A DNA stretch of 64,000 nucleotides, taken from contig NZ_MASN01000030.1 of assembly GCF_001861355.1 (NCBI RefSeq), forward strand, positions 186,001 through 250,000, read 5' to 3'. The position numbers were made by a program, and so were the translations under genes. The notes beneath the pieces are model-generated. The model ran no database searches. It was not told the DNA's origin and saw only the letters and a list, made by a program, of their open reading frames with translations. Numbering within the stretch: the stretch's first letter is position 1; each line of letters opens with the position of its first letter. The DNA is from Natrialba sp. SSL1. GTDB taxonomy: Archaea; Halobacteriota; Halobacteria; Halobacteriales; Natrialbaceae. Below are positions 1 to 64,000 of the stretch, in pieces.

Positions 1-1
1 C

Positions 2-610
2 GTCGCGGTCAACCTCGCGGGCCACGCCTCGGGCATCGCAACGCGGACGCGCCGGGTCGTCGACGAGGCACGCGAGGCGCGACACGCTTCGAATACGCGA
101 GCGGCTGCAGGCTGCGAGCGAGGTGCTAATACCGACTTCGACGACATCCGAATCGCCGCAACCCGGAAAACGACACCCGGCCTGCGCGGACTCGAGAAGC
201 GCGCCGTCGTCGCCGGCGGCGGCGACACTCACCGCCTCGACCTCTCGCACATGGTCATGGTGAAGGACAACCACATCGCGGAGATGGGGCTCGAGGGCGC
301 AATCGAGCACTTCCGCGAGCACGCGTCGTTCGCCACGAAACTCGACGTGGAAGTGGAGTCAGTCGAGGACGCACCGCGAGCAGCGGCGGCGGGTGCGGAT
401 ATCGTCCTGCTCGATAACATGACGCCGACGGAAACGCGCGAAGCCGTCTCGCTGCTCGCTGAATACGAAGGCGTACTGGCCGAAGCCAGCGGCGGGATCA
501 CACTCGAGTCCGTCGCCGACTATGCGGCCACGGGTGTGGACGTGATTTCGATGGGATCACTGACCCACTCCGCGCCGTCGCTGGATTTATCGTTTCGAAC
601 GGGGGTCTAA
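2..610 (+). CDS. nadC: Nicotinate-nucleotide pyrophosphorylase (quinolinate phosphoribosyltransferase), C-terminal part
   Basis: The reading frame is open from the window edge to a TAA stop and gives 202 residues, so roughly the first quarter of a protein of about 275 residues is missing. NadC converts quinolinate and PRPP to nicotinate mononucleotide, CO2 and pyrophosphate in de novo NAD synthesis in the cytoplasm. Visible family motifs in order are ATRKTTPGLR, an HR-containing segment, KDNHI, the LDVEVES strand, LLDNM, EASGGIT and a final MGSLTHSA phosphate-binding loop. These make up the TIM-barrel catalytic half. The neighbouring NAD synthesis genes would lie to the left, outside the window. 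Confidence 0.96.
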   Translation, partial: VAVNLAGHASGIATRTRRVVDEAREARHASNTRAAAGCERGANTDFDDIRIAATRKTTPGLRGLEKRAVVAGGGDTHRLDLSHMVMVKDNHIAEMGLEGAIEHFREHASFATKLDVEVESVEDAPRAAAAGADIVLLDNMTPTETREAVSLLAEYEGVLAEASGGITLESVADYAATGVDVISMGSLTHSAPSLDLSFRTGV

Positions 611-871
611 GCCCGTGCAAGAGTGAGACCGTCGAATTCGGTACCGTCAGCGCCGGCGCGAAAGTGTGCTGACGGCGCGTCTCCCTCTCGATAACGGCAT
701 CTCTCAGCGCTAGTCCAGTTCACTTTCACACCGGTTGGCGCGAGTTCATGACCGTGCGAGTTCTACACATAGTGAGGAGTGCGTATGACCAGCTTTTCCC
801 ACCACAGACGGACGACAGCGGCGTGTCTCGCCCGAACTCGGCTACGGCTCGACAAGGATGGAGGCGATCGG

Positions 872-2125
872 ATGACCGACCGACAGCGGGGTTCTGAAGA
901 CTACACGAATCGCGCCCGATCAGGGGACGCCGAAACGCACGAACCGCACGTCCACGCCAGATCAGCGACGCTGGATGAGCGTCGGGGAGGGCGAGGACAG
1001 ACCAGTGAACCGACGGACGACGATCCCGCGCCGCTCGCCATTGAAATCGCGGGGCTCGTCAAGCACTTTGGCGAGACGAAAGCCGTCGATGGCATCGACC
1101 TGCAGGTCCCCGCCGGCGGGATCTACGGCCTCCTCGGACCCAACGGAGCCGGAAAGACGACCGTCATCCGCATGCTCGCGACGCTGTTACAGCCCGACGC
1201 CGGCACGGCACGGGTGTTCGGGGACGATGTTGCGACAGCGGGCGACGCGGTTCGCGAGCGAGTGAGCCTGACGGGGCAGTTCGCGTCCGTCGACGAGGAT
1301 CTCACTGGCCGCGAGAATCTCGTATTGCTGGCTCGCCTGCTCGGCTACTCGAGAGCCGGTGCTCGCGAGCGGGCGACCGAGCTTCTCGACGCCTTCGGGC
1401 TCACCGAGGCGGCGACGCGGCAGGTGAAGACCTACTCGGGCGGCATGCGCCGACGGCTCGACATCGCGGCGAGCATCGTCGTCACGCCGGAGTTGCTCTT
1501 TCTCGACGAGCCGACGACCGGGCTCGATCCGCGGAACCGAAATCAGGTCTGGGACATCATCCGCGCGCTGGTCGCGAACGGCACCACGGTCCTCTTGACT
1601 ACGCAGTACCTTGACGAAGCCGACCAGCTCGCGGACCGAATCGCGGTCATCGACGAGGGACGAATCATCGCCGAGGGAACCCCGGGCGAACTCAAAGCCT
1701 CCGTCGGTTCCGGCGTGCTGTCGGTCCGGCTGCGCGACCCGGCTCGACGGGAAGCTGCACGGGACGTACTGCAACCCGTGCTCGACGCGCCGGTCGTACG
1801 CGAGTCCGATCCGGCAGCGCTCTCGGCTCGGGTCACGGACTCCGGCCGGGTTACGCGGGCGTTCGAGGCGCTGTCGCACTCGAGTATCGAGGTGAGCGAG
1901 TTCACGCTCGGCCAGCCGAGTCTGGACGAGTTTTTCCTGACGGTGACGGATCGGTCGGGGCGTGCGGAGGCGGCGGCTGCTGACGGATCTGAGGGATCTG
2001 GGAGTGCTGAGGGTGCTGGGAACGCTGAGAGCGCTGCGACTACTAGAACTGTCGCTACTGCTGACCGGGTCGAGAATCGGTCCGGGAATCGGCCTGCGAG
2101 TGACTCCAAGAGGCGATCACAATGA
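872..2125 (+). CDS. DrrA-type ABC exporter ATP-binding protein
   Basis: This is the ATPase subunit of an ABC-2 type exporter of the daunorubicin-resistance (DrrA) family. The nucleotide-binding domain begins near residue 55. Walker A (GPNGAGKTT) is near residue 90, followed by the signature [12 protein letters not shown], Walker [12 protein letters not shown] and a switch region [17 protein letters not shown] DrrA-type C-terminal domain follows, then about 50 residues of low-complexity acidic/Ala tail. Translation could also start at GTG 779 or ATG 785, adding about 30 residues. I prefer 872 because GGAGG lies 7 bases before it and the extra residues are not family-like. The stop overlaps the permease start (ATGA), so the two are translationally coupled. 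The substrate is unknown. Confidence 0.88.
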
Positions 2126-2952
2126 GCAACGGTCCTCCCGACCCCGACGTCGAGCAGCTCCAGCTAGCAGTCTCGGATAGTCCGCGACCGTCGCGTCCCA
2201 GCGCGGTCTCCGCCTCACTGACGTTCGGCTGGCGCGCGCTGTTGAAGATCAAGCACGTGCCCGAACAGCTGTTCGACGTTACCGTCTTCCCGATCATGTT
2301 CCTATTGCTGTTCACCTACCTGTTCGGCGGTGCGCTGGCCGGGTCGACGGATGCGTACCTGCAGGAACTCCTGCCAGGAATTCTGGCGATGACCGTCGTC
2401 TTCATCACGATTTACACCGGCGTCACGCTGAACGACGATATCGACGAGGGCGTCTTTGACCGGTTCCGAACGATACCGGTCTGGCAGCCGTCGGTCATCG
2501 TCGGTGCCCTGCTCGGCGACGCCGTCAGGTACACTATCGCCTCGACGCTCGTGATCGTTCTCGGCGTCGCGCTCGGCTTTCGGCCCGCAGGCGGCATCGT
2601 TGGCGTCCTCGCGGCGGTCGCGTTACTCCTGGTGTTCTCGTTCAGCCTCTCGTGGATCTGGACGGCGCTCGGCTTCGTCATGCGGACGCCCGAATCTCTC
2701 ATGGGCGTCAGTATGCTGATTCTGTTCCCGCTGACGTTCGTCAGCAACGTCTTCGTCGACCCGCGAACGATGCCGGGTTGGCTCGAAGCGTTCGTCGCGA
2801 TCAATCCGGTCAGCCACCTCGTCACGGCCATGCGTGGGCTGATGCACGGCACCGCGACGGCCGGCGAGGTCGGTATCGTCCTCCTGCTGTCCGTGGCGCT
2901 CGTCGTCGTTTTCGGTCCGCTCACCATGTACCTCTTCCGCGCGCAGCAGTAG
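2122..2952 (+). CDS. ABC-2 type exporter permease (DrrB-like)
   Basis: This 276-residue membrane subunit pairs with the preceding ATPase, overlapping it by four bases. A cytoplasmic N-terminus is followed by about six hydrophobic helices, with the ABC-2 family pattern: [11 protein letters not shown] in helix 2, DRFRTIPV in the coupling region, and an [24 protein letters not shown] segment (split here by its key residues PGW and NP) before the last helix. Together the two proteins should form a dimeric efflux pump for a lipophilic compound. The substrate cannot be read from the sequence. Confidence 0.9.
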
Positions 2953-3024
2953 TCGGCCACTCTGCTGCTCGGCTCTCTCGGCGCGCAGCGAAAAAGTGAT
3001 GGTCATCCTACCTGTCTACGGACC

Positions 3025-3459
3025 ATGAGCGACGTACACGAACCGAACACTGCACAGTTCGAGGACGGCCCCATCACACCCGAGCGAATCGCTGCGGCGG
3101 TGGGACTCGTCGATATCGGTGTCTTCGCCGTCCTCGGCCACTTCCTGTTCGAGGACCCCGCAATCGGCGCGCTCGCCGGCCTCTTCGTCGGCGGCGGTAT
3201 CTACCTCTTTCTCCCGCTGTTCATGTGGGCCGAGCCAAACGACGGTCTCGAGAATATGGTTCCCGAGAACGGCGGCGGTCCGTTTCGCTCGTTGCACCGG
3301 CTCGCGGCCGGTATGGCGCTCCCGCCCGCCGGCATCGTCCTGTTTACCACGCAGTTCGTCGAGCTCGATCCGTTCTTCGGACTCGCCGTAGCGCTCCTCG
3401 CCGGTGTCGGCCTCTACGTCCCGCTCGCGTGGCTGCTCCCGAACGCCCAACTCGAGTAG
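3025..3459 (+). CDS. Small four-helix membrane protein, unknown function
   Basis: This 144-residue protein has an acidic N-terminal 30 residues followed by four hydrophobic stretches (about residues 32-48, 52-72, 96-112 and 118-138). A short polar loop between helices 2 and 3 contains PNDGLENMVPENGGG. It starts 72 bases after the ABC permease and could be co-transcribed with it. I do not recognise a characterised family; it looks like a conserved haloarchaeal hypothetical membrane protein. Confidence 0.75.
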   Translation: MSDVHEPNTAQFEDGPITPERIAAAVGLVDIGVFAVLGHFLFEDPAIGALAGLFVGGGIYLFLPLFMWAEPNDGLENMVPENGGGPFRSLHRLAAGMALPPAGIVLFTTQFVELDPFFGLAVALLAGVGLYVPLAWLLPNAQLE

Positions 3460-3555
3460 CCGGACGCTGCGCCAGCCTGTACCCCTGCTCGCCACCCATC
3501 CCGGGTTGCGCCTGCCGGTCAGCCGCTTTTGCTCACTGGTCAGGTAGGCCGACCC

Positions 3556-5049
3556 ATGACGGAGCTTCCCCTTTCTCCCGACGCCGGAACCGACGCGGAG
3601 ACCGACGGCTGGAACGCGCTGTACCTCGCCGGTAAGTGGACCGACCAGGGCGATCGCGACTCGATTTCCGTCGAGAATCCCTACACACGCGAGGAGCTCA
3701 CGACGGTCCCCGCCGGCACGCCCGACGACGTGGACCAAGCCTACGAAGCCGCTGCAGCGGCACAAGAACAGTGGGCCGACCAGCCACCACAGGGTCGCGC
3801 CCAGGTCGTCACCGCCGCACTCGAGTTCGTCCGCGACAATCGCGAGGCGGTACTCGAGTTGCTCGCGCTCGAGGCGGGGAGCGCGCGGGTCAAGGGCGTC
3901 GCCGAGATCCAGACGGCGACGGGGATGATGCAGCAGGCGGCGAGTTTTCCGTTCCGAATGGACGGCCAGCAGACGGAATCGATCGTCCCGGGGAAGGAGA
4001 ATACGGTCGAACGCGTCCCGGTCGGCGTCGTCGGCGTAATCTCGCCGTGGAACTTCCCGCTGCACCTCTCGATGCGGGCGGTCGCGCCGGCGATCGCGGC
4101 TGGCAACGGTGTCGTGCTCAAGCCGGCCTCGAACACGCCGATCACGGGCGGTCTTTTGCTGGCCCGCATCTTTGAAGAAGCGGGCGCGCCGGAAGGACTG
4201 ATTAGCGTCGTCCCCGGTTCTGGCTCCGAAATCGGCGACGAAATTGCTGGCCACGATATCCCGCGCGTGGTCGCGTTCACCGGTTCGACACCGGTCGGCC
4301 TCTCCGTCGCCGAGCAGGCCGCGGGCAACTGTGCGCTCCCGGCGCTCGAACTCGGCGGGAACAACGTTCACGTCGTCACCGACCGAGCAGACGTCGAACA
4401 GGCCGCCGACGCCGGTGCCTTCGGCTCGTTCCTCCACCAGGGCCAGATCTGCATCTCGGCCAACCGCCACCTCGTCCACGAGGAGGTCTACGACGAGTAC
4501 GTCGACCAGTTGGCCGAGCGCGCCGCGAGCCTGCCGACGGGCGACCCGACCGACGAGGAGACGATCATCGGCCCGATCATCGACGAAAGCCAGCGCGACC
4601 AGATTATCGAATACATCGAGGACACCGTCGCGGAGGGTGCCACACTCGAGGCCGGCGGCGACCACGACGGCCTCGTCGTCGAACCGACTGTGCTCGCCGA
4701 CGCCGACAACGACATGCCCGCCGCCTGCAACGAGCACTTCGGCCCGGTCGCGCCAGTGATTCCGTACTCGAGTACTGAGGAAGCGATCGAACTGGCCAAC
4801 GACACGATTCACGGTCTCTCGGGCTCGGTTCACAGTCAGGATCTTGCCCAGGCGCGCCGGATTGCAGACGGGATCGAGACGGGGATGATTCACATCAACG
4901 ACCAGCCGGTCAACGACGAGCCCCACGTTCCGTTCGGTGGGATGAAACAGTCCGGGCTGGGACGGTACAACGGCGAGTCGATACTCGAGGAGGTGACGAC
5001 GACGAAGTGGATTTCGGTGCAGCGCGAGCCGCGGGAGTATCCGTTCTGA
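3556..5049 (+). CDS. NAD(P)-dependent aldehyde dehydrogenase
   Basis: This 497-residue protein belongs to the aldehyde dehydrogenase superfamily, which oxidises aldehydes to carboxylic acids with NAD(P). Visible motifs are the SPWNFP cofactor loop, KPASNTP, FTGSTPVG, the general-base Glu in LELGGNN, the catalytic Cys in GQICISANR, and the C-terminal HVPFGGMKQSGLGR. The HINDQPVNDEPHVPFGG segment is typical of the benzaldehyde/vanillin dehydrogenase-like branch, but the substrate is an inference. The ATG at 3556 is chosen over an upstream TTG (3529) because it is an AUG and the added residues are not family-like. It is a single-gene unit. Confidence 0.93.
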   Translation: MTELPLSPDAGTDAETDGWNALYLAGKWTDQGDRDSISVENPYTREELTTVPAGTPDDVDQAYEAAAAAQEQWADQPPQGRAQVVTAALEFVRDNREAVLELLALEAGSARVKGVAEIQTATGMMQQAASFPFRMDGQQTESIVPGKENTVERVPVGVVGVISPWNFPLHLSMRAVAPAIAAGNGVVLKPASNTPITGGLLLARIFEEAGAPEGLISVVPGSGSEIGDEIAGHDIPRVVAFTGSTPVGLSVAEQAAGNCALPALELGGNNVHVVTDRADVEQAADAGAFGSFLHQGQICISANRHLVHEEVYDEYVDQLAERAASLPTGDPTDEETIIGPIIDESQRDQIIEYIEDTVAEGATLEAGGDHDGLVVEPTVLADADNDMPAACNEHFGPVAPVIPYSSTEEAIELANDTIHGLSGSVHSQDLAQARRIADGIETGMIHINDQPVNDEPHVPFGGMKQSGLGRYNGESILEEVTTTKWISVQREPREYPF

Positions 5050-5109
5050 CCTGTTGGTGACCTGTGGGGTCTATCCCTGGCGGCCTGGCGGCTCACACAA
5101 CCACCTCCA

Positions 5110-6093
5110 CTAGAGCGTGTAGTCTTTCTCCGAGGCTGCAAACGGCATGACGGTCGCGTTTCGCTGGGCGACCCACGAGAGCCGCAGAACGAACGAGGCG
5201 AGGATCGCGAGCGGCGCGAAGCAGGCGATCATGGCGACGAGTGTCGCGCCGACGATGGCGGCCGCCGGCAGCGCTTCGATCGCCGCGAGGTCGTACACTG
5301 CGAGCGTCGCGGCGGTGAGAAACTGCGCTGGGAGCCCGACAAATAGCAGCGTCCGCGAGAGGAACGAGAGTTCCTTCGTGATGTAGACGGTTCGGAAGTA
5401 CTTCCGAGCCACGTCGATGTGGAGCAGATGTTCACGGATCGACTCAAAGAGGTCACGCTGGTCACCGGATAGTTGGTCTTCGTACTCGGTTTCGATCCGC
5501 GTGAGTTCGTACAGTTGTTCGGCCTGCGTCGTCCCGAGCGTCGCCGCAATTGCCCCAAAGATCTGCTCGTCGGCTGCAGGTGTGTCGAGCGCTTGCGTCA
5601 CTCGGCGAACGTCCTCCCGAAGCGCTCCGATGAGTTCGTCGAGTTCGGCCGAGAGGTCGTCTGACTCCTGACCCGTGTTCGTCTCGCGTAATTGCTGCGC
5701 CCGGTTCCCCAGGTTCTCGTGGAGGACGAGCAAGAACGAACCCGGCATCACTGGGCTCACCTTCCGGTCCATCACCGACTGGACCTCGTTCCTGTACTCG
5801 ACAGCGTTTCGCGTCCGCTGCTCTAGGTCTCCGGGTGATCCGAGTTCTCGCGAGAAGACGAGTTGGTTGATCGCGATGACGACCGTGATCAGTGTGAGGT
5901 TGCCCCCGAGAAATGCGCTGAATAGCAGGTACAGTGGTTCGCCGGGCTCACTGGGAAAGAGATTTGCAGCGAGGAGCGCACAGAGGAGGACGAAAATCCC
6001 GCCGAGGAGCACGCCCGCGACCGAGAAGCGGTTTCCGTCGATAACAGTCCAGTGAAAGACGCTGCGGCCTTGTTCGTTCGCGTCGTCGGGCAT
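5110..6093 (-). CDS. Conserved membrane protein with paired N- and C-terminal helices, unknown function
   Basis: This 327-residue protein has two helices near residues 24-46 and 54-76, then a charged cytoplasmic-type helical region of about 160 residues with ELDELI-type coiled-coil character, then two helices near residues 245-267 and 280-307. This topology (two helices, soluble helical domain, two helices) is seen in several uncharacterised haloarchaeal proteins. No catalytic motif was recognised. It converges with the aldehyde dehydrogenase gene and is the last gene before the tRNA-Leu region. Confidence 0.72.
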   Translation of the reverse strand: MPDDANEQGRSVFHWTVIDGNRFSVAGVLLGGIFVLLCALLAANLFPSEPGEPLYLLFSAFLGGNLTLITVVIAINQLVFSRELGSPGDLEQRTRNAVEYRNEVQSVMDRKVSPVMPGSFLLVLHENLGNRAQQLRETNTGQESDDLSAELDELIGALREDVRRVTQALDTPAADEQIFGAIAATLGTTQAEQLYELTRIETEYEDQLSGDQRDLFESIREHLLHIDVARKYFRTVYITKELSFLSRTLLFVGLPAQFLTAATLAVYDLAAIEALPAAAIVGATLVAMIACFAPLAILASFVLRLSWVAQRNATVMPFAASEKDYTL

Positions 6094-6255
6094 AGCCGGA
6101 ATTTCTATCGCGGCCAGTCTCGTGAAGCATTTACCGGCGATGCAAACAACCGCTGCTTGTGGCGCGTGTGGAAGACGTTGCTCGCGGAGCGTGTGGAACG
6201 AGGGCCGACGGACGAAGCTCGGTATGAATCTCCTGATTGTTGTGGGATAGCACGT

Positions 6256-6276
6256 TGCGAGGGAAGGGATTTGAAC
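6256..6276 (-). repeat. Second copy of the tRNA-Leu 3' end (att-like scar)
   Basis: These 21 bases are an exact copy of positions 6366-6386, which are the last 21 bases (acceptor 3' strand and part of the T arm, including the discriminator) of the tRNA-Leu gene. The two copies are in the same orientation and exactly 110 bases apart. Duplication of a tRNA 3' end is the hallmark of tyrosine-integrase attachment. No integrase gene lies between the copies, so this is at most a remnant. Confidence 0.6.
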
Positions 6277-6365
6277 TACCTGAACTTCGGTCGCTTCGCT
6301 CCCTCGTTCCGTCGTTCAAATCCTTCGTTCGATTCCCGCTGCTCTCGGGTTACTCGCAGCGGTAA

Positions 6366-6449
6366 TGCGAGGGAAGGGATTTGAACCCTCGGACCCCTAC
6401 GGGAGCGGGTCTTAAGCCCACCGCCGTTGGCCTGCTTGGCTACCCTCGC
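6366..6449 (-). tRNA. tRNA-Leu (anticodon TAA)
   Basis: The 84-base gene on the minus strand starts GCGAGGG and ends CCCTCGC plus the discriminator A, giving a 7-bp acceptor stem. The anticodon loop reads CTTAAGA, giving anticodon TAA. A long variable arm (CGCTCCCGTAGGGG) marks a class II tRNA, and the T loop GGTTCAAATCC is intact. No intron is present and CCA is not encoded. It stands alone between a membrane protein gene and a ferredoxin gene. Confidence 0.97.
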
Positions 6450-6539
6450 ACAAAAGGCACTCGTGGATATCCGCCCCGCTAAAATGTGCGTTTCGGTGTT
6501 CGTTTCTCACGAGCGCTCACAAACGAGCGCCAGCGGATG

Positions 6540-6887
6540 CTACCAGTCGACGCTCAGCGTCCCATCACCGTGTGGATCCGGCGCGATCTCCTCGTCGGTC
6601 CGCCGGTCGATAACGTGGATGCAGCCGTCGTCCTTCTTCGCCGGACAGATCTCTGCGGCGCGAACATTGTGATCCAGGTCCTCCTCGTCGATGAAGTATT
6701 CGTTCGGTTTCGCGATACCGGAGGCGAGCGACATCTCCCAGTTGTCACTGACTTCGGCACACTTGCCGGCCCCGAAACACTTGTTCGCCTCGAAAATGAT
6801 CTTGTATGGCTTCTCCTCGATCGGTGGTGCGTCGGTCGATCCCACGTCGCTCGCACGCTGGATGCCGTCGTCGCCGTCGTCAGTCAT
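6540..6887 (-). CDS. Single-cluster ferredoxin
   Basis: This 115-residue protein has four cysteines at 37, 43, 81 and 89 in the pattern C-FGAGK-C ... CP-AKKDDG-C. The Cx5C and distant CP resemble the single-cluster [3Fe-4S]/[4Fe-4S] ferredoxins (for example those serving P450s) rather than the CxxCxxC type. The first 27 residues are an acidic haloarchaeal extension. It should carry electrons in the cytoplasm, but its redox partners are not evident nearby. It is adjacent to, but probably not in one operon with, the SDR gene upstream. Confidence 0.87.
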   Translation of the reverse strand: MTDDGDDGIQRASDVGSTDAPPIEEKPYKIIFEANKCFGAGKCAEVSDNWEMSLASGIAKPNEYFIDEEDLDHNVRAAEICPAKKDDGCIHVIDRRTDEEIAPDPHGDGTLSVDW

Positions 6888-6919
6888 TATATGGCTGTTC
6901 GGCTGGGTCGCCTTTCGCG

Positions 6920-7900
6920 TTACGGTTGTGGTGAGTCACTCGCCGATGTCGACGGTTCCATCGCCGGCCGGGGCAGATCGTACGTAACGCCGGTCAACTC
7001 CCGCGAAACGCTCCAGAGACGGTGGGCCGTCTCCTCGTCGTAGGACCGCTCCGAGGAGGCCTGCCGTGTCGGCGTGCCACGCATATTCGCGAGTCCACCG
7101 GGACCGTAGTACGCCCCGCCCTCGACGTCCGGGACAGTTGCAGCGTACAATGTCGGTAGCGCGCCGCGTTTGGACGACTGCGCAAGAAGAGCGTTGAGCA
7201 GCCACCGCACTGCCTTTCGCCCTCGCGCGCCCGTTTCTTCGGGACCGCGGTACTGGAGTTTGGTCGCCGCGTAGCCAGGATGGACAGCGATACTCCGTAC
7301 GTTTGCATCCGCGGTGAGCAACCGTCGCTCGAGTTCGTACGCAAAGAGCACGTTCGCGAGCTTCGACTGCGCATAAGCGTCCCAGGGGTCGTACGACGAC
7401 TCGTGGTGGAGGTCGTCGAAATCGATGTTGCCGCGTTCGTGCATGCCACTCGAGACGGTGACGATACGAGCGTCGTCCTCGCTCTCGACGGCGGCGGTCT
7501 GTACCCGATCGAGCAGCAGTCCGGTGAGCGCGAAATGACCGAGGTGGTTGACGCCGAACTGGGTCTCGAAGCCGTCTGCGGTCTCTGAACGCGGAATCGC
7601 CATCGTTCCGGCGTTGTTGATCAACACGTCGACCGGGTCGTCTACGCGCGCCGCGAACTCGCGAACTGACTCGAGGCTAGCAAGGTCACACCGTTCGACG
7701 CGGAGGTCGGCGTCCGGAACCTCCCGACAGATGTCGACGGCGGCCTTTTCGCCGCGGTCGAGGCTTCGGCAGGCCATGATAACGGACGCACCGTTGCGCG
7801 CGAGTTCGCAGGTCGTCTCGCGCCCGATACCGCTGTTCGCGCCCGTCACGACGATTGTCCGGCCGTGCTGGTCGGGGATGTCGGCGGCTGTCCAGCCCAT
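6920..7900 (-). CDS. Short-chain dehydrogenase/reductase (retinol dehydrogenase-like)
   Basis: This 326-residue SDR oxidoreductase has the Rossmann motif TGANSGIG near residue 18, NNAG, a catalytic Ser region (VTVSSGMHERG) and YAQSK with the catalytic Tyr and Lys. The ACRSLDRGE segment after beta-2 is typical of the WWOX/retinol dehydrogenase-like extended group. The frame stays open upstream, but ATG 7900 starts the protein exactly at the family N-terminus (GWTAADIPDQHG). The upstream extension would run through the promoter of the divergent gene. The substrate is unknown. Confidence 0.9.
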   Translation of the reverse strand: MGWTAADIPDQHGRTIVVTGANSGIGRETTCELARNGASVIMACRSLDRGEKAAVDICREVPDADLRVERCDLASLESVREFAARVDDPVDVLINNAGTMAIPRSETADGFETQFGVNHLGHFALTGLLLDRVQTAAVESEDDARIVTVSSGMHERGNIDFDDLHHESSYDPWDAYAQSKLANVLFAYELERRLLTADANVRSIAVHPGYAATKLQYRGPEETGARGRKAVRWLLNALLAQSSKRGALPTLYAATVPDVEGGAYYGPGGLANMRGTPTRQASSERSYDEETAHRLWSVSRELTGVTYDLPRPAMEPSTSASDSPQP

Positions 7901-7937
7901 AGGTGTCGAACGACCAACGATATCTTTAAGCACCGGT

Positions 7938-7960
7938 GTAAAGTACGCTTTACTGTAAAG
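7938..7960 (+). promoter_or_regulatory. Operator of the DUF2178/XRE operon: three GTAAAG half-sites
   Basis: Directly before the ATG at 7962 lie GTAAAG (7938-7943), CTTTAC (7948-7953) and GTAAAG (7955-7960), giving two overlapping inverted repeats. A TATA-like ATCTTTAAGC lies just upstream (7922-7931). A repressor bound here would cover the transcription start. The obvious candidate is the XRE protein encoded downstream, which is an inference from context. Confidence 0.6.
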
Positions 7961-7961
7961 C

Positions 7962-8393
7962 ATGTCCGACACCAGACAGCAGGTGAACACGGTACTCGGA
8001 ATCGGGAGGCAAACGTACGAACGATCAGTCTGGGGACTCGTCGTGATTGGTTGTCTCGGCCTTCTCGCTGGCATCCTCCTTCGCGAGCAGCTTATCGGAA
8101 CCGCCACGTATCTCGTGACGGTGTGGGCGGCTATGATCGTCGCAGTGGCGGTTCCATACGTCAGCGACACGAAACTCGTCGACGAGCGCGACGAGCGGCT
8201 TCACAACCGTGCGAGCGGGCTGCTGATCGGCATCGCGTTCATGGTCGGACTCGGGATCGTTCCGGCGCTCTACGTGCTGAACGCGGGCAACTATATTACG
8301 ATCTCACCGACGGTCTGGGGCGGAATCTACCTGTTCTCAGCCTTTGGACTCCTCTACGGTGTCTGTTATACGATCGTCAGCCGTCGCTCCTGA
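7962..8393 (+). CDS. DUF2178-type four-helix membrane protein
   Basis: This 143-residue protein has four predicted helices (about residues 22-42, 46-66, 84-104 and 113-137). The conserved charged stretch DERDERLHNRAS between helices 2 and 3 is typical of DUF2178 membrane proteins. It starts just after the GTAAAG operator. Ten bases downstream begins a small XRE regulator. This membrane protein plus small Cro/YozG-like regulator pairing is common in archaea and Firmicutes. The function of the membrane partner is unknown. Confidence 0.82.
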   Translation: MSDTRQQVNTVLGIGRQTYERSVWGLVVIGCLGLLAGILLREQLIGTATYLVTVWAAMIVAVAVPYVSDTKLVDERDERLHNRASGLLIGIAFMVGLGIVPALYVLNAGNYITISPTVWGGIYLFSAFGLLYGVCYTIVSRRS

Positions 8394-8403
8394 TCACTTC
8401 AGC

Positions 8404-8637
8404 ATGGAAAATCATCTCACCGAACGGCGGGAGGAAGCGGGACTGAGTCAGGGCGACCTCGCCGAGGCGGTCGACGTGACACGCCAGACGATCAACGCAA
8501 TCGAGCGCGAACGCTACGATCCGTCGCTGGAACTCGCGTTCAAACTGGCCGCCTTCTTCGAGTGTCACATCGAGGAGCTCTTCGAACCGAACATAGATCT
8601 CGATCTCGTTTCAAACTCTGATCTCAAAACCGAGTGA
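8404..8637 (+). CDS. Small XRE/Cro-family transcriptional regulator
   Basis: This 77-residue protein is almost entirely one helix-turn-helix domain: REEAGLSQGDLAEAVDVTRQTINAIER, with key residues Q15, T26, R27 and Q28, followed by a short acidic tail. It resembles the YozG-like small HTH proteins encoded with DUF2178 membrane proteins. ATG 8404 is used because upstream residues in the frame overlap the preceding gene and are not conserved-looking. It likely autoregulates through the three half-sites before the operon. Confidence 0.92.
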   Translation: MENHLTERREEAGLSQGDLAEAVDVTRQTINAIERERYDPSLELAFKLAAFFECHIEELFEPNIDLDLVSNSDLKTE

Positions 8638-8728
8638 CGGCAATCTGTAGGGCCGTCGCAACCGAACTCCGCAAATCGAAAACTGAACTGGATTGAATTC
8701 AATGGAACTGGCCCAAGCCAGTCTGAGC

Positions 8729-9247
8729 TTACTCGTAGTCGACCGAAACCGACTCGAGTACGACTTCTTCGCGCGGCTTGTCGTTGCGGTCGGTGTCGAC
8801 GCTGCCGATCTCTTCGACGACATCCATGCCGTCGGTGACTTTGCCGAAGACGGAGTGGCGGTCGTCTAAGTGTGGCTGGGCGTCGAGCGTGATGAAGAAC
8901 TGCGAGCCGTTGGTGTTCGGGCCGGAGTTAGCCATGCTCAGGACGCCGGCGTCGTCGTGGCGCAGTTCGTCGTGGAACTCGTCGTCGAACTGGTAGCCCG
9001 GGCCGCCGCGGCCGGTTTCGGTTGGGTCGCCACCCTGAATCATGAAGCCCTCGATGACGCGGTGGAAGGCGACGTCGTCGTACAGCGGTTCGCCGTCGAC
9101 TTCCTCGCCCGTCTCGGGGTCTTCCCACGTCTTGCCGCCGGTCGCGAGTCCGACGAAGTTGTCGACGGTGCTCGGTGCGCGCTCGTCGTAGAGTTCGACC
9201 TCGATGTCGCCCCGGTTCGTGTGCAGGGTTGCAGTAACGTTGCCCAT
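8729..9247 (-). CDS. Cyclophilin-type peptidyl-prolyl cis-trans isomerase
   Basis: This 172-residue single-domain cyclophilin catalyses proline isomerisation during folding. Visible active-site motifs are FHRVIEGFMIQGGDP (Arg catalytic), MANSGPNTNGSQFFIT, and HSVFGKVTDGMDVV. No signal peptide is present, so it is cytoplasmic. The frame is open far upstream (to 10144) across the divergent deacylase gene. The ATG at 9247 gives MGNVTATLHTNRGDIEV, the normal start of this family. Confidence 0.96.
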   Translation of the reverse strand: MGNVTATLHTNRGDIEVELYDERAPSTVDNFVGLATGGKTWEDPETGEEVDGEPLYDDVAFHRVIEGFMIQGGDPTETGRGGPGYQFDDEFHDELRHDDAGVLSMANSGPNTNGSQFFITLDAQPHLDDRHSVFGKVTDGMDVVEEIGSVDTDRNDKPREEVVLESVSVDYE

Positions 9248-9364
9248 ACGTCGGGGTCGACGGGACGGGTGAAAACGATAGTGGTCTCGGCTCGTGTGAG
9301 GCAGTGAGTGCCGCTGCGTTTTGCGGGCCGCACCTACATACAACAGGCGGTTGTAGCCTCGAGC

Positions 9365-10384
9365 ATGACCGAGACGGTGCATACGTCCGAGACGGTGACG
9401 CTCGCACGACTCCCGTCCGGTGTTCCGCTCACGACGACAGTGCACAGCTATCGTCCTGCTGGCACGGACACCGACGGGAGCGAAGCGAGCGAAACCACAG
9501 ACAGGGACGCACCAACGCTGTACATCCAGGCCGCCCAACACGGCCGCGAGGTGAACGGCACCGAAACGCTGCGGCGATTTCACGAGCGGGTCCTGCAGGA
9601 ACCCCTGTCGGGGACCATCATCGCCGTCCCCGTCGCGAACCCGCTCACCTTCGACCGTGTGTCCTATACCGCACCGGAGGCCTTCGACAGCGTCAACAGC
9701 AATATGAACCGGGTCTGGCCGGGTGATGCTGACGGCAGCCTCCACCAGCGCATGGCTGCCACCCTCTGGGAGTACGTGACAGAGGCCGACGCGATCGTCG
9801 ATCTCCACACCGGCAGCCCCGACATGTACCCACACGTCGTCTACCGCGAGGGCGACGACCGCGCCCGCGAACTCGCTTCTGCGTTCGGGACCGACCTGCT
9901 CCTCTCTGAGGAAGCAAACGACGACGCCACCGAGGAGTGGCACCGCCGCGGCTTCGCCGGCAAACTCCGCGTCGCCGCCGCAGAGGAGGACGTTCCGGCG
10001 ATCACACCTGAACTTGCACACAACAAACAGATCGTCGAGCGTGCTGTCGAAACCGGCGTCGACGGCCTCTTCAACGTCTGTCGCTCGCTCGGCCTGCTCC
10101 CGGGTGACGTCATCGATCACGACCAGACCGTCGCCCGAAACCACCTCGGAAAAGTGACGACACCCGAATCAGGCCTGTTCCGTCCCGAGCCGGCACTCGA
10201 GTTAGGTGAACTCATCTCAGCGGGGACGACCCTGGGAACGGTGTTCGATCCGGCGACATACGAGCCATTGGCGACGGCGACGGCGGAGCGAGCGGGAGTG
10301 TTGTACGCCCTCACGAAGGAAGCCACCGTCGTGGAGGGAGAGACGCTCGCGAGTGTCGCGCTGGTTCGGGAGTCAGAGACCTGA
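9365..10384 (+). CDS. Succinylglutamate desuccinylase/aspartoacylase-family zinc deacylase
   Basis: This 339-residue protein is an M14-like zinc amidohydrolase of the AstE/AspA family. The zinc motif HGREVNGTE (H59 and E62) is followed by the substrate segment SNMNRVWPG, the third ligand in IVDLHTGS, and the general base in ITPELAHN. A C-terminal beta domain with a GE-TLASV end is typical. It probably removes an acyl group from an N-acyl amino acid or similar small amide. The genomic neighbours give no clue to the substrate. The frame opens earlier at 9308, but ATG 9365 matches the start of the conserved region. Confidence 0.85.
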   Translation: MTETVHTSETVTLARLPSGVPLTTTVHSYRPAGTDTDGSEASETTDRDAPTLYIQAAQHGREVNGTETLRRFHERVLQEPLSGTIIAVPVANPLTFDRVSYTAPEAFDSVNSNMNRVWPGDADGSLHQRMAATLWEYVTEADAIVDLHTGSPDMYPHVVYREGDDRARELASAFGTDLLLSEEANDDATEEWHRRGFAGKLRVAAAEEDVPAITPELAHNKQIVERAVETGVDGLFNVCRSLGLLPGDVIDHDQTVARNHLGKVTTPESGLFRPEPALELGELISAGTTLGTVFDPATYEPLATATAERAGVLYALTKEATVVEGETLASVALVRESET

Positions 10385-10443
10385 TCGGGTGAGAGACGGG
10401 GCCAAGCGACTCAACGACACTGGGGTCCGGGTTGCACGCTCGC

Positions 10444-11082
10444 TTACAGACCAAGCAGTGCGAACCCGAGCACCGAGGTGGCGACGAGGACGACCGTCCA
10501 CGCACCAAGACCGACCGTCAGCCAGGCGACGACAACCCGTGGTCGGTCGTCGACGATGAGGGCGAGCAGGGCAGTGAGGTGAATCCCGGCCAGGATCGGA
10601 CCGGCAACGGCGAGGCCGGGGAGTCCGTACCGGTCCCAGATTCGCCGTGCGCGGCCGTATCGGCCGGTCGGTTCCGAACGCTGACTGTGCTCAGGTTCAC
10701 CTGAGTCGACACCGGATTCGACACGTGACACGGCGTCGCATTCAGCGTCGTACTCGAGTCCCGGCGCGCTATCATCCCCCTGAGCCTGGCGACGAGCCCA
10801 CCATCGTTGGAGTCGATACTGGAAGACGACGACCAGGGAGACGGCGGTGACGCTGCCGGCGAAGGCCGCGATGCCGGTGGCAAACGGGTCGAGTCCAAGG
10901 CCGATCGCTGCGGGAATCACGATGAACGGCTCGACTGCGGGCACCATCGCGAAGACGAACACGAGGAGGTAACGGGCGATGCCGGCCGACTCCTCGAGTG
11001 CCGTTCCGACATCGAAACTCGCGGTGAAATCGATGGTCGTCCCCACGTCTGCAATCGGTACCAGCGCCGAGAGCGAGGGCAT
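10444..11082 (-). CDS. Small multidrug export-type membrane protein (Sm_multidrug_ex family)
   Basis: This 212-residue protein has helices around residues 37-57, 65-88, 150-170 and 182-211. The EPFIVIPAAIG motif after helix 1 and YGLPGLAVAGPILAGIH before helix 3 are the two half-signatures of the DUF/Sm_multidrug_ex family. An acidic 50-residue loop separates the halves. Transport activity has not been settled for this family as far as I know. It is a single gene. Confidence 0.8.
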   Translation of the reverse strand: MPSLSALVPIADVGTTIDFTASFDVGTALEESAGIARYLLVFVFAMVPAVEPFIVIPAAIGLGLDPFATGIAAFAGSVTAVSLVVVFQYRLQRWWARRQAQGDDSAPGLEYDAECDAVSRVESGVDSGEPEHSQRSEPTGRYGRARRIWDRYGLPGLAVAGPILAGIHLTALLALIVDDRPRVVVAWLTVGLGAWTVVLVATSVLGFALLGL

Positions 11083-11196
11083 TGTTCAGACACTCGGTTT
11101 GGGGAAACCAAAGCGATTTCGACTCGACAGAGTGTGACTGTCTCATGCGGCTGCAACTGGATCGCGTCGTGCTGAAACGGGACCCGCGTGACGGCG

Positions 11197-11952
11197 TTAC
11201 GCCGAGAATCCGCCGTCGACGACCAGCCCATGTCCGGTCACGAACGACGCTTCGTCGCTCGCGAGGAAGAGAATCGCGTCGGCGATCTCCTCGGGCGTGG
11301 CGAGGCGCTTCAGCGGGTACTCCTCGGCCATCTTCTCGCGCGCTGCCTCGGGGTCGTCTCGAGTGGCCAGATACTGGTCGAGCAACTGCGTTTCAGTAAA
11401 GCCCGGACAGACCGTGTTCGCGCGGACGCCGTAGGGGCCAGCCTCGGCCGCGACAGCGCGGGTCATGTTCAGGACGGCACCCTTCGTCAGCGAGTAGGCT
11501 GCCTGCTTCGGGAGACCGAGGAGGCTCGCCAGCGAGCCGACGTTGACGATTGCGCCGTGGCCCTGCTCTTTCAGGTGCGGCAACGCGGCGTGACAGCCGT
11601 TCCAGACGCCGTTGATGTTGACGTCGACGACGAAGTCCCGGATGGATTCGTCGATGGTCTCCAGACTGCCGCCGGGGTGGCCGGTGCCGGCGTTGTTGAC
11701 GAGGACGTCGAGTCCGTGCTCGGCGACAATTTCGTCGATCACGTCGTGGAACTGTTCGGCGTCGGTCACGTCGAGTTTATAGAACGCGGCGGAGCCGCCT
11801 GCCTCCTCGATCGCTTCGGCAACAGCCTCACCGTCGTCGTTGATGTCCGTGACGATGACGTGTGCGCCCTCCTCGGCACACCGCTCGGCGGTTGCCTGTC
11901 CGATCCCTGCCGCTGCACCGGTGATGACCACGGTTTTGTCAGCGAGTCGCAT
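11197..11952 (-). CDS. Short-chain dehydrogenase (FabG/3-ketoacyl reductase-like)
   Basis: This 251-residue classical SDR has TGAAAGIG near residue 11, DxND after beta-2 (suggesting NAD preference), NNAGTGHPG, the catalytic Ser in VNVGSLAS, YSLTKGA with Tyr and Lys, and the C-terminal FVTGHGLVVDGG. The frame extends 29 codons further upstream, but ATG 11952 begins MRLADKTVVITG, which is the family start. The substrate is unknown; alcohol or 3-hydroxyacyl oxidation is plausible. Confidence 0.93.
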   Translation of the reverse strand: MRLADKTVVITGAAAGIGQATAERCAEEGAHVIVTDINDDGEAVAEAIEEAGGSAAFYKLDVTDAEQFHDVIDEIVAEHGLDVLVNNAGTGHPGGSLETIDESIRDFVVDVNINGVWNGCHAALPHLKEQGHGAIVNVGSLASLLGLPKQAAYSLTKGAVLNMTRAVAAEAGPYGVRANTVCPGFTETQLLDQYLATRDDPEAAREKMAEEYPLKRLATPEEIADAILFLASDEASFVTGHGLVVDGGFSA

Positions 11953-12059
11953 GGGTACGCCATCATCCGGACAATACATAAATTCGTTCATTGTTTGACC
12001 ACTAATAGTTGCCGCTGTTTGGGAAACAACTCGCTTCAAAAAACAATGGTAGCAGTAGT

Positions 12060-12515
12060 CTACAGGCAGTCGGGTCGGTCACCTCGAGTCTGCGGTGACG
12101 ACGCTGGCGGTGTCTCACGATCATCATTCAGGTCGTCCTGACTGTCGGTAGCAACGGCCACAGTGTCGATATCGCAGGGTCGTTCCGGGAGGATTCGATA
12201 CTCAATGAGTTCGTCATCCGCGATGATCACAGCCAGAATATCACTCTCGGAGACGCTGTCGAACTCCGATCGCGGAACGACCAGTTGGTCGACGAGTTGC
12301 CCGTCCTCCTCGAGTAGCAAGACGACGTGTTCGCCGTCCACGATTCGGTCGACGACGGCGACGTATCGCTCGGTATCGGCCGGTCCATCGGTATCCGAAT
12401 CAGTCTGTGTATCGATACTCCCAGCAACACTCCCGCTCCCAACCGCCAGGCCGGTTGCGAGCGCAGTCATCGTCCGGAGTGTCGCGCGTCGTGATGGCAT
12501 CTGTTGTGAAGCCAT
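12060..12515 (-). CDS. Tat-exported DUF3006-like protein
   Basis: This 151-residue protein has a twin-arginine signal (SRRATLR, then a hydrophobic stretch to about residue 32). A domain at about 50-110 (DRIVDGEHVVLLLEEDG ... VVPRSEFDSV) matches the DUF3006 pattern of small beta-barrel-like proteins. The tail is acidic and ends in a single Cys. A TATA box 25 bases before the first ATG suggests a leaderless mRNA. Its function is unknown; it is probably attached to or outside the cell surface. Confidence 0.8.
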   Translation of the reverse strand: MASQQMPSRRATLRTMTALATGLAVGSGSVAGSIDTQTDSDTDGPADTERYVAVVDRIVDGEHVVLLLEEDGQLVDQLVVPRSEFDSVSESDILAVIIADDELIEYRILPERPCDIDTVAVATDSQDDLNDDRETPPASSPQTRGDRPDCL

Positions 12516-12536
12516 AGCTTCGGTGGTTTCGTAATC

Positions 12537-12548
12537 GTATATAAATCG
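12537..12548 (-). promoter_or_regulatory. TATA box of the DUF3006 gene
   Basis: On the minus strand the sequence reads GATTTATATACG, centred about 26 bases before the ATG at 12515. That is the distance expected for an archaeal TATA box driving a leaderless transcript. Confidence 0.6.
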
Positions 12549-12895
12549 TCAGTCGTGATGGATCAACTCGACACAAGTAGTACTAAGGTGATGATTGAAA
12601 GATAGTACTATAGATCTAATTGTTATTTCTGTCGATGCTTTTGGAGACGATTATTGAATCTGTTATCTTTTGGGTAGTACGCTTCGTCAGTTCATCTCTC
12701 AACAGACTGTGGTCGTAGATGGGAGTGACCTATAGTGGTATAGCCATCTCCAGTTCACTACGCTAGTCAACCCGGGTCCTGATCACTACATATTTGACTC
12801 CATAGTAGAATGTTTTTATGATGGTTTTTACATGCGCGTAGCCAATCGTGGATTCGGTACTCGAGTACCCAACCAAAGCCAATCGTTCCCCTCCA
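12549..12895. other. AT-rich intergenic region with repeated TAGTACTA palindromes
   Basis: No gene is seen here. The stretch is clearly more AT-rich than its surroundings. It holds two copies of the 8-bp palindrome TAGTACTA at 12578-12585 and 12603-12610, 25 bases apart, and several TA-rich patches. It separates two divergent genes and so may carry regulatory sites for either. Confidence 0.5.
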
Positions 12896-12907
12896 AAGGT
12901 TTATCAC
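12896..12907 (+). promoter_or_regulatory. TATA box of the SMC-related gene
   Basis: AAAGGTTTATCA lies with its centre about 25 bases before the ATG at 12928, consistent with a leaderless transcript. Confidence 0.55.
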
Positions 12908-12927
12908 TCGGCTAGGAAGTTATTCCA

Positions 12928-14919
12928 ATGATGGCTACACAGGAGTCGATTGCCCACGAGGCGCGATTACGGGCGCAGAACATCGGTGGGATCGATGAGA
13001 CGACAGTCGAACTCGAGTCGGGCATAACCGTCCTCGCCGGGCGCAATGCGACGAACCGAACGTCGCTTCTGCAGGCGTTCATGGCCGCCCTCGGCGGGGA
13101 ATCGGCATCGCTCAAGGCCGACGCCGAGGAGGGGTACGCCGAACTCGAACTCGACGGCGAGACCTACACCCGCACGCTCACCCGCTCCGGTAACACCGTC
13201 GTCACCGACGGCGATCCCTATCTCGACGAGCCGAAACTCGCCGACCTCTACGCGTTCTTACTCGAGTCCAACCCGGCTCGCCGCGCTGTCACGATGGAGG
13301 ACGACCTGCGCGAGATCATTCTCCGGCCGGTCGACACCGACGAGATCGAACGCGAAATCTCGCGGCTGACCGACGAGAAAAACGATCTTTCGAACGAACT
13401 CGACCGGCTCGAGTCACTCACGAACGATCTCCCGGGGCTCGAGCAGGAGCGCACCGACCTCGAGACCAAGATCGAGGACAAGCGCGACGAACTCGAGGCC
13501 GTCAAAGCGGCTATCGAGGAGGCCGAAGCCAGCGCCGACGCCCAGCAGGAAGGCCAGGACGAACTCGAGGAAAAACTGAGCGAACTCCGTGAGCGCCGCT
13601 CCGCACTCGAAGACGTCCGCTTCGATCTCGAAACCGAACGGGAGAGCCTCTCCGCACTGCGCGGAGAGTACGAGGAACTCGAGGACGAACGCGCAGACCT
13701 CCCTGCTCTCGACTCGCTCGATCGCGAGGAGGTCGACGACGAGATCGACCGCCTCCAACGCCAGTCGCAGTCGATCGACGGCGTCATCAGCCAACTCCAG
13801 AGCATCGTCCAGTTCAACGAGGAGATGCTCGAGGGCTCACACCCCGAAATTCGACAGTTGCTCGCCGACGGTGCCGAACACGAGTCGGACGCCGAATCGC
13901 TCACCGACCAGCTCGTCGAGGACCAGGAAACCGTCCGCTGTTGGACCTGCGGAACGCAGGTCGAACGCGACGAGATCGAGGGGACGATCGAACGCCTGCG
14001 CGACCACCAGGAGACGAAACTCGCAGAGCGCGACGACCTCGAGGACCGGATCGAATCCCTCCGTGCTGAGCGCCGCGAGATCAACCAGACGCGCCAGCGC
14101 CACGAACGCGTCGACCGCCGCCTCGAATCCGTCAGCGACGAGATCGACCAGCGCGAGGCCCGCCTCGACGACCTCTCCGACCGCCGCGAGGAACTGGAAG
14201 CCGAAATCGACGCACTCGAAACCGAAGCCGCCGAACTCGAGGCCGAAGCCGACACGGGAGACGACGAGAACGAGGCCGACGAGAGCCTCCTCGACCTCAA
14301 CCGCCGCGCGAACGAACTCGAGTTCTCCCTCGGGCGACTCGAACGCGACCTCGAGACGACGACCGACCGGATCGAGGAGATCGAGTCCGACCTCGACGAA
14401 CGAGAACGCCTCGAAGCGCGCCGCGAAGAAATCCGCGAGGAACTCGAGGAACTGCGCACGCGCATCGACCGGATCGAACGCGAGGCCGTCGAGTCGTTCA
14501 ACGACCACATGGACGCCGTGCTCGAGGTACTCGAGTACGACAACATCGACCGGATCTGGATCGAGCGGGTTGGGAAGACGGTTCGCGAGGGGCGACGAAA
14601 GGTCGAGCAGACGGCGTTCGACCTGCACATCGTCCGGAGTACGGCGGAGGGACGGACCTACGAGGATACAATCGATCACCTGAGCGAGAGTGAGCGGGAG
14701 GTAACGGGGCTGATCTTCGGACTTGCGGGCTATCTCGTCCACGAAGTCTACGAGGAGGTGCCGTTCATGCTGCTCGACTCGCTCGAGGCGCTGGACTCGA
14801 ACCGAATCGCGTCGCTCGTGGAGTACTTCGAATCGCACACCGACTTCCTCGTCGTCGCCTTGCTGCCCGAGGACGCAGCGGCGATCGACGACGAGTACGA
14901 TCGCGTGACCGAGATTTAA
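12928..14919 (+). CDS. Archaea-specific SMC-related protein (Sph3-like) with degenerate ATPase motifs
   Basis: This 663-residue protein has the SMC/Rad50 plan: an ATPase head at about 15-130, a long coiled coil to about 540 interrupted by a zinc-hook-like CWTC near residue 337, and the second head half at about 560-660. The ATPase motifs deviate. Walker A reads GRNATNRTS, with Arg in place of Lys. The signature reads LSESE instead of LSGGE. Walker B reads FMLLDSLEALD, with Ser at the catalytic Glu position. I recall these as features of the haloarchaeal SMC-related (Sph) family, which in Haloferax sits beside rdfA and affects cell shape. Start at ATG 12928 or 12931. It converges with the RdfA-like gene. 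Confidence 0.85.
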   Translation: MMATQESIAHEARLRAQNIGGIDETTVELESGITVLAGRNATNRTSLLQAFMAALGGESASLKADAEEGYAELELDGETYTRTLTRSGNTVVTDGDPYLDEPKLADLYAFLLESNPARRAVTMEDDLREIILRPVDTDEIEREISRLTDEKNDLSNELDRLESLTNDLPGLEQERTDLETKIEDKRDELEAVKAAIEEAEASADAQQEGQDELEEKLSELRERRSALEDVRFDLETERESLSALRGEYEELEDERADLPALDSLDREEVDDEIDRLQRQSQSIDGVISQLQSIVQFNEEMLEGSHPEIRQLLADGAEHESDAESLTDQLVEDQETVRCWTCGTQVERDEIEGTIERLRDHQETKLAERDDLEDRIESLRAERREINQTRQRHERVDRRLESVSDEIDQREARLDDLSDRREELEAEIDALETEAAELEAEADTGDDENEADESLLDLNRRANELEFSLGRLERDLETTTDRIEEIESDLDERERLEARREEIREELEELRTRIDRIEREAVESFNDHMDAVLEVLEYDNIDRIWIERVGKTVREGRRKVEQTAFDLHIVRSTAEGRTYEDTIDHLSESEREVTGLIFGLAGYLVHEVYEEVPFMLLDSLEALDSNRIASLVEYFESHTDFLVVALLPEDAAAIDDEYDRVTEI

Positions 14920-15070
14920 GTATCGCTTGCTGGCCAATCCCGTAACACCAGTATCGGTGTTATGGGTTCGACATGCGAAACAGTTCGGTTGCTGGTGTGG
15001 GGTACTCGTTTCGGATGGCGGTGTTTTCGTAGCGCAACGGGGCAGGGTAGGACGGTCCGTTCGCCAGGCG

Positions 15071-15694
15071 TCAGGACTCGTAACAGTCACACGAACCTGC
15101 AGCCAGCAAGTCCGCGACGTCGTACTGTTTTCCACAGCGTTCACAGAGTACCTGTACGTCCGCAAAAACCCGGTGTGGGCCGACTCGGAGCTGGTCAGTA
15201 TCCTGCAGTCGATCGAGCTTGCTCTCCGTAACGGCGACCGTCCGTTGGCGCAGGCCATCGATCGTGCGGGCCGTCGTCGCCGCACTCGTTTGCCCTTCGG
15301 TTGGCGGTGGTGAGGCGTTTCGATAGCCGGTGAGGTACGAGCGAATCGCACCGTAGGAGACGAACTCGTCGGTAAGCGACGACACGTCGACGCCCTGCCG
15401 TTCGAGTCGGCGCTCGATCTGCGTTCGTTCGCCGCGGCTTCCGGTGTCGCCGGTGAGCAGCGAGTAGAGCTGTGAGACGTCGTCAGTGACCGTTTCGACA
15501 TCGGCGTCGGCGAGTGCCGCCCGTAACAGTTGTTCGTTGAACCAGTCTGCGAGCGTCCGCAGGCTGTCATCGGTGTCGGGATCCGTCCAGCGGCTCTCGA
15601 GTTCCGCGCCGATAGTTGCAAGTTCGTGCTCGTACGTTTCGATGAGGCGTGCGACTTTCGGTTTCGGTCCTGGGGTCGACGATTCGTCGGTCAT
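15071..15694 (-). CDS. rdfA: RdfA-like (rod-determining factor) protein
   Basis: This 207-residue protein is mostly helical and ends in a small cysteine cluster (LCERCGKQYDVADLL then CDC), which looks like a zinc ribbon. An early KPKVARLIETY segment and YGAIRSYLTGY near residue 125 are the most conserved-looking parts. I assign it as RdfA-like from its position next to the SMC-related gene and its general layout; RdfA homologues are linked to rod shape in Haloferax. Start ATG 15694 skips a short upstream extension. A perfect hairpin lies about 90 bases upstream. Confidence 0.68.
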   Translation of the reverse strand: MTDESSTPGPKPKVARLIETYEHELATIGAELESRWTDPDTDDSLRTLADWFNEQLLRAALADADVETVTDDVSQLYSLLTGDTGSRGERTQIERRLERQGVDVSSLTDEFVSYGAIRSYLTGYRNASPPPTEGQTSAATTARTIDGLRQRTVAVTESKLDRLQDTDQLRVGPHRVFADVQVLCERCGKQYDVADLLAAGSCDCYES

Positions 15695-15779
15695 AGCGCG
15701 ATAGGGTCCCCCAGCGCTGGTGACTGGTGGGCGCGCCGGTCCCATCCTCGTCGAGTACTCTCGTGGTCCATCGGTTGCG

Positions 15780-15808
15780 ACGACTTTCGGTCAGTCGCCG
15801 AAAGTCGT
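15780..15808. promoter_or_regulatory. Perfect 11-bp inverted repeat upstream of the RdfA-like gene
   Basis: ACGACTTTCGG (15780-15790) and CCGAAAGTCGT (15798-15808) form a perfect dyad around a 7-base spacer. It lies 86 bases upstream of the RdfA-like start and 330 bases downstream of the iclR stop. It could be an operator for the former; no U tract follows, so it does not look like an intrinsic terminator. The rest of 15695-16138 shows no gene I can support. Confidence 0.5.
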
Positions 15809-16138
15809 TTCGGTGGTGGCACGTCGATCCCGGACCGCAGCTGTTCCGCATGCCGGACACGTTCATCCGATAGCTGGGTCAGCTATGCTGGGGCGACTGG
15901 CGGTAATATATGCGATGGAGAGTCGATGGCTCACAGTCCGACACTGTGGGAACTCGTTTCGTATGTCGAAGACAGAGAGCACAGAATGCGTTCCGGTCGG
16001 ACAGTTCGTGACGTGTTCGGGTCGGGTTGGATCCGGACCGCGTGTCTGTTCCGCAGAAACGAACCCAGTCTGCGTGCGTGGTCCGTCGGCAGAAGCTGAA
16101 CGTGGGCAGAAACCGGATACTGCAACCAGTGTCTGCGG

Positions 16139-16903
16139 TCAGCCGTACGCCAGCGTCACTTTGATTTCGCCCGCCTTGTCCCAGAGGCGATTTGGGAGTT
16201 CCTCGTGGACGTACTCGTCCTTGAACCGACTCGTCGGCCCGAACACACTCAGCGCACCGAGCAGCGTCTCGTCCGGCGTATAGACCGGGACGGCAACGCC
16301 ACGGAGGCCGGCCATGTACTCCTCGTTGTTCACCGCGTAGCCGCGCTCGCGAATCGTCTCGAGTTCGGCGTACAGTTCGTCGGGGGTAGTGATGGTATTG
16401 TCCGTGCTCGACTCCAGTCCGACAGCGTCGATGAACTCGGCGACGGCATCGTCGTCCCACTCCGAGAGAATCGTCTTTCCGGCCGCGAGTGAGTGGAGCG
16501 GACGTCGCTTGCCGATCATCGTATCGGAGAGGCTTCCATACCGGTGGATGTAGACGCCCTCGTAGTCCTCCTCGACGATGAAGACGGCACGCTCGTCAGT
16601 CTCCTTGCCGAGTTCGAACACCTTCCGTTTCGCCGCGGTGTAGCCCTTCTTGCGGCCCCGGGCCTGTTCGCTGATCTCGAGGAACCGAAAGCCGACGAAG
16701 TACGCGCCGTCGCGCTCGACGACGTAGCCGAGGTCGACGAGCGTCGAGAGGTGGCGGTAGACGGTGCTCTTGGTGAACGATGTCTCCCGTGTGAGTTCCG
16801 TGATCGTCACGCCGTCCTCGTCTGCGAGCGTTTCGAGGATTTCGAAGGTCTTGCGAGTCGTCGACACCCCCGCGTCGTCCCGGTCGGTTCGATCGGTGCA
16901 CAT
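16139..16903 (-). CDS. IclR-family transcriptional regulator
   Basis: This 254-residue protein has an N-terminal winged helix-turn-helix at about 15-75 (TITELTRETSFTKSTVYRHL) and an IclR effector domain at about 90-250 (RRPLHSLAAGKTILSEW, RGYAVNNEEYMAGLRGVAVPV, LGALSVFGP). IclR proteins bind small organic acids and control their catabolic operons. The glutaryl-CoA dehydrogenase-like gene lies directly upstream in the same orientation, and the TAXI-TRAP importer is divergent beyond it. Control of that catabolic set is the likely role, by inference. Confidence 0.94.
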   Translation of the reverse strand: MCTDRTDRDDAGVSTTRKTFEILETLADEDGVTITELTRETSFTKSTVYRHLSTLVDLGYVVERDGAYFVGFRFLEISEQARGRKKGYTAAKRKVFELGKETDERAVFIVEEDYEGVYIHRYGSLSDTMIGKRRPLHSLAAGKTILSEWDDDAVAEFIDAVGLESSTDNTITTPDELYAELETIRERGYAVNNEEYMAGLRGVAVPVYTPDETLLGALSVFGPTSRFKDEYVHEELPNRLWDKAGEIKVTLAYG

Positions 16904-17271
16904 AGCAGCGCGTTCCGGCGGCGCGCCAATGAATGTTCCGGAGAGTAAAACGATACCACCTCAACGTGAAACAGACGGTGTCACACGGAACAGCCACGCC
17001 CGTTTGCGATCTGTGTTGGTTGCTACCCTACTGCACGCATTTCAGATAGCGGCTGTGGTGTTTCACCATCCAACCAGATGCGTTCAATCTCCGGAACAGG
17101 ATCGAAAAACGAGTGTGCAGAGACCAGTTGGTGATGGAGGCCAGTGTGGATGTCGGAAAAGAGAGCGACAAAGACAGAGCAAGAAGAACGGAAGCGACGG
17201 CAATCTGAGAGGCGAAGTGGAGTTGTGCCGGTGACGCCGGCGTCGGCGTCACCGTTGACGGTGGCGTTCGT
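16904..17271. other. Intergenic region between the iclR gene and the acyl-CoA dehydrogenase gene
   Basis: No gene is supported here. TGTTCCG near 16934 and CGGAACA near 16986 face each other as an inverted pair upstream of the iclR start and could be an operator. A GACGCCGGCGTCGGCGTC palindrome-like stretch (about 17232-17250) lies just after the dehydrogenase stop and may act as a terminator. Confidence 0.35.
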
Positions 17272-18435
17272 TCACTGGTACGCCTTGATACCGGTCAGCT
17301 CCTCGCCGAGCACCAGCGTGTGGATGTCGTGGGTGCCCTCGTAGGTGTAGACCGTCTCCATGTTCGCCATGTGACGCATCGGCGAGTAGTCCGTGGTGAT
17401 GCCGTTGCCGCCGAGCATCTCGCGGGCGACGCGAGTCTGGTCGCGAGCCATGCGGACGTTGTTGCGCTTCGACAGCGAGACGTGGTGTGGCTGCATGTCG
17501 CCGCGCTCTTTGAGCTCGGCCAGACGGTAGGCGAGCAGTTGGGCGAGCGTGATCTGGGTCGCCATCTCGGCAAGCTTGCGCTGCTGGAGCTGGAATCGAC
17601 CGATCGGACCACCGAACTGTTCGCGATCCTGGGCGTACTGTCGTGCCTCCTCGAAGGCGTCGCGAGCTGCACCGATCGCACCCCAGGCGATGCCGTAGCG
17701 GGCCTGCGTGAGACAGGAGAGTGGCCCCTTCATGCCGGAGACGCCCGGGAGGACGTTCTCTTCCGGCACGTGAACATTGTTCAATCCGATTTCGCCCGTG
17801 ATCGATGCACGAAGCGAGAGCTTCTCGGTGATCTTGTTGGTCGAAACGCCGTCGCGGTCGGTCTCGACGAGGAACCCGCGAACGGGGTTGTCTTCAGCCG
17901 AGCGGTCGCGCGCCCAGACGATGGCGACATCCGAAATCGGGGAGTTCGTGATCCACGTCTTCGAGCCGTTCAGGACGTAGCCATCGCCGTCGGCTTCGGC
18001 GTGGGTTTCCATGCCCGACGGGTTCGAGCCGTGTTCGGGCTCGGTGAGTCCGAAACAGCCGACGGCCTCACCCTGGCCGAGCTTCGGAAGCCACTCTTCC
18101 TTCTGTGCTTCGCTGCCGTAGGCGTGGATCGGGTACATGACGAGCGCACCCTGTACGGACGCCATCGAGCGCAGTCCCGAGTCGCCGGCCTCGAGTTCCT
18201 GCATCAGCAGGCCGTAGGCCGTCTCGGAGACGTTCGGTGAGCCGTATCCCTCGAGGTTGGGCGCGTAGAAGCCGAGCTCGCCCATCTCGGAGATCAATTC
18301 GGTCGGGAACGTTCCCTCCTCGAAGTGCTCGCCAATATCAGGCTTGACGTGCTCCTCGACGAACTCCCGGGCGGTGTCCCGGATCAACCGTTCTTCCTGG
18401 TCTAAATCCGCTTCGAGCTGAACGAAATCCAGCAT
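17272..18435 (-). CDS. Acyl-CoA dehydrogenase, glutaryl-CoA dehydrogenase type
   Basis: This 387-residue flavoprotein has the full acyl-CoA dehydrogenase fold. Landmarks include CFGLTEPEHGSNPSGM, NGSKTWITNSP, and the catalytic Glu in YTYEGTHDIHTLVLG. The YEGTHDIH form and SLSCLTQARYGIAWGA-like segment match glutaryl-CoA dehydrogenases, which oxidise and decarboxylate glutaryl-CoA to crotonyl-CoA. Two in-frame ATGs lie upstream (18462 and further), but MLDFVQLEADLDQEE is the usual family start. It is divergent from the TAXI-TRAP genes. Confidence 0.88.
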   Translation of the reverse strand: MLDFVQLEADLDQEERLIRDTAREFVEEHVKPDIGEHFEEGTFPTELISEMGELGFYAPNLEGYGSPNVSETAYGLLMQELEAGDSGLRSMASVQGALVMYPIHAYGSEAQKEEWLPKLGQGEAVGCFGLTEPEHGSNPSGMETHAEADGDGYVLNGSKTWITNSPISDVAIVWARDRSAEDNPVRGFLVETDRDGVSTNKITEKLSLRASITGEIGLNNVHVPEENVLPGVSGMKGPLSCLTQARYGIAWGAIGAARDAFEEARQYAQDREQFGGPIGRFQLQQRKLAEMATQITLAQLLAYRLAELKERGDMQPHHVSLSKRNNVRMARDQTRVAREMLGGNGITTDYSPMRHMANMETVYTYEGTHDIHTLVLGEELTGIKAYQ

Positions 18436-18561
18436 AGATTGAACATCAGCCAACGGAAGCATAGGTATTGTGGTTTGCCTATCACACACATGCGTGCGCC
18501 TGATTCACGCTCAATTTTACAAGAACTGTGAACAGATTTCCTGTGTTTAGAGTTGTTTCGG

Positions 18562-18573
18562 TACATATATAAT
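18562..18573 (+). promoter_or_regulatory. TATA box of the TAXI-TRAP operon
   Basis: TACATATATAAT lies about 28 bases before the ATG at 18597. A TBP site at this distance predicts transcription beginning at or a few bases before the start codon. Confidence 0.65.
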
Positions 18574-18596
18574 AATGGCTTACAGACGTGCATGGC

Positions 18597-19640
18597 ATGG
18601 CACACCAATCTAGTGGTCAGTCCAAACTGACGAGTCGACGCGCAGTGTTGAGCGCCGCTGGTGCCGGCGTCACGGCAGCACTCGCAGGGTGTTCTGACAG
18701 TCAGGATGGAGACCCCGTTCGAATGCGAACCGCGACGGAAGGGACCACCGCCTACGCCGCAAATCAGGGAATTACGGCGGTCATCAACGAGTATACCGAC
18801 GACCTCTTCGCCGAAGCGCAGACCAGTCCCGGAACCGAGGCCAACATCGGCGCGCTCGCGAACGAGGAAGCCGAGATGGTCTACCTCCAGAACTGGTCTG
18901 CACACGAAATCTCCGAGGGCATCGGCCAGCTCGGCGACCTGGACTTCCAGATCTCGCAGGTCTTTCACTACTACGACCTCCCGTGGTTCTTCTGCACCGC
19001 GAACGAGGATCTCGAGACCCTCGCGGACATCACCGAGGACCACGGCGTCTCCCCGACGCCAGAAGGATCTGGTACCGCGCCGGCACTCGAGCACGCCCTC
19101 GACGCGGCGGTCGACGACTACGACCGAGAGAGCCTCACCTACGGCGAACAGAGCAGTGCGATGCAGGAAGGTCGCCTCGACGTCGGCGTCGGTACCTACA
19201 TGAACTTCGACATCGAGCCCGGCTGGCTCCAGGAGATGATGAGCACGGTCGACCTCTCGATTCTCGACGTCGACGACGATGTCCTCGCCGAGTGGGAGGA
19301 CGACGACCGCCTGCTCATCGAGTCCTTCGACGGTGCGGAACTCGAAGAGGGCGAGTCCACGCCAACCGCAGTCCCTGAGGAGGTCCACTGTCCGACGTTC
19401 GCGTACAACTTCATGTCGCGGGCCGACCTCGACTACGACCTCGTCTATGACTTCTTGGAGCTCATGCACGAGCACCGCGCGGAGCTCGAGGAGTACAGCG
19501 CTGTGCTCGCGCCACTCGAGGACGAGGAGTTCTGGCTACAGAACGCCTACGACGATATTCCGTTCCACGCGGCGGCGGCTGACTTCTACGAGGAACTGGG
19601 TATCTGGCAGGACGAGTTCGAACGCGCCGACGAGCCCTGA
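18597..19640 (+). CDS. TAXI-family TRAP transporter solute-binding lipoprotein
   Basis: This 347-residue protein begins with a Tat signal (SRRAVLSAAGAG) and a lipobox LAGC at about residue 33-36, so it should be lipid-anchored outside the membrane. The mature part has the TAXI (TRAP-associated extracellular immunogenic) fold, with RTATEGTTAYAANQGI near residue 47 and the GVSPTPEGSGTAP hinge region. TAXI proteins bind small organic acids or amino acids and deliver them to a fused TRAP permease, which is the next gene 12 bases downstream. Confidence 0.9.
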   Translation: MAHQSSGQSKLTSRRAVLSAAGAGVTAALAGCSDSQDGDPVRMRTATEGTTAYAANQGITAVINEYTDDLFAEAQTSPGTEANIGALANEEAEMVYLQNWSAHEISEGIGQLGDLDFQISQVFHYYDLPWFFCTANEDLETLADITEDHGVSPTPEGSGTAPALEHALDAAVDDYDRESLTYGEQSSAMQEGRLDVGVGTYMNFDIEPGWLQEMMSTVDLSILDVDDDVLAEWEDDDRLLIESFDGAELEEGESTPTAVPEEVHCPTFAYNFMSRADLDYDLVYDFLELMHEHRAELEEYSAVLAPLEDEEFWLQNAYDDIPFHAAAADFYEELGIWQDEFERADEP

Positions 19641-19652
19641 GACTGAGTCACG

Positions 19653-21920
19653 ATGGAACTCCCGATTCCACTTGCAGCTCCGATCAACGACCGGTTGCCG
19701 CCGTTCGTAGCGACGGATATCCCGCGGCGAGTAACGGTGACGCGGTTGCTCGTGCTCAACGTGCTGGTAACGCTGTTTGCGATTACCTTCACGGTGTGGA
19801 CGGTCTACTACGCGTACTCGCTGATGTGGATGCGGCTTCGGTACTCGAACGTGTTCCTCGGTCTGGGACTTGCGCTGTACTACCTCGACGTGGTGAGACG
19901 GCGGTACAAAGCTGAAGCGGAGGCGGAAGCCGAGGCAGAAGCCAGCGTCGACGCCGGAGCTGATGCTGGTGCTGACGCGAGGACAGACTCCACTTCGGTC
20001 TCGGGGTCGAGACAGACGCCGGGTGTCGTCTCATCCCTCGGTTCGACCTGGGGAGAGCAGGTCGCTCGACTCAGAGCGGCGTACGACCGCATCGACCCCT
20101 ACGTTGCGCTCTCGTTCGCCGCACTCGCGCTCCTGGCGACGGCCTACGTCGAACTCAACTTCGAACGACTACACGAGGACGTCCACCTGATGGGCCACAC
20201 CCAGGTGGACCTCATCGTCGGCGCGCTGCTGATCGTTCTCGTCATCGACGCGACCCGCCGAGCGTTCGGGAACATCATCGCCGGCGTTACCGTCGTCTCG
20301 ATCGCTTACGCACACGTCCTGTTCGCGACGATCCTGCCGGGCGTGCTCCGCCACACCGGCTACGGCTGGGAGCGCATCGCGCGACAGGGGGCGATCGATC
20401 TCACCGGTGTCTACCACGATACCCTGATGGGAATCGGGTCGACGTGGGTTGCGATCTTCATCATGTTCGCCGGGATCGCGAAGGCCTACGGCCTGATGGA
20501 CTTCGTCCTCGACGTAGGACGGGAACTCGGCAAGACCTTACGCACCGGCGTCGTCCAGATCGCCGTCATCGCCAGCATGGTGATGGGGTCGATCACCGGC
20601 AGTGCCGCAGCGAACACCGCGACTACCGGGAGTTTCACGATTCCGATGATGCAGGATCAGGGCGTCCGCGACGACTTCTCCGCCGCGATCGAATCCGTCG
20701 CGTCCGCTGGCGGGCAGATGCTCCCGCCCGTCATGGGCGTTGCCGCGTTCCTCATGGCCGACCTACTCGGCGAGAGCTACCTCACCATCGTACAGGCCGG
20801 CGTAATTCCGGCCGCGCTGTTCTACCTGAGCGTCGGTATCGGGATCCACTTCGCAATCCTCAAATTCGGCTGGACGACGCCGAACAGGGGCTCGTTCGAC
20901 TGGCGGCTGCTCCTGCAGGGCATCCACTTCGCGGTCCCGCTCGGTGTGTTGATCGTGACGCTCGTCGTCCTGCGGTACACACCGCTCTATGCGGGCCTCT
21001 ACAGTATCGTGACGATCTTCCTCGTCGGCAGCCTGAAGCTCGTCGCGGTCGACATCCTGGAGGCACGAAAGATGAACGCCGAGTACTCGTCCATCGGCTA
21101 CCGATTCTACTGGGTTTTCCGTGAGTGCTATCGCGTGATCGAACAGATCGCCCTCGGCCTCCGCCGGGGTGGACTCGAGATGGCCCCGCTCGTCGGCGTC
21201 CTCGCCGCGATGGGAATCATCATCGAGATGCTCACGTTCACCGGGCTTGCTCCGCGTGTGAGCACCGGTATTCTGGGCCTCGGCGGCGGACTGCTGGTCG
21301 TCGTGCTCGTGCTCGCGATGATCGCGAGTATCCTGTTCGGGCTCGGGATGCCGACGCCAGCCGCGTACGTGCTGGTCGTCGTGCTCGTCGTTCCCGGCGT
21401 CACCGAGATGGGCGTGCCGGACATCACGGCACACATGTTCGTCTTCTACTTCGCGATGCTCTCGGCAATTACGCCGCCGGTCGCGATTTCGGTCGCGATC
21501 GGATCGCGCATCGCCGGCACGGACTTCGTCCGGTCGTGTATCCAGGCGCTTCGTATCGGCGCGCCCGGATTCATCATCCCGTTCGCGTTCGTGACGAACA
21601 ACAGTCTCATCACCTGGTCCCAGGAGACGCTGCTCGCGTTCCCCGTCGTCCTCGCCGGGACGGTCGCGCTCATCGTGGCCACGATCGGCTTCGACGGCGC
21701 ACGCGACCTCTCCTACCCTGCCCGCGGGCTGTACGCTATCGCCGCGTTCGGTGCGATGTTCGGCTCGGTTGTGAGCGTCGCAATCCAGGTCGTCGCCGCA
21801 GCGGCCATCGTCGGCGCACTGCTGTACGCGAAGGTCGTCCTCGGCTACGACATCGACGCCGACGCCGGCGCAGACGCAGGAACTCAGACCGAGGCTGAAA
21901 CCGAGACGACCTCGGACTAA
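19653..21920 (+). CDS. TRAP transporter fused permease (4TM + 12TM)
   Basis: This 755-residue protein fuses the small (DctQ-like) and large (DctM-like) TRAP subunits, as is usual with TAXI receptors. Landmarks of the large domain are MVMGSITGSAAANTATTGSFTIP, SAGGQMLPPVMGVAAFLMA, and FGLGMPTPAAYVL with AITPPVAISVAIGS. It takes up the receptor's ligand using an ion gradient. A low-complexity Ala/Glu/Asp tract at about residues 88-112 sits in a loop after helix 2, and another acidic tract ends the protein. Confidence 0.93.
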   Translation: MELPIPLAAPINDRLPPFVATDIPRRVTVTRLLVLNVLVTLFAITFTVWTVYYAYSLMWMRLRYSNVFLGLGLALYYLDVVRRRYKAEAEAEAEAEASVDAGADAGADARTDSTSVSGSRQTPGVVSSLGSTWGEQVARLRAAYDRIDPYVALSFAALALLATAYVELNFERLHEDVHLMGHTQVDLIVGALLIVLVIDATRRAFGNIIAGVTVVSIAYAHVLFATILPGVLRHTGYGWERIARQGAIDLTGVYHDTLMGIGSTWVAIFIMFAGIAKAYGLMDFVLDVGRELGKTLRTGVVQIAVIASMVMGSITGSAAANTATTGSFTIPMMQDQGVRDDFSAAIESVASAGGQMLPPVMGVAAFLMADLLGESYLTIVQAGVIPAALFYLSVGIGIHFAILKFGWTTPNRGSFDWRLLLQGIHFAVPLGVLIVTLVVLRYTPLYAGLYSIVTIFLVGSLKLVAVDILEARKMNAEYSSIGYRFYWVFRECYRVIEQIALGLRRGGLEMAPLVGVLAAMGIIIEMLTFTGLAPRVSTGILGLGGGLLVVVLVLAMIASILFGLGMPTPAAYVLVVVLVVPGVTEMGVPDITAHMFVFYFAMLSAITPPVAISVAIGSRIAGTDFVRSCIQALRIGAPGFIIPFAFVTNNSLITWSQETLLAFPVVLAGTVALIVATIGFDGARDLSYPARGLYAIAAFGAMFGSVVSVAIQVVAAAAIVGALLYAKVVLGYDIDADAGADAGTQTEAETETTSD

Positions 21921-22174
21921 GACAGTTGCCGGCAGCGTCGATCGGTTCTTCTGACTCTCTTTTCCGATTCTTGGCACTATCGCTCACTGCCTGTCGGTTC
22001 GTCTTTCTTATCGGTCTCTCATCGACCTCTCTCATCGGTCTCCAGTACCACTGCTCTCGCAACGAGAGTCGCGAAACGGCGACTGGCGACACCGCCTTCA
22101 CACCACCGCTCGCACCGTCACCGCTACCGGACAGCAATCCTTTAGTAGTTCTCACGCAACTCACGAATAAGCGA

Positions 22175-23746
22175 ATGACTAATCTCGTCACGACTGTCGC
22201 CGAGACTGTCGAATCGAACCCCGATTCTCCCGCAATCGTCTACGAGGGTACCGAACTCACCTACGAACAGTTCTGGATGCGCGCCGGCCAGTTCGCACAG
22301 GCACTCGAGAACAACGGCATCGGCGAGGACGATCGCGTCGGCATCTACCTCCCGAATCTGCCGCAGTTCGTGACGGCGTTTTACGGCACGCTGCGCGCCG
22401 GTGCCATCGTCGTGCCGATGAACCCGCAGTACAAGGCCCGCGAAATCGGCCACCTGCTGGGCGACAGTGGGGCGAAAGCCGTCGTCTCGCTGGCGGACAA
22501 CGTCCCGAACGTCCGCGACGTGCTCGACGACACTGACGTCGAACAGGTCATCAGCGTAGGCGGCGACGCCGATGGCGCGACGGCCTTCGACGGCTTCCTC
22601 GCAGACGAGACGAAAGCGATCGTCGACCGTGCGGACGACGACGTGGCAGTCCAGCCCTACACGTCGGGCACCACTGGCACGCCGAAGGGCGTCCTGCTCA
22701 CCCACAACAACATCCGTTGGACGACCGAAGCCAACGCCGACGTGCCCCACGGCGGCTTCCAATCCTCGGACCGCCTCGTCGGCACCCTGCCGCTCTTTCA
22801 CATCTACGGCATGTCCGTCGTGATGAACGGCGCGATGTACAGCGGCGGTGCCTACTACCCGATCCCCGAGTGGGACGCACCGACCGTGATGGACCTGATC
22901 GAAGACGAAGACCTCTCTATCATGTTCGGCGTCCCGGCGATGTTCAACGACATGATCAACCAGCCCGACGCCGAGGCGTACGAACTCGAGGCGCTCCGGT
23001 TCGTCAACTCCGGCGGTGCCAGTCTCCCACACGAGGTCCTCGAGCGCTTCGAGGAACTGTACGGCGTCGAACTCTACGAGGGGTACGGCCTGACGGAGAC
23101 GAGTCCGGTCACGCACGCCAACCGAGAGGGCGCGCGCCGAAAGGGCAGCATCGGGAGGCCGCTCGACGGCCCCGGCGATACCAGCGTCGAGGCGAAGGTT
23201 GTCACTGACGACTTCGAGACGGTTCCCCGCGTCGAGGAGGGGCCAATCGACGAAGAGGAGGCAGACCTCCACGAAATCACGGGCGAACTCGTCATTGCCG
23301 GCCCGAACGTGATGCAGGGCTACTACGAACTGCCCGAGGCGAACGCGGACGCCTTCACCGAGGAAGACGGGACGACCTGGTTCCACACCGGCGATATCTG
23401 CTACTGGGACGAGGACGACTTCTTCTTCGTCGTCGACCGTGAGAAGCACATGATCGTGACGGGTGGCTACAACGTCTACCCACGGGAGGTCGAAGAGTTG
23501 CTCTTCGAGCACGAGGCCGTCGCCGACGCCGCCGTCGTCGGCGTGCCGGACGAACGCCGCGGCGAGACCGTCAAGGCACTGGTCGTGCCGACGCCCGACA
23601 CCGACGCCACACCGGAAGCCCTCAAGCAGTACTGCCTCGAGAGCCTCGCGGAGTACAAACACCCCCGTGAGGTCGAGTTCGTCGAGGAACTGCCACGAAC
23701 GACGACCGGCAAGGTTCAGAAGTTCAAGATCCGCGACGAGGAGTAA
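22175..23746 (+). CDS. Acyl-CoA synthetase (AMP-forming, long-chain fatty acid CoA ligase-like)
   Basis: This 523-residue member of the AMP-binding superfamily activates a carboxylic acid to its CoA thioester using ATP. Visible motifs are YTSGTTGTPKG (P-loop), YEGYGLTETSP, HTGDICYWDEDDFFFVVDR, and the C-terminal lysine region TTTGKVQKFKI. The frame is open 83 codons further upstream, but those residues are not family-like and ATG 22175 gives MTNLVTTVAETVESNPD. It follows the importer and precedes an acyl-CoA dehydrogenase gene, which fits uptake, activation and oxidation. The chain length it accepts is not certain. Confidence 0.93.
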   Translation: MTNLVTTVAETVESNPDSPAIVYEGTELTYEQFWMRAGQFAQALENNGIGEDDRVGIYLPNLPQFVTAFYGTLRAGAIVVPMNPQYKAREIGHLLGDSGAKAVVSLADNVPNVRDVLDDTDVEQVISVGGDADGATAFDGFLADETKAIVDRADDDVAVQPYTSGTTGTPKGVLLTHNNIRWTTEANADVPHGGFQSSDRLVGTLPLFHIYGMSVVMNGAMYSGGAYYPIPEWDAPTVMDLIEDEDLSIMFGVPAMFNDMINQPDAEAYELEALRFVNSGGASLPHEVLERFEELYGVELYEGYGLTETSPVTHANREGARRKGSIGRPLDGPGDTSVEAKVVTDDFETVPRVEEGPIDEEEADLHEITGELVIAGPNVMQGYYELPEANADAFTEEDGTTWFHTGDICYWDEDDFFFVVDREKHMIVTGGYNVYPREVEELLFEHEAVADAAVVGVPDERRGETVKALVVPTPDTDATPEALKQYCLESLAEYKHPREVEFVEELPRTTTGKVQKFKIRDEE

Positions 23747-23976
23747 GCGGACCCGCAGGCAAGCGACTCGAGTACAACCGAGAATACCACGATTCACGAT
23801 ACCAATCGCGACTGACACAACCTGCCAGTGTCGCCGCCTCTTGGCCGAGTGTCGGCACCGATAGCCACTCGCATATGATTCCTGAATAACTTTACAGTGG
23901 TAACAACTTCGGCAGAATCTTTTGCAGCGTTTGGAATCATCGAAGCTATTTTGTAACTTGCCCACGAGCATCCCGT

Positions 23977-25116
23977 ATGGCTTTCAGTCTATCCGACGAA
24001 CACGACGCGATTCGTGACGCCGTCCGCGAGTTCGGCGAGAACGAAATCAAGCCGGTCGCAGAGGAGTACGACCGCGAGGGGAAGTACCCGATCGAACTGC
24101 GCAAGAAGGCAGCTGAGTACGACTTCGTCGCGCCGGGCATTCCGATCGAGTACGGCGGTGCCGGCATGGACAAAATATCGAGTACGATCGTCACGGAGGA
24201 GCTCTGGCGCGCAGACCCCGGTATCGGCTCGGCCGTCGGCTCCGCCGGCTTCGGGACGAACATGATCCTCGAGTTCGGTGACGAGTGGATGAAAGAGGAG
24301 TGGCTGCCGAAGGTCGCGAACGGCGAGACGGCCTCCTGTTCGATGATCTCCGAGCCCGCACACGGCTCGAACGTCGCCGGCATCGAGACGGTCGCCGAGA
24401 AGGACGGCGACGGCTACGTCCTCAACGGAAACAAGATGTGGATCACGAACGGGACGGTCGCCGATGTCGGCGTTCTGATGGCCAAGACTAGCCCGGACGA
24501 GGGCCACCGCGGGATCACCGCGTTCCTCGTCGAGATGGACACTGACGGCATCTCGACCGAGAAGATCGACAACAAGCTCGGCATCCGCGCCTCGGACCTC
24601 GCGGAGGTCGTCGTCGACGACGTGCGCGTCCCCGAGGAGAACGTCATCGGCGAGGTCGACAAGGGCTTCTACCAGCTGATGGAGTTCTTCGCCGCCGGCC
24701 GCACGAGCGTCGCCTCCCAGGCGGTCGGCGCCGCACAGGGTGCACTCGACGCCGCGATCGATTACGCTGGCGAGCGCGAACAGTTCGGCCAGAAGATCAA
24801 GGAGTTCCAGGCCATCGAGCACAAGCTCGCCGAGATGGCGACCCGCGTCGAAGCCGCCCGCTCGTTGACCTACCGCGCCGCAACCGAAGTCGAGCAGAAC
24901 AACCAGGACATCGCCGCGCAGTTCTCGAGTATGGCGAAGCTGTTCGCTAGCGAGATTGCGGTCGAGGTCGCCGACGAGGGTATCCAGGTCCACGGCGGCT
25001 CGGGCTACGTCACGGACTACCCCGCAGAGCGGTACTACCGTGACGCCCGAATTACGAAGATCTACGAGGGAACCTCGGAGATTCAGAAGAACATCATCGC
25101 GGATCAGTTGCTGTAA
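23977..25116 (+). CDS. Acyl-CoA dehydrogenase
   Basis: This 379-residue FAD enzyme catalyses the first step of beta-oxidation. Landmarks are SMISEPAHGSNVAG, NGNKMWITNGTVAD, a basic EQFGQKI region, and the catalytic Glu in IYEGTSEIQKNIIA. It differs clearly from the glutaryl-CoA type enzyme at 17.3 kb. The 230-base gap from the ligase gene contains TATA-like AACTTTACAGTGG near 23888, so it may have its own promoter. Confidence 0.95.
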   Translation: MAFSLSDEHDAIRDAVREFGENEIKPVAEEYDREGKYPIELRKKAAEYDFVAPGIPIEYGGAGMDKISSTIVTEELWRADPGIGSAVGSAGFGTNMILEFGDEWMKEEWLPKVANGETASCSMISEPAHGSNVAGIETVAEKDGDGYVLNGNKMWITNGTVADVGVLMAKTSPDEGHRGITAFLVEMDTDGISTEKIDNKLGIRASDLAEVVVDDVRVPEENVIGEVDKGFYQLMEFFAAGRTSVASQAVGAAQGALDAAIDYAGEREQFGQKIKEFQAIEHKLAEMATRVEAARSLTYRAATEVEQNNQDIAAQFSSMAKLFASEIAVEVADEGIQVHGGSGYVTDYPAERYYRDARITKIYEGTSEIQKNIIADQLL

Positions 25117-25161
25117 GCGGCTCCGTTTTCGATCGGTTATTCTCCGTGTTGTTTTCTGCCG

Positions 25162-26304
25162 TCAGGCTTCAGGAACCCGGAACTCAACTGCAGCTCCCTG
25201 TCCGTAGCCGACGCACATCGTCGACAGACCGAGGCCGCCACCCTGTTTCCGGAGTTCGTGGATCAGCGTGACGGGGAGCCGCGCGCCAGAGGCACCGAGC
25301 GGGTGACCCAGCGCGATTGCGCCGCCGTTGACGTTGAACACGTCGTCGTCGAAGCCGAGTTCGTCCTGGCAGTACAGCGTCTGACTCGCGAAAGCCTCGT
25401 TGAGTTCGACGAGGTCGTAGTCGCCGGCCGAGCGGCCGTTTCGCTCCCAGATACCCTGAACGGCTGGGACGGGACCGATCCCCATCACTTCGGGATCGAC
25501 GCCGGCGACATCGTGGTCGCCGACTTCGGCCATGATCTCGAGTCCATTGTCCTCGGCGAATGCTTTGCTCGTGAGCATGACGGCCGCCGCGCCGTCGGAG
25601 ATCTGGGAGGCGTTGGCGGCGGTAACGGAGCCGTCCTCTTCGAAGGCGGGTGGCAGCCCCGAAATTTTCTCCTGGGTCGTACCAGGCCGGAGACCCTCGT
25701 CTTCTTCGACGACCTGTTCGCCGGTGTCGATCGGGACGATTTCGTCGTCGAAGCGGCCCTCGTCGGTGGCCTCACAGGCGCGCTGCTGGCTACGTGCGCC
25801 GTAGGCGTCTTGCTCCTCGCGGCTGATGTCGTATCGGTCCGCGACGGTCTCGGCCGTCTGGCCCATCTGGAGGTCCGCCGCGTCGTACTGTTCGGCGATG
25901 CCGTCGTAGGAGCCGATCCCCTTCCGGCGCTCGGTGCGGCTCATGTTCTCGACACCGCCGGCGATGATGACCTCGCGCTGGCCCGCGCGGATGGCGTCGC
26001 TCGCGCTCATGATCGCCTCCGCGGAGGAGGCACAGAGTCGGTCGATGGTCGTCCCCGGCACGTCCTCGCCGAGTTCGGAGCAGAGCGCGATCACGCGGGC
26101 GATGTTGTTACTCTGCTCGTCGACCTGCTTCGCACAGCCCCACCGAATGTCGTCGACAGCTGCACCCGTGAGCCCGGTGCGCTCGAGCATCGTGTCGACC
26201 AGCGGGACAGACAGTTCCTCGCTGCCGGTTTCGGCGAAGACGCCGCCGTGTTTTCCCTGTGGAGTCCTGACTGCTTGCACGACTACTGGCTGGGTATCGC
26301 TCAT
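25162..26304 (-). CDS. Thiolase (acetyl-CoA C-acyltransferase)
   Basis: This 380-residue thiolase has the nucleophilic Cys91 in DRLCASSAEA, VAGG-VENMSR, the base His in NGGAIALGHPLGASGAR, and the second Cys in STMCVGYGQG. It cleaves 3-ketoacyl-CoA with CoA (or condenses acyl-CoAs). The gene converges with the acyl-CoA dehydrogenase gene and completes the beta-oxidation set with the hydroxyacyl-CoA dehydrogenase and hydratase about 1 kb to the right. Confidence 0.95.
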   Translation of the reverse strand: MSDTQPVVVQAVRTPQGKHGGVFAETGSEELSVPLVDTMLERTGLTGAAVDDIRWGCAKQVDEQSNNIARVIALCSELGEDVPGTTIDRLCASSAEAIMSASDAIRAGQREVIIAGGVENMSRTERRKGIGSYDGIAEQYDAADLQMGQTAETVADRYDISREEQDAYGARSQQRACEATDEGRFDDEIVPIDTGEQVVEEDEGLRPGTTQEKISGLPPAFEEDGSVTAANASQISDGAAAVMLTSKAFAEDNGLEIMAEVGDHDVAGVDPEVMGIGPVPAVQGIWERNGRSAGDYDLVELNEAFASQTLYCQDELGFDDDVFNVNGGAIALGHPLGASGARLPVTLIHELRKQGGGLGLSTMCVGYGQGAAVEFRVPEA

Positions 26305-26488
26305 CAGTTGTCACGGTGTTTCAGGGGGAGTGATAAAAATCGCTCCGTTCTCCGCAGACATCGCCTGCCTGCTTACGTTGCAGTCTGGTGGTCGGGGCGG
26401 GTACTCGAGTGCGAACTGAGGCTCATCCCGTCGCGAGTCCTAAAGTGGCCCATCATCCGTTCGTCTCTCGACGGCCTTCAGCAACTCA

Positions 26489-27235
26489 CTAGCAGGCCCG
26501 ATTCACTGCCCGGTTGAGGAGCGTTCTGATGACGCCATACCAGAGGGCTGTCGCACCGATGCCGCCGAGTGCGGCAACTGGAAGGTACAGGACGGATATA
26601 CTCAGCCCCAACGTGTACCCGGCGGCGACGACGAGCGGCCAGCAGAGCAACAGCACGCCGTAAGCCGTACAGCCAACAACTCTCGCGGGCTGTGAGTCGT
26701 GATAGTGCATCGCCGTGAGTCCAAGATAGAACGCGTATAGCATGAACGAACTCAACGCAATCGGGTGGACGACGAAAAAACCGAATCCGAGGCTGGTTAC
26801 GTCTCGCGTTTCGACAACGTACTGCTCGTCGTCGGCCTCGACGAGTCCGTAGCTATTTCCAGTCCGCGCTCCGGGATCCGTCATTCCGTCGTGCGGGAAA
26901 TCAGGAGCTTCGTCGTAGGCCGGACAGACAAGCAGCGAGTCGTGACACACCGTCACCGTGACCGCTTGCCAGCCGGATTCGCCGTCCGTTAGTTCCGAGC
27001 GGGGCTCGTCGAACGCGCGCTGAGTCGCGGGCGAGAGATCGCTAACTGCCGTCGCGTTCTCCCTGTCGAGGTCGGCTTCAGCGACTGTCGAGTGAAACGC
27101 ATCAGTCGAGTCGGTGGCGATACCGTAACTGTGGGACTCGAGTGGGACGTAGTACACGCCGGGTGACGCTATCAGTGCTCCCGGGAGCAGTATCCCGACG
27201 AGGAAGGCTGCGATCAGGAGGGCACGGGAGTTCAT
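26489..27235 (-). CDS. Membrane protein with an extracytoplasmic domain, unknown function
   Basis: This 248-residue protein has an N-terminal hydrophobic helix at about residues 5-27 that may be a signal anchor. About 110 acidic residues follow, including two cysteines close together (VCHDSLLVCPAY) that could form a disulfide. Three C-terminal helices lie at about 150-172, 185-207 and 212-237. No family was recognised. It sits between two beta-oxidation genes but on the opposite strand to the pair downstream. Confidence 0.68.
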   Translation of the reverse strand: MNSRALLIAAFLVGILLPGALIASPGVYYVPLESHSYGIATDSTDAFHSTVAEADLDRENATAVSDLSPATQRAFDEPRSELTDGESGWQAVTVTVCHDSLLVCPAYDEAPDFPHDGMTDPGARTGNSYGLVEADDEQYVVETRDVTSLGFGFFVVHPIALSSFMLYAFYLGLTAMHYHDSQPARVVGCTAYGVLLLCWPLVVAAGYTLGLSISVLYLPVAALGGIGATALWYGVIRTLLNRAVNRAC

Positions 27236-27363
27236 TAAGTTCGATTGATGTGTGTTCGATAAGTTCTTTTTGATGATAACTATATGACACCCATATACTG
27301 CAATAGACTGGCGCAGTGTGCGAACAGGAACGCTTTTGATCGACTCCCGTGTGGGTTTCGACC

Positions 27364-28251
27364 ATGCAAGTCACGGTACTCGGAGCCGGCAGTATGGGCC
27401 ACGGAATCGCACAGGTCTCCGCGATGGCGGGCTACGATGTCGTCCTGCGAGACATCGAGGACGACCTCGTCGAGAAGGGACTCGAGGGCATTCGCGAGAA
27501 CCTCCAGGGCGGCGTCGACCGGGACAAATTGACTGCAGACGAGATGGACGCCACACTCGAGCGCATCGAGGGGATGACCGACCTCGCCGACGCCGTCGCC
27601 AATGCCGACCTCGTCATCGAGGCCGTCCCCGAGGACATGGACCTGAAGAAGGACGTTCTCTCCGACGTGGAGGCCGAAACCGGCGAGGAGACGGTAATCG
27701 CCTCGAACACGTCCTCGCTCTCCGTGACTGAAATGGCGAGTGCACTCGAGTCCCCCGAGCGCGTCGTCGGGCTGCACTTCTTCAATCCGCCGCATCTGAT
27801 GGACCTGGTCGAGATCGTGATCGCGGAGCAGACCGACGACCGGACCGAGGAGTTCGCGGTTGACTACGTCCGCGAGATCGAGAAAGAGGATGTCGTGGTT
27901 CGCGACAGCGCCGGCTTCGCGACCTCGCGACTGGGGCTCGTGACGGGACTCGAAGCGATCCGGATGGTCGAGGAAGGTGTCGCCAGCCCGGCGGACATCG
28001 ACGAGGCGATGAAACTCGGCTACGGCTACCCGATGGGCCCGATCGAACTCGGCGACCACGTCGGTCTCGACGTGCGCCTGCACATCGCCGAACATCTCCG
28101 CGAGGAACTCGGCGAGCGGTTCAAGCCACCGCAGGCGCTGCGCCGGAAGGTTCGCGCGGGCAACCTCGGCCGGAAGTCCGGCGAGGGCTTCTACGTCTGG
28201 GAGGACGGCGAGCGCGTCGGCATGAGCGGCGAGTGGGGTGCGGACGAATGA
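27364..28251 (+). CDS. 3-hydroxyacyl-CoA dehydrogenase
   Basis: This 295-residue enzyme oxidises 3-hydroxyacyl-CoA to 3-ketoacyl-CoA with NAD. The N-terminal Rossmann fold has GAGSMGHGIA at residues 7-16, followed by SNTSSLSVTEMA, the catalytic His in GLHFFNPPHLMDLVE, and the C-terminal helical domain (GYGYPMGPIEL, KSGEGFYVWEDG). An upstream GTG (27349) is less likely than ATG 27364. The stop overlaps the enoyl-CoA hydratase start (ATGA), so the two beta-oxidation enzymes are co-translated. Confidence 0.95.
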   Translation: MQVTVLGAGSMGHGIAQVSAMAGYDVVLRDIEDDLVEKGLEGIRENLQGGVDRDKLTADEMDATLERIEGMTDLADAVANADLVIEAVPEDMDLKKDVLSDVEAETGEETVIASNTSSLSVTEMASALESPERVVGLHFFNPPHLMDLVEIVIAEQTDDRTEEFAVDYVREIEKEDVVVRDSAGFATSRLGLVTGLEAIRMVEEGVASPADIDEAMKLGYGYPMGPIELGDHVGLDVRLHIAEHLREELGERFKPPQALRRKVRAGNLGRKSGEGFYVWEDGERVGMSGEWGADE

Positions 28252-29063
28252 GTGACCTCGCTGCGCTCGAGACCGAACTCGAACTCGTTTCCGTCTCAGT
28301 CGGCGAGCACGCCGAGAAGGTCGCGACGGTCGCGATCGAGCGTCCTGACGCACGGAACGCGCTCAACGGCCAGGTTCGCACGGAACTAAAGGAGGCCGTC
28401 GCGGCTGCTGAGGACGACGATGCCGTGCGTGTGCTGGTGCTCACTGGCGGCGAGGGCTCTGGCGCGTTCGTCGCCGGCGCGGACGTGACGGAGTTCAAAG
28501 ACCGCAGCCTCGTCGAGCAGCGCGAGGCCAGCGAGCGCCCGCGGGTCTACGAGACCGTCGACGATGCTTCGATCCCAGTCATCGCACGGATCAACGGCCA
28601 CGCGCTCGGCGGTGGCTGCGAACTCGCACAGGCCTGTGACGTTCGCATCGCCGCCGAGGGTTCGAAACTCGGCCAGCCCGAGATTAACCTCGGCCTCATT
28701 CCGGGCGGCGGCGGCACCCAGCGCCTCGCCCGCCTCGTCGGTGAGGGCCAGGCGATGCGGCTGATCCTCTCGGGCGACCTGATCGACGCCCAGGAGGCTC
28801 ACGAGATCGGTCTCGTGGACGAAGTCCACGACGCGGACGACCTGGACGACACCATCTACGACCTTGCCGAATCGATGGCAGCCAAGAGTCCGATCGCACT
28901 CGAGTTCGCCAAGAACGCGGTGAAGGCTGGTTCGCGGATGGGACTCGAGGAGGGGCTCGACTACGAGTCGGAGCTGTTCGTACAGCTGTTTGCGACCAAA
29001 GACAAGGACGAGGGCATCGAGGCGTTCCTCGAGAAGCGCGAGCCGGAGTTCACGGGCGAGTAA
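28248..29063 (+). CDS. Enoyl-CoA hydratase/isomerase
   Basis: This 271-residue crotonase-family protein has GAFVAGADVTEF (oxyanion hole), NGHALGGGCELAQACD, and the IPGGGGTQRLARLVG segment. In hydratases a catalytic Glu occurs in the GGCELA region; the second Glu of the pair is not obvious. It adds water to trans-2-enoyl-CoA. It overlaps the dehydrogenase gene by four bases, and a long nested palindrome begins at its stop codon. Confidence 0.93.
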   Translation: MSDLAALETELELVSVSVGEHAEKVATVAIERPDARNALNGQVRTELKEAVAAAEDDDAVRVLVLTGGEGSGAFVAGADVTEFKDRSLVEQREASERPRVYETVDDASIPVIARINGHALGGGCELAQACDVRIAAEGSKLGQPEINLGLIPGGGGTQRLARLVGEGQAMRLILSGDLIDAQEAHEIGLVDEVHDADDLDDTIYDLAESMAAKSPIALEFAKNAVKAGSRMGLEEGLDYESELFVQLFATKDKDEGIEAFLEKREPEFTGE

Positions 29064-29172
29064 TACTGCCGGACAGAAGTCAGTGAGAAGTCGGTCGCGA
29101 AGTCGCGGCCATCTCCGAAGGTGATGGCCGTAGTAGCGCGACCGATCTTCGAATAGTTCTGTCCGACAGTAT
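29063..29172. repeat. 110-bp nested palindromic element (MITE-like or RNA hairpin)
   Basis: The outer arms 29063-29078 and 29157-29172 pair at 15 of 16 positions. Inside them TCGGTCGCG (29091-29099) pairs with CGCGACCGA (29137-29145). At the core CGGCCATC (29106-29113) pairs with GATGGCCG (29123-29130) around a 9-base loop. The element starts in the stop codon of the hydratase gene. It could be a terminator structure or a miniature inverted-repeat element. Confidence 0.75.
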
Positions 29173-29536
29173 ACGAAGCGCGCCGCCGTTCTCTTCACAG
29201 CATTCTCCTTTCTGACACCACGGTCAATAGGTGCTCGATCAAATATGTCGGGCCTGGGGGTAGACGAGTAACTCCTCGATGGGAAGGGGTACTCAGGAGC
29301 GTCAAAAACACGTTCAGTGGATAATTGGTGTCGACAGACGACTACACAGGACAGGGATCTTAAGATGGTGATTTCCCGGCCTCTGACTCTCAAATTCAGC
29401 GTCCTCGATGAGGTCTGAGAGATAATTGACTGAATGAGTTGTCCATAAAATACGTATATTTGAGTAGTGATATCTCTGGCCGCTATCGTGATGGCGGAGC
29501 AGTCACTCCCGGCACGGTATCTTTCCGCAAAGGACG
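29173..29536. other. Intergenic region without a supported gene
   Basis: No gene, tRNA or IS end is recognised here. Codon character is absent and the base composition is less GC-rich than in the flanking genes, especially at 29410-29470 (AAATACGTATATTTGAG). The region may be a relic or carry regulatory DNA for the oxidase gene. Confidence 0.4.
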
Positions 29537-29548
29537 ATCATTTAAGCC
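29537..29548 (+). promoter_or_regulatory. TATA box of the FAD/Fe-S oxidase gene
   Basis: ATCATTTAAGCC is centred about 27 bases before the ATG at 29570, the spacing expected for a leaderless haloarchaeal gene. Confidence 0.55.
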
Positions 29549-29569
29549 GCCGACGGGCAAGGGTCAGGT

Positions 29570-32500
29570 ATGTCTCTGGAGCCGAGTGTCGACCCGGCCG
29601 CCGACCGACGTGCGACCTACGACTATCAAAGTTCGGACGTCGATCGGCCCGCACTGGTCGACGACCTCACGCGGCTCGTCGACTGCGACGTCCGTGCCGA
29701 CTCTTACTCTCGACAGCTCTACGCGACCGACGCGAGCGCCTACGAGGTGACGCCCATCGCCGTCGCCTTCCCCGAATCGACCGCTGACGTTTCGGGGATA
29801 CTCGAGTACTGCGCCGAACGAGAAATCCCGGTCTTGCCGCGCGGCGGCGGGACGAGCCTCGCGGGCCAGACGGTCAACCGGGCCGTCGTGCTCGATTTCA
29901 CTCGCCACATGAACGCGATTCGGGAGGTCGACCTCGACGGGCGGACGGCGACCGTTCAACCCGGAACGGTGCTCGGAACGCTGAACGAGACGCTCTCCGA
30001 ACACGGCCTCAAGTTTGCGCCGGACCCAGCCTGGGGCGACAAGAGCGCCATCGGCGGCGCGATCGGGAACAACTCGACGGGCTCGCACTCGCTCAAGTAC
30101 GGGAAGACGGACGCCTATATCGAATCTGCGGAGGTCGTCCTCGCGGACGGGACCGTCACCGAGTTCGGCGAGGTCACCCGCGAGGAAATCGACGAGCGGG
30201 CAGATCCTGAGGGTGACCTCGAGGCGCGAATCTACGCCGAAGTAGCACACATTCTGGACGAGAAGGCGGATCTCGTCGAGGACGCCTACCCGGAACTCAA
30301 GCGCAACGTCTCGGGGTACAATCTGGACCGTCTCGTCGCGGAGGATCGCGGGGCAGACCTGCCCGGCGGCGAGACCGCAGGCGATACCGGCGAGCCCGGC
30401 TCCGTCAACCTCGCACGGCTGCTCGCGGGTAGCGAGGGGACGCTCGCAATCGTCACCGAGGCGACGGTCTTGCTCGAACCGGTGCCGGAAACGAAGGCGG
30501 TCTCGCTGCTGTGTTATCCCGACCTCCACCAGGCGATGGAGGACGTTGCGCCGATCCTCGAACACAGCCCGGCCGCCGTCGAGGTGTTAGACGACGTACT
30601 GCTCGACCTCGCGCGCGATACGGCCGAGTTCGGCCCCGTCGCCGAGATGCTACCCGAGGGAACGAACGCCGTGCTCCTCGTCGAGTTCTACGCTGACGAC
30701 GCAGACCACGGGCGCGAGCAAGTCGCCGGCCTGTTCGCCGACCGCTGTCCCGACGCGACGGCCGAGGGCGAGCCGGCCGCAGACGCGCCGACAACGGATG
30801 CCGACCACCACGCGATCGACGCGTTCGAGGCCTACGAGAAGGCGGAGCGTGCAAAGCTCTGGAAGCTCCGCAAGTCCGGGCTCCCGATCCTGCTCTCGCG
30901 GACGACCGACGAGAAGCACATCTCGTTCATCGAGGACACCGCCATCCCGCCCGCGAAGCTCCCCGAATTCGTCGAGCGCTTCGAGGCCATCCTCGAGGAG
31001 CACGACACCTACGCGAGTTTCTACGCCCACGCCGGCCCCGGCGTACTCCACGTCCGGCCGCTGCTCAACACGAAGACCGATTTTGGCCTCGACCAGTTAC
31101 ACGGCATCGCGGACGATGTGACCGACCTCGTCGTCGAACTGGGCGGCTCCGTATCTGGCGAGCACGGCGACGGCCGCGCGCGCACCCAGTGGAACCGCAA
31201 GCTCTACGGCGAGGAACTGTGGGAGGCCTTCCAGGACCTGAAGACGGCGTTCGATCCCGACTGGATTCTCAACCCCGGCCAGGTCGTCTTCCGCGAGGAG
31301 AACCCGACCGACCTGCGCGAGAACCTTCGGTTCGATCCCGACTACGACTTCGAGGCTGACTTCGAGCCTGCACTCGAGTGGCAAAATGACAACGGCATGC
31401 AGGGCATGGTCGAGCTCTGTCACGGCTGTGGCGGCTGTCGCGGCGAGCAGGAGACGACCGGCGGCGTGATGTGTCCGACCTATCGTGCGAGCCAGGAGGA
31501 GATTACGGCCACCCGCGGCCGGGCAAATGCGCTACGGCAGGCGATGAGCGGCGAGATGGACGGCGACGAGGCGACCTCGGACGAGTTCGTCGAGGAGGTG
31601 ATGGACCTCTGTATCGGCTGCAAGGGCTGTGCGATCGACTGTCCGAGCGAGGTCGATATGGCGAAGCTCAAAGCCGAAGTGACTCACGAGTACCACCAGC
31701 GAAACGGGGCGAGTTTGCGGGATCGCCTCTTCGCGAACGTCGCGACGCTCTCGCGGTGGGGCTCGCGGCTCGCGCCGCTCTCGAACGCTATGGCGTCGAT
31801 CCCCGGCGCTCGAACGCTCCTCGAGGCGACCGTCGGCATCGATTCGAAGCGCCCGATTCCGACGTTCGAACCGGTCACGTTCCGAACCTGGTTCCAGGAA
31901 CGCGGCGGCGCGCACGTCCCCGAAGCAGAGGCCGAACACAAGGCGGTCGTCTACCCCGATACGTACACCAACTACAGCAACCCGGCGGCCGGGAAGGCCG
32001 CCGTCCGCGTCCTCGAGGCCGCGGGCGTTCACGTGACCGTTCCCGACGAACTCGACGACACGGGCCGGCCGGCGTTCTCGAAGGGGTTCCTCGAAAAGGC
32101 CCGAAAGACGGCGCGCGAGAACGTCGCGACTCTCTCGCCGCTCGTCGCGGACGGCTGGGACGTCGTCGTCATCGAGCCTTCCGACGCGGTCATGTTCCAG
32201 TCGGACTATCTGGACCTGCTCTCGAGCGAGTCCGCGAAGCGACTGGCCGGGGCGAGCTACGGCGTCTGTGAGTACCTCGACGTCTTCCGACTGGACGATG
32301 CGATCGACTTCGCGTCTGATGCCGGCGCTGACGGCGACAGCGCACCCAGTCAGTCACTTACCTACCACGGCCACTGCCACCAGAAGGCCACGAAGAAGGA
32401 CCACCACGCCGTCGGCGTCCTTCGGCGCGCCGGCTACGAAGTCGACCCGCTCGACTCCGGTTGCTGTGGCATGGCCGGCAGTTTCGGCTACGAGGCCGAA

Positions 32501-32677
32501 CACGCCTCGATGAGCGACGCCATCGCGGATATCCTGTTCGATCAGGTCGACGACAGCGACGGCGACCGCGTCGTCGCCCCCGGTGCCTCCTGTCGCAGCC
32601 AACTCGAGGGCCGCTCGAGTACAGACGAAAAGCCGCCAACACCGATCGAACTCGTCGAGCAGGAACTCGAGAACTGA
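29570..32677 (+). CDS. FAD-linked oxidase fused to an iron-sulfur/CCG domain (D-lactate/glycolate dehydrogenase-like)
   Basis: This 1035-residue protein fuses three parts. The first is a VAO-type FAD-binding domain at about 40-310 (PRGGGTSLAGQ loop, GAIGNNSTGSHS). Next comes an FAD-oxidase C-terminal domain to about 570 (YAHAGPGVLHVRP, GEHGDGRAR). Last is a GlpC-like half with 4Fe-4S cysteines (CHGCGGCRG then CP; CIGCKGCAIDCP) and a CCG motif (SGCCGMAGSFGYEAEH). The plan matches D-lactate or 2-hydroxyglutarate-type dehydrogenases that send electrons to the quinone pool. The exact substrate is not readable. The catabolic neighbourhood fits a 2-hydroxy acid. Confidence 0.9.
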   Translation: MSLEPSVDPAADRRATYDYQSSDVDRPALVDDLTRLVDCDVRADSYSRQLYATDASAYEVTPIAVAFPESTADVSGILEYCAEREIPVLPRGGGTSLAGQTVNRAVVLDFTRHMNAIREVDLDGRTATVQPGTVLGTLNETLSEHGLKFAPDPAWGDKSAIGGAIGNNSTGSHSLKYGKTDAYIESAEVVLADGTVTEFGEVTREEIDERADPEGDLEARIYAEVAHILDEKADLVEDAYPELKRNVSGYNLDRLVAEDRGADLPGGETAGDTGEPGSVNLARLLAGSEGTLAIVTEATVLLEPVPETKAVSLLCYPDLHQAMEDVAPILEHSPAAVEVLDDVLLDLARDTAEFGPVAEMLPEGTNAVLLVEFYADDADHGREQVAGLFADRCPDATAEGEPAADAPTTDADHHAIDAFEAYEKAERAKLWKLRKSGLPILLSRTTDEKHISFIEDTAIPPAKLPEFVERFEAILEEHDTYASFYAHAGPGVLHVRPLLNTKTDFGLDQLHGIADDVTDLVVELGGSVSGEHGDGRARTQWNRKLYGEELWEAFQDLKTAFDPDWILNPGQVVFREENPTDLRENLRFDPDYDFEADFEPALEWQNDNGMQGMVELCHGCGGCRGEQETTGGVMCPTYRASQEEITATRGRANALRQAMSGEMDGDEATSDEFVEEVMDLCIGCKGCAIDCPSEVDMAKLKAEVTHEYHQRNGASLRDRLFANVATLSRWGSRLAPLSNAMASIPGARTLLEATVGIDSKRPIPTFEPVTFRTWFQERGGAHVPEAEAEHKAVVYPDTYTNYSNPAAGKAAVRVLEAAGVHVTVPDELDDTGRPAFSKGFLEKARKTARENVATLSPLVADGWDVVVIEPSDAVMFQSDYLDLLSSESAKRLAGASYGVCEYLDVFRLDDAIDFASDAGADGDSAPSQSLTYHGHCHQKATKKDHHAVGVLRRAGYEVDPLDSGCCGMAGSFGYEAEHASMSDAIADILFDQVDDSDGDRVVAPGASCRSQLEGRSSTDEKPPTPIELVEQELEN

Positions 32678-32746
32678 TTCGGTAGCGCCCTGCGAAGACG
32701 TATTCTTTGCCCAACACTTATCGCCGATTAGACTGAACGGACACGT

Positions 32747-33040
32747 ATGCGCTCCACGCTCTCGCCGAGAGCGAGACAGGCAGTCTCCGCTGCTGGTGTG
32801 TCCCTCGGTGGCGTCGGTGCCGTCGCCATCGTGGCTCTCGGCGGCTGGTCGCTGGTGCTCATCGCCGTCATCTGGTTCGTCGCGGTGAGTTACGGTGCCG
32901 TCTGGCTTGCACGAACGCTCGGCCGTGAGAGTGGCCAGTTCGACGCAGAACAGGCCGCACAGGCACAACAGGCACGCCAAGAACAGGAACATCGAGAGGC
33001 ACGAAGCGCCACGCATCCGGAGAACGAGAAATTTGGCTGA
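32747..33040 (+). CDS. Small membrane protein with Gln/Glu-rich tail
   Basis: This 97-residue protein has two closely spaced hydrophobic segments (about residues 13-30 and 32-54) and then a polar tail with repeated AQQARQEQE. It starts 69 bases after the oxidase gene. No family was recognised. Regular codon use and a proper hydrophobic profile support it as real. Confidence 0.6.
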   Translation: MRSTLSPRARQAVSAAGVSLGGVGAVAIVALGGWSLVLIAVIWFVAVSYGAVWLARTLGRESGQFDAEQAAQAQQARQEQEHREARSATHPENEKFG

Positions 33041-33050
33041 GGCGCAGTTC

Positions 33051-33187
33051 GACGCTGCGGTCTGGCAGTGGCGGTCCGACGCTGTAGCAGGGTGATCTAG
33101 CGTTGCATCAGTGATCGTCCAGCACTGTCACAGTGGCCGTCTACCGCTGCGACGGTGGTGATCTGACGCTGCAACAGTGGCCGTTCA
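33051..33187. repeat. Degenerate 22-bp tandem repeat array, about six units
   Basis: Units begin at 33051, 33078, 33100, 33122, 33144 and 33166. The last five are each exactly 22 bases long. The shared pattern is about GCGCTGCAACAGTGGCCGTC. The last unit runs into the TGA stop of the siroheme decarboxylase gene (minus strand). Five periods of exactly two helical turns in non-coding DNA are more regular than chance. Confidence 0.7.
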
Positions 33188-34234
33188 CTCGTCGGCTGAA
33201 CTAACGATTTCGTCGTACCGCGCACCCGTCTGTTTCAGCGTCTCCGTCGAGTAAAGCCGATCGTGGTCGACCGGCAGGTAGTCCGTCGCCAACTCGTCGA
33301 TCTTCTCGTCGACGGCGTCAGAATCCCTGCCGTGGATCATCGTGAACAGGTTGTACGGCCAGTCCTGTTCGGGCCGGCGGGGTCGGTGATAACACAACGT
33401 CACGTACGGTAGCCCGCCCGCGCGCTCGCCCCACTCGTCGAGTTTTTCGTCCGGTACGTCCCAGACGACCATGCAGTTCGAATCGAAGCCGGTCACGACG
33501 TGGTTGATAATGCAGCCGATGCGCTTGATGCAGCCGTTTGCGTGTAGCCGATCGATTGCAGCCAGGACAGCCTCGACATCTGCATCGAGTTCGTCGGCCA
33601 CGTCTCGGTACGGCGTCGCCGACAGCGGGAACCCGTCCTGAATTTCGAGCAGGAGGTCGGACTCGAGTACCGACAGTGAGCTGGTTGCGGATTCGCTGAT
33701 CCGGGTCGCCGACGCGTCGGTCTGTGCGGTGAGTGACTCGCGGGCGAAGCGGTCGGTGTTGACGACGGGGAACTCGAGGTCGATGTAGTAGTCGGTGAGC
33801 ATCGGGAGAGTGAGCACCGAACACCCAGTTTCTTTTTCGATTTCGTCGAGGATCGCGTCGCGTGTGGCCTGTGAGCCGGCGGTGACGACGAACCACATGT
33901 TCCACTCGTGGTCGCGGGCGTAGTTGTGGTTGACCTGTCGATAGTCGTTGATCGTCGCCGCAACCTCGTCGAACCGGTCCTCGGGGGCTTTAACGGCTGC
34001 GAGCGTCGAGGAGCCGATCACCGGCGGGTTGAGCACGGCACCGAATCGGCGGACGACGCCGGCGTCCATGAGCGTTCGAACGCGGTCGACGGCGTCGTCC
34101 GCCTCGATTCCGAGGTCGGCTGCGACTCGTCGGAACGGACGTTCCTCGATCGGGAAGCCGCTCTGGTAGCCGTCGATCAGCGCTGCGTCGACGTCGTCGA
34201 TGGCGTCGCGCCAGGTCCCCGCCGATGTGGTCAT
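33185..34234 (-). CDS. Siroheme decarboxylase, AhbA and AhbB fused (Lrp/AsnC-like)
   Basis: This 349-residue protein contains two Lrp/AsnC-like modules, residues about 15-165 and 190-335. Each has a winged-HTH-like part followed by a RAM-like domain. The first has NHNYARDHEWNMWFVV and the second CYHRPRRPEQDWPYNLFTMIHG. These His/Arg/Trp-rich signatures are those of siroheme decarboxylase (AhbA/AhbB, NirDLGH group), which makes 12,18-didecarboxysiroheme in the archaeal heme pathway. It is therefore an enzyme and not a DNA regulator, despite the Lrp label it often gets. The 22-bp repeat array abuts its stop. Confidence 0.88.
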   Translation of the reverse strand: MTTSAGTWRDAIDDVDAALIDGYQSGFPIEERPFRRVAADLGIEADDAVDRVRTLMDAGVVRRFGAVLNPPVIGSSTLAAVKAPEDRFDEVAATINDYRQVNHNYARDHEWNMWFVVTAGSQATRDAILDEIEKETGCSVLTLPMLTDYYIDLEFPVVNTDRFARESLTAQTDASATRISESATSSLSVLESDLLLEIQDGFPLSATPYRDVADELDADVEAVLAAIDRLHANGCIKRIGCIINHVVTGFDSNCMVVWDVPDEKLDEWGERAGGLPYVTLCYHRPRRPEQDWPYNLFTMIHGRDSDAVDEKIDELATDYLPVDHDRLYSTETLKQTGARYDEIVSSADE

Positions 34235-34365
34235 TGGCGAATCTAGGGAAACGGGTACCGTATCGCTTTCGGGTCAGTGGTGGCCCGCACAACGGCTTGT
34301 TCCGTGGCCGCGTTCGGCGCATGATATGGATGGTGTTTTACCTGTTGGACGGATGACTTCGAACG

Positions 34366-35406
34366 ATGTCGCGTGGAATCGGCGAGTTCGGTCCGATCCA
34401 GGAACAGATTCCCGAGTGGGCTGCCGTCATCATCGCGTTGCTCACCCAACTCGGCGATATCTGGTTTCTGGCGCTCGTACTTACCATCGCGTACTGGATC
34501 GGCTCGCCGAACCGCGACGATATCGGTGCCGTCGCGGGCGTCTGGCTGGCCGGAATGGGACTCTACAAGGGACTGAAGGAGATATTCCGCTTTCCGCGGC
34601 CGGACGAACCGCTTCTCGATCCGGACCTGCTCCCGGTCGGCGTCCAGCAACTCTACGAGGCGACGGCGTTCGCATCCGGCTACGGCTTTCCGAGCGGCCA
34701 CGCAGTTAACACCACGATCGTCTTCTTCGGCCTGGCGCACGTGCTCACCGTGAGTACGCGCCGCCGTCGATTCGCCGTGGCGGCCGGCCTGGTCGCGACC
34801 GTCGCCTTCTCCCGCGTCGCCCTCGGCGTTCACTACCTCGTCGATGTCGTCGTTGGGTTCGCCGTCGGTGCGTTCTTGCTCCTCGCCGTGCAGGCGCTCT
34901 CGAAGTACCTCACCGATCGAACGACGGTCGCGTTCGCCGCCGCGATCGCCCTCGGCGGCTTTTTCGTCGTGACGAGCGACGTGGCGATGGAGTCGGTCTT
35001 CATTCTCGCGGCCTCGCTCGGCGCGTTCGCCGGCTGGCAGTTGATCGTACTCGGTCGCCGGCTCGTCGCCGTCGAGCTGCCCTCGCAGGCGGCTCGTCCA
35101 GTCGCGTTCCACGGCGGACTGGCAGCACTCGCGCTCGCGCCGCTCGTTGGGACGTTCGAACTGTTTCCCGTCCTCTCGGTGTACGTTGCGGGCGGACTCG
35201 CCGGACTCGCCACCGCACTCGTCGTCACCGTCCCCGTACTCCGTCACTCTCCGCACGCGCGCCGGGCCGGCGTGTCGCTTGCGTTCTGGCTTCGGGCGGC
35301 GCTGGCCGGCCTCGGACACCTCCTCTCGCCGCGCACCTGGCGACGCGCCCTCTCGGCGCTGAGAGAGTACGCCGAACGGGTTCGCAACCGCGTTCGAAAC
35401 GAGTAG
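34366..35406 (+). CDS. PAP2-family membrane phosphatase
   Basis: This 346-residue membrane protein carries the three phosphatase motifs: KGLKEIFRFPRP (K then RP), GFPSGH, and SRVALGVHYLVDVVVG (SR-x5-H-x3-D). About nine or ten hydrophobic helices are visible, more than the usual six of PAP2; the extra C-terminal helices have no motif. It probably dephosphorylates a lipid phosphate or polyprenyl pyrophosphate at the membrane. An Arg-rich C-terminus suggests that end is cytoplasmic. Confidence 0.92.
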   Translation: MSRGIGEFGPIQEQIPEWAAVIIALLTQLGDIWFLALVLTIAYWIGSPNRDDIGAVAGVWLAGMGLYKGLKEIFRFPRPDEPLLDPDLLPVGVQQLYEATAFASGYGFPSGHAVNTTIVFFGLAHVLTVSTRRRRFAVAAGLVATVAFSRVALGVHYLVDVVVGFAVGAFLLLAVQALSKYLTDRTTVAFAAAIALGGFFVVTSDVAMESVFILAASLGAFAGWQLIVLGRRLVAVELPSQAARPVAFHGGLAALALAPLVGTFELFPVLSVYVAGGLAGLATALVVTVPVLRHSPHARRAGVSLAFWLRAALAGLGHLLSPRTWRRALSALREYAERVRNRVRNE

Positions 35407-35461
35407 TGCAGTTCGATCCTGGTGAATCCTTTATGGACCTTCCCGTGGCCAGCCACTCGTG

Positions 35462-36079
35462 ATGGTTCGAAAATCGACACGGCGGCGCATGTTACAGCTT
35501 GCTGGAACGGCGGTTGCGGCTGGATTCGTCGCGAGCGGGGCGGGCGCACAGTCGGACGAAGACGAGGGCAACGGGAGTGAAAGCGGAGACGACGACTACA
35601 GCCCGCTCGATGACGACGAAATCGACGACTCGTGGCCGATCGAGAACCGAGACGACGCAATGGCGGTCGAGGAGGACGAGGGCGAAATCGACACCGACGA
35701 CGACGTCGTCATCGCCGAAGACGTCGAACTCGACGGCGACCTCACCACCGAGGGCTCGGTCGTCCTCGAACGAGATGCCGAGGTCGACGGCCACGTTGAT
35801 GCGGGCGAACACGTTCTTCTCGAGGAGGACGCCGAAGTCGACGACGGCATCGAGGCCGGCGAACACGTCGCGCTCGAACACGATGCGAGCGTCGACGGCG
35901 ACGTCGAGGCCGGCGGTGACGTGCTCCTGCGAGAGGACGCGGAGGTGGATGGTAGCATCGACGCCGATGGCGACGTGGTACTCGAGACCGACGCCGAAGT
36001 CGACGGGGACGTGACCGGACAGTCGGTCGAGCTCGCGGACACGGCGGAGGTCGACGGCGACGTGGAGGAGACGGGCTGA
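35462..36079 (+). CDS. Tat-exported bactofilin-like repeat protein
   Basis: This 205-residue protein has a twin-arginine signal (RRRMLQLAGT, ending near the AGAQ at about residue 30) and an acidic linker. From about 75 onward it has six to seven repeats of about 18 residues of the form VxLExDAEVDGDVxAGxxV. Such repeats form right-handed beta-helices in bactofilins and polymer-forming proteins. Unlike bacterial bactofilins, this one should be outside the cell, so a surface polymer or scaffold is possible. That is inference. Confidence 0.75.
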   Translation: MVRKSTRRRMLQLAGTAVAAGFVASGAGAQSDEDEGNGSESGDDDYSPLDDDEIDDSWPIENRDDAMAVEEDEGEIDTDDDVVIAEDVELDGDLTTEGSVVLERDAEVDGHVDAGEHVLLEEDAEVDDGIEAGEHVALEHDASVDGDVEAGGDVLLREDAEVDGSIDADGDVVLETDAEVDGDVTGQSVELADTAEVDGDVEETG

Positions 36080-36193
36080 TGCGCTCCGATGGGCCGACGG
36101 GGACGGCGCGACTTCGTTCCACCGTCGGTGTTCGGCACGGAGTCCGCCACCGGAAACGGGAGGCTTTTGCGCCGCCCGTCCCAAGTCGGTCGC

Positions 36194-37261
36194 ATGGCTC
36201 AGGCATCCCAGGAGTTCGGTGAGTGGCCGCTAAAACGGCTGATGACGGAAGTCGTCGGCTCGGGACACAAGTCCGCCGACGACATGACTCGCGAGCAGGC
36301 ACGCGAAGCGTTCCAGCGCATCCTCGCGGGCGAACCCGACGAGACAACGCTCGGCGCGTTCTGGCTGGCGAACCGCTGGAAGCGAAACAACCCCGAAGAG
36401 CTCGCGGCCTTCACCGACGTGATGCGTGAGGAGGCCGTCGTCACCGCCGAACCCGACGCCGATCCCGTCGACTGTGGCGCGAACTACGACGGCAAGCACA
36501 CCTCCGCCCTGCTCGGCGTCGGTGCCGGCGTCGTCGCCGCGGCCGCGGGTACCCCCGTCGTCGTCCACTCCGGGGACGGCGTGCCGACCCAGAAGGAAAC
36601 CGCCTACAAGCACGTCCTCGACGAACTCGGCGTCAGGACCGAACTCGCACCCCAGGAGAGCGCCGACATGGTCGACGAGACCGGATTCGGCTTCTACTAC
36701 CAGCCCGAGTTCAACCCCGGCGTCCACGACCTCTTCGACCGGCGCGACCAGATGGGCGTCCGTACCTTCGTCAACACCATCGAAACCGTCGCCAACCCCG
36801 CGAACGCCGACGTCCACCTCGGCTCGTTCTACCACCTCGCGTTCGCGAAGAAGCTGACCGACCTGCTCAAAGAGAGCGACCAACTCGAGTACACCCGCGC
36901 GATCTTCTTCCAGGGAATGGAAGGCTACGACGACATCCGCCCGGGGTATACGAAGGTCGCCGAGTGGGACGAGGGCGAGGATCTCGCAGATTACGAGATT
37001 GAAACCGCCGAGTACGGCATGGAGATGGAGGGTGACGACCTCGCGGTCGACGACGTAACCGCTGACTCCGCCTCGATCACCGAGGCCGTCCTCGCCGGCG
37101 AGCGCGACGACCAGTTCGCCGATGCGATCGCACTCAACGGCGCGTTCCGCATGTACGCCCGCCAGGACGTCGACAGCCTCGCGGACGGGCTCGAGCGTGC
37201 CCGCGAGGTTATCGACGACGGCAGCGCCGCGGCGGTACTCGAGGACCTCCGGTCGTTCTGA
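36194..37261 (+). CDS. Anthranilate phosphoribosyltransferase-like protein (TrpD2-like)
   Basis: This 355-residue protein has the fold of nucleoside phosphorylase/TrpD enzymes: an N-terminal helical part (REAFQRILAGEPDETTLGAFW), the loop VDCGANYDGKHTSALLG, and VVVHSGDGVPTQKETAYKHVLDELG. The canonical TrpD loop GTGGD is replaced by CGANYDG. The later segment QGMEGYDDIRPGYTKV lies where TrpD has HGxxGLDE. These changes suggest the TrpD2/YbiB-like branch, not the tryptophan pathway enzyme, so a tryptophan role is doubtful. The frame opens at 36089, but ATG 36194 gives the family start. Confidence 0.82.
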   Translation: MAQASQEFGEWPLKRLMTEVVGSGHKSADDMTREQAREAFQRILAGEPDETTLGAFWLANRWKRNNPEELAAFTDVMREEAVVTAEPDADPVDCGANYDGKHTSALLGVGAGVVAAAAGTPVVVHSGDGVPTQKETAYKHVLDELGVRTELAPQESADMVDETGFGFYYQPEFNPGVHDLFDRRDQMGVRTFVNTIETVANPANADVHLGSFYHLAFAKKLTDLLKESDQLEYTRAIFFQGMEGYDDIRPGYTKVAEWDEGEDLADYEIETAEYGMEMEGDDLAVDDVTADSASITEAVLAGERDDQFADAIALNGAFRMYARQDVDSLADGLERAREVIDDGSAAAVLEDLRSF

Positions 37262-37647
37262 CCCTGCTACAATTGTTATTCTTTCCTGAGGGGTTGGAAT
37301 ACCAGTCCGAATGTACGCATGTTTTCTCCGGCTGAGTCGTTACTGTCAGTATCAGTTCCCAATCAGCGTGAATCCGCCGTCTAACACGCTTGTTTGGCCA
37401 AGTCCTACCGCTGCTGGTTTGTTGTGAGTGTACTGGGACTCGAGTACCGGTTGCAGCCGCGTCAGTCAAACCGTCGCAGCGACACCGTATCGCAACGGTC
37501 ACTGACGACAGAGCACCGGTGAAGCTGTGACCAGCAGCCAGCGTCCTCGCTGGCGTTCACCACAATTCCTGTCTGTTACGAGTTATAGTATGATAGCGAA
37601 CACAGAACAAAGTAAACACGTAATTCTGCTGTACCAGCGCGACCCCG
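37262..37647. other. Intergenic region between convergent genes
   Basis: No gene is supported here. The stretch has AT-rich patches (ACAATTGTTATTCTTTCC near 37269; GTTATAGTATGATAGC near 37582) and no strong palindrome. It separates the metabolic region from the taxis island. Confidence 0.4.
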
Positions 37648-38382
37648 TTAGCGGTCGTCGGTCGACTGGGAGCGATCACCCGACCGCGATCGGCGAGCGC
37701 CGTCAGTGGACGACGTTCGTCCAGTGGTACTCGAGTTCCCCGTGGACTGACGCTGGTTCTGGGTGTTGCTCCGGTTCGATGCACTTCCCTCGTTTGGTGC
37801 TGTCTCTCCGTCGCCGGCCGAGTCGTCGCTGTCGGTGTCATCGTCTGCATCACCGCCACTGTCGCTCTCCTCGTCCTGCAAGTCGGTGTCTGTTTGGGTC
37901 CGTCTGATCTTGGCCATCGAGCGGCCGAAGATCGAGCGACCGTCGCCGAACAGGCTCTGGACGCCGTCGTCCGAGTCGCGCTGTGCTGCACGGTGGCGTT
38001 CAAGCAGCCCTGGTTTCCGGAGGCTCTCTGTGCTGTCGGCGGGCGGACTATCGATGTCGACGCCGCGAATCGCGTCCGGCAGTGTATCGTCTGTTTCCTC
38101 CGTCTCTGTGGCCTCGATGATCGTCTGATCCTCGACCAGTTCCTGCCAGATCTCTCTGGGCGGCTGGCTCGACAGGTTGGCCGCCTCGTCGCGGCCCTTC
38201 TGATAGGCGAGATTGACGAAACTCTCGTCGTAGGTCGTCTCGACCTGATTCGTCAACCGATCGAGTTCGTCGGTGTACGTATCGCCGAGACGTACTGCGA
38301 CGCCGAGGGCGTAGGCCCGTTCGACGACCTCCTCGCGGCCGTCGATCGACTCCCAGTCCGTGCCGAAGCTCTTGTCGTACAT
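37648..38382 (-). CDS. Acidic protein encoded with a RAD55-like ATPase in the taxis cluster, unknown function
   Basis: This 244-residue protein has a helical, conserved-looking N-terminal half (residues 1-125, starting MYDKSFGTDWESIDGREEV) and a disordered C-terminal half rich in Asp, Ser, Thr, Asn and Gln. It starts only 5 bases after the RAD55-like ATPase gene, so both lie in one operon. Haloarchaeal annotations often call this type Htr-like without proof. No membrane helix or signalling domain is visible here. Confidence 0.68.
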   Translation of the reverse strand: MYDKSFGTDWESIDGREEVVERAYALGVAVRLGDTYTDELDRLTNQVETTYDESFVNLAYQKGRDEAANLSSQPPREIWQELVEDQTIIEATETEETDDTLPDAIRGVDIDSPPADSTESLRKPGLLERHRAAQRDSDDGVQSLFGDGRSIFGRSMAKIRRTQTDTDLQDEESDSGGDADDDTDSDDSAGDGETAPNEGSASNRSNTQNQRQSTGNSSTTGRTSSTDGARRSRSGDRSQSTDDR

Positions 38383-38387
38383 CGAAC

Positions 38388-39098
38388 TCAGGTCTGGATC
38401 TTCGTGCTCGGATCGACTTGCAATCCGCGGTTCGTGAACTCGACTCCACGAATATCACAGTCGATCTCCGTCCCGCGCATCTTGATGATCTGTACCCCCC
38501 GCGTCATCCCACCCGCTTCCAGATAGTTGTGCATGAAGACGACCCCGTGGGCCAGGTAGTGGCCGTCAGAGTAGGACGACGGATCCGTCATCTCCGAAAT
38601 CAAGATGACCGTCGCGTCGGCGCGCTTTAGCTTCGTCAGGAACTTGATCAGCGCGTTCAGGTCGTCAGAGAAGTAGTACTCGAGTAACATCGTCGAGTCG
38701 ATAACCAGCCGGTCGACGTCGCGCGATTCGACGAAGGCGACGAGTTGGTTCGAGAGGTTTTCGACGTTCGATGGGAAGTCCCCGGAGCTTCGCGACGAGG
38801 ACGAGAAGAGTCGCTGTGCTTCCTTGTCGAAGACGTTGAGCACCTTCACGTGGCCGGAGCTGACGGCCTTGTCGAAGCCGAACTCGTAGTTGGCCATGTC
38901 CGAGACGAGTTCCTGCTGGGACTCGTGGAGGGTCAGAAACAGCGTCGTCTCCCCGTCAATCGCACCCTTGGTCACGAACTGTGAGCAGAACGTCGTCTTC
39001 CCGCTGCCGGGCGGGCCGCTGATGACGTACAGGCGGTCTTTCAAGAGCCCGCCGCTGAGCAGTTCGTCGAACCCCGGTACACCCGATGGAATTCGCAT
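38388..39098 (-). CDS. RAD55/KaiC-like RecA-superfamily ATPase
   Basis: This 236-residue single-domain ATPase has Walker A GPPGSGKTT at about residues 29-37 and Walker B-like RLVIDSTMLL near 132. The IPSGVPGFDELLSGGLLKDRLYVISG start is typical of KaiC/RAD55/ArlH relatives. It is distinct from arlH at 59.8-60.5 kb. It is followed immediately by the acidic protein gene and preceded by cheD, so a role in taxis signalling or array assembly is possible. Confidence 0.85.
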   Translation of the reverse strand: MRIPSGVPGFDELLSGGLLKDRLYVISGPPGSGKTTFCSQFVTKGAIDGETTLFLTLHESQQELVSDMANYEFGFDKAVSSGHVKVLNVFDKEAQRLFSSSSRSSGDFPSNVENLSNQLVAFVESRDVDRLVIDSTMLLEYYFSDDLNALIKFLTKLKRADATVILISEMTDPSSYSDGHYLAHGVVFMHNYLEAGGMTRGVQIIKMRGTEIDCDIRGVEFTNRGLQVDPSTKIQT

Positions 39099-39193
39099 TG
39101 TCGGGAATCAGGAACGTACCGACTAAATAAATTCTGGCGGCCGTCTTTCACGCCATTCGACAGTTTGGATGCCGCAGACGCCGCCGACAGCCG

Positions 39194-39811
39194 TCAGAGT
39201 TGCCGAACATCGCCGTTCGCACTCGTCACCGTCAACGTCCCGGTCGACGGATCGAACGCGAGCGACCGCCCGTGGTAGCCGCCGACATCAGTCTCGCGGA
39301 TCTGGATGTGGGCGGCCTCAAGTTCGGTCGTGACGGCTTCGATGTTTCGCTCGCCGATCGTGGCGGTGAGCTGGGTGTCGAGCATCGCCGCGCCGCCGGC
39401 GACTTTGGCCCACGAGCGGGCGGGCGTGCCCCCGAGGTCGCGAAATGACTCGAGCATGGACTCGAAGCCGGTGTCGGCGAACTTCGCGTCTGGGTGGGTG
39501 CCGTTCGCGTCGGCGGCGGCTGGAAGCATGAAGTGGAGGAGGCCGCTGACGCCGGCGCGGTCGTCGTGGATTGCGACGCCGATACAGGAGCCGAGCCCGC
39601 TGGTTTTGAGCGTCGTCTCGTCGTCCGTAAGCGCGTAGTCGGCGATGCCAACGGGAATCGCGCCGGTGTCGTCGGGTGCTGAAGAGCGGTCTGCAGAATC
39701 GGGGTCTGTACGCAGGGTCGCGATAATCTCTTCTGTGATGTCCTCGGTTGACGGCGTCTCCGCTCGTTCTGGTGTGGAGTGGTCCCGACCGAGTCTCTTT
39801 TTATCCGTCAT
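39194..39811 (-). CDS. cheD: Chemoreceptor glutamine deamidase CheD
   Basis: This 205-residue protein has the CheD active-site Cys76 in GLGSCIGVAIHD and His93 in GLLHFML, with a GGAAML segment further on. CheD deamidates Gln residues on chemotaxis receptors and interacts with CheC. The first 50 residues are an acidic extension beyond the family core. It lies downstream of cheA in the same direction, 92 bases away. Confidence 0.93.
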   Translation of the reverse strand: MTDKKRLGRDHSTPERAETPSTEDITEEIIATLRTDPDSADRSSAPDDTGAIPVGIADYALTDDETTLKTSGLGSCIGVAIHDDRAGVSGLLHFMLPAAADANGTHPDAKFADTGFESMLESFRDLGGTPARSWAKVAGGAAMLDTQLTATIGERNIEAVTTELEAAHIQIRETDVGGYHGRSLAFDPSTGTLTVTSANGDVRQL

Positions 39812-39903
39812 AGTCTGAATTGGTGGTTGTTCGGTTCCCGCAGTGTGCCACCACCCACACCTGTTGTCTGTGCCGCCGCCGTACTCGAGTACGATGGGCG
39901 TTG

Positions 39904-41916
39904 CTACAGCGTATCCACGTCGAGGATCATCACGACTTCTCCCTCGCCGAGCACCGAGGCCCCGCTGATTCCGGGTGCACCGCTCAGGACGCCTTCGAAC
40001 GGCTTGATGACGACCTCTTCTTGCCCCATCACGTCGGAGCAGCGCAGACAGACCTGCCTGACGCTGTCTTTGATGCGAACGACCATGTCGTCCTCGTCGG
40101 GTTCGGTGTCGGGGACGTCGAGGCGGTCGCCAAGCGAGAGCAGCGGATACACGTCGCCGTCGTGGGTGACGGTCTGTCGGCCTTCGACGGATTCGATATC
40201 GACATCCTCGAACTCGGAGATTTCGTCGATGTTCTTGATCGGAACGCCGTAGGTCTCGTCGCCGACCGTCACGAACAGGACGCGGACGATTGCCACGCTG
40301 ACGGGCAACATCAGCGTGATCTCGGTTCCCTCGTCGGGTTCGCTCTCGACGTTGATCGAGCCGTCGACGCCGCGGACGACCTGGTTGACCACGTCCATCC
40401 CGACGCCGCGGCCGCTGACCTCAGTCACCTCGTCGGTCGTCGAGAAGCCGGGGTGGAAGATGAGGTCGTACACCTCGGAGTCGTCGAGTAGCTTGACCTC
40501 TTCTTCAGCCATTACACCCTTCTCGACCGCCTTGGACCGAATCTTCTCGACGTCGAGGCCGCCACCGTCGTCTTTCACCGTCACGGAGACGCGGTCGCGT
40601 TCGCGCTCGCCGATGAGTTTGATCGTCCCCTCGCGGGACTTGCCCTTCCGCTCGCGCTCCTCGGGCGATTCGATCCCGTGGTCGACCGCGTTCCGGATGA
40701 GGTGCATCAGCGGGTCGCCCAGTTCGTTCAGGATCGAGCGATCCATCTCGATGTCGACACCCTCCATCTGGAAGTCGATCTCCTTGCCCTGATCGCGCGA
40801 GATGTCGCGGACGACCCGCGGGAAGTTGCCGACGATCTTCTTCAGCGGCACCAGCCGGATCTCGAGTACCGTATCCTGCAGACTGGCCGTGATCTTGCCG
40901 TGCTCCTCGAGTTCGTCTTCGGCTTCGACCAGTTCGTTGTCCTCGATGATCTTGCGGAGCTTGATCCGGCTCGTGACCATCTCTTCGACCTGGTTGTAGA
41001 GCTGGTCGACCTGTTCGACGTCGACACGGATCGACTCGACTTCCTTACTGCTGTGGGTGACGTTCGAACTGCTCCCTGCCGAATCGTCGGACTCGGCATC
41101 GGCGTCGTCCGAATCGTCTGCATCCGCCGTCACCGCGTCGATAATGTCGCCCGTTACGTCCGTGACGCTGGCACCCTCGACGTACCGGTTGTCGTCGAAG
41201 AACGCCTCGACGGCCTCGTTGTCTGCGTCGTCGCCCGTCGCCGTCACGTAGGCGTCGAAGACCGCATCGAACTCACCCGCCTCGATCGTCTCGTTCGTCG
41301 GCACCGTCCGCAGTAACTCGTACTCGTCACCGGCCGCATCGATGACGAACATCGCGTCGACCTGCGGCGAGCCACTGTCATCTAACTCGAGTGCCGCCCG
41401 GTAGACGGCGGTGTCGGACTCGAGTGCCTCGATGTCGACGTCGTCTGCGAGGTCTTCGAGCGGGACGTCGCGGTCGGTGTCGACGGCGTCGTCGCCAGTC
41501 GATTCGTCGGTCGTCCCTGCGGTCTCACCCGGCGCGGACTCGCCACCTTCGATCGACGCGCGGATCGCCTCGATCGTCTCCTCGGGGTCGGTGTTCGTCT
41601 CGCCGGTGTCCGAGATTTCCTCGACCATCTGGGCGAGGTGGTCGACGCCGTTGAAGATGAGGTCCATCCGTTCGGGGGTGACCTCGAGTTCGCCGTCGCG
41701 AATGCAGTCGAGCAGGTCTTCGATCGCGTGAGCGAGGTTGCTCGCCGTCGTATAGCCCATCACGCCGAAGTTCCCTTTCAGGTTGTGTGCGACGCGGAAC
41801 ACCGTCTCGATGGCGTCCGAACTCCCAGGGTCGTCCTCGAGGTCGAGCAGTGCGTTGTTCAACTTCTGGATGTCTTCCTGGCTCTCCTGGACGAAGGTGC
41901 TGGTCGCGTCGCTCAC
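39904..41916 (-). CDS. cheA: Chemotaxis histidine kinase CheA
   Basis: This 670-residue kinase phosphorylates CheY and CheB in response to transducers. Domains in order are an HPt domain with phospho-acceptor His44 (RVAHNLKG), an acidic linker with a possible P2-like region at about 165-265, the P3 dimerisation region, the HATPase domain (HLIRNAVDHGIES, DDGGGLD, GRGVGMDVV), and a CheW-like P5 domain at the end. The start is GTG 41916, whose bases overlap the cheB stop as GTGA. This implies coupled translation, and the next upstream GTG (41925) is less likely. Confidence 0.96.
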   Translation of the reverse strand: MSDATSTFVQESQEDIQKLNNALLDLEDDPGSSDAIETVFRVAHNLKGNFGVMGYTTASNLAHAIEDLLDCIRDGELEVTPERMDLIFNGVDHLAQMVEEISDTGETNTDPEETIEAIRASIEGGESAPGETAGTTDESTGDDAVDTDRDVPLEDLADDVDIEALESDTAVYRAALELDDSGSPQVDAMFVIDAAGDEYELLRTVPTNETIEAGEFDAVFDAYVTATGDDADNEAVEAFFDDNRYVEGASVTDVTGDIIDAVTADADDSDDADAESDDSAGSSSNVTHSSKEVESIRVDVEQVDQLYNQVEEMVTSRIKLRKIIEDNELVEAEDELEEHGKITASLQDTVLEIRLVPLKKIVGNFPRVVRDISRDQGKEIDFQMEGVDIEMDRSILNELGDPLMHLIRNAVDHGIESPEERERKGKSREGTIKLIGERERDRVSVTVKDDGGGLDVEKIRSKAVEKGVMAEEEVKLLDDSEVYDLIFHPGFSTTDEVTEVSGRGVGMDVVNQVVRGVDGSINVESEPDEGTEITLMLPVSVAIVRVLFVTVGDETYGVPIKNIDEISEFEDVDIESVEGRQTVTHDGDVYPLLSLGDRLDVPDTEPDEDDMVVRIKDSVRQVCLRCSDVMGQEEVVIKPFEGVLSGAPGISGASVLGEGEVVMILDVDTL

Positions 41917-42962
41917 GCGGACCACCCCCGGAAGGCGTTGGTGATGCCCTCGGCGATGCGGTCCTTCGGGAGCACCATGTCGACGTCGACTTCCTCGGCT
42001 GCCACCTTCGGCATGCCGTAGACGCGCGAGGTCGCCTCATCCTGGACGAGCGCCTTCCCGCCGGCGTCTTTGATCGCGGCGAGGCCGGCTGCGCCGTCGG
42101 CACCCATCCCGGTCAGAATCACACCGGTGAGATTGCCGGTGACCGTTTCGGCTGCGGTTTCCATCGTTACGTCGATGGCGGGCCTGACGTTATGGCGTTT
42201 GGGGCCGTTGTCGTGAGAGACGGTCAGTTGCCCGTTCCGTTCGTTGGTCACTCGTAGGTGTGAGCCGCCCTTCGCCAGGACGCCCTCGCCAGGGCCGACG
42301 GTGTCTCCCTCTCGGGCCTGCCTGAAATCGTACGCCGTTCGTTCGTTGAGCCGTTTCGCGAATCGCTCTGTGTAATGATCTGCCATGTGTTGGACTACAA
42401 GTACGCGGAGGCCTGCCCGCTGTGGAAGCTCGGACAGCACTTGTTCGACGACCCGCGGGCCGCCGGTCGATGCACCGATGACGAGCGTCGGATCGCAGGG
42501 GAACTCGGAACTGACGCTGATCGTCCGGGACTGGTCCTCGCTGACCCGGCCCGTCTCCATCCCTGCAACGTCCGCTTCCGCGACCGCACGGACGCGGTCG
42601 ACGATCGTCTCCTGCTGGGACCAGATGTTGACCGAGCCGTCGCCCGACGGCTTCGCCAGAAAGTCGACCGCACCGGCGTCCAGTGCGTCGAACGTCGCAT
42701 CCGCGTTGCGCGTCGTCTGCGAGCTGATAACCAGCATCGGAATCGGGTTCTCGGCCATCACCTGTTCGATCACTTCGTGGCCCGTCAGTCCGGGCATCTG
42801 AATGTCGATCGTCGCCACGTCTGGATCGTGGCGCTCGATGAGTTCGACCGCCTCGACGCCGTCTTTGGCACGGGCGACGACGGTGATGCCACCATCCTCC
42901 AGAATCTTTCCGAGCGTCTCGCGCATCACCGCCGAGTCGTCTGCGATTACTGCATCGACCAT
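41913..42962 (-). CDS. cheB: Protein-glutamate methylesterase CheB
   Basis: This 349-residue response regulator has a receiver domain (acidic pair DD at 8-9, phospho-acceptor Asp53 in ATIDIQMPG) and a methylesterase domain. The esterase triad is visible as Ser in GASTGGP, His in VVQHMADHYT, and Asp in GMGADGAAG. It removes methyl groups from transducers for adaptation. It overlaps cheA by four bases. Confidence 0.96.
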   Translation of the reverse strand: MVDAVIADDSAVMRETLGKILEDGGITVVARAKDGVEAVELIERHDPDVATIDIQMPGLTGHEVIEQVMAENPIPMLVISSQTTRNADATFDALDAGAVDFLAKPSGDGSVNIWSQQETIVDRVRAVAEADVAGMETGRVSEDQSRTISVSSEFPCDPTLVIGASTGGPRVVEQVLSELPQRAGLRVLVVQHMADHYTERFAKRLNERTAYDFRQAREGDTVGPGEGVLAKGGSHLRVTNERNGQLTVSHDNGPKRHNVRPAIDVTMETAAETVTGNLTGVILTGMGADGAAGLAAIKDAGGKALVQDEATSRVYGMPKVAAEEVDVDMVLPKDRIAEGITNAFRGWSA

Positions 42963-43324
42963 CAGGTGTCCTCCCGCGACCCGGAGGTGTGGCCCGGTAG
43001 ATTCGATTTCGATACTCGTCCGCTGGGCCGTCCGGAGTCAGCTCCGATGTCACACTCTTGCTCCCCAGTACGCTGTCCCAACGCGTTGAGCGCCCCCGCT
43101 TCGATTCGCCCCGCCCGACGAGCACCAAGACAATCCGTCGCGTCGCCGGCCTCGACGGCGTCGGCGCTCGATCCGTTCACTGCCATGGCACTGGTTTGTA
43201 ATGATCCCCGCATAAAGCGTTCGGCCGGACCGGCCGTCGAGCGCCGCTCGATCCGACGAAAGCCACGCTCTCACCCCCACTGGCCGTGTGAGTTATGTAG
43301 GCAGAGTTGAAACGACTCACTCGA
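42963..43324. other. Divergent intergenic region between cheB and parA
   Basis: An 83-codon frame on the minus strand (43213 to 42962) ends in TGATG on the cheB start, but its composition is not typical of haloarchaeal protein and I do not call it. The region should hold divergent promoters; AAGCGCTTTATGCG-like sequence near 43205-43220 on the minus strand could be a TATA element. Confidence 0.35.
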
Positions 43325-44119
43325 ATGGCGGGAGCTGCTCGGCTGTGTGTGACAAATCAGAAAGGAGGCGTCGGCAAGACGACCGTCGCGATCAACCTCG
43401 CGGGTGCGCTGAACGAACTCGGACGTGACGTCCTCTTCGTCGATCTCGATCCGCAGGGGAACGCGACCGAAGGACTCGGCCTGCTCGAGGCCTACGACGC
43501 CGAACCGCCGTCGCTACTCGACGCGCTCGTCGAGCCGGCGGCTGTCGACTGTGACGAACTCGTCTCCACTCACCCGGAGATGGACGTCGTCACGAGCAAC
43601 GTCGACATGAACGCCGCCGAGTCTACGCTCGTCCAGGAACCGGACGGCGAGACGCGACTCGACGCGCTCCTCGATCGACTCGAGACTGCAGGCGGGTACG
43701 ACGTCACCGTCGTCGACTGCTCGCCCCACCTCGGTCTCCTGACCGACAACGCGCTGTACGCGACGGAGAACCTCGTAATTCCCGCGCTCGCCGAACCGAC
43801 GAGCAAGCGGTCACTCGAGTTACTCTTCGATTACGTCGGGGCGCTGGAGATGGACCACGACGTGACGATCGAGCCGCAGGCGCTGGTGGCGAACCGGATC
43901 GAGAACACGCGAGCGGCGACGGAGATGCTCGAGTGGTTCGACGAGGCGCTGCCGGACGTGCCGCTGTATCGGATCCGAAAGCGTGTGGCGTTGCAGCGGG
44001 CGTTCGCGTCGGGGAAATCGGTGTTTGCGGTGGAGGAAGAGACGGATATGAGCGCGGTGTTCACGGAGATGGCCGAGCAGCTAGACGAGCAGTTGCCGAG
44101 ACAGGAGATTCCAGCATGA
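43325..44119 (+). CDS. ParA-family ATPase coupled to cheW
   Basis: This 264-residue protein has the deviant Walker A KGGVGKTT near residue 13-20, the FVDLDPQGN motif, and VVDCSPHLGLLTDN (Walker B), with two helical regions toward the C-terminus. ParA ATPases move cargo over the nucleoid or poles; relatives in bacteria place chemoreceptor arrays. The gene overlaps cheW by ATGA, and no parB is visible. Start ATG 43325 is used in place of TTG 43307. Confidence 0.92.
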   Translation: MAGAARLCVTNQKGGVGKTTVAINLAGALNELGRDVLFVDLDPQGNATEGLGLLEAYDAEPPSLLDALVEPAAVDCDELVSTHPEMDVVTSNVDMNAAESTLVQEPDGETRLDALLDRLETAGGYDVTVVDCSPHLGLLTDNALYATENLVIPALAEPTSKRSLELLFDYVGALEMDHDVTIEPQALVANRIENTRAATEMLEWFDEALPDVPLYRIRKRVALQRAFASGKSVFAVEEETDMSAVFTEMAEQLDEQLPRQEIPA

Positions 44120-45282
44120 CTGACGACAGAGCACGTCGACTACGGGAGATGCGCAACCGTGCGGCTGGTGGAGCACGTGAGACAGCGGAGAGTGAGGAGA
44201 CTGAAGAAACAGCGGTAACTGAGAAAACTGAGGAGACGGGGGAAACTGGAAAAACAGGGGCAACTGAGGAAACCGAGGAGACAACAGCGCAAGGCGAGGC
44301 GGACGAGACCGCGGCGGAAGCGCCGTCTGCGGACGACGACAGCGCAGATAGCGGTACCGAATCAGCAGGCGAACGCGACGGGCCAGCAACGAGCGGCGAC
44401 GGGACCGCGGCTGACAGTGATGATGGTCACGTCGACAGCCAGCAGACGGTAGACGCTCCTTCCGAGGCAGAACAGGAATCGGACACGGCCGATTCGGAGA
44501 CTGGTGCGGTGGAAACCGTCGAGCCCGCAGCTGCCGACGCGTCGGCAGAGACGGACGACGGCGATGTCTCGCTCTCGTTCAACGAGGGCGACTCGGTCTC
44601 CGACGCCGGGCCGAACGCCAACGCGGGCGGGCCGCTCGCCGCACTCGGCGGTGCCGTCGCCAGCCAGTCAACCGTCGCCGAACTCACGGGAACCGGCGCA
44701 GAACCGACCGTCGACGGCTCCGCGACGATGGCTGACGCCGAGGGGTACGGCGACGCGACCGCCGCGCGCAAGGACGCCATGTTCGAGCAGGGCAACACGC
44801 TGATCCACTCGACGCACGACGGCGAGTCGACGATCCAGATGCTCGAGTTCTACCTGAACGAGAACCGCTACGCCATCGAGATCGACCGGATCAGCGCCAT
44901 CGTCGAGATGAAAGACATCACGCGCTTCCCGCGCGGCCCCACCGCAATCGACGGTGTGACGGACCTCCGCGGCGAGATCACGGGCGTCCTCGATCCGACG
45001 ACGATGCTCGATGTCGAGCACAACGAACTGTCCGACGATCAGTACATCGTCGTCCTGGAACGCGGCGACGACAAACAGAAACTCGGCGTTCGCGTGACCG
45101 ACGTTTCGCAGGCTGTGACGTATCACGATAGCCAGATCGACGAGACGGGCAGCGTCATGGACGCCGCCGGCGACCACCAACACGAGTGCGTTCGCGGCAT
45201 CATCAAGAAGCAGGACGACGACGACCGGACGACGCTCGTCGCCTGGCTCGATATCGACGAACTCATCGCGAACATCGACTGA
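44116..45282 (+). CDS. cheW: CheW adaptor with a 230-residue disordered N-terminus
   Basis: This 388-residue protein ends in a CheW domain at about 240-385 (MLEFYLNENRYAIEI, ITRFPRGPTAIDGVTDLRGEITGVLD). CheW links transducers to CheA. It is preceded by a long Glu/Thr/Ala/Asp-rich segment, with tandem EET/KTEET repeats at about residues 22-60, that no normal CheW of about 150 residues has. The start overlaps the parA stop. The disordered arm could be a tether recognised by the ParA, which is a guess from gene coupling. Confidence 0.9.
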   Translation: MTDDRARRLREMRNRAAGGARETAESEETEETAVTEKTEETGETGKTGATEETEETTAQGEADETAAEAPSADDDSADSGTESAGERDGPATSGDGTAADSDDGHVDSQQTVDAPSEAEQESDTADSETGAVETVEPAAADASAETDDGDVSLSFNEGDSVSDAGPNANAGGPLAALGGAVASQSTVAELTGTGAEPTVDGSATMADAEGYGDATAARKDAMFEQGNTLIHSTHDGESTIQMLEFYLNENRYAIEIDRISAIVEMKDITRFPRGPTAIDGVTDLRGEITGVLDPTTMLDVEHNELSDDQYIVVLERGDDKQKLGVRVTDVSQAVTYHDSQIDETGSVMDAAGDHQHECVRGIIKKQDDDDRTTLVAWLDIDELIANID

Positions 45283-45573
45283 GACGGACTACTTGAAGTC
45301 AGTTCCGGCCCGACCGCGAGCCGTCCTGCGGTCGGATCGGCAAATCGGTACAGCAGACCGTATGACGCCTCGCTCGTCGATTCGGTCGTCTTCGTGCTCG
45401 GTTTGTTGGCCGATGCAATCGTCTTCGGTTTCGTTTTGCTGGCCGAGCCTGCGTAACCGTTCACCGAGAAACTGTTGCGTTCCGTACTGATCGCTGCATC
45501 CGTCCCGACTCTCAAACCACCGTATATGACTGTTGTGGCCGCCAAACCGCCCGCTTCTTCGAATCTGCAAAAA
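45283..45573. other. Intergenic region before the HemAT-like gene
   Basis: No gene is supported here. Frames exist on both strands but lack haloarchaeal codon and residue character. The last 30 bases hold the promoter described separately. Confidence 0.4.
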
Positions 45574-45585
45574 CACTTATTTAGC
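45574..45585 (+). promoter_or_regulatory. TATA box of the heme-less HemAT paralogue
   Basis: CACTTATTTAGC is centred about 26 bases before ATG 45606. The promoter looks intact although the gene is frameshifted. Confidence 0.6.
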
Positions 45586-45605
45586 TGACTCTCACTGTCA
45601 CCACT

Positions 45606-47239
45606 ATGCCCAGAACAGACGGCGGAGCGTCCCGTCTCGAGGCCGCTACCGACCCAACGGGAACCGGGTCGGCGTCGGTCACGGACGCGGACGTCGACGC
45701 CATTACGAACGCCGGCGTCGACCCCGCGAGCGTCGACCGCGCGAGCGACCTCGTGTCACTGGACGCCGACGACGAGGCCCGACTCGAGTCGCTCTCGGAA
45801 CTCTTCGCCGACAATCGCACAGCCCTCGCCGCGGCATCCGCCGACGCCGCCTGCCGCGACCCTGCGGTTTCGAGTGCACTCACAGACCAGCGGGAGGCGA
45901 GCCAGGAGGAACTCGAGTCCGCCCAGGCTGCACTCGTCGACGCCGCGGCGAACGGGCGGGCCGACGCGGATGTGTTCGCAGCGCGGTTCGAGTCGCCGGC
46001 TGTCGGAACCCTTCTCGCGGCGGGTCCTGAAGCGTACATCGGCTCGTTCGGTGCGTACTACGAGGGCGCACTCGAGGCGATTGCTGCGGACGTGAAAGCA
46101 GAAGTTGGGGGCGAGGTCGAATCCGAGTTTGCAGCCGAACTCGAGTCCGATGCCGATACCGACGGCGAGACGGCGGACGATGTGGAGACGGCAGTAGACG
46201 ACGCCGTCGAGACCGTCGTCGAACGGACCCTTTCGCTCCTGCGTCACAGTCTCGTCGATCAGCAGCTCGCGATGGAGACCTACGCCAGCGCACAGCACAC
46301 ACAGCGGGCGGCCGACAAGGAGCGGATCGCAGAGTACGAAGCACAGCTCCAAGACCAGCTCGAGACGAAGCGCAACCGTGAGGCCGTTGGCGACCGCATT
46401 CAGGAGACGCTTCGCGAGGTCGCAGATTCGACGGACGACGTGACCGACCGAACCGCAGAGATCACCGATCTCGCGGACGACCAGTCGGCGTCGATGAACG
46501 AGATCGCGAGCGAGGTGTCCGGGCTGTCGGCGACGGTCGAGGAGATCGCCTCGAACGCCGAGGAGGTTAGTGCGACCAGCGAGCGCGCCGAGGAGATCGC
46601 AAGCGACACCACGGAAACAGCGGAGGAAGCGATCGATCAGATCGAAGACGTCGAGGACGCAACCGACGAGGTAACCGAGGACGTCGAGGATCTGCGCGAG
46701 AGCGTCCAGAAGATCGACGAAATCGTCGACGTGATCAACGACATCGCCGACCAGACGAATTTGCTCGCGCTCAACGCCTCGATCGAGGCGGCGACGGCCG
46801 GCGAGGCCGGCGACGGCTTCGCGGTCGTCGCAAACGAGGTCAAGTCACTGGCCGAGGAATCCCAGGAGGAAGCCAAGAACATCGAGCGGATGATCGACCA
46901 GATCCAGGCAGATACCGAGGAGACGGTCGACAGTCTCGATACAGCAAACGAGGCGTCTCCACTGGTGTCGACCTGGTCGAAGACACAGTCGACAACTTAG
47001 AGCGAATCGAAGAATCCGTCCAGGAGGCGAGTACGGGCATCCAGGAGGTCGCGACCGCGACCGACGACCAAGCTGCGAGTACTGAGGAGGTCGCAAGCAT
47101 GACCGACACTGCGATGGACAAATCCCAGCAGGTCGCCAACGGTCTCGAAGCCATCGAGCACCACGCCGAGACCGTCGACGAACTGGTCGACGATGTCGAG
47201 GGCGACGTTCGTCGTCTGTCGACGGACGACCACAGCTGA
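45606..47239 (+). pseudogene. HemAT-like soluble transducer, frameshifted and lacking the heme histidine
   Basis: The intact frame stops at 47000 (464 residues). Aligned to the HemAT gene at 48.2 kb, the two run in parallel until 46952. There 11 bases (46953-46963) replace 12 (49461-49472), shifting the frame. Beyond this the other frame encodes the expected signalling-domain end up to a TGA at 47239, which would give about 544 residues. The N-terminal domain matches the HemAT globin ([16 protein letters not shown] against [16 protein letters not shown]), but the proximal His position is Gly134. The remaining protein would have a methyl-accepting domain with a replaced C-terminal end. A sequencing error is not excluded. 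Confidence 0.82.
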
Positions 47240-47265
47240 GGTGCGGCCTCTGCGGGTCACGACTT

Positions 47266-47335
47266 CGAACGCCGATTGCCGACTGCCGACTGCCGAACAC
47301 CGATTGCCGAACACAACGCCGAACACCGAACTGCC
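47266..47335. repeat. GCCGA-type low-complexity repeat before the second cheW
   Basis: The sequence is built from short units such as CCGATTGCCGA, CTGCCGA and CCGAACA in tandem. It lies between the pseudogene end and the cheW start and merges into an Asn/Thr codon repeat inside the gene. Confidence 0.5.
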
Positions 47336-47902
47336 ATGGTATCCACGAATCAACCCAACGCAACACAATCGAACGCGACTGAAGAAACGAATACCAACGC
47401 CGACACCAACACAAACCCAAATACGAATACGAACACGAACACCAACGCCAACGCCACCAGCACAACCGCCAACGCCGACACCGACACCCCCGACGAACTC
47501 ACCGTCCACGTACTTGAGTTCGACCTCGGTGAAAACCGCTACTGTGTCGACATCGGCTACGTCGCGGAGATCGTCAACACGGACGAACTGACCGCGATTC
47601 CGAACACTCCCGACCACGTCGAGGGCGTGATGGACCTCCGTGGCGAAACGACGAAGATCGTCAACCTGCGAACGATCTTTGGCGAGAACGACAGCGACGA
47701 ACTCGGGAATCGAATCATCGTCTTCAAGCGAAAGCGCGATTCGACCGACCGGATCGGCTGGCTCGCAGACGAGGTACGCCAGGTACGCAAGATCGACGCG
47801 ACAGCAGTCGACACCGCCGTTGACGGCGAGGGGATCGCTGGCATCGTTCGACAGGAAGACGAATTCGTGCTGTGGATTGATCCGACCGACGTTCGCGTTT
47901 AA
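47336..47902 (+). CDS. cheW: CheW adaptor with an Asn/Thr repeat arm
   Basis: This 188-residue protein has a CheW domain at about 50-185 (VLEFDLGENRYCVDI, NTPDHVEGVMDLRGETTKIVNL). The first 50 residues are a run of Asn-Thr and Asn-Ala dipeptides from a simple DNA repeat. This is unusual in a proteome where linkers are normally Asp/Glu-rich. ATG 47336 is used; the frame opens at 47276 but those residues come from the non-coding repeat. It is placed between the broken and intact HemAT genes, so it may serve those transducers. Confidence 0.92.
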   Translation: MVSTNQPNATQSNATEETNTNADTNTNPNTNTNTNTNANATSTTANADTDTPDELTVHVLEFDLGENRYCVDIGYVAEIVNTDELTAIPNTPDHVEGVMDLRGETTKIVNLRTIFGENDSDELGNRIIVFKRKRDSTDRIGWLADEVRQVRKIDATAVDTAVDGEGIAGIVRQEDEFVLWIDPTDVRV

Positions 47903-48130
47903 CGTTCGCTTCGGCCCAGAATACGATTCGCTGTGGGACTGGTTCGACACGGTGACTCGTTACGGTACGATATCACGGTTCCCTACGAGAACGCGTTTCG
48001 GTCGGTAGGCCAGCCCGGACTCGAGTACGATCGGCAAAGCGTCCACTGTTTTCTGCTACCACTCAGGTATCATACCCGATGAAACAGCTAACAGGCGGCT
48101 TGTTCTCCGTCGAAACATCGCCCTGCCAAT

Positions 48131-48140
48131 AAGTATATGG
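48131..48140 (+). promoter_or_regulatory. TATA box of the HemAT gene
   Basis: AAGTATATGG lies about 30 bases before ATG 48165 and abuts an in-frame ATG at 48141. Its position argues for the later start. Confidence 0.55.
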
Positions 48141-48164
48141 ATGACTCGACGGAACATCGAGACA

Positions 48165-49751
48165 ATGCCGACTCACCAGACGGAGCGCCAGTCGCAGTTC
48201 AAAATCGACGAGAGCAACAGACGACAGGTCGATGGAGAATCACTCGCCGCACGGATCGGACTTGACCGTCGCGAAATCGAGTGGCGAAAAGAGTTCGTCG
48301 GCTTCGACAGCGCGGATGAAGACCGACTCGAGTCGATGGCACCGCTGTTCGAGGAGATTGCAGACGACCTCGTCGACGAGTTCTACGCCCATCTGCAGTC
48401 GAACACAGAGGCGACCGCTGTTCTCAATTCCTCGTCGAAAGCTGTCGACGCACTCGAGAAGACCCAGTACGAGTATCTACTCGATCTCGGGCGCGGCGAA
48501 TACGGAACCGAGTACGCTGAGCGTCGTGCCAGAATTGGCAAAATCCACGATATGCTGGATATGGGGCCGAAGTTCTACCTCGGCGGCTATTCGATCTACT
48601 ACGAAGGAATTCTGACGGCACTTGCTGAGGATGCGACGGACGAGCTTGCCGGTGAGACTGTTTCGGAGACACCTGCCACGGAGTCGTCTGCGTCTGCAGG
48701 CGAGGAACACACGCCAGACACGGCGCAGGACGAGCCACTCGTGCCGCTCTCGGAGGCCCAGGCGATGGTCGACGGCGTCGTCGAACAGTCGCTCTCCGTG
48801 CTCAAACTCCTGAACGTCGACCAGCAGATCGCGATGGATACCTACATCGACGCCTACGCCGATATCGAGGACGAACTCGAGCACCGACGCGAGGTCTCGA
48901 AGAACGTCCAGTCATCGGTCAGCGACCTTCGCGAGAGTTCGTCGGAGGTTTCGGAGCGCTCCGAGGAGATTAACGACCTGGCCGCGAAGCAGTCCAACGC
49001 GGTTGGCGAGATTTCGAGCGAGGTCGCCGGACTGTCGGCGACGGTCGAGGAGATCGCCTCGAACGCCGAGGAGGTCAGCGCGACCAGCGAGCGCGCCGAG
49101 GAGATCGCAAGCGACACCACGGAGACCGCCGAGGAAGCCATCGACAAGATGGAGGTCGTCGACGACGCTGCGGACGAGGTCACCGACGATGTCGAGGATC
49201 TGCGCGAGAGCGTCCAGAAGATCGACGAGATCGTCGACGTGATCAACGACATCGCCGACCAGACCAATCTCCTCGCGCTCAACGCCTCGATCGAGGCGGC
49301 GACGGCCGGCGAGGCCGGCGACGGCTTCGCAGTCGTCGCAAACGAGGTCAAGTCCCTGGCCGAGGAGTCCCAGGAGGAAGCCAAGAACATCGAGCGGATG
49401 ATCGACCAGATCCAGGCAGATACCGAGGAGACGGTCGACAGCCTCGAGACGGCAAACGAGGAGATCGAAAGCGGTGTCGACCTGGTCGAGGAGACGGTCG
49501 ACAACTTAGAGCGAATCGAAGAATCCGTCCAGGAGGCGAGTACGGGCATCCAGGAGGTCGCAACGGCAACCGACGACCAGGCTGCGAGTACTGAGGAGGT
49601 CGCAAGCATGGCCGACACCGCAATGGAACAGTCACACGAGGTCACAACCGAAATCGAGGCGATCGTCGACCAGAACGAGCAAGTCGAAGAGATCGTCGAC
49701 AAGATCGAGTCCGAAGTCGCCCGACTCGCCGACGAGATGTCCTCGTCGTAG
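48165..49751 (+). CDS. hemAT: HemAT globin-coupled aerotaxis transducer
   Basis: This 528-residue soluble transducer has a globin-coupled sensor at about 25-210 with the proximal heme ligand His128 in [21 protein letters not shown], split here as RIGKIH then GPKFYLGG. A linker and a methyl-accepting signalling domain at about 250-528 follow, with the hairpin tip [15 protein letters not shown]. HemAT binds O2 and steers cells away from or toward oxygen through CheA. It matches Halobacterium HemAT as I recall it ([22 protein letters not shown]). No membrane helix is present. The signalling half is nearly identical to that of the broken paralogue upstream. Confidence 0.95.
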
Positions 49752-49799
49752 CTCACAGCAGTACGCTCGTCGCTCTCGAGTTCAAACTAACTACTGACA

Positions 49800-49853
49800 C
49801 CGGTTCCGACACCAGTACCGGTTCCGACACCAGCACCGACACCGAAACCAGCA
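49800..49853. repeat. 18-bp tandem repeat, three units
   Basis: CCGGTTCCGACACCAGTA (49800-49817), CCGGTTCCGACACCAGCA (49818-49835) and the diverged CCGACACCGAAACCAGCA (49836-49853) follow each other. They lie between the convergent hemAT and opsin-like genes. Confidence 0.7.
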
Positions 49854-49875
49854 GCAGCACCCACAACCGTACCGC

Positions 49876-50628
49876 TCAGTCCGCAGACTGAACCGACCCA
49901 GTCGTGGCACCGTCAGTACTCGAACTCGAGTTCACCGCGGCTGTTGCGGGTCGATCGTCGGTGGCGTCTGCGAGTGCGTCCGTACTGCGGAGCACCAGTC
50001 CGCCGAAGCCGGCGAGCCAGACGATGTCGAGGTAGGTCGCGAGCGTCTGGCCGACGAAGGCGTCGGTGAACGCGAGGTTCTGTGCGGAGAGCATACCGGT
50101 TGCGAGCAGCCCGACGAAGACGAGGACGGTCAGGTTCCTGAGTCGACTGAACAGGAGCGTGCGCTCGCTGCTCACGGTCTGTGCCTGGCGTGCGAGCGGG
50201 CCGTACAGGGTAGCGCCCATTACGCCGACGCCGGCGACGATCGCGAGTGAGATGACGGTCCCGGCCGTGCCGCCGAGAATCCAGCTCCCCACAGTCGCCC
50301 AGAGACTCAGCAGAATCCCGCCGAGCAGGGCGAGTGTGTACCGCCGTTCGGCACCGGATATCAGCCCGATCACAGAGGCGACGGCACCCCAGGCGATCGA
50401 GTAGCCGAGGAACCGGGCGACAGACTCGTCGCGGCCGGTCGTCGAGACGGTGAGAACGCCCGCAGCCATCAGCAGGTACGTGACACACATCACGCCGGAG
50501 GCGGCGACGACCGCATACCCGAGACGCCGTGATCCGGCCTCGAGTCGGCGGACCCATAGCAGGAAGAGAGTCGTCATTGCTGCAAGAATCGTGCTCGTCA
50601 GTACGAAGGTTGTCGTGTGGTCAATCAT
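49876..50628 (-). CDS. Lysine-less sensory rhodopsin II-like membrane protein (opsin A)
   Basis: This 250-residue protein has seven predicted helices (about residues 6-27, 35-60, 71-91, 96-116, 120-142, 160-182 and 192-215). It keeps rhodopsin landmarks: Tyr51, ARF with Arg72, SRLRNLTV at 161-168, Tyr199, Asp201 and GFG at 207-209. It aligns to Natronomonas SRII without gaps, so numbers agree. Lys205, which binds retinal, is Leu. The counterion Asp75 is Gly, Trp171 is Phe, Tyr174 is Leu, Trp178 is Gly and Thr204 is Trp. Retinal binding through a Schiff base is therefore impossible. The gene follows the HtrII-like transducer gene, 154 bases downstream. A Ser/Asp-rich tail ends the protein. Confidence 0.85.
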   Translation of the reverse strand: MIDHTTTFVLTSTILAAMTTLFLLWVRRLEAGSRRLGYAVVAASGVMCVTYLLMAAGVLTVSTTGRDESVARFLGYSIAWGAVASVIGLISGAERRYTLALLGGILLSLWATVGSWILGGTAGTVISLAIVAGVGVMGATLYGPLARQAQTVSSERTLLFSRLRNLTVLVFVGLLATGMLSAQNLAFTDAFVGQTLATYLDIVWLAGFGGLVLRSTDALADATDDRPATAAVNSSSSTDGATTGSVQSAD

Positions 50629-50629
50629 T

Positions 50630-50720
50630 GTCGTGGTAGTAGTGTCGTAGTCGTGGTGTTTCGTGCTGTCGTAGTCGTAGTGTCGTCGCGGTATCGTCGT
50701 ACCGTCGTCGTCGAATCGTC
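50630..50720. repeat. GTCGTA/GTCGTG simple-sequence tract
   Basis: The stretch is made of irregular repeats of GTCGTAGTCGTGGT-like units. It lies directly upstream of the opsin A start on the minus strand. No conserved TATA box is clear within it, so opsin A may be read from the transducer promoter. Confidence 0.5.
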
Positions 50721-50782
50721 AGCAGCCATATACCGAGTGAGACGGTAGGAAAGCCACTCCAGAACCGCGATCGACGCCAGCG

Positions 50783-52423
50783 TTAGTCGTCTCCAACTCC
50801 CGCAGGGGCCGCCATCGCCGACTGGGCCTGCCGATCGATCGTAAACGTCTCCATCAACTCGTTCAGCCGCTGTGCCTGCTCGTCCAGATCGCCCGCCATC
50901 GTCGAGACGCTCTCCGTCGTCGCCGTCGTCTCCTCGGAGGCTGCTGCGACCTGCTCGGCCTGACTGCTCGTCTCCGCCGACACGCTCGTCACGTCGTCGA
51001 CGATCGTCGCAAGCTCCTGTGCCGAACTCGCCTGGTCGTCCGCCGTCTGCGTAATCTCCTGAATACTCGCGTCCATCTGGTCCGCCTCGGAACTGATCGT
51101 CTCGAGTTGGGACTGCAGCTCGTCGACGCGCGTCGCCGTCGTCTTGATGTTCGAGTCGACCATCGTGATCTCCTCCGCCGTCGTCCCCGTCCGATCACGG
51201 ATGGACTCGAGTGTCCCCTCGATTTCCTCGACGGCGTCCATGGTTTCCTCGGCGAGCGACTTGATCTCGTTCGCGACGACGGCGAAGCCGTCCCCGCTCT
51301 CGTCGGCGCGGGCGGCTTCGACGTTCGCGTTGAGCGCGAGTAGATTGGTCTGGTCGGCGATGTCGTCGATGAGCGAGATCACTTCGCCGATCTGGTCGGC
51401 CTCCTCGTTGAGTTCCTCGACCGTTTCGACGACGGTTTCGGTCGTCTCGACGAGCTGGTCGATGTTCTGTGCGGCGTCGGCTGCCGCATCCTGGCCGTCG
51501 TCTGCGAGCGTCGCCATCCCTTCGGACTGGGTTGCGATCTCGGAGGTCGTCGCTGCGACTTCCTCGGTGGCCGCCGAGAGGTCGCTGACCTCGCTGGCGG
51601 CGAGTTCGAGATCCTCGGTCTGGCTCGTCGCGCCGTCTGCGATCTCCTGGACCGACTCGGCGACTTCCTGGCTGGCTGCGCGGATCTGCTGGCTCGACCC
51701 CTGCAGGTCGCCGGACATCTCGTCGACCGTTTCGCTTGCGTCCTGCACTTCGGCGACGACGTCGCCAATCCGATCGAGCATCCGGTTGAACGACTCCGCA
51801 ATCGCCCGCATCGCCTCGTCGTCCGTCTGCGGGTCGAGTCGTCGACTGAGGTCGCCGGCAGCACACTCGTCCATCACGTCCGAGAAGCGCTGGGCTTCGG
51901 CGACGAGTTCCTGATTCTGCTGTTCGGCCTGATGCTGGAGTTCCTGAATCCGCTCGCGTTCCTCCTCGAGCTGGGCGGCCTGCTCCTCGGCTTCCTGCTG
52001 GGCCGTCTCGGCGCGTTCCTGTTCGGCCTCGACCTCTTCGAGTGTCGTCTCGAGTGAGTCGCGCATCGCACCGACCGAGTCGTAGAGCTGGCCGATCTCG
52101 TCGACCCGATTGGTTTCGAGGTCGACGTCGAACGTCCCGTCGCCGATCTGCTCGGTTCGCTCGCCGAGCTGGCGCAGCGACAGGGCGACGTTTCCGCCGA
52201 GAACGATCCCGACGAGCCCGAGGTTGACCGAGAAAATAACGAGTAGGCCGGTCAGTCCGGCGATGGCGCGTTCCTGCAGTCCCTCGGTCGGGCCGTTGAC
52301 GATGTGGAGTCCAAACAGGACACCGAACCCGATCGTCACGACGGCGACGAAACCGAGCGCACCGGCTATCTTGACACTGTACTGGCGGCGAATCCGTGCT
52401 GGTAGTAGTGAATCGAATTGCAT
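50783..52423 (-). CDS. HtrII-like membrane transducer (methyl-accepting), partner candidate for opsin-like proteins
   Basis: This 546-residue transducer has only two membrane helices (about residues 18-39 and 54-76) joined by a loop of about 14 residues, so it has no sensor domain of its own. A HAMP region follows (about 77-130, [22 protein letters not shown]), then a long Glu/Gln coiled coil, a second HAMP-like part ([16 protein letters not shown]) and the signalling hairpin tip ([15 protein letters not shown]). This plan, and many residues as I recall them, match Natronomonas HtrII (LLPSRVR start, GINLGLVAATLGG helix). The helix-2 Asn that contacts SRII is present as Asn67 in SVNLGLVG. Such transducers depend on a membrane partner for input, and the two flanking opsin-like genes are the evident candidates. 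Confidence 0.92.
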
Positions 52424-52655
52424 CCCGTGGTCTCCCCTCTCGTACCGCTGGAGTCAGCGCATCTGATCAGTCAACACACTGACTCCCGCCTTGCAGTAGA
52501 CGTCTCACTACCCCCACATAATCGTTATTGCCACCGCGGTCGCTTCCACCATACCTAGCTATCGCTCACCACATGCCACGACGAGCGCCATCACAATCCC
52601 GGAACTGTCCTACACGAATCTAACACAGCAATTCATAGCCACACCGCTTGCGCAC

Positions 52656-53462
52656 TCAGTCGCTCTCCGTCGCGTTCGAGCCGGGTGTCTGTGCCCCCGT
52701 TCCACCTGTACCCGACCGGTCTCCACTCGAGTGTCCCGTGCTCGAATCGCCCACGCTCGACCCACCCCCGACCGCGCCCCACGAGACAAGCGGCCCGGTG
52801 GACGCGAGTGCCTCGGTGTTTCGTGCGAGGAGGAGCCCGAATCCGAACAGGAAGACGAGATCGACGTACGTTGCGGCGAGTTGGCCGACGACAGCGTCGG
52901 TGAGCCCGAGCGTCTGTTCGGAGAGTGCCCCGAGGACGATGAGGCTGGCCCAGACGAGCAACAGCAGGTTTCTGAGCTTTCCGTAGAGGAGCGTCCGCTC
53001 GGCGTGAACCGCGCTGGCGGCGCGTGCCATCGGTCCAAGCAGGAGCACTGTGACGCCGAGGAACGAACCGAGGATGAGCCCGGTGGCGAGCAGTTCTCCT
53101 GTCCCGCTCAGGATCCAGCTCGCGAGCGTCCCCCAGACTGCGACCAGATTCCCACCCACGAGGAGGAGTGTCTGTCGCCGTCGTGCGCCCGCGAGCGCAC
53201 CGATAACGAGACTACTGGTCGTCATCACGACCGTATACCCGAGGAACCGGGCAGCCGATTCCTCGCGGCCGGAGGTCACGACGGTCAACGCATCCGCTGC
53301 CATGAGCAGGTACGCAGTGCCCATGCTGGCACAGGCGAGTGCAATCGCGTAGCCAAACTGCCGTGTGGTCGCTGGCAACCGCCGTGTGCCGAGTGTGAAG
53401 CCACCGGCCCCGAGGAGTAACAGTACCCCCGAGCCCGCGAGAATCGGCTCGCTCGCGATCAT
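52656..53462 (-). CDS. Lysine-less sensory rhodopsin II-like membrane protein (opsin B)
   Basis: This 268-residue paralogue of opsin A aligns to it without gaps over the first 215 residues. It keeps Tyr51, Arg72 in ARFLGY, KLRNL at 162-166, Trp171, Tyr199, Asp201 and GFG at 207-209. As in opsin A, the retinal lysine 205 is Leu, the counterion 75 is Gly and position 204 is aromatic (Phe). The C-terminal 45 residues are Gly/Ser/Thr-rich. ATG 53462 is chosen over an upstream GTG because GGTGATC lies 6 bases before it and the N-terminus then matches opsin A. It is encoded upstream of the HtrII-like gene on the same strand, 232 bases apart. Confidence 0.85.
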   Translation of the reverse strand: MIASEPILAGSGVLLLLGAGGFTLGTRRLPATTRQFGYAIALACASMGTAYLLMAADALTVVTSGREESAARFLGYTVVMTTSSLVIGALAGARRRQTLLLVGGNLVAVWGTLASWILSGTGELLATGLILGSFLGVTVLLLGPMARAASAVHAERTLLYGKLRNLLLLVWASLIVLGALSEQTLGLTDAVVGQLAATYVDLVFLFGFGLLLARNTEALASTGPLVSWGAVGGGSSVGDSSTGHSSGDRSGTGGTGAQTPGSNATESD

Positions 53463-53810
53463 CGGTGGATCACCGAGGGGAGATAGCCGGCTGCGTGTTG
53501 TCGCTGTGCCCACCCATCGAGCGTCGGCTGTCGGTCCGTGTTGTCGACCCGATACCACCGTCCGTCTCGTCGACTCCGTCGCGGATCACTGAGTTCTGTC
53601 AGAGAGACCCACCCGGTTGTGATGGGTTGTCAACACACATAATGATTTGTGAATCTACACTTCTTGGCCGGTTTTTCAGCGTGAACAGCGCCTCGTTCGT
53701 TTCGACCCGGAGCCCGCCTGTGATTTTCCCGCGCTTGGTCACACATATAACAATAAAAACATATGCAGATCAACTACTACAGAGGTGTAAGAGAGCTACA
53801 CAGTGTCGTA
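53463..53810. other. Divergent intergenic region between opsin B and cheR
   Basis: No gene is supported here. The stretch is AT-rich at 53630-53770 with TATA-like words on both strands (ACATAATGATTTGTG near 53636; ACATATAACAATAAAAACATATG near 53742). It probably holds the promoters of opsin B and of cheR. Confidence 0.45.
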
Positions 53811-53820
53811 AGGTTATTAT
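53811..53820 (+). promoter_or_regulatory. TATA-like element before cheR
   Basis: AGGTTATTAT lies about 34 bases before GTG 53850. It is the closest AT-rich element to the proposed start. Confidence 0.4.
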
Positions 53821-53849
53821 TGCACGGAATCTGAAAGTTGTGTATAACC

Positions 53850-54659
53850 GTGCCCGCCGATGACTCGTTCCGCGCTCTCCTCGACTATATGGAAACCGAA
53901 CTTGGATTCTCGACCAGCCACTACAACGATAGCTACCTCGACCGACGAGTCACGGCCCGACTTCGACGGACGAAGTGCGACGACTACGACGACTACTTCG
54001 ATCAACTTCGAACCGACCCCGACGAGCAGGCAGCCCTGCTCGACTCGATGAGCATCAACGTCACCGGCTTCTTTCGCAACCCCGAAGTCTGGGACGGCAT
54101 CCGTGACGTCCTTCGCACCCTCTCCGCGCGCGAACGACAGGTCTCGATCTGGAGCGCCGCCTGCGCCGACGGCCGCGAACCCTACTCGCTCTCGATGCTC
54201 ATCCACGCCGACCCCCAGATCGACGAATCCGCCGTCGACATCGTCGCCACTGACATCAGCGAGGACGCCCTCGACGTCGCCCGCGACGGCGTCTACGAGG
54301 AGTCACGAACGACCGATCTCGGCGGGGAACTCGAGTACCTCTCGAACTACGAGCAGTACGTCGACCACGACCAAGACGAGGGAGTCTATCGCGTGCGCGA
54401 CCGAGTCAAGCGACCGGTGACCTTCGAGCGCCACGATCTGATCAGCGGGGCGTCGAAGTCCGGGTTCAATCTGGTGACGTGCCGAAATCTGTTCATCTAC
54501 ATCGATACGGAGTACAAGCGATCGATGCTCGAAACGATTGCCAACTCCCTTCGGGAGGGTGGCTATCTCGTGATCGGCAAGAGCGAGACGATTCCGCCGT
54601 CGTTGAAGTCGACGTTCGAGGCGACGGACAACCGCCATCGAATCTATCGGCGGACGTGA
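53850..54659 (+). CDS. cheR: Chemotaxis protein methyltransferase CheR
   Basis: This 269-residue enzyme methylates transducer glutamates with S-adenosylmethionine. It has the N-terminal helical domain (SYLDRRVTARLRRTKC, MSINVTGFFRNPEVWD) and the SAM-binding domain (WSAACADGREPYSLSM, IVATDISEDALDVAR, LVTCRNLFIYID). The start is probably GTG 53850, giving MPADDSFRALLDYME. It opposes CheB in adaptation. It is transcribed away from the opsin B gene. Confidence 0.95.
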   Translation: MPADDSFRALLDYMETELGFSTSHYNDSYLDRRVTARLRRTKCDDYDDYFDQLRTDPDEQAALLDSMSINVTGFFRNPEVWDGIRDVLRTLSARERQVSIWSAACADGREPYSLSMLIHADPQIDESAVDIVATDISEDALDVARDGVYEESRTTDLGGELEYLSNYEQYVDHDQDEGVYRVRDRVKRPVTFERHDLISGASKSGFNLVTCRNLFIYIDTEYKRSMLETIANSLREGGYLVIGKSETIPPSLKSTFEATDNRHRIYRRT

Positions 54660-55146
54660 GTGACGGAACGCGGCCGCTGTCGGTACCGAGTCGTGTGCTG
54701 ATCGACGACTGACACCAGATTGGTGTACAGTCGCGGGTAATTCCTGGTCCAATCGGTGGTTCTGTCGGGAGTGGCGACCCACAGTGAGCCGGCGATACCG
54801 AACGGATGCAGTTTGCTCAGCGGCGAGACCGTTTGTTTTGGACCCCCCGTTGATGTACTAACGTACACACCGACTGTATTATCAGATTTGAAACCGATTT
54901 ATGCCCATACGGTTGTAAAGCTTGTGGCCGATCTGTGATTCAGCTGGTGGCCAAAAGCGAACCGACAGACACGCTGGAGGGTGTTTCGGGCTGTAAACGG
55001 TCTCGGAACGCTGTCAGAGCAAGTGCTGGTCGACTGGACGGTGATCGACTTTCCCGTCATCACTGGCCGTCCCCGACTGACTCTCGCCGTCTCCCGCTAT
55101 CCCTGGCTATCCCCGGCCGTCTCTCGCCGGCCACAGCCACCATCCG
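54660..55146. other. Intergenic region between cheR and cheY
   Basis: A 60-codon frame exists (54756-54938), but it has no haloarchaeal protein character and I do not call it. AT-rich GATTTGAAACCGATTTATGCCC near 54887 resembles a promoter with nothing clear downstream. The tract at 55075-55130 repeats CCCGCTATCCCTGGCTATCCCCGG-like words (shown here as CTATCCC units). Confidence 0.4.
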
Positions 55147-55183
55147 TAGTAGCCACCGCAAGCAACTACACACCTGATCGCAC
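55147..55183 (+). repeat. TAGTAGCCAC interspersed repeat, copy 1
   Basis: These 37 bases match the inverted copy near 63.4 kb at 31 of 37 positions, with blocks TAGTAGCCAC, GCAAG, CACAC and TGATCGCAC shared. This copy lies 107 bases before cheY. See the inverted pair at 63232-63433. Confidence 0.6.
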
Positions 55184-55255
55184 GACAGAGGCACGTTCGA
55201 AGACCGCCACGCCGTCAGTGGATTCCAGTCGGTCGAGTGTCACCATCTTGGTCAA

Positions 55256-55265
55256 TATTATTAAG
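55256..55265 (+). promoter_or_regulatory. TATA box of the cheY-cheC operon
   Basis: TATTATTAAG lies about 29 bases before ATG 55290 within a strongly AT-rich patch, consistent with a leaderless or very short-leader mRNA. Confidence 0.6.
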
Positions 55266-55289
55266 TAATCTGCGTGTATTGACTCGGTC

Positions 55290-55646
55290 ATGGATGTGCT
55301 GATCACGGACGACTCCGGCTTCATGCGGGATCTTCTCCGTGAAATTTTGGAAGAAGACCACACCATCGTCGGTGAGGCCGAAAACGGGGTCGAGGCCGTC
55401 GAACTCTATCAGGAAGAACAGCCGGACATCGTCTTCATGGACATCGTGATGCCGATCAAAGACGGCATCGAGGCGACCGACGAGATTACGGATATGGATC
55501 CGAGCGCGAAAGTCGTCATGTGCACCAGCGTCGAGCAGGCCGAGCAGATGAAAGACTCGATCAAGGCCGGTGCCGAGGGCTACATCACGAAACCGTTCCA
55601 GAAGGAAAGTGTCCTCGAGGAACTCAACAGCATCGCGGCCGGGTAA
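55290..55646 (+). CDS. cheY: Chemotaxis response regulator CheY
   Basis: This 118-residue single receiver domain has the acidic pair Asp7-Asp8, phospho-acceptor Asp51 (VFMDIVMP), Thr79 (MCTS) and Lys101 (ITKPF). In archaea phosphorylated CheY acts on the archaellum motor through the adaptor CheF, whose gene is about 1.5 kb to the right. It is followed after 6 bases by the CheC gene, whose product dephosphorylates it. Confidence 0.97.
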   Translation: MDVLITDDSGFMRDLLREILEEDHTIVGEAENGVEAVELYQEEQPDIVFMDIVMPIKDGIEATDEITDMDPSAKVVMCTSVEQAEQMKDSIKAGAEGYITKPFQKESVLEELNSIAAG

Positions 55647-55652
55647 TCCGCC

Positions 55653-56870
55653 ATGGAAATCGATATTCGCGAGCTCGAGACCTACCAGGAGCTCGCTCAC
55701 GACGGCGCACAATCGGCTGCCGAGTCACTCTCGCAACTGACGGGGATCAGTACGAGCGTCCAGGTGACGAACGTCTCGCTCATGTCCTCCTCGGACCTTC
55801 AGTACGAGTTCATCGGCAACGAGTTCGCCGGCGTCAACATCGACCTCTCCGGTGAAATCTCGGGCGAGGTCGTCCTCGCGTTCGACGAACAGGGACGGAA
55901 AGCGATCACGGACAAACTCGTCCCGGCGGACGACCCGGAGAAGAAAAAGAGCAGCATCGAGGAAGTCGGCAACATCATGTCCAGCGGCTTCGTCGACGGC
56001 TGGGCGAACTACCTGAACGCGAAGATCAAGAGTTCGCCGCCGTCGTACATTCAGGGCACTGGGACCGACGTCCTGCCAAAGTCCGCGACAACCGAAGACA
56101 ACTATCTGTTCGTCTTTCGAAGCCGCGTCGAAGCCGCCGATGAAGGCGTCAACGAACCGATCGACTTCCGGATCTTGCTCGTTCCCGAATCGAGCTCACT
56201 CGAGCGCGCCTTCGAGCCGCGGACCGACGACATCGTCTCGGTGGAGAAGCTCAAGGTCTTCAACGACATGACCAAGGAGGGCGCAGAGAAGGCCGCAACG
56301 AACATCACGTCGATGACCGGCATCGACACGACGGTCGAAATCAGTCGCCTGACGCTGGTGCCGATCGAAGATATTCCGGCGGAGGTCGGCAACAAGCGCT
56401 ACGTCGGGACCGTCATGCCGTTCGACGGCAAGTTCAGCGGGAACCTGGTCATTCTGTTCGACCAGCCGTCCGGACGGGCGGTCGTCGACTCCCTCGTCCC
56501 GATGGAAACCGACGAACAGTGGGGCTCCGTCGAACAGGGCGCGCTGAAGGAACTCGGCAACATCATGACCAGCGGCTTCGTCGACGGCTGGGCGAACGTG
56601 TTGAACGCCGAAATCAAACACGAACCGCCGCAGTTCGTCGCCGACACCGGCTCGTCGATCATGACGCCGATCACGTCCAAGATGGCCGAAACCGACGACC
56701 ACGCGTTCATGCTCGACTCGAACATCCAGACCAACAGCGACCAGGTGTTCACCTGCCAGATGCTCGCCCTGCCGCGCCGGTCCGAACTCAAGCAGGCGCT
56801 CGGTGACCTGCTCATCGAGAACTCGGAGAACACGAGCGTCGATCCAGCGGAACTGTTCGACCGCCAGTAG
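55653..56870 (+). CDS. cheC: Double-domain CheC phosphatase
   Basis: This 405-residue protein contains two tandem CheC domains, about 1-195 and 205-395. Each has its own complete active-site signature: EEVGNIMSSGFVDGWANYLN in the first and KELGNIMTSGFVDGWANVLN in the second, with the catalytic Glu and Asn in each. CheC dephosphorylates CheY and binds CheD. Most CheC proteins have about 200 residues and one domain, so this is a fusion of two. It is co-transcribed with cheY. Confidence 0.93.
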   Translation: MEIDIRELETYQELAHDGAQSAAESLSQLTGISTSVQVTNVSLMSSSDLQYEFIGNEFAGVNIDLSGEISGEVVLAFDEQGRKAITDKLVPADDPEKKKSSIEEVGNIMSSGFVDGWANYLNAKIKSSPPSYIQGTGTDVLPKSATTEDNYLFVFRSRVEAADEGVNEPIDFRILLVPESSSLERAFEPRTDDIVSVEKLKVFNDMTKEGAEKAATNITSMTGIDTTVEISRLTLVPIEDIPAEVGNKRYVGTVMPFDGKFSGNLVILFDQPSGRAVVDSLVPMETDEQWGSVEQGALKELGNIMTSGFVDGWANVLNAEIKHEPPQFVADTGSSIMTPITSKMAETDDHAFMLDSNIQTNSDQVFTCQMLALPRRSELKQALGDLLIENSENTSVDPAELFDRQ

Positions 56871-56960
56871 TAGCGCGTCTCGAGTCACCTGTTCTATTTG
56901 GCCTCTGTCCCGCTTCACAGCACAGCGACAGCCGACGCGACCGAAGCGCACAGCTCACAG

Positions 56961-57012
56961 CCGCGGTTCGGTTCCGCGGTTCAGATCCGCGATTCAGTGC
57001 CGCGGTTCAGCT
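56961..57012. repeat. 13-bp tandem repeat, four units
   Basis: CCGCGGTTCGGTT, CCGCGGTTCAGAT, CCGCGATTCAGTG and CCGCGGTTCAGCT follow each other without gaps. They lie between the convergent cheC and cheF genes. The CCGCGG cores are palindromic, so the RNA could fold into a terminator-like structure for either direction. Confidence 0.75.
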
Positions 57013-57104
57013 CTGATCTGAAGCGAACAGGAGTACAGACACAATCGAGGCACAAGGAGAGACAGCCACCACACCGCCACTACAGAACGCCCACCTGGCA
57101 AGAC

Positions 57105-57989
57105 TCAGGCGTTCACGTCCTCGATCCGCTCGCTCACGATAATCCGCCCCTTCGACGTCAGCGACAGACCGCTTGCGTTCTCGAGTACCAGATCCTTGTT
57201 CTGCACCGAATTCAGCACGTTCGTCACGTACGCCGGGTCGCCGTCCAGCATGTTCGTAAAGTCGATATCGCCGCCAGTCGCGTGAATCCCGACCAGTACG
57301 CGCTTTTCGGGATTCGTCAGTTCGATGTCGGCGACCTCCTCGCGCAGCTCGTCGAACTCGAGTCGGAGGAAGCGCCCGAGCAGGTTGACGTACTGGCTCT
57401 TGGCGGGGGAGATAAGCGATGTCGTCGTCAGGCCGGCGTCGGTGTCCGTGTCGATGTACTTGACGACCAGCGTGACGCGGTCGGCGCTCTCGCCGAGTTT
57501 GTTCGAGCGCTGGATTCGCATCACAGTCTCGACGTCGAAGCTGAAGGTTTCGCGCTTGGTCGTCACCTCGATCCGTCGGTTTTTGATGCGGATCTTCCCG
57601 GGGACGACGGGCGTATCCTTCACGCGACCACCGACGCGTGCGGGGTGTTTGACCGCTGCTTTGCGGCCGTTGAGGAGACAGCGAAAGAGAATTGCGACGA
57701 AGGTGTCGACGGTTTCGCCCGTGCTCTCGATGACGGCGCTTCGGGTCTGGCCGTCGTCGTTGTAGCCGATTGTCACCGTGTCGTCGAAGAACTGCTTGAC
57801 GTGGCTGGGGACGTTCCCGACGTTGACATCGATGACTGTGGAGAGCGGAATCGTCGTCTTATCGTCGTTCGTCGCGAGGACCAGGCGGCGTTTCGTCATG
57901 ATGATTCGTCCCGACGTGGGCGTACCCGGAGATTCCCCGTGATTACGGAAGAACCGGCCGGTAAAGTCGGCAACGACGTCTTCTGACAT
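57105..57989 (-). CDS. cheF: CheF, adaptor between the chemotaxis system and the archaellum
   Basis: This 294-residue protein is of the archaea-specific CheF family. It has an N-terminal PH-like module (VVADFTGRFF, GRIIMTKRRLVLATND), a second similar module (GKIRIKNRRIEVTTKRETF) and a C-terminal winged-helix-like part (TNPEKRVLVGIHATGG). CheF carries the CheY signal to the archaellum motor (shown for Halobacterium and Haloferax). It is the last gene of the arlCDE-arlH-arlI-cheF run, 80 bases after arlI. Confidence 0.94.
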   Translation of the reverse strand: MSEDVVADFTGRFFRNHGESPGTPTSGRIIMTKRRLVLATNDDKTTIPLSTVIDVNVGNVPSHVKQFFDDTVTIGYNDDGQTRSAVIESTGETVDTFVAILFRCLLNGRKAAVKHPARVGGRVKDTPVVPGKIRIKNRRIEVTTKRETFSFDVETVMRIQRSNKLGESADRVTLVVKYIDTDTDAGLTTTSLISPAKSQYVNLLGRFLRLEFDELREEVADIELTNPEKRVLVGIHATGGDIDFTNMLDGDPAYVTNVLNSVQNKDLVLENASGLSLTSKGRIIVSERIEDVNA

Positions 57990-58069
57990 GACAGGTCCTT
58001 CTCGTCGAAATCTCTTAGCTCTTTACACGTTTTCGTCGCCGCAGTTGCGAGGAAGAACGGCCACAGCCG

Positions 58070-59743
58070 CTAGTCCGGGCGCGTCACGTGGAACGGCAGG
58101 CCCTCGACACCGTCGCGCTGGAAGGAGTCGATGGTGTCGTTCACCTCGTGGTAGGCCAGGATGTTCTCCTGAATCATCCGCTCGATGATGTCCGAACGGA
58201 ACTGCAGGTCGTCGTAGATGTCACGCGTGTCGGCGTAGCCGAGCAGGGTCGCGATCTGTTCTTCTAACACGTAGGAGTTGTTCATCCCCTGGAAGACGAT
58301 CTCGTCCTCGACGGGGTCCCAGTAGAACACCTGCCGGGTGACGACGCCGTCCATCTGCTCGGAGTAGCCTTCGATCTCCTGGACCGAAGTCACGCGACGC
58401 AGGACGTCGTCGCCCTGCTTGACGCGGTTCTGGAACAGCGCCACGTCGGCGTTGTCCATGAACGTCTCGGGGACGTTGATCGGGTCCCCCGTAAATCGCT
58501 GGATCATCGAGACGATGTCGCTCGCGTGGAAGGTCAGCATGACCGGGTGACCGGTCTGGGCCGCCTGGAACGCCATGCGACCCTCCTCACCACGAACCTC
58601 ACCCACGACGATGTACTCGGGACGCGAACGCAACGCGGCCTCGACCAGGTTGAACATGTCGACGTCCGCGCTGTCCTCGCTGCGACTCTCACGGGTGAGG
58701 AGCTGCTGCCACGTGTCGTGTGGCGGGAGCACCTCAGCGGTGTCCTCCGCGGTGTAGATCTTCGAGTCCCGCGGAATGAACGACATGATCGAGTTCAGCG
58801 TCGTCGTCTTCCCGGATGCCGTCTCGCCGACGACGAACACCGTTCGCTCGTTCTCCAGACAGAGCCAGAGGTACGCCGCCAGCTCGGGCGAGAGCGTCCC
58901 CCAGTTCGTAATCTGGGTGACCGAGAGGGGCACCTCGTCGCCCTGACGAATCGTCAGGGAGGGGCCCTTCACGCTCACGTCGTCGCTGTAGATCACGTTC
59001 AGACGCGAACCGTCGGGCAGCGTCGAGTCGACGATCGGCTCGGCGTCGGTCATCGGATTTCCAATACGCTCACCCATGTTCGAGAGCCAGCGGTCGAACT
59101 CGTCTTGCGTGCCGAAATCGACCGTCGTCTCGACCATCCCGTAGACGCCGTGATCGACGTAACACTCGTTGGGGCCGATCACGTGAATGTCCTCGTTCGC
59201 CGGGTCGCGCATGACCGGCTCGAGTGGCCCCAGGCCAACGATGTCTCGATTCAGCCGGTAGCGGATATTCTCGTAGGTTTCCTGTGGAATCTCCTGAATA
59301 CCCGGATGGAAACGGACCTTGAGCCGTTCGACAATGTTCTCGACCTCGTTGCCCTTGATGTGGGTCGTCTCGCTCAGCAACTCCTCGATTCGGTCGCTGT
59401 ACTCTGCGTCCTTCTCGGGTGCCACCTTGGTCGCACTTCGGCGAAGCAGCGAGTCTTTGACCGTCGAAAACACCGACTGTTCCTCGTCCGACAGCGTCGG
59501 CTCGACCGCGAAGTACTGCATCTTCGTTCCCACGTCGCCGTAAACGTGACTGTAGATCGGGCCACCGACCGGATAGAGGACGTTCGGATGCGGCGTCTCG
59601 TACTCCGCAGAGGGTTCGTCGATCAGCACCGGGAATTCGCCCGTAATCTGCCTGAACTTCTTCAGGTGCTCGCGCAGGTGTGGACGACGTGCAGCCAGCT
59701 CCTGAAGCTCGTCCGACGGCTTCGGCGTTCCCATTTCCGTCAT
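58070..59743 (-). CDS. arlI: Archaellum motor and assembly ATPase ArlI (FlaI)
   Basis: This 557-residue ATPase of the type IV/II secretion superfamily powers archaellum assembly and rotation. Visible motifs are the N-terminal family region (PYP-type, PLEPVMRDPANEDIHVIG), Walker A GETASGKTT, the Asp/Glu box IYTAEDTAEV, Walker B VVGEVRGEE and the His box TFHASD. An AAGGTGAC Shine-Dalgarno lies 6 bases before the ATG. The arlH stop is only 14 bases upstream. The usual partner arlJ is not adjacent; cheF follows instead. Confidence 0.96.
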   Translation of the reverse strand: MTEMGTPKPSDELQELAARRPHLREHLKKFRQITGEFPVLIDEPSAEYETPHPNVLYPVGGPIYSHVYGDVGTKMQYFAVEPTLSDEEQSVFSTVKDSLLRRSATKVAPEKDAEYSDRIEELLSETTHIKGNEVENIVERLKVRFHPGIQEIPQETYENIRYRLNRDIVGLGPLEPVMRDPANEDIHVIGPNECYVDHGVYGMVETTVDFGTQDEFDRWLSNMGERIGNPMTDAEPIVDSTLPDGSRLNVIYSDDVSVKGPSLTIRQGDEVPLSVTQITNWGTLSPELAAYLWLCLENERTVFVVGETASGKTTTLNSIMSFIPRDSKIYTAEDTAEVLPPHDTWQQLLTRESRSEDSADVDMFNLVEAALRSRPEYIVVGEVRGEEGRMAFQAAQTGHPVMLTFHASDIVSMIQRFTGDPINVPETFMDNADVALFQNRVKQGDDVLRRVTSVQEIEGYSEQMDGVVTRQVFYWDPVEDEIVFQGMNNSYVLEEQIATLLGYADTRDIYDDLQFRSDIIERMIQENILAYHEVNDTIDSFQRDGVEGLPFHVTRPD

Positions 59744-59757
59744 GCCACGGTCACCTT

Positions 59758-60516
59758 CTAGGCAACACTCCGGTTCTCGATCACGATGCCTGTTCCGGAC
59801 CGCACCGAGTACCCGATCCGGTCACCGACCTGTTCGCCCATCCCCGCAAATCGCTTGATGAACAGCTGCCGGCGGATGTCGTTCCCGACCTCGATCATCT
59901 CGAGTTCGATGAACACGTCCGCGATCGATCGGAACGGCCCGATCGCCTCCTCGCCGACGGTCGACGGGTCGACCGTTAGCACGACGATTTTCCCCTGCGA
60001 GATCACGTCGCGTAGGAACGAAATGATCTCCAGGGCGGCCTGGCGTTCTTCGTTCTGGCGAACCAGCGCCTCGAACTTCGGATCGTTTCGGAGAATCGCG
60101 TCGAAGGTGTCGATGATGATGACGTCGGCAGACCAGAGGGTTTCTTCGTCCATCAGATCCGTCAACAGATCCTGGCGCGTTTGCTCCTCGTCGGTTGACG
60201 AGAGCACGCTACCACTGTCGAGGTCGCCGTGGAGGAACAGCATATTCTCGAAGAGGAGGTGCTCCTCGACGTTATAATTCAACGAATCCATCTGATCGAC
60301 GAAGCCCTTGACCTCGAGCTCCGTCGAGAGAAACGTCACGGACTTCTCCGTCTCACAGAGGCCGTACGCAAAGCGCTGTGAGATGGCGCTCTTGCCGGCA
60401 CCGTAGTCGCCTTCCATCAGTACGATACTTCCAGTCGGGATACCGCCCCCGAGTTCCTTGTTCAGTCGGTCGCGGTCGTCGAGACCGAGTGAGAAGATAT
60501 TTTTAAACTGACTCAT
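59758..60516 (-). CDS. arlH: Archaellum KaiC-like ATPase ArlH (FlaH)
   Basis: This 252-residue RecA/KaiC-like protein has Walker [10 protein letters not shown] near residues 36-44 and Walker B-like [11 protein letters not shown]. It begins [19 protein letters not shown]. ArlH binds ATP and assembles with ArlI inside the archaellum base. It is transcribed with arlI and lies 78 bases after the arlCDE fusion gene, where arlF and arlG would normally be. Confidence 0.95.
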
Positions 60517-60594
60517 CGTCTCTCGTCTTCGCCTTGACTCGTGGCTCGTTCTCCGGGCTCTTCAGTCTACTTGCTCGTGGCTCGTCCACGGCGA

Positions 60595-63069
60595 TTACTG
60601 TTCCTGTTCGGGCTCACGAGCCTGTTCGCGCTCGTCAGCCGCCTCCTCGCGGTCGGTTCCACGCTCACGGCCGATGTCAAACTCCTCCGGGGCGAGCAGA
60701 AGCTTGATCCGCTCGACCTGCCAGCCCTCGAGATCGGCTGGCTCGTCCGAAACGACGAGCGGCTTTGCAATTTCGGCCCGGGATCCGCGGTCGACGCCAC
60801 CGGTGGCCGCGCGCGTGTTGCACAGTCTGGCACCGGACTCCGAGAGCACGACATCCGAGTCCACCCAGATCATCTGCCCGCCATCCGTCACTTCCGCTGC
60901 CGGCTCGACTCGCTCGTCCGCCGGTTCGTTGCGGTGATCCGGATCCGTCGTATCCGCCTCTGCCTCCTCGATGAAGATTTTCTGTGCGCCGCTGGACTCG
61001 AGTTCGGTGTCGCCCGCCGTTGCGGTCGTCGCTGCTGTCCCATCGGTATCCGCACCCGAGGTCGAGTCGACCTCGCTGTCACCGTCGGTCTGGTCGGTCG
61101 AGGCGGTCTCGTCTCCCGCAGCCGCGAACGGATCGAGCGGTTCGTCCGTAGTGAACTCGAGTTCGATGTCGTCTGCATCGGCAGTGCCATCGGCACCGTC
61201 TTCGATAGATGTCTCGTCCTCGAATGTCCCCTCGGGAGAGTCGTGGGTGTCGTGGGTGTCGTGGGTGTCGAGTGCACCGTCAGCGTGCTCGCCGGCGTCC
61301 GTCACTGCAACCGATTCAGGGGCAGACTCGTGGTTGGTGGTGGTAGCAGTCGATTCGTCGAAGGTGAGTTCTGCGCCGGAAGCGCCGGCAGCCAGTTCGT
61401 CCGTCTCGGTTGTAGCCGACACGTCGTCGACTGGTGGCGCTGTGTCCGAGTCGGGGGACGTGCCGGTCTCGCTGGACTTGTCGGTCTCAGCCGTCTCCGC
61501 CTCTGGCCGGTGTTGCTCAGCCGCGGCCATCGCCTGTTCGACCGTGATACCTTCGTCTTCGACCCACACGTCGAACGGCCGGCGCTTCTTTTCCGGCGTC
61601 GCGATCTGGCTGATCCACCAGAGGCTTCGCTTGTGGTCGACGCCGAGCGAGGAGTGCGGTTCCGGGTCGCCGATGTCCGGGCCGCCGCCGAATCCGTTCA
61701 ACACCGTCTGGAGGTGTGACTCGACCGACGTGCTCACCCAGTGGATCGACTCGTAGAAACAAAGCGTCCGGGCCGCGCCGTTGAGACCCAGTTCGGAGAC
61801 CAGGTACTCGAGCCAGTCCATGACGACGAACTCGGTGTCGTACTCGGAGGGAATGGTTTCGAGATATGGGCGGCCGCCGTCGTCCCACACCGGGTGTTCG
61901 AGGCTGTCGGGGGCGTGTTCCGTGGAATCGTCGGTCGTGAGGGGATCGGCGTTGGTGTCGGTACCAGCATCAGCGTCGCCAGCAGCATCTGCATCGACGT
62001 CGTCGATCAACGAGGTCTCATCCGTCGACTCGTCATCGACTGCGAGGTCGTCAGCAAACGACTCGTCGTCGAGGTCGTCCTCGAGTGGATCCGTCCCTTC
62101 TGTGGCGCTCTGGTCCGCTGGCTCGTTGCCACCGTCCTCAGCCCCCGCCGCTGCATCGCCGTCCCAGTCGGCGTCGCCGGAGTCGTATTCGGATTTCAGT
62201 TCATCGAACGACAGGTCATCGTCACCACCGGAGTCAGCGTTCGCATCGAGGTCGTCGTCTGCGTCTGCGTCCATGCTCATATCGTCCTCCAGGTCGTCGA
62301 ACTCGTCGTCATCCTCGAACTCCTCATCGTCGTCGATGATGCTCTCGTCCAGGAAATCGTCGGCTTCGGCGTTCGCGATATCCTCATCGATCGCCTCGTC
62401 CTCCTCGTCGCCGTCGTTACTGTCGAACAGACTCTGTCCGCCGAAATCGCCGCTTCCAGCGGCACCGCCGCCGGCCATCGAATCAGTGAGGGTATCGCCC
62501 TCGACGAACGGGTTGACACCCTGGGTCACCATCTCGTAGACCTCGAGGAGTTTCCGGATGTTCTCCTCGATATCGTCGAGCGATTCGCTGATCTTTTCGT
62601 TCTCGCTCTGGACGGTGTTCACCGTCGAAGAAAGCGAGCCGACGCTGTTCTCCATCTCTTCGACGCGCGCTTCGACCTCACTCGAGACGGTGCCGCCGCC
62701 GTCGTCCATGGCGTCCATCCCGTCCATCGACCCCATATCGTCCATATCACCCATCTCGGACATCTCGCCCATGCCGTCCATCGACATCGAGTCGTCGTCG
62801 AGGAAGTCATCCCCACCGCCGTCGAGATCGCCGTCGAGGTCACCGCCGAGGTCGCCATCGTCAAAGAGATCGTCGTTACCGGTGCCATCGCCGCCGTTCC
62901 CCCCGGCGGCGCTCTCAGTTCGCGCACCTGGGAGCAACTCGTCGTCGCTCATGCTGCCGGCGAGGTCACCACCGATGATGTCGTCGCTATCGTTCCCGGA
63001 GTTCGAGCGACCACTGGCGCCGTCGCCATCGCCGTCTCCGAGTATGTTGCCGATTATCGAGAGTACCAT
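60595..63069 (-). CDS. arlCDE: Fused archaellum cytosolic ring protein ArlC/D/E
   Basis: This 824-residue acidic protein contains an ArlC-like coiled coil at about 128-190 (VEARVEEMENSVGSL, LLEVYEMVTQGVNPFVE) and an ArlD/E domain at about 398-490 (YLETIPSEYDTEFVVMDWLEYL, FYESIHWVST, SLWWISQIA). These regions recruit chemotaxis signals and sit around the motor. Between and after them lie long disordered Asp-rich segments, with a Met/Asp/Gly repeat at about 94-122. About 330 residues follow the ArlD/E domain, with a conserved-looking end (GGQMIWVDSDVVLSE, WQVERIKLLLAPEEFD). It is longer than single ArlC, D or E proteins because of fusion and linkers. Confidence 0.92.
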   Translation of the reverse strand: MVLSIIGNILGDGDGDGASGRSNSGNDSDDIIGGDLAGSMSDDELLPGARTESAAGGNGGDGTGNDDLFDDGDLGGDLDGDLDGGGDDFLDDDSMSMDGMGEMSEMGDMDDMGSMDGMDAMDDGGGTVSSEVEARVEEMENSVGSLSSTVNTVQSENEKISESLDDIEENIRKLLEVYEMVTQGVNPFVEGDTLTDSMAGGGAAGSGDFGGQSLFDSNDGDEEDEAIDEDIANAEADDFLDESIIDDDEEFEDDDEFDDLEDDMSMDADADDDLDANADSGGDDDLSFDELKSEYDSGDADWDGDAAAGAEDGGNEPADQSATEGTDPLEDDLDDESFADDLAVDDESTDETSLIDDVDADAAGDADAGTDTNADPLTTDDSTEHAPDSLEHPVWDDGGRPYLETIPSEYDTEFVVMDWLEYLVSELGLNGAARTLCFYESIHWVSTSVESHLQTVLNGFGGGPDIGDPEPHSSLGVDHKRSLWWISQIATPEKKRRPFDVWVEDEGITVEQAMAAAEQHRPEAETAETDKSSETGTSPDSDTAPPVDDVSATTETDELAAGASGAELTFDESTATTTNHESAPESVAVTDAGEHADGALDTHDTHDTHDSPEGTFEDETSIEDGADGTADADDIELEFTTDEPLDPFAAAGDETASTDQTDGDSEVDSTSGADTDGTAATTATAGDTELESSGAQKIFIEEAEADTTDPDHRNEPADERVEPAAEVTDGGQMIWVDSDVVLSESGARLCNTRAATGGVDRGSRAEIAKPLVVSDEPADLEGWQVERIKLLLAPEEFDIGRERGTDREEAADEREQAREPEQEQ

Positions 63070-63231
63070 GGTGAACCTGTTCCGCTGGCGTCTACCGCTC
63101 GCTCACTCGTTGCCATCCCCGGTCGGCCACCGAACAGAACCCGCGTGCTGGCTCGGCGCTCCGGATGGCTACGAGTCGTCATTCAGGAAAACTATGACAA
63201 CCTACGTATTAAGTAATTGTGGCCGATTGGA

Positions 63232-63433
63232 CTGTTATAGTAACAACAGCAACTATTTACACACTGATCGCACGACGGCAGCGCGGTTCGGAGCGAGCGC
63301 GGTTCGGAGCGAACGAAGTGAGTGAGAACCGCGGACACCGAGCGGGGAACAGCGTGACCCGCGAGCAAGTGGAACGAGTGAGAACCGCGGAAGTGCGATC
63401 ACGTGTGCATTGACTTGCAGTGGCTACTATAGG
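63232..63433. repeat. Inverted pair of TAGTAGCCAC-type repeats flanking a 16-bp tandem duplication
   Basis: The left arm (63234-63272) and the right arm (63394-63433, reverse orientation) share ATAGTA, GCAA, ACACA and TGATCGCAC blocks. Between them lie two perfect copies of GCGCGGTTCGGAGCGA (63281-63296 and 63297-63312) and two copies of GTGAGAACCGCGGA. A related single copy lies before cheY at 55147. The remaining parts of 63070-63564 hold no gene; TACGTATTAAGTAA near 63204 may be the arlCDE promoter on the minus strand. Confidence 0.6.
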
Positions 63434-63564
63434 TTCCGAACGGCCGGATTCTCTCGCCACACCGCCCGTGTGTTCGCCGACCAGCAATTCCACCGTTCTC
63501 ACGCCGCTCACCCGAACAAAGGTTTCTTTTCGATTGCCCTCGAACTCCGACTATCGATCGTTCC

Positions 63565-64000
63565 ATGACAGATCGTAACGAGGGTGGCAACCCAGACTCG
63601 TCCGACGACGCCGACGTTCCCCCCGTGCTCCCAAGCGAGCAACCCGGCGGCAACAACGGTGGCGGCGTCCTCTCGCCCGACGAACTGGACTTTACCGAAA
63701 GCCCCTACGTAGCCGAGGTTTCCGACAGCCGATACGTCGTCTCAGCCGACCACAGCCCGCCGAACGTCCCCGAGGAGACGGACTCGAGTACGCGTGGAGA
63801 GAACACCAGTGCGCGGACGCAGTCTGGGTCTGGCTCCGGCTCTACGTCTGGCGCTGGAACAGCCGGCAAGGGCACGGAGAGCGACACAGACCGCGAGACA
63901 CGTTCATCACAGCATGCACCAATGCACGGACAGGACGAGGCTGGGCAGGAGCACGCTGGGCAACAGCAACAGCAAGGGCGAGAGCGAGGCAACCAACACC
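63565..64000 (+). CDS. Disordered acidic protein, N-terminal part (DUF7500-like)
   Basis: The frame runs from ATG 63565 to the window end without a stop (145 residues visible). A short conserved-looking motif, LSPDELDFTESPYVAEV then RYVVSA, at about 35-60 resembles small haloarchaeal proteins encoded near archaellum genes (called DUF7500 in current annotations, from memory). The rest is Ser/Gly/Thr/Gln-rich and ends in a Gln run. It is transcribed away from arlCDE. Its function is unknown. Confidence 0.6.
   Translation, partial: MTDRNEGGNPDSSDDADVPPVLPSEQPGGNNGGGVLSPDELDFTESPYVAEVSDSRYVVSADHSPPNVPEETDSSTRGENTSARTQSGSGSGSTSGAGTAGKGTESDTDRETRSSQHAPMHGQDEAGQEHAGQQQQQGRERGNQH

Follow-up and report, generated by a model that had tools for sequence, protein, structure and literature searches.

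A 108-bp palindromic element at the stop codon of a Natrialba enoyl-CoA hydratase gene: a very probable MITE with a TNA target duplication

In the window (the whole 64,000-nucleotide stretch of Natrialba DNA analyzed here), a 3-hydroxyacyl-CoA dehydrogenase gene precedes a gene for enoyl-CoA hydratase, and directly after the TAA stop codon of the latter lies a large palindrome. The original prediction described outer, middle and inner arms that pair over 110 bases from within the stop codon, and proposed either a miniature non-autonomous transposable element (MITE) or a structured RNA at the end of the operon. Which of the two is it, and how did it come to lie exactly at a stop codon? The evidence described below indicates that the palindrome is very probably a 108-bp MITE, which is a DNA transposon unable to move by its own means. 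Its target, its mobilizing enzyme and its frequent location in stop codons are considered in turn.

Extent, ends and fold of the element

The features of the locus are as follows.

28233-29063, + strand: host gene, enoyl-CoA hydratase (PF00378), with intact reading frame and stop codon kept; orthologues in 6/6 congeners
29061-29063, + strand: left copy of the putative target duplication, TAA, which is the host stop codon
29064-29171, no strand assigned: mobile element, with boundaries from its copies and the congener empty site
29064-29078, + strand: left terminal inverted repeat TACTGCCGGACAGAA, of which 14/15 positions pair with the right end
29087-29099, + strand: middle arm, pairing with 29137-29150 (fold and covariation)
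29105-29116, + strand: inner arm, pairing with 29120-29131 (fold and covariation)
29120-29131, + strand: partner of the inner arm (fold and covariation)
29137-29150, + strand: partner of the middle arm (fold and covariation)
29157-29171, - strand: right terminal inverted repeat TTCTGTCCGACAGTA (copy conservation and end pairing)
29172-29174, + strand: right copy of the putative target duplication, now TAC (2/3 bases), placed by congener empty sites that read TAA and then GCAGCG or GCAACG

The region 29055-29180 folds with a minimum free energy of -69.5 kcal/mol (z = -9.3), a value equaled by 0/200 dinucleotide shuffles. The three tiers of arms were found as predicted, including 15/16 pairs in the outer 16-bp arms, and the start in the stop codon (TAA, 29061-29063) was also correct. 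A chance palindrome can be discounted for all practical purposes, given that no shuffle folded as well and that copies are dispersed elsewhere. The extent first given to the palindrome was one base too wide on each side (29063 and 29172), because the outermost pair belongs to the TAA/TAC target duplication. The mobile element proper is non-coding, and its ends are near-perfect inverted versions of the common end sequence TACTGYCGGACAGAA. Most positions of this end repeat are at least 90% conserved among 49 non-redundant copies, and the left repeat is nearly palindromic in itself (CTGYCGGACAG). A lone degenerate end repeat, TACTGTCGAACAG, lies at 62418-62430, with no mate within the window.

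The enoyl-CoA hydratase gene is present, and the element absent from it, in all six congeners of the genus. Downstream DNA could be aligned in two of the six, and both show an unoccupied TAA site. The empty sites read GAG-TAA-GCAGCG or GAG-TAA-GCAACG, and the window reads GAG-TAA-(108 bp)-TAC-GAAGCG. By this alignment, insertion added 108 + 3 bp at the stop codon, and the TAA and TAC flanks are interpreted as a target duplication of 3 bp in which one base has since changed. On the right side, the window copy departs from the empty site at a second base as well: one difference lies in the right duplicate and the other further on.

Copies, target duplication and the RNA reading

Five copies were recognized in the same genome.

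29064-29171 of the window: the copy described above
C60:393156: right end degraded
C52:103820: carries a small internal repeat
C60:221913-221995: 75 bp, detected as two matches because it lacks the central part
C29: diverged, with 141 bp between the ends

Matches at E <= 0.001 were found in 32/100 genomes searched, the own genome included; they comprise 30/61 genomes of the same family and 2/39 from other families in the order. Plasmid records carrying the element numbered 5 and 7 for two queries and came from Natrialba, Natrinema, Natrononativus and Halobiforma. A phage collection gave no match to the window element. In viral contigs the end string occurs in 24 and 12 stretches; among the 34 viral loci, loosely matching inverted ends lie within 4 kb of each other in two (L125 and L247), neither with equal flanks. 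A pattern scan of 84,980 species genomes returned 46 exact-pattern stretches, in haloarchaea, mostly Natrialba, Natrinema, Natronorubrum, Natrarchaeobius, Natronococcus and Haloterrigena. The pattern also occurs in Halorientalis salina and in one Halobacteriales MAG, where the elements have the same ends and different-looking interiors (L087:5588-5697, L091:4878-4987, L081, L085, L111 and L114). Such elements are perhaps separate families served by one mobilizer.

The commonest element lengths are 107-108 bp and 78 bp. Both size classes are present in one genome of the family, G050, which holds 219 matches to the end repeat at <=1 mismatch (stretches L171-L175, L188-L189, L234-L238 and L257-L316) and is a case of strong amplification of this repeat. 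Within the genus, 43 elements fall into 33 site groups, and most positions differ between genomes. Two species share a copy shortened to 75 bp (L004 in the own genome and L343 in G003), placed in both at the stop codon of a gene for 213 aa. This copy was probably inherited, and insertions can therefore persist through speciation. Two contigs of G006 (L326 and L327) each show a pair of elements arranged head-to-tail within ~190 bp; the matches on the two contigs are near-identical and adjoin ambiguous bases (N) in the assembly. Three end repeats without a mate (L177, L178 and L187) have the appearance of decayed copies.

What does the element duplicate when it inserts? In the first set of loci, T-N-A flanks were seen on both sides, with the element spanning TACTG to CAGTA and three bases duplicated. 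The flanks were then counted in 109 candidate pairs of ends, spaced 94-112 bp, from the loci collected. Identical 3-bp flanks occur in 75/109, and the triplet is TNA in 75/75. Shuffled pairing gave a mean of 22.8 and a maximum of 38 equal flanks among 109. Equality over 4 bp was found in 0/109, and control offsets gave 2, 0, 4 and 3 matches. Taken singly, the left flank is TNA in 87/109 and the right flank in 90/109; some of the 34 pairs with unequal flanks are copies that have diverged, and a few are spurious pairings. A second set, taken later from G050, contained 45 equal-flank elements, of which 44 have TNA and one CGA. In about half of the cases the target is preceded by C and followed by G, giving C|TNA|G. 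The imperfect duplication of the window copy, with TAA and TAC as its two flanks, is seen at L001, at the L347/L354/L359 sites and at L330, apparently at least three different sites. At four further places (L196:1501, L212:1499, L214:1499 and L210:1501) a solo 15-bp end repeat stands between TNA triplets, which are equal in 3/4. Since each end is palindromic, the two ends are also direct repeats of one another, and a deletion between them would leave a solo-repeat scar. The solo repeats are probably such scars.

The palindromes within the element also fit a REP-like repeat moved by a single-strand enzyme (Y1/HUH, of IS200/IS605 or RAYT type). Single-strand insertion proceeds without target duplication. 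Paired inverted ends with a 3-bp duplication denote a double-strand staggered insertion, which contradicts a REP-like origin and makes it highly improbable, even though IS605-type elements are common in Haloquadratum (PMC3119063).

The other reading first proposed, a structured RNA or 3'-end terminator conserved after operons, would have the fold under selection and the spread incidental. The stability of the foldback is in its favor, as is the placement of many copies directly after stop codons. The hairpin also shows compensatory changes. In 49 non-redundant 108-bp copies (mean pairwise identity 0.79), a standard pair is kept in 90.7% of cells, and double changes occur at 18/41 pairs (42 cells). 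Shuffles gave 8.1 such pairs and 12.3 such cells, and 0/500 were as high as the observed values. Slid controls gave 4-12 pairs and 4-15 cells with double changes. RNAalifold alone predicted no more than 22 pairs, and its covariation term was small (-0.3). The foldback seems to be maintained, whether through selection, acting on DNA or RNA, or through template switching from one arm to the other. Template switching in DNA palindromes can also yield compensatory changes. Several observations speak against the RNA account: the element is missing from 6/6 congener orthologues, TNA is duplicated at 75/109 candidate copies, most positions differ between genomes, and Rfam returned no family at its gathering score (one chance-level match, 16.8 bits vs 55). 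The absence from the congeners and the Rfam result leave no place for a single conserved RNA at the end of this operon, and a conserved single-copy RNA as the origin of the element is ruled out. A structured RNA in the broader sense is very unlikely; given the compensatory changes, a role of the hairpin at RNA 3' ends may exist as a by-product.

The MITE reading brings these results together. The element is short (108 bp) and without a transposase gene, its window copy has terminal inverted repeats matching at 14/15 positions, its target-site duplication has a fixed length (3 bp at 75/109 candidates, 4 bp at none, and TNA in 44/45 equal-flank G050 elements), and its copies are dispersed and accompanied by empty sites. 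The prediction had named multiple copies with target duplications as the mark of a MITE; with the ends corrected, these were found in the form of five own-genome copies, matches in 32/100 genomes, equal TNA flanks at 75/109 pairs and an empty site in congeners.

Search for a mobilizer and comparison with known elements

A MITE is expected to have an autonomous relative that shares its ends. Among the genomes and loci sampled, no autonomous partner with matching ends was found. Two copy-rich genomes whose assemblies are finished or nearly so hold 57 and 26 TNA end-repeat sites (<=2 mismatches). Inverted pairs within 10 kb in both genomes enclose only 78 or 106-108 bp, with the exception of one pair 8378 bp apart. 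This pair was rejected as a parent element, being made of ends from two separate short elements.

Known transposase families were also surveyed. Thirty sampled loci of PF01609 (DDE_Tnp_1) had no matching ends, and the sampled loci of IS6-type transposases (PF13610) had other ends. The IS6-type elements of the own genome end in GGCAC(T/C)GTCTAG, and in some copies these ends have the short string CACTGTC in common with the ends of the window family; 8-bp duplications were seen at 2/4 of these loci (L067 and L069), and the other two lack an 8-bp duplication. PF13340 was detected in 0/12 genomes, with controls matched in 5/14. A de novo search for ends at 34 transposase loci among the matches listed recovered several insertion sequences with duplications of up to 10 bp, and none with the ends of this element.

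A wider search covered all non-viral loci and yielded 770 pairs of loosely matching inverted ends, >200 to 3500 bp apart, seven of which have equal TNA flanks. No transposase was found inside six of these seven (L101, L173, L237, L288, L302 and L312; 11 frames tested). The main reading frames of the six matched histidine kinase, GDPD, alpha/beta hydrolase, PCNA, NmrA, CCA-adding enzyme and SNF symporter, or nothing. Three wide pairs were discarded as candidate parents: L174 and L312 each join ends of two separate miniature elements, and the left end of L288 belongs to a miniature element with its own duplicate. In L312 (positions 2453-4501, from G050) a symporter gene (PF00209) lies between two elements that are both in TTA targets, an arrangement that is either a chance neighborhood or a composite unit.

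The target offers another line of approach. C|TNA|G has been published as the target of the IS5-related PHIS transposons of the NuwaII group, which likewise duplicate 3 bp of TNA (PMC4482050); these are eukaryotic families with their own transposase, and none such was found for the window family in the loci sampled. The 3-bp TNA duplication within C|TNA|G is what would be expected of a MITE mobilized by an IS5/PHIS enzyme. Bacterial IS5 elements of the IS1031/IS427 type are TNA users as well. Target and duplication point to a mobilizing enzyme of IS5/PHIS type, with about an even chance of this being so.

How does the family compare with other small repeats? Prokaryotic MITEs are likewise short, non-coding and multicopy, with terminal inverted repeats and target duplication, according to a review (PMC10969869). 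The window family differs from them in having no same-end autonomous partner identified and in being unusually frequent in stop codons. The small mobile repeats SMR-A of Haloquadratum walsbyi (HqIRS42, 43 and 55), compared by description only, are also ~110 bp long with inverted ends that match no known transposon, and their mobilization is enigmatic (PMC3119063). An SMR-A-like identity is nonetheless unlikely: SMR-A is reported to duplicate no target bases and to insert into PATEs or elements of IS605 type, whereas the TNA duplication is clear in the window family and, of 74 insertions classed as coding, intergenic or stop-codon, 70 lie in stop codons or intergenic DNA. The two readings overlap, since the duplication of SMR-A may have been overlooked and the elements may be of one kind. 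No description of the haloarchaeal family was found in the literature searched, which was mostly open-access text; exact 12-mers of the ends occurred there only in a single paper, an unrelated one on zebrafish. As a kind of element the family is ordinary, but two of its traits are uncommon: no partner with matching ends has been found so far, and it heavily occupies stop codons.

Occupancy of stop codons and its meaning

Each of the five copies recognized in the own genome falls precisely on the stop codon of a different real gene. Two of these codons are TAA, in the genes for enoyl-CoA hydratase and a family 2 glycosyltransferase, and three are TGA, in the genes for a HAD hydrolase, a CYTH-domain protein and a class I tRNA synthetase of W/Y type that is interpreted as TyrRS. 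For a broader count, genes were called with a codon model trained in this analysis, not taken from annotation, after the element and one duplicate had been removed. It replaces a crude count of 42/109 stops against 107/889 in controls, which had used any open frame. The count covers 74 equal-flank copies, the locus of the 75th being too short. Of these insertions, 26 are at called stops, 44 intergenic and 4 coding, and the other TNA sites of the same loci number 321, 3455 and 7986, respectively. Among noncoding sites, stops thus account for 26/70 insertions vs 321/3776 other TNA sites (OR 6.4, p 8e-11). G050 alone has 14 stop, 28 intergenic and 3 coding insertions vs 160, 1759 and 3724 TNA sites, with a stop excess among noncoding sites of OR 5.5 (p 6.5e-6). 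The two sets overlap, because the all-loci set includes some G050 loci. Across the genus, stops make up 10/31 noncoding site groups vs 114/2195 (OR 8.7, p 3e-6), in a count that used looser end matching, scored a group as stop if any member was, and missed three of the own copies (L002, L003 and L005), for which the hand examination stands instead. The equal-flank requirement may itself lean slightly toward stop codons, where selection acts on one of the duplicates.

The over-occupancy of stop codons by the element is judged to be real. How much of the excess is target preference? A model for G050 with context (scored from non-stop insertions only) and proximity to starts and 3' ends retained a stop coefficient of 1.33 (OR 3.8, likelihood-ratio p 0.005). 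The strictest comparison kept only sites that follow a stop by <=60 bp and are >100 bp away from any start. It gave OR 2.7 (p 0.016) for all loci, and no significant excess for G050 alone (OR 1.8, p 0.22). The context strata are uneven, with no stop excess in the 0.5-1.5 stratum or among the 3 insertions of the lowest. These results are read as showing that GC-rich context next to TNA, together with loss of promoter-damaging insertions, explains much of the excess; a real preference for stop codons possibly contributes in part.

The proposed course of events is as follows. A trans-acting DDE transposase, most likely of IS5/PIF-Harbinger (PHIS) type, would bind the palindromic end repeats and insert the element at C|TNA|G with a 3-bp stagger. 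Since the target is TNA, one duplicate would restore a TAA or TGA stop and the host protein would be unaltered, and the hairpin would become the 3' end of the host gene transcript. The frequent stop-codon location would reflect partly sequence context and the purging of harmful insertions, and possibly partly target preference. A more speculative proposal, held only tentatively, is a stop-seeking non-autonomous transposon whose mobilizer recognizes or is guided to the 3' ends of genes. The element would enter there and regenerate TAA or TGA at almost no cost, giving its hosts a hairpin 3' end, and its transposase would perhaps be unrecognized or domesticated and act only in trans.

Three points deserve attention: the TNA target, the missing mobilizer and the stop-codon bias. 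That no same-end partner was found despite up to 219 end-repeat matches per genome sharpens the mobilizer question raised by the SMRs of Haloquadratum. For annotation, the family explains hairpins directly after stop codons in Natrialbaceae without a regulatory RNA. If the stop-codon bias reflects real targeting, it would be a simple route for a transposon into a gene-dense archaeal genome that leaves genes unbroken. The family would then also offer a natural system in which to study how insertion maps arise from selection, sequence context and a target rule of 3 bp.

Follow-up and report, generated by a model that had tools for sequence, protein, structure and literature searches.

Introduction

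The closest described relatives of the receptor analysed here are the HemAT transducers (HemAT-Bs, PDB entries 1or4 and 1or6, and HemAT-Hs), soluble proteins in which a protoglobin sensor domain is combined with an MCP signalling domain. HemAT-Bs retains haem and senses O2, and its sensor domain also binds ethanol in a manner that does not involve the haem (PMC7542364). The RsbR proteins of the Bacillus stressosomes are established non-haem globin sensors from which two key residues, the proximal His and the distal Tyr, are missing (PMC4976288; PMC6614362), and the former paper cites a non-haem globin domain from Bacillus anthracis whose crystals contained a fatty acid. In haloarchaea, lysine-less opsin-related proteins (ORPs) have been described that include a Natrialba group in which the Lys is replaced by Leu or a different hydrophobic residue, and for a N. 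magadii protein a failure to take up retinal has been demonstrated (PMC4915679). The N. magadii genome paper gives three MCP genes in the che cluster together with a hemAT-type transducer, with no mention of a His-less transducer in those passages (PMC3403918).

The subject of this analysis is a HemAT-like gene in a 64,000-nucleotide stretch of the genome of Natrialba sp. SSL1 (contig NZ_MASN01000030.1), referred to as the window. Its product, a protoglobin–MCP receptor that lacks the proximal haem-ligating His, carries the working name HisLess. No description of a clade of His-less protoglobins was found in the open-licence literature. HisLess is quite probably a functional haem-free globin chemoreceptor of HemAT-type descent, the haem site of which was lost once and which has been maintained since.

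Gene and domain organization

HisLess is encoded on the + strand by an open reading frame that in the assembly extends from 45606 to 47000 and translates into 464 residues with Pfam matches to the Protoglobin and MCPsignal families. The protoglobin-like sensor domain (residues 41–230; 45726..46295, +) is recognized by PF11563 at 29.0 bits, just over the curated cut-off of 25, and its assignment also draws on AlphaFold and Foldseek. The C-terminal MCP signalling domain matches PF00015 (E = 7.9 × 10−36) and is complete in relatives; in the window its in-frame portion comprises residues 337–449 (46614..46952, +). The initial annotation had taken 45606–47239 as a single open reading frame, which does not hold, as the frame ends at 47000 and the remainder of the MCP domain lies in another frame (46953..47239, +), where it is conserved with relatives up to a TGA, with ∼95% identity to the closest orthologue. 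Searched against Pfam, HisLess gave no hit to Rsbr_N or STAS; its output is of the MCP type, whereas RsbR, which assembles into stressosomes, has an output of the STAS type.

Two CheW-domain proteins (PF01584), both encoded on the + strand, are syntenic neighbours of HisLess: one upstream (44116..45282), in the order ParA–CheW–HisLess in several genera, and one downstream (47276..47902). A canonical HemAT paralogue is found at 48141..49751 (+), with a PF11563 match of 103 bits and a conserved haem His (codon 48546–48548). Beyond it, two bacteriorhodopsin-like proteins (PF01036) are encoded on the − strand at 49876–50628 and 52656–53558, with Leu in place of the Schiff-base Lys in the motifs YLDIVWL and YVDLVFL; the two genes flank a HAMP–MCP transducer (50783–52423), and their products match group B of the published ORPs (PMC4915679). 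With Leu at this position in both opsin-like genes, the earlier description of HisLess as a second cofactor-less sensor homologue in the same island is right as a statement about sequence. The ORPs resemble HisLess in having lost a cofactor site within a taxis receptor family and in belonging to the same che cluster, but they represent an unrelated protein family and have already been described (PMC4915679).

The haem-ligand position

The sensor domains of HisLess and HemAT had been proposed to align, with the PxxYxGxxxxYYEG anchor motif in common (residues 141–154 of HisLess; 46026..46067, +), and this was borne out by an hhalign comparison of the two families, which gave a probability of 99.95% (E = 9 × 10−38) with no gaps across the whole motif. 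Gly134 of HisLess (codon GGA; 46005..46007, +), the seventh residue before Pro141, falls at the proximal haem-ligand position (F8), where HemAT has His. This is His136 when HemAT is numbered from the ATG at 48141 and His128, the residue placed opposite Gly134 in the initial annotation, when it is numbered from the ATG at 48165.

Inspection of the whole of residues 1–213 of HisLess revealed no His; the only ones close to the domain, at residues 214 and 231, lie at or past its last helix. Since this stretch is free of His, no realignment can place one at the ligand site, and the observation of its loss is therefore independent of the alignment. An alignment artefact was rejected on the basis of the ungapped profile alignment and the lack of His in residues 1–213, and a base change or sequencing error confined to the genome of the window was rejected because the six other Natrialba orthologues, as well as copies in other genera, also lack the His. 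The helix B position of the distal-pocket Tyr is occupied by Ala79 in HisLess, so that its globin domain, like that of RsbR, is without both the proximal His and the distal Tyr (Gly134 and Ala79, with losses that are clade-wide). Whereas the adjoining genes share the anchor motif, the signalling tip and a predicted fold, HisLess differs from HemAT in lacking the proximal His and the RxRIGKxH motif of helix F, and the two sensor domains are only ∼30% identical. HisLess is best classed as a relative of the globin-coupled sensors that lacks the haem ligand by which HemAT membership is judged, and it presumably does not sense O2 through haem.

Distribution and phylogeny

A related-locus search in GTDB gave eight loci, and wider sampling was obtained from profile searches of genomes, which covered 392 genomes of the class; all fetched domains were aligned. 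This alignment contains 23 distinct His-less protoglobin sequences, all of which come from the family to which the window itself belongs (f1, which holds Natrialba and Halopiger). The carriers are Natrialba, G025, G028, G029, G030 (two copies), G034, G141 (two copies), G188, G217, G312, G325, G329 and G371. At the ligand site His is present in none of the 23 sequences of the clade, compared with 71 of the 71 other haloarchaeal protoglobins checked (50/50 and 21/21) in a sampling that was wide, yet not exhaustive, beyond the His-less clade.

Trees were built after deletion of the His column, one that included flanking sequence and one restricted to the sensor domain. In both, the 23 sequences group together as a single clade (support 100/100) that implies one change of state; in the second tree the stem of the clade measures 1.30 substitutions per site. 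The archaeal clade sits beside the haloarchaeal HemAT-type set, for which reason the loss looks independent of that in RsbR. Two subclades are resolved: subclade I has Gly, Ala, Glu or Pro at the ligand site, and subclade II has Asp in eight of eight sequences. Among the seven Natrialba genomes, including that of the window, four have Gly at this site and three have Ala. The question raised with the initial annotation of whether the Gly is fixed is thus answered in the negative, as only the absence of His is fixed, and Gly as a fixed functional replacement was rejected.

The genome of the window (G000) contains a second His-less protoglobin–MCP on contig C18 (105,962–106,597; also placed at about 105,960–106,525), to which loci L003, L039 and L110 correspond. 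This copy belongs to subclade II, has Asp at the ligand site, is intact and lies away from the che genes.

Relationship to the neighbouring HemAT

Across a stretch of 136 codons surrounding the signalling tip, the dS between HisLess and HemAT from the same genome is 0.23–0.45, compared with 0.52–0.78 for the same codons between the orthologues of different species, the close pair G004/G005 excepted. This lower dS between paralogues than between orthologues indicates that the tips have been homogenized by gene conversion, a pattern seen in each Natrialba genome tested (46614–46952 and the matching part of 48141–49751); in HisLess of the window the converted hairpin tip lies within 46614..46952 (+) and shows a within-genome paralogue dS of 0.275, against 0.52–0.73 for orthologues. 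The CheA- and CheW-contacting tip is intact in HisLess, and the two receptors very probably address the same kinase.

It is conceivable, though rather unlikely, that HisLess senses no ligand of its own and serves as a tuning partner that adjusts the gain of aerotaxis through heterodimers or mixed trimers-of-dimers with HemAT. Such a role would accord with the likeness of the two signalling tips maintained by gene conversion, with the short distance of ∼1 kb that separates HisLess from HemAT in G034 and in each of the seven Natrialba genomes, and with the presence of a His-bearing protoglobin in every genome that carries a subclade I (Gly/Ala/Glu/Pro-type) copy. Physical adjacency alone could explain the gene conversion, however, which does not imply shared arrays, and in G029, G025 and G141 the His-bearing protoglobin is located elsewhere. 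Identity of only about 30% between the sensor domains makes heterodimers formed through them doubtful. G217, G312 and G371 carry an Asp-type (subclade II) copy and have no His-bearing protoglobin at all. Sensing by the Asp-type receptor in these three genomes cannot involve HemAT, so that the His-less type as a whole needs no HemAT, and an obligate HemAT partner is not supported. G371, G312 and G217 (loci L131, L132 and L133) represent one genus, with the Asp-type His-less protoglobin only.

Residue conservation and predicted fold

The survival of residues in the clade was scored at positions that are invariant in the His-bearing receptors. The residues of the helix F RxRIGKxH motif (Ala, Arg, Gly, Lys and His) are kept in between zero and three of the 23 His-less sequences, and the helix B Phe–Tyr pair in two and four, respectively; the distal Tyr, found in 50 of 50 His-bearing sequences, is gone from 19 of the 23. 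Asp56, Leu60, Arg127, Tyr152 and Asp218 are kept in all 23 and Gly117 in 22, and the pattern is one of a lost haem site on a retained scaffold. The proposal that haem cannot be bound through the usual proximal His finds strong support at the level of sequence in the loss of this residue from 23 of 23 members, the single origin of the loss and the disappearance of the distal Tyr and the helix F motif.

A confident AlphaFold model of the HisLess sensor domain (pLDDT 89.5, pTM 0.83) has HemAT-Bs as its top Foldseek matches in the PDB (1or6 and 1or4; probability 1.00, TM-score 0.80 by target length, E ∼0.02), and the best PDB chain by sequence profile is also HemAT (E = 2.7 × 10−4). The neighbouring HemAT, modelled as a control from ten close sequences, gave a poor result (pLDDT 62.5), so the two models are not fairly comparable and the higher score of the HisLess model is not evidence of better packing than in HemAT.

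Retention of the predicted globin fold, together with Tyr152 in all 23 sequences and Tyr at the position of Tyr144 in 21 of them, leads to the proposal that HisLess still binds haem, either through another axial ligand (Tyr152, Tyr144 or, in the copy of the window, Cys83) or as a loosely held five-coordinate haem. Haem could be weakly retained in a globin pocket or through a residue such as Tyr144 or Tyr152, but the His-bearing receptors conserve these two tyrosines to the same extent, which makes their retention uninformative about any new coordination. Cys83 is present in only five of the 23 sequences, no column of His, Cys or Met is conserved among them above ∼30%, and the distal Tyr is mostly lost, so that haem binding of this kind is improbable.

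Selection, synteny and the frameshift

Between species, the sensor domain of HisLess shows dN/dS values of 0.21–0.43, and for each of the pairs compared the value is significantly lower than 1 (Fisher p between 0.03 and 5 × 10−11); the corresponding values for the HemAT domain are somewhat tighter (0.14–0.30). HisLess is under purifying selection. The order ParA–CheW–HisLess–CheW within the core che cluster is conserved in Natrialba, G029, G034 and G329, its left half (ParA–CheW–HisLess) is present at contig ends in G325 and G188, and HisLess–CheW is found in G025, G030 and G141.

Upstream of the gene lies a 22-nucleotide promoter-like sequence with a TATA-like element, ATCTGCAAAAACACTTATTTAG (45563..45584, +), about 26 nucleotides before the HisLess ATG and at a fixed distance from it in several genera. 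Its sequence and spacing are identical in the aligned Natrialba orthologues, with few changes in G034, G029, G325, G329 and G030. The element occurs once in the window and once in the whole genome, which argues for a promoter private to HisLess, and a che regulon motif was rejected for the same reason. The HisLess transcript would be leaderless.

The copy in the window lacks one base after position 46952 relative to the six Natrialba orthologues in a nucleotide alignment (46952..46953, +): the window reads AACGAG-GCGTCTCC, compared with GAGCGCGTCTCC in relatives, the orthologue forms being CAGCGCGTCTCC or GAGCGCGTCTC. The frame is open through the site in orthologues G002, G004, G005 and G006. 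The same MCP segment contains a stretch of N in G003, where the frame is still open beyond the site. In G001 the frame is broken at the segment by a stretch of N, which represents an assembly gap and not a mutation. Such interruptions in two relatives point to difficulties with assembly at the position of the frameshift. The MCP region of HisLess is a near repeat of the corresponding segment of HemAT, at a distance of 2.5 kb (88% across 509 nucleotides), which makes a misassembly plausible, and the frameshift site borders the segment common to the two genes. The frameshift reflects either a fault in the assembly or a mutation of very recent date, and with the frameshifted copy HisLess of the window strain may be non-working. 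That HisLess is a decaying HemAT duplicate without function, as the truncation of its signalling domain by the deletion might indicate, is highly improbable given the dN/dS values well below 1, the intact genes in relatives and several genera, the conserved promoter and synteny, and the plausibility of a misassembly at a site that borders the HemAT-shared segment and falls near N runs in two relatives.

Functional interpretation

The His-less receptor is thus probably real and senses something other than haem-bound O2. In the proposed mechanism a globin-coupled sensor of the HemAT type would have lost its haem site once, before the family of the window diversified, and the resulting soluble haem-free ('apo') protoglobin receptor would then have been retained. 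By analogy with HemAT, it would form a homodimer through the G and H helices of the globin domain, and the intact tip and the synteny suggest that it joins the same CheA–CheW arrays as HemAT. A non-haem stimulus would alter the dimer and thereby produce the signal. A small hydrophobic compound that occupies the emptied haem pocket or lies close to it may be the likeliest stimulus, a tentative guess made by analogy because HemAT-Bs, although it retains haem and senses O2, binds a small organic molecule through its protoglobin domain without the haem, and because the B. anthracis non-haem globin held a fatty acid.

It is possible, if doubtful, that these proteins constitute a distinct archaeal chemoreceptor class in which the haem pocket of a protoglobin, once vacated, was recruited to sense a new ligand and that, beside the retinal-less opsins, two cofactor-based families have been made cofactor-free in one taxis system. 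The signalling half of HisLess is nearly identical to that of HemAT, and sensor swaps between them should therefore be straightforward.

The His-less proteins are likely to be annotated by similarity as HemAT or aerotaxis transducers and hence to be wrongly taken for oxygen sensors. The clade offers a natural set, with a single loss followed by two fates of the ligand site (variable in one subclade and fixed as Asp in the other), for the question of how a gas sensor signals without its cofactor. With HisLess beside the retinal-less opsins, the che cluster offers a case in which the repeated loss of cofactors from taxis receptors can be put to the test.
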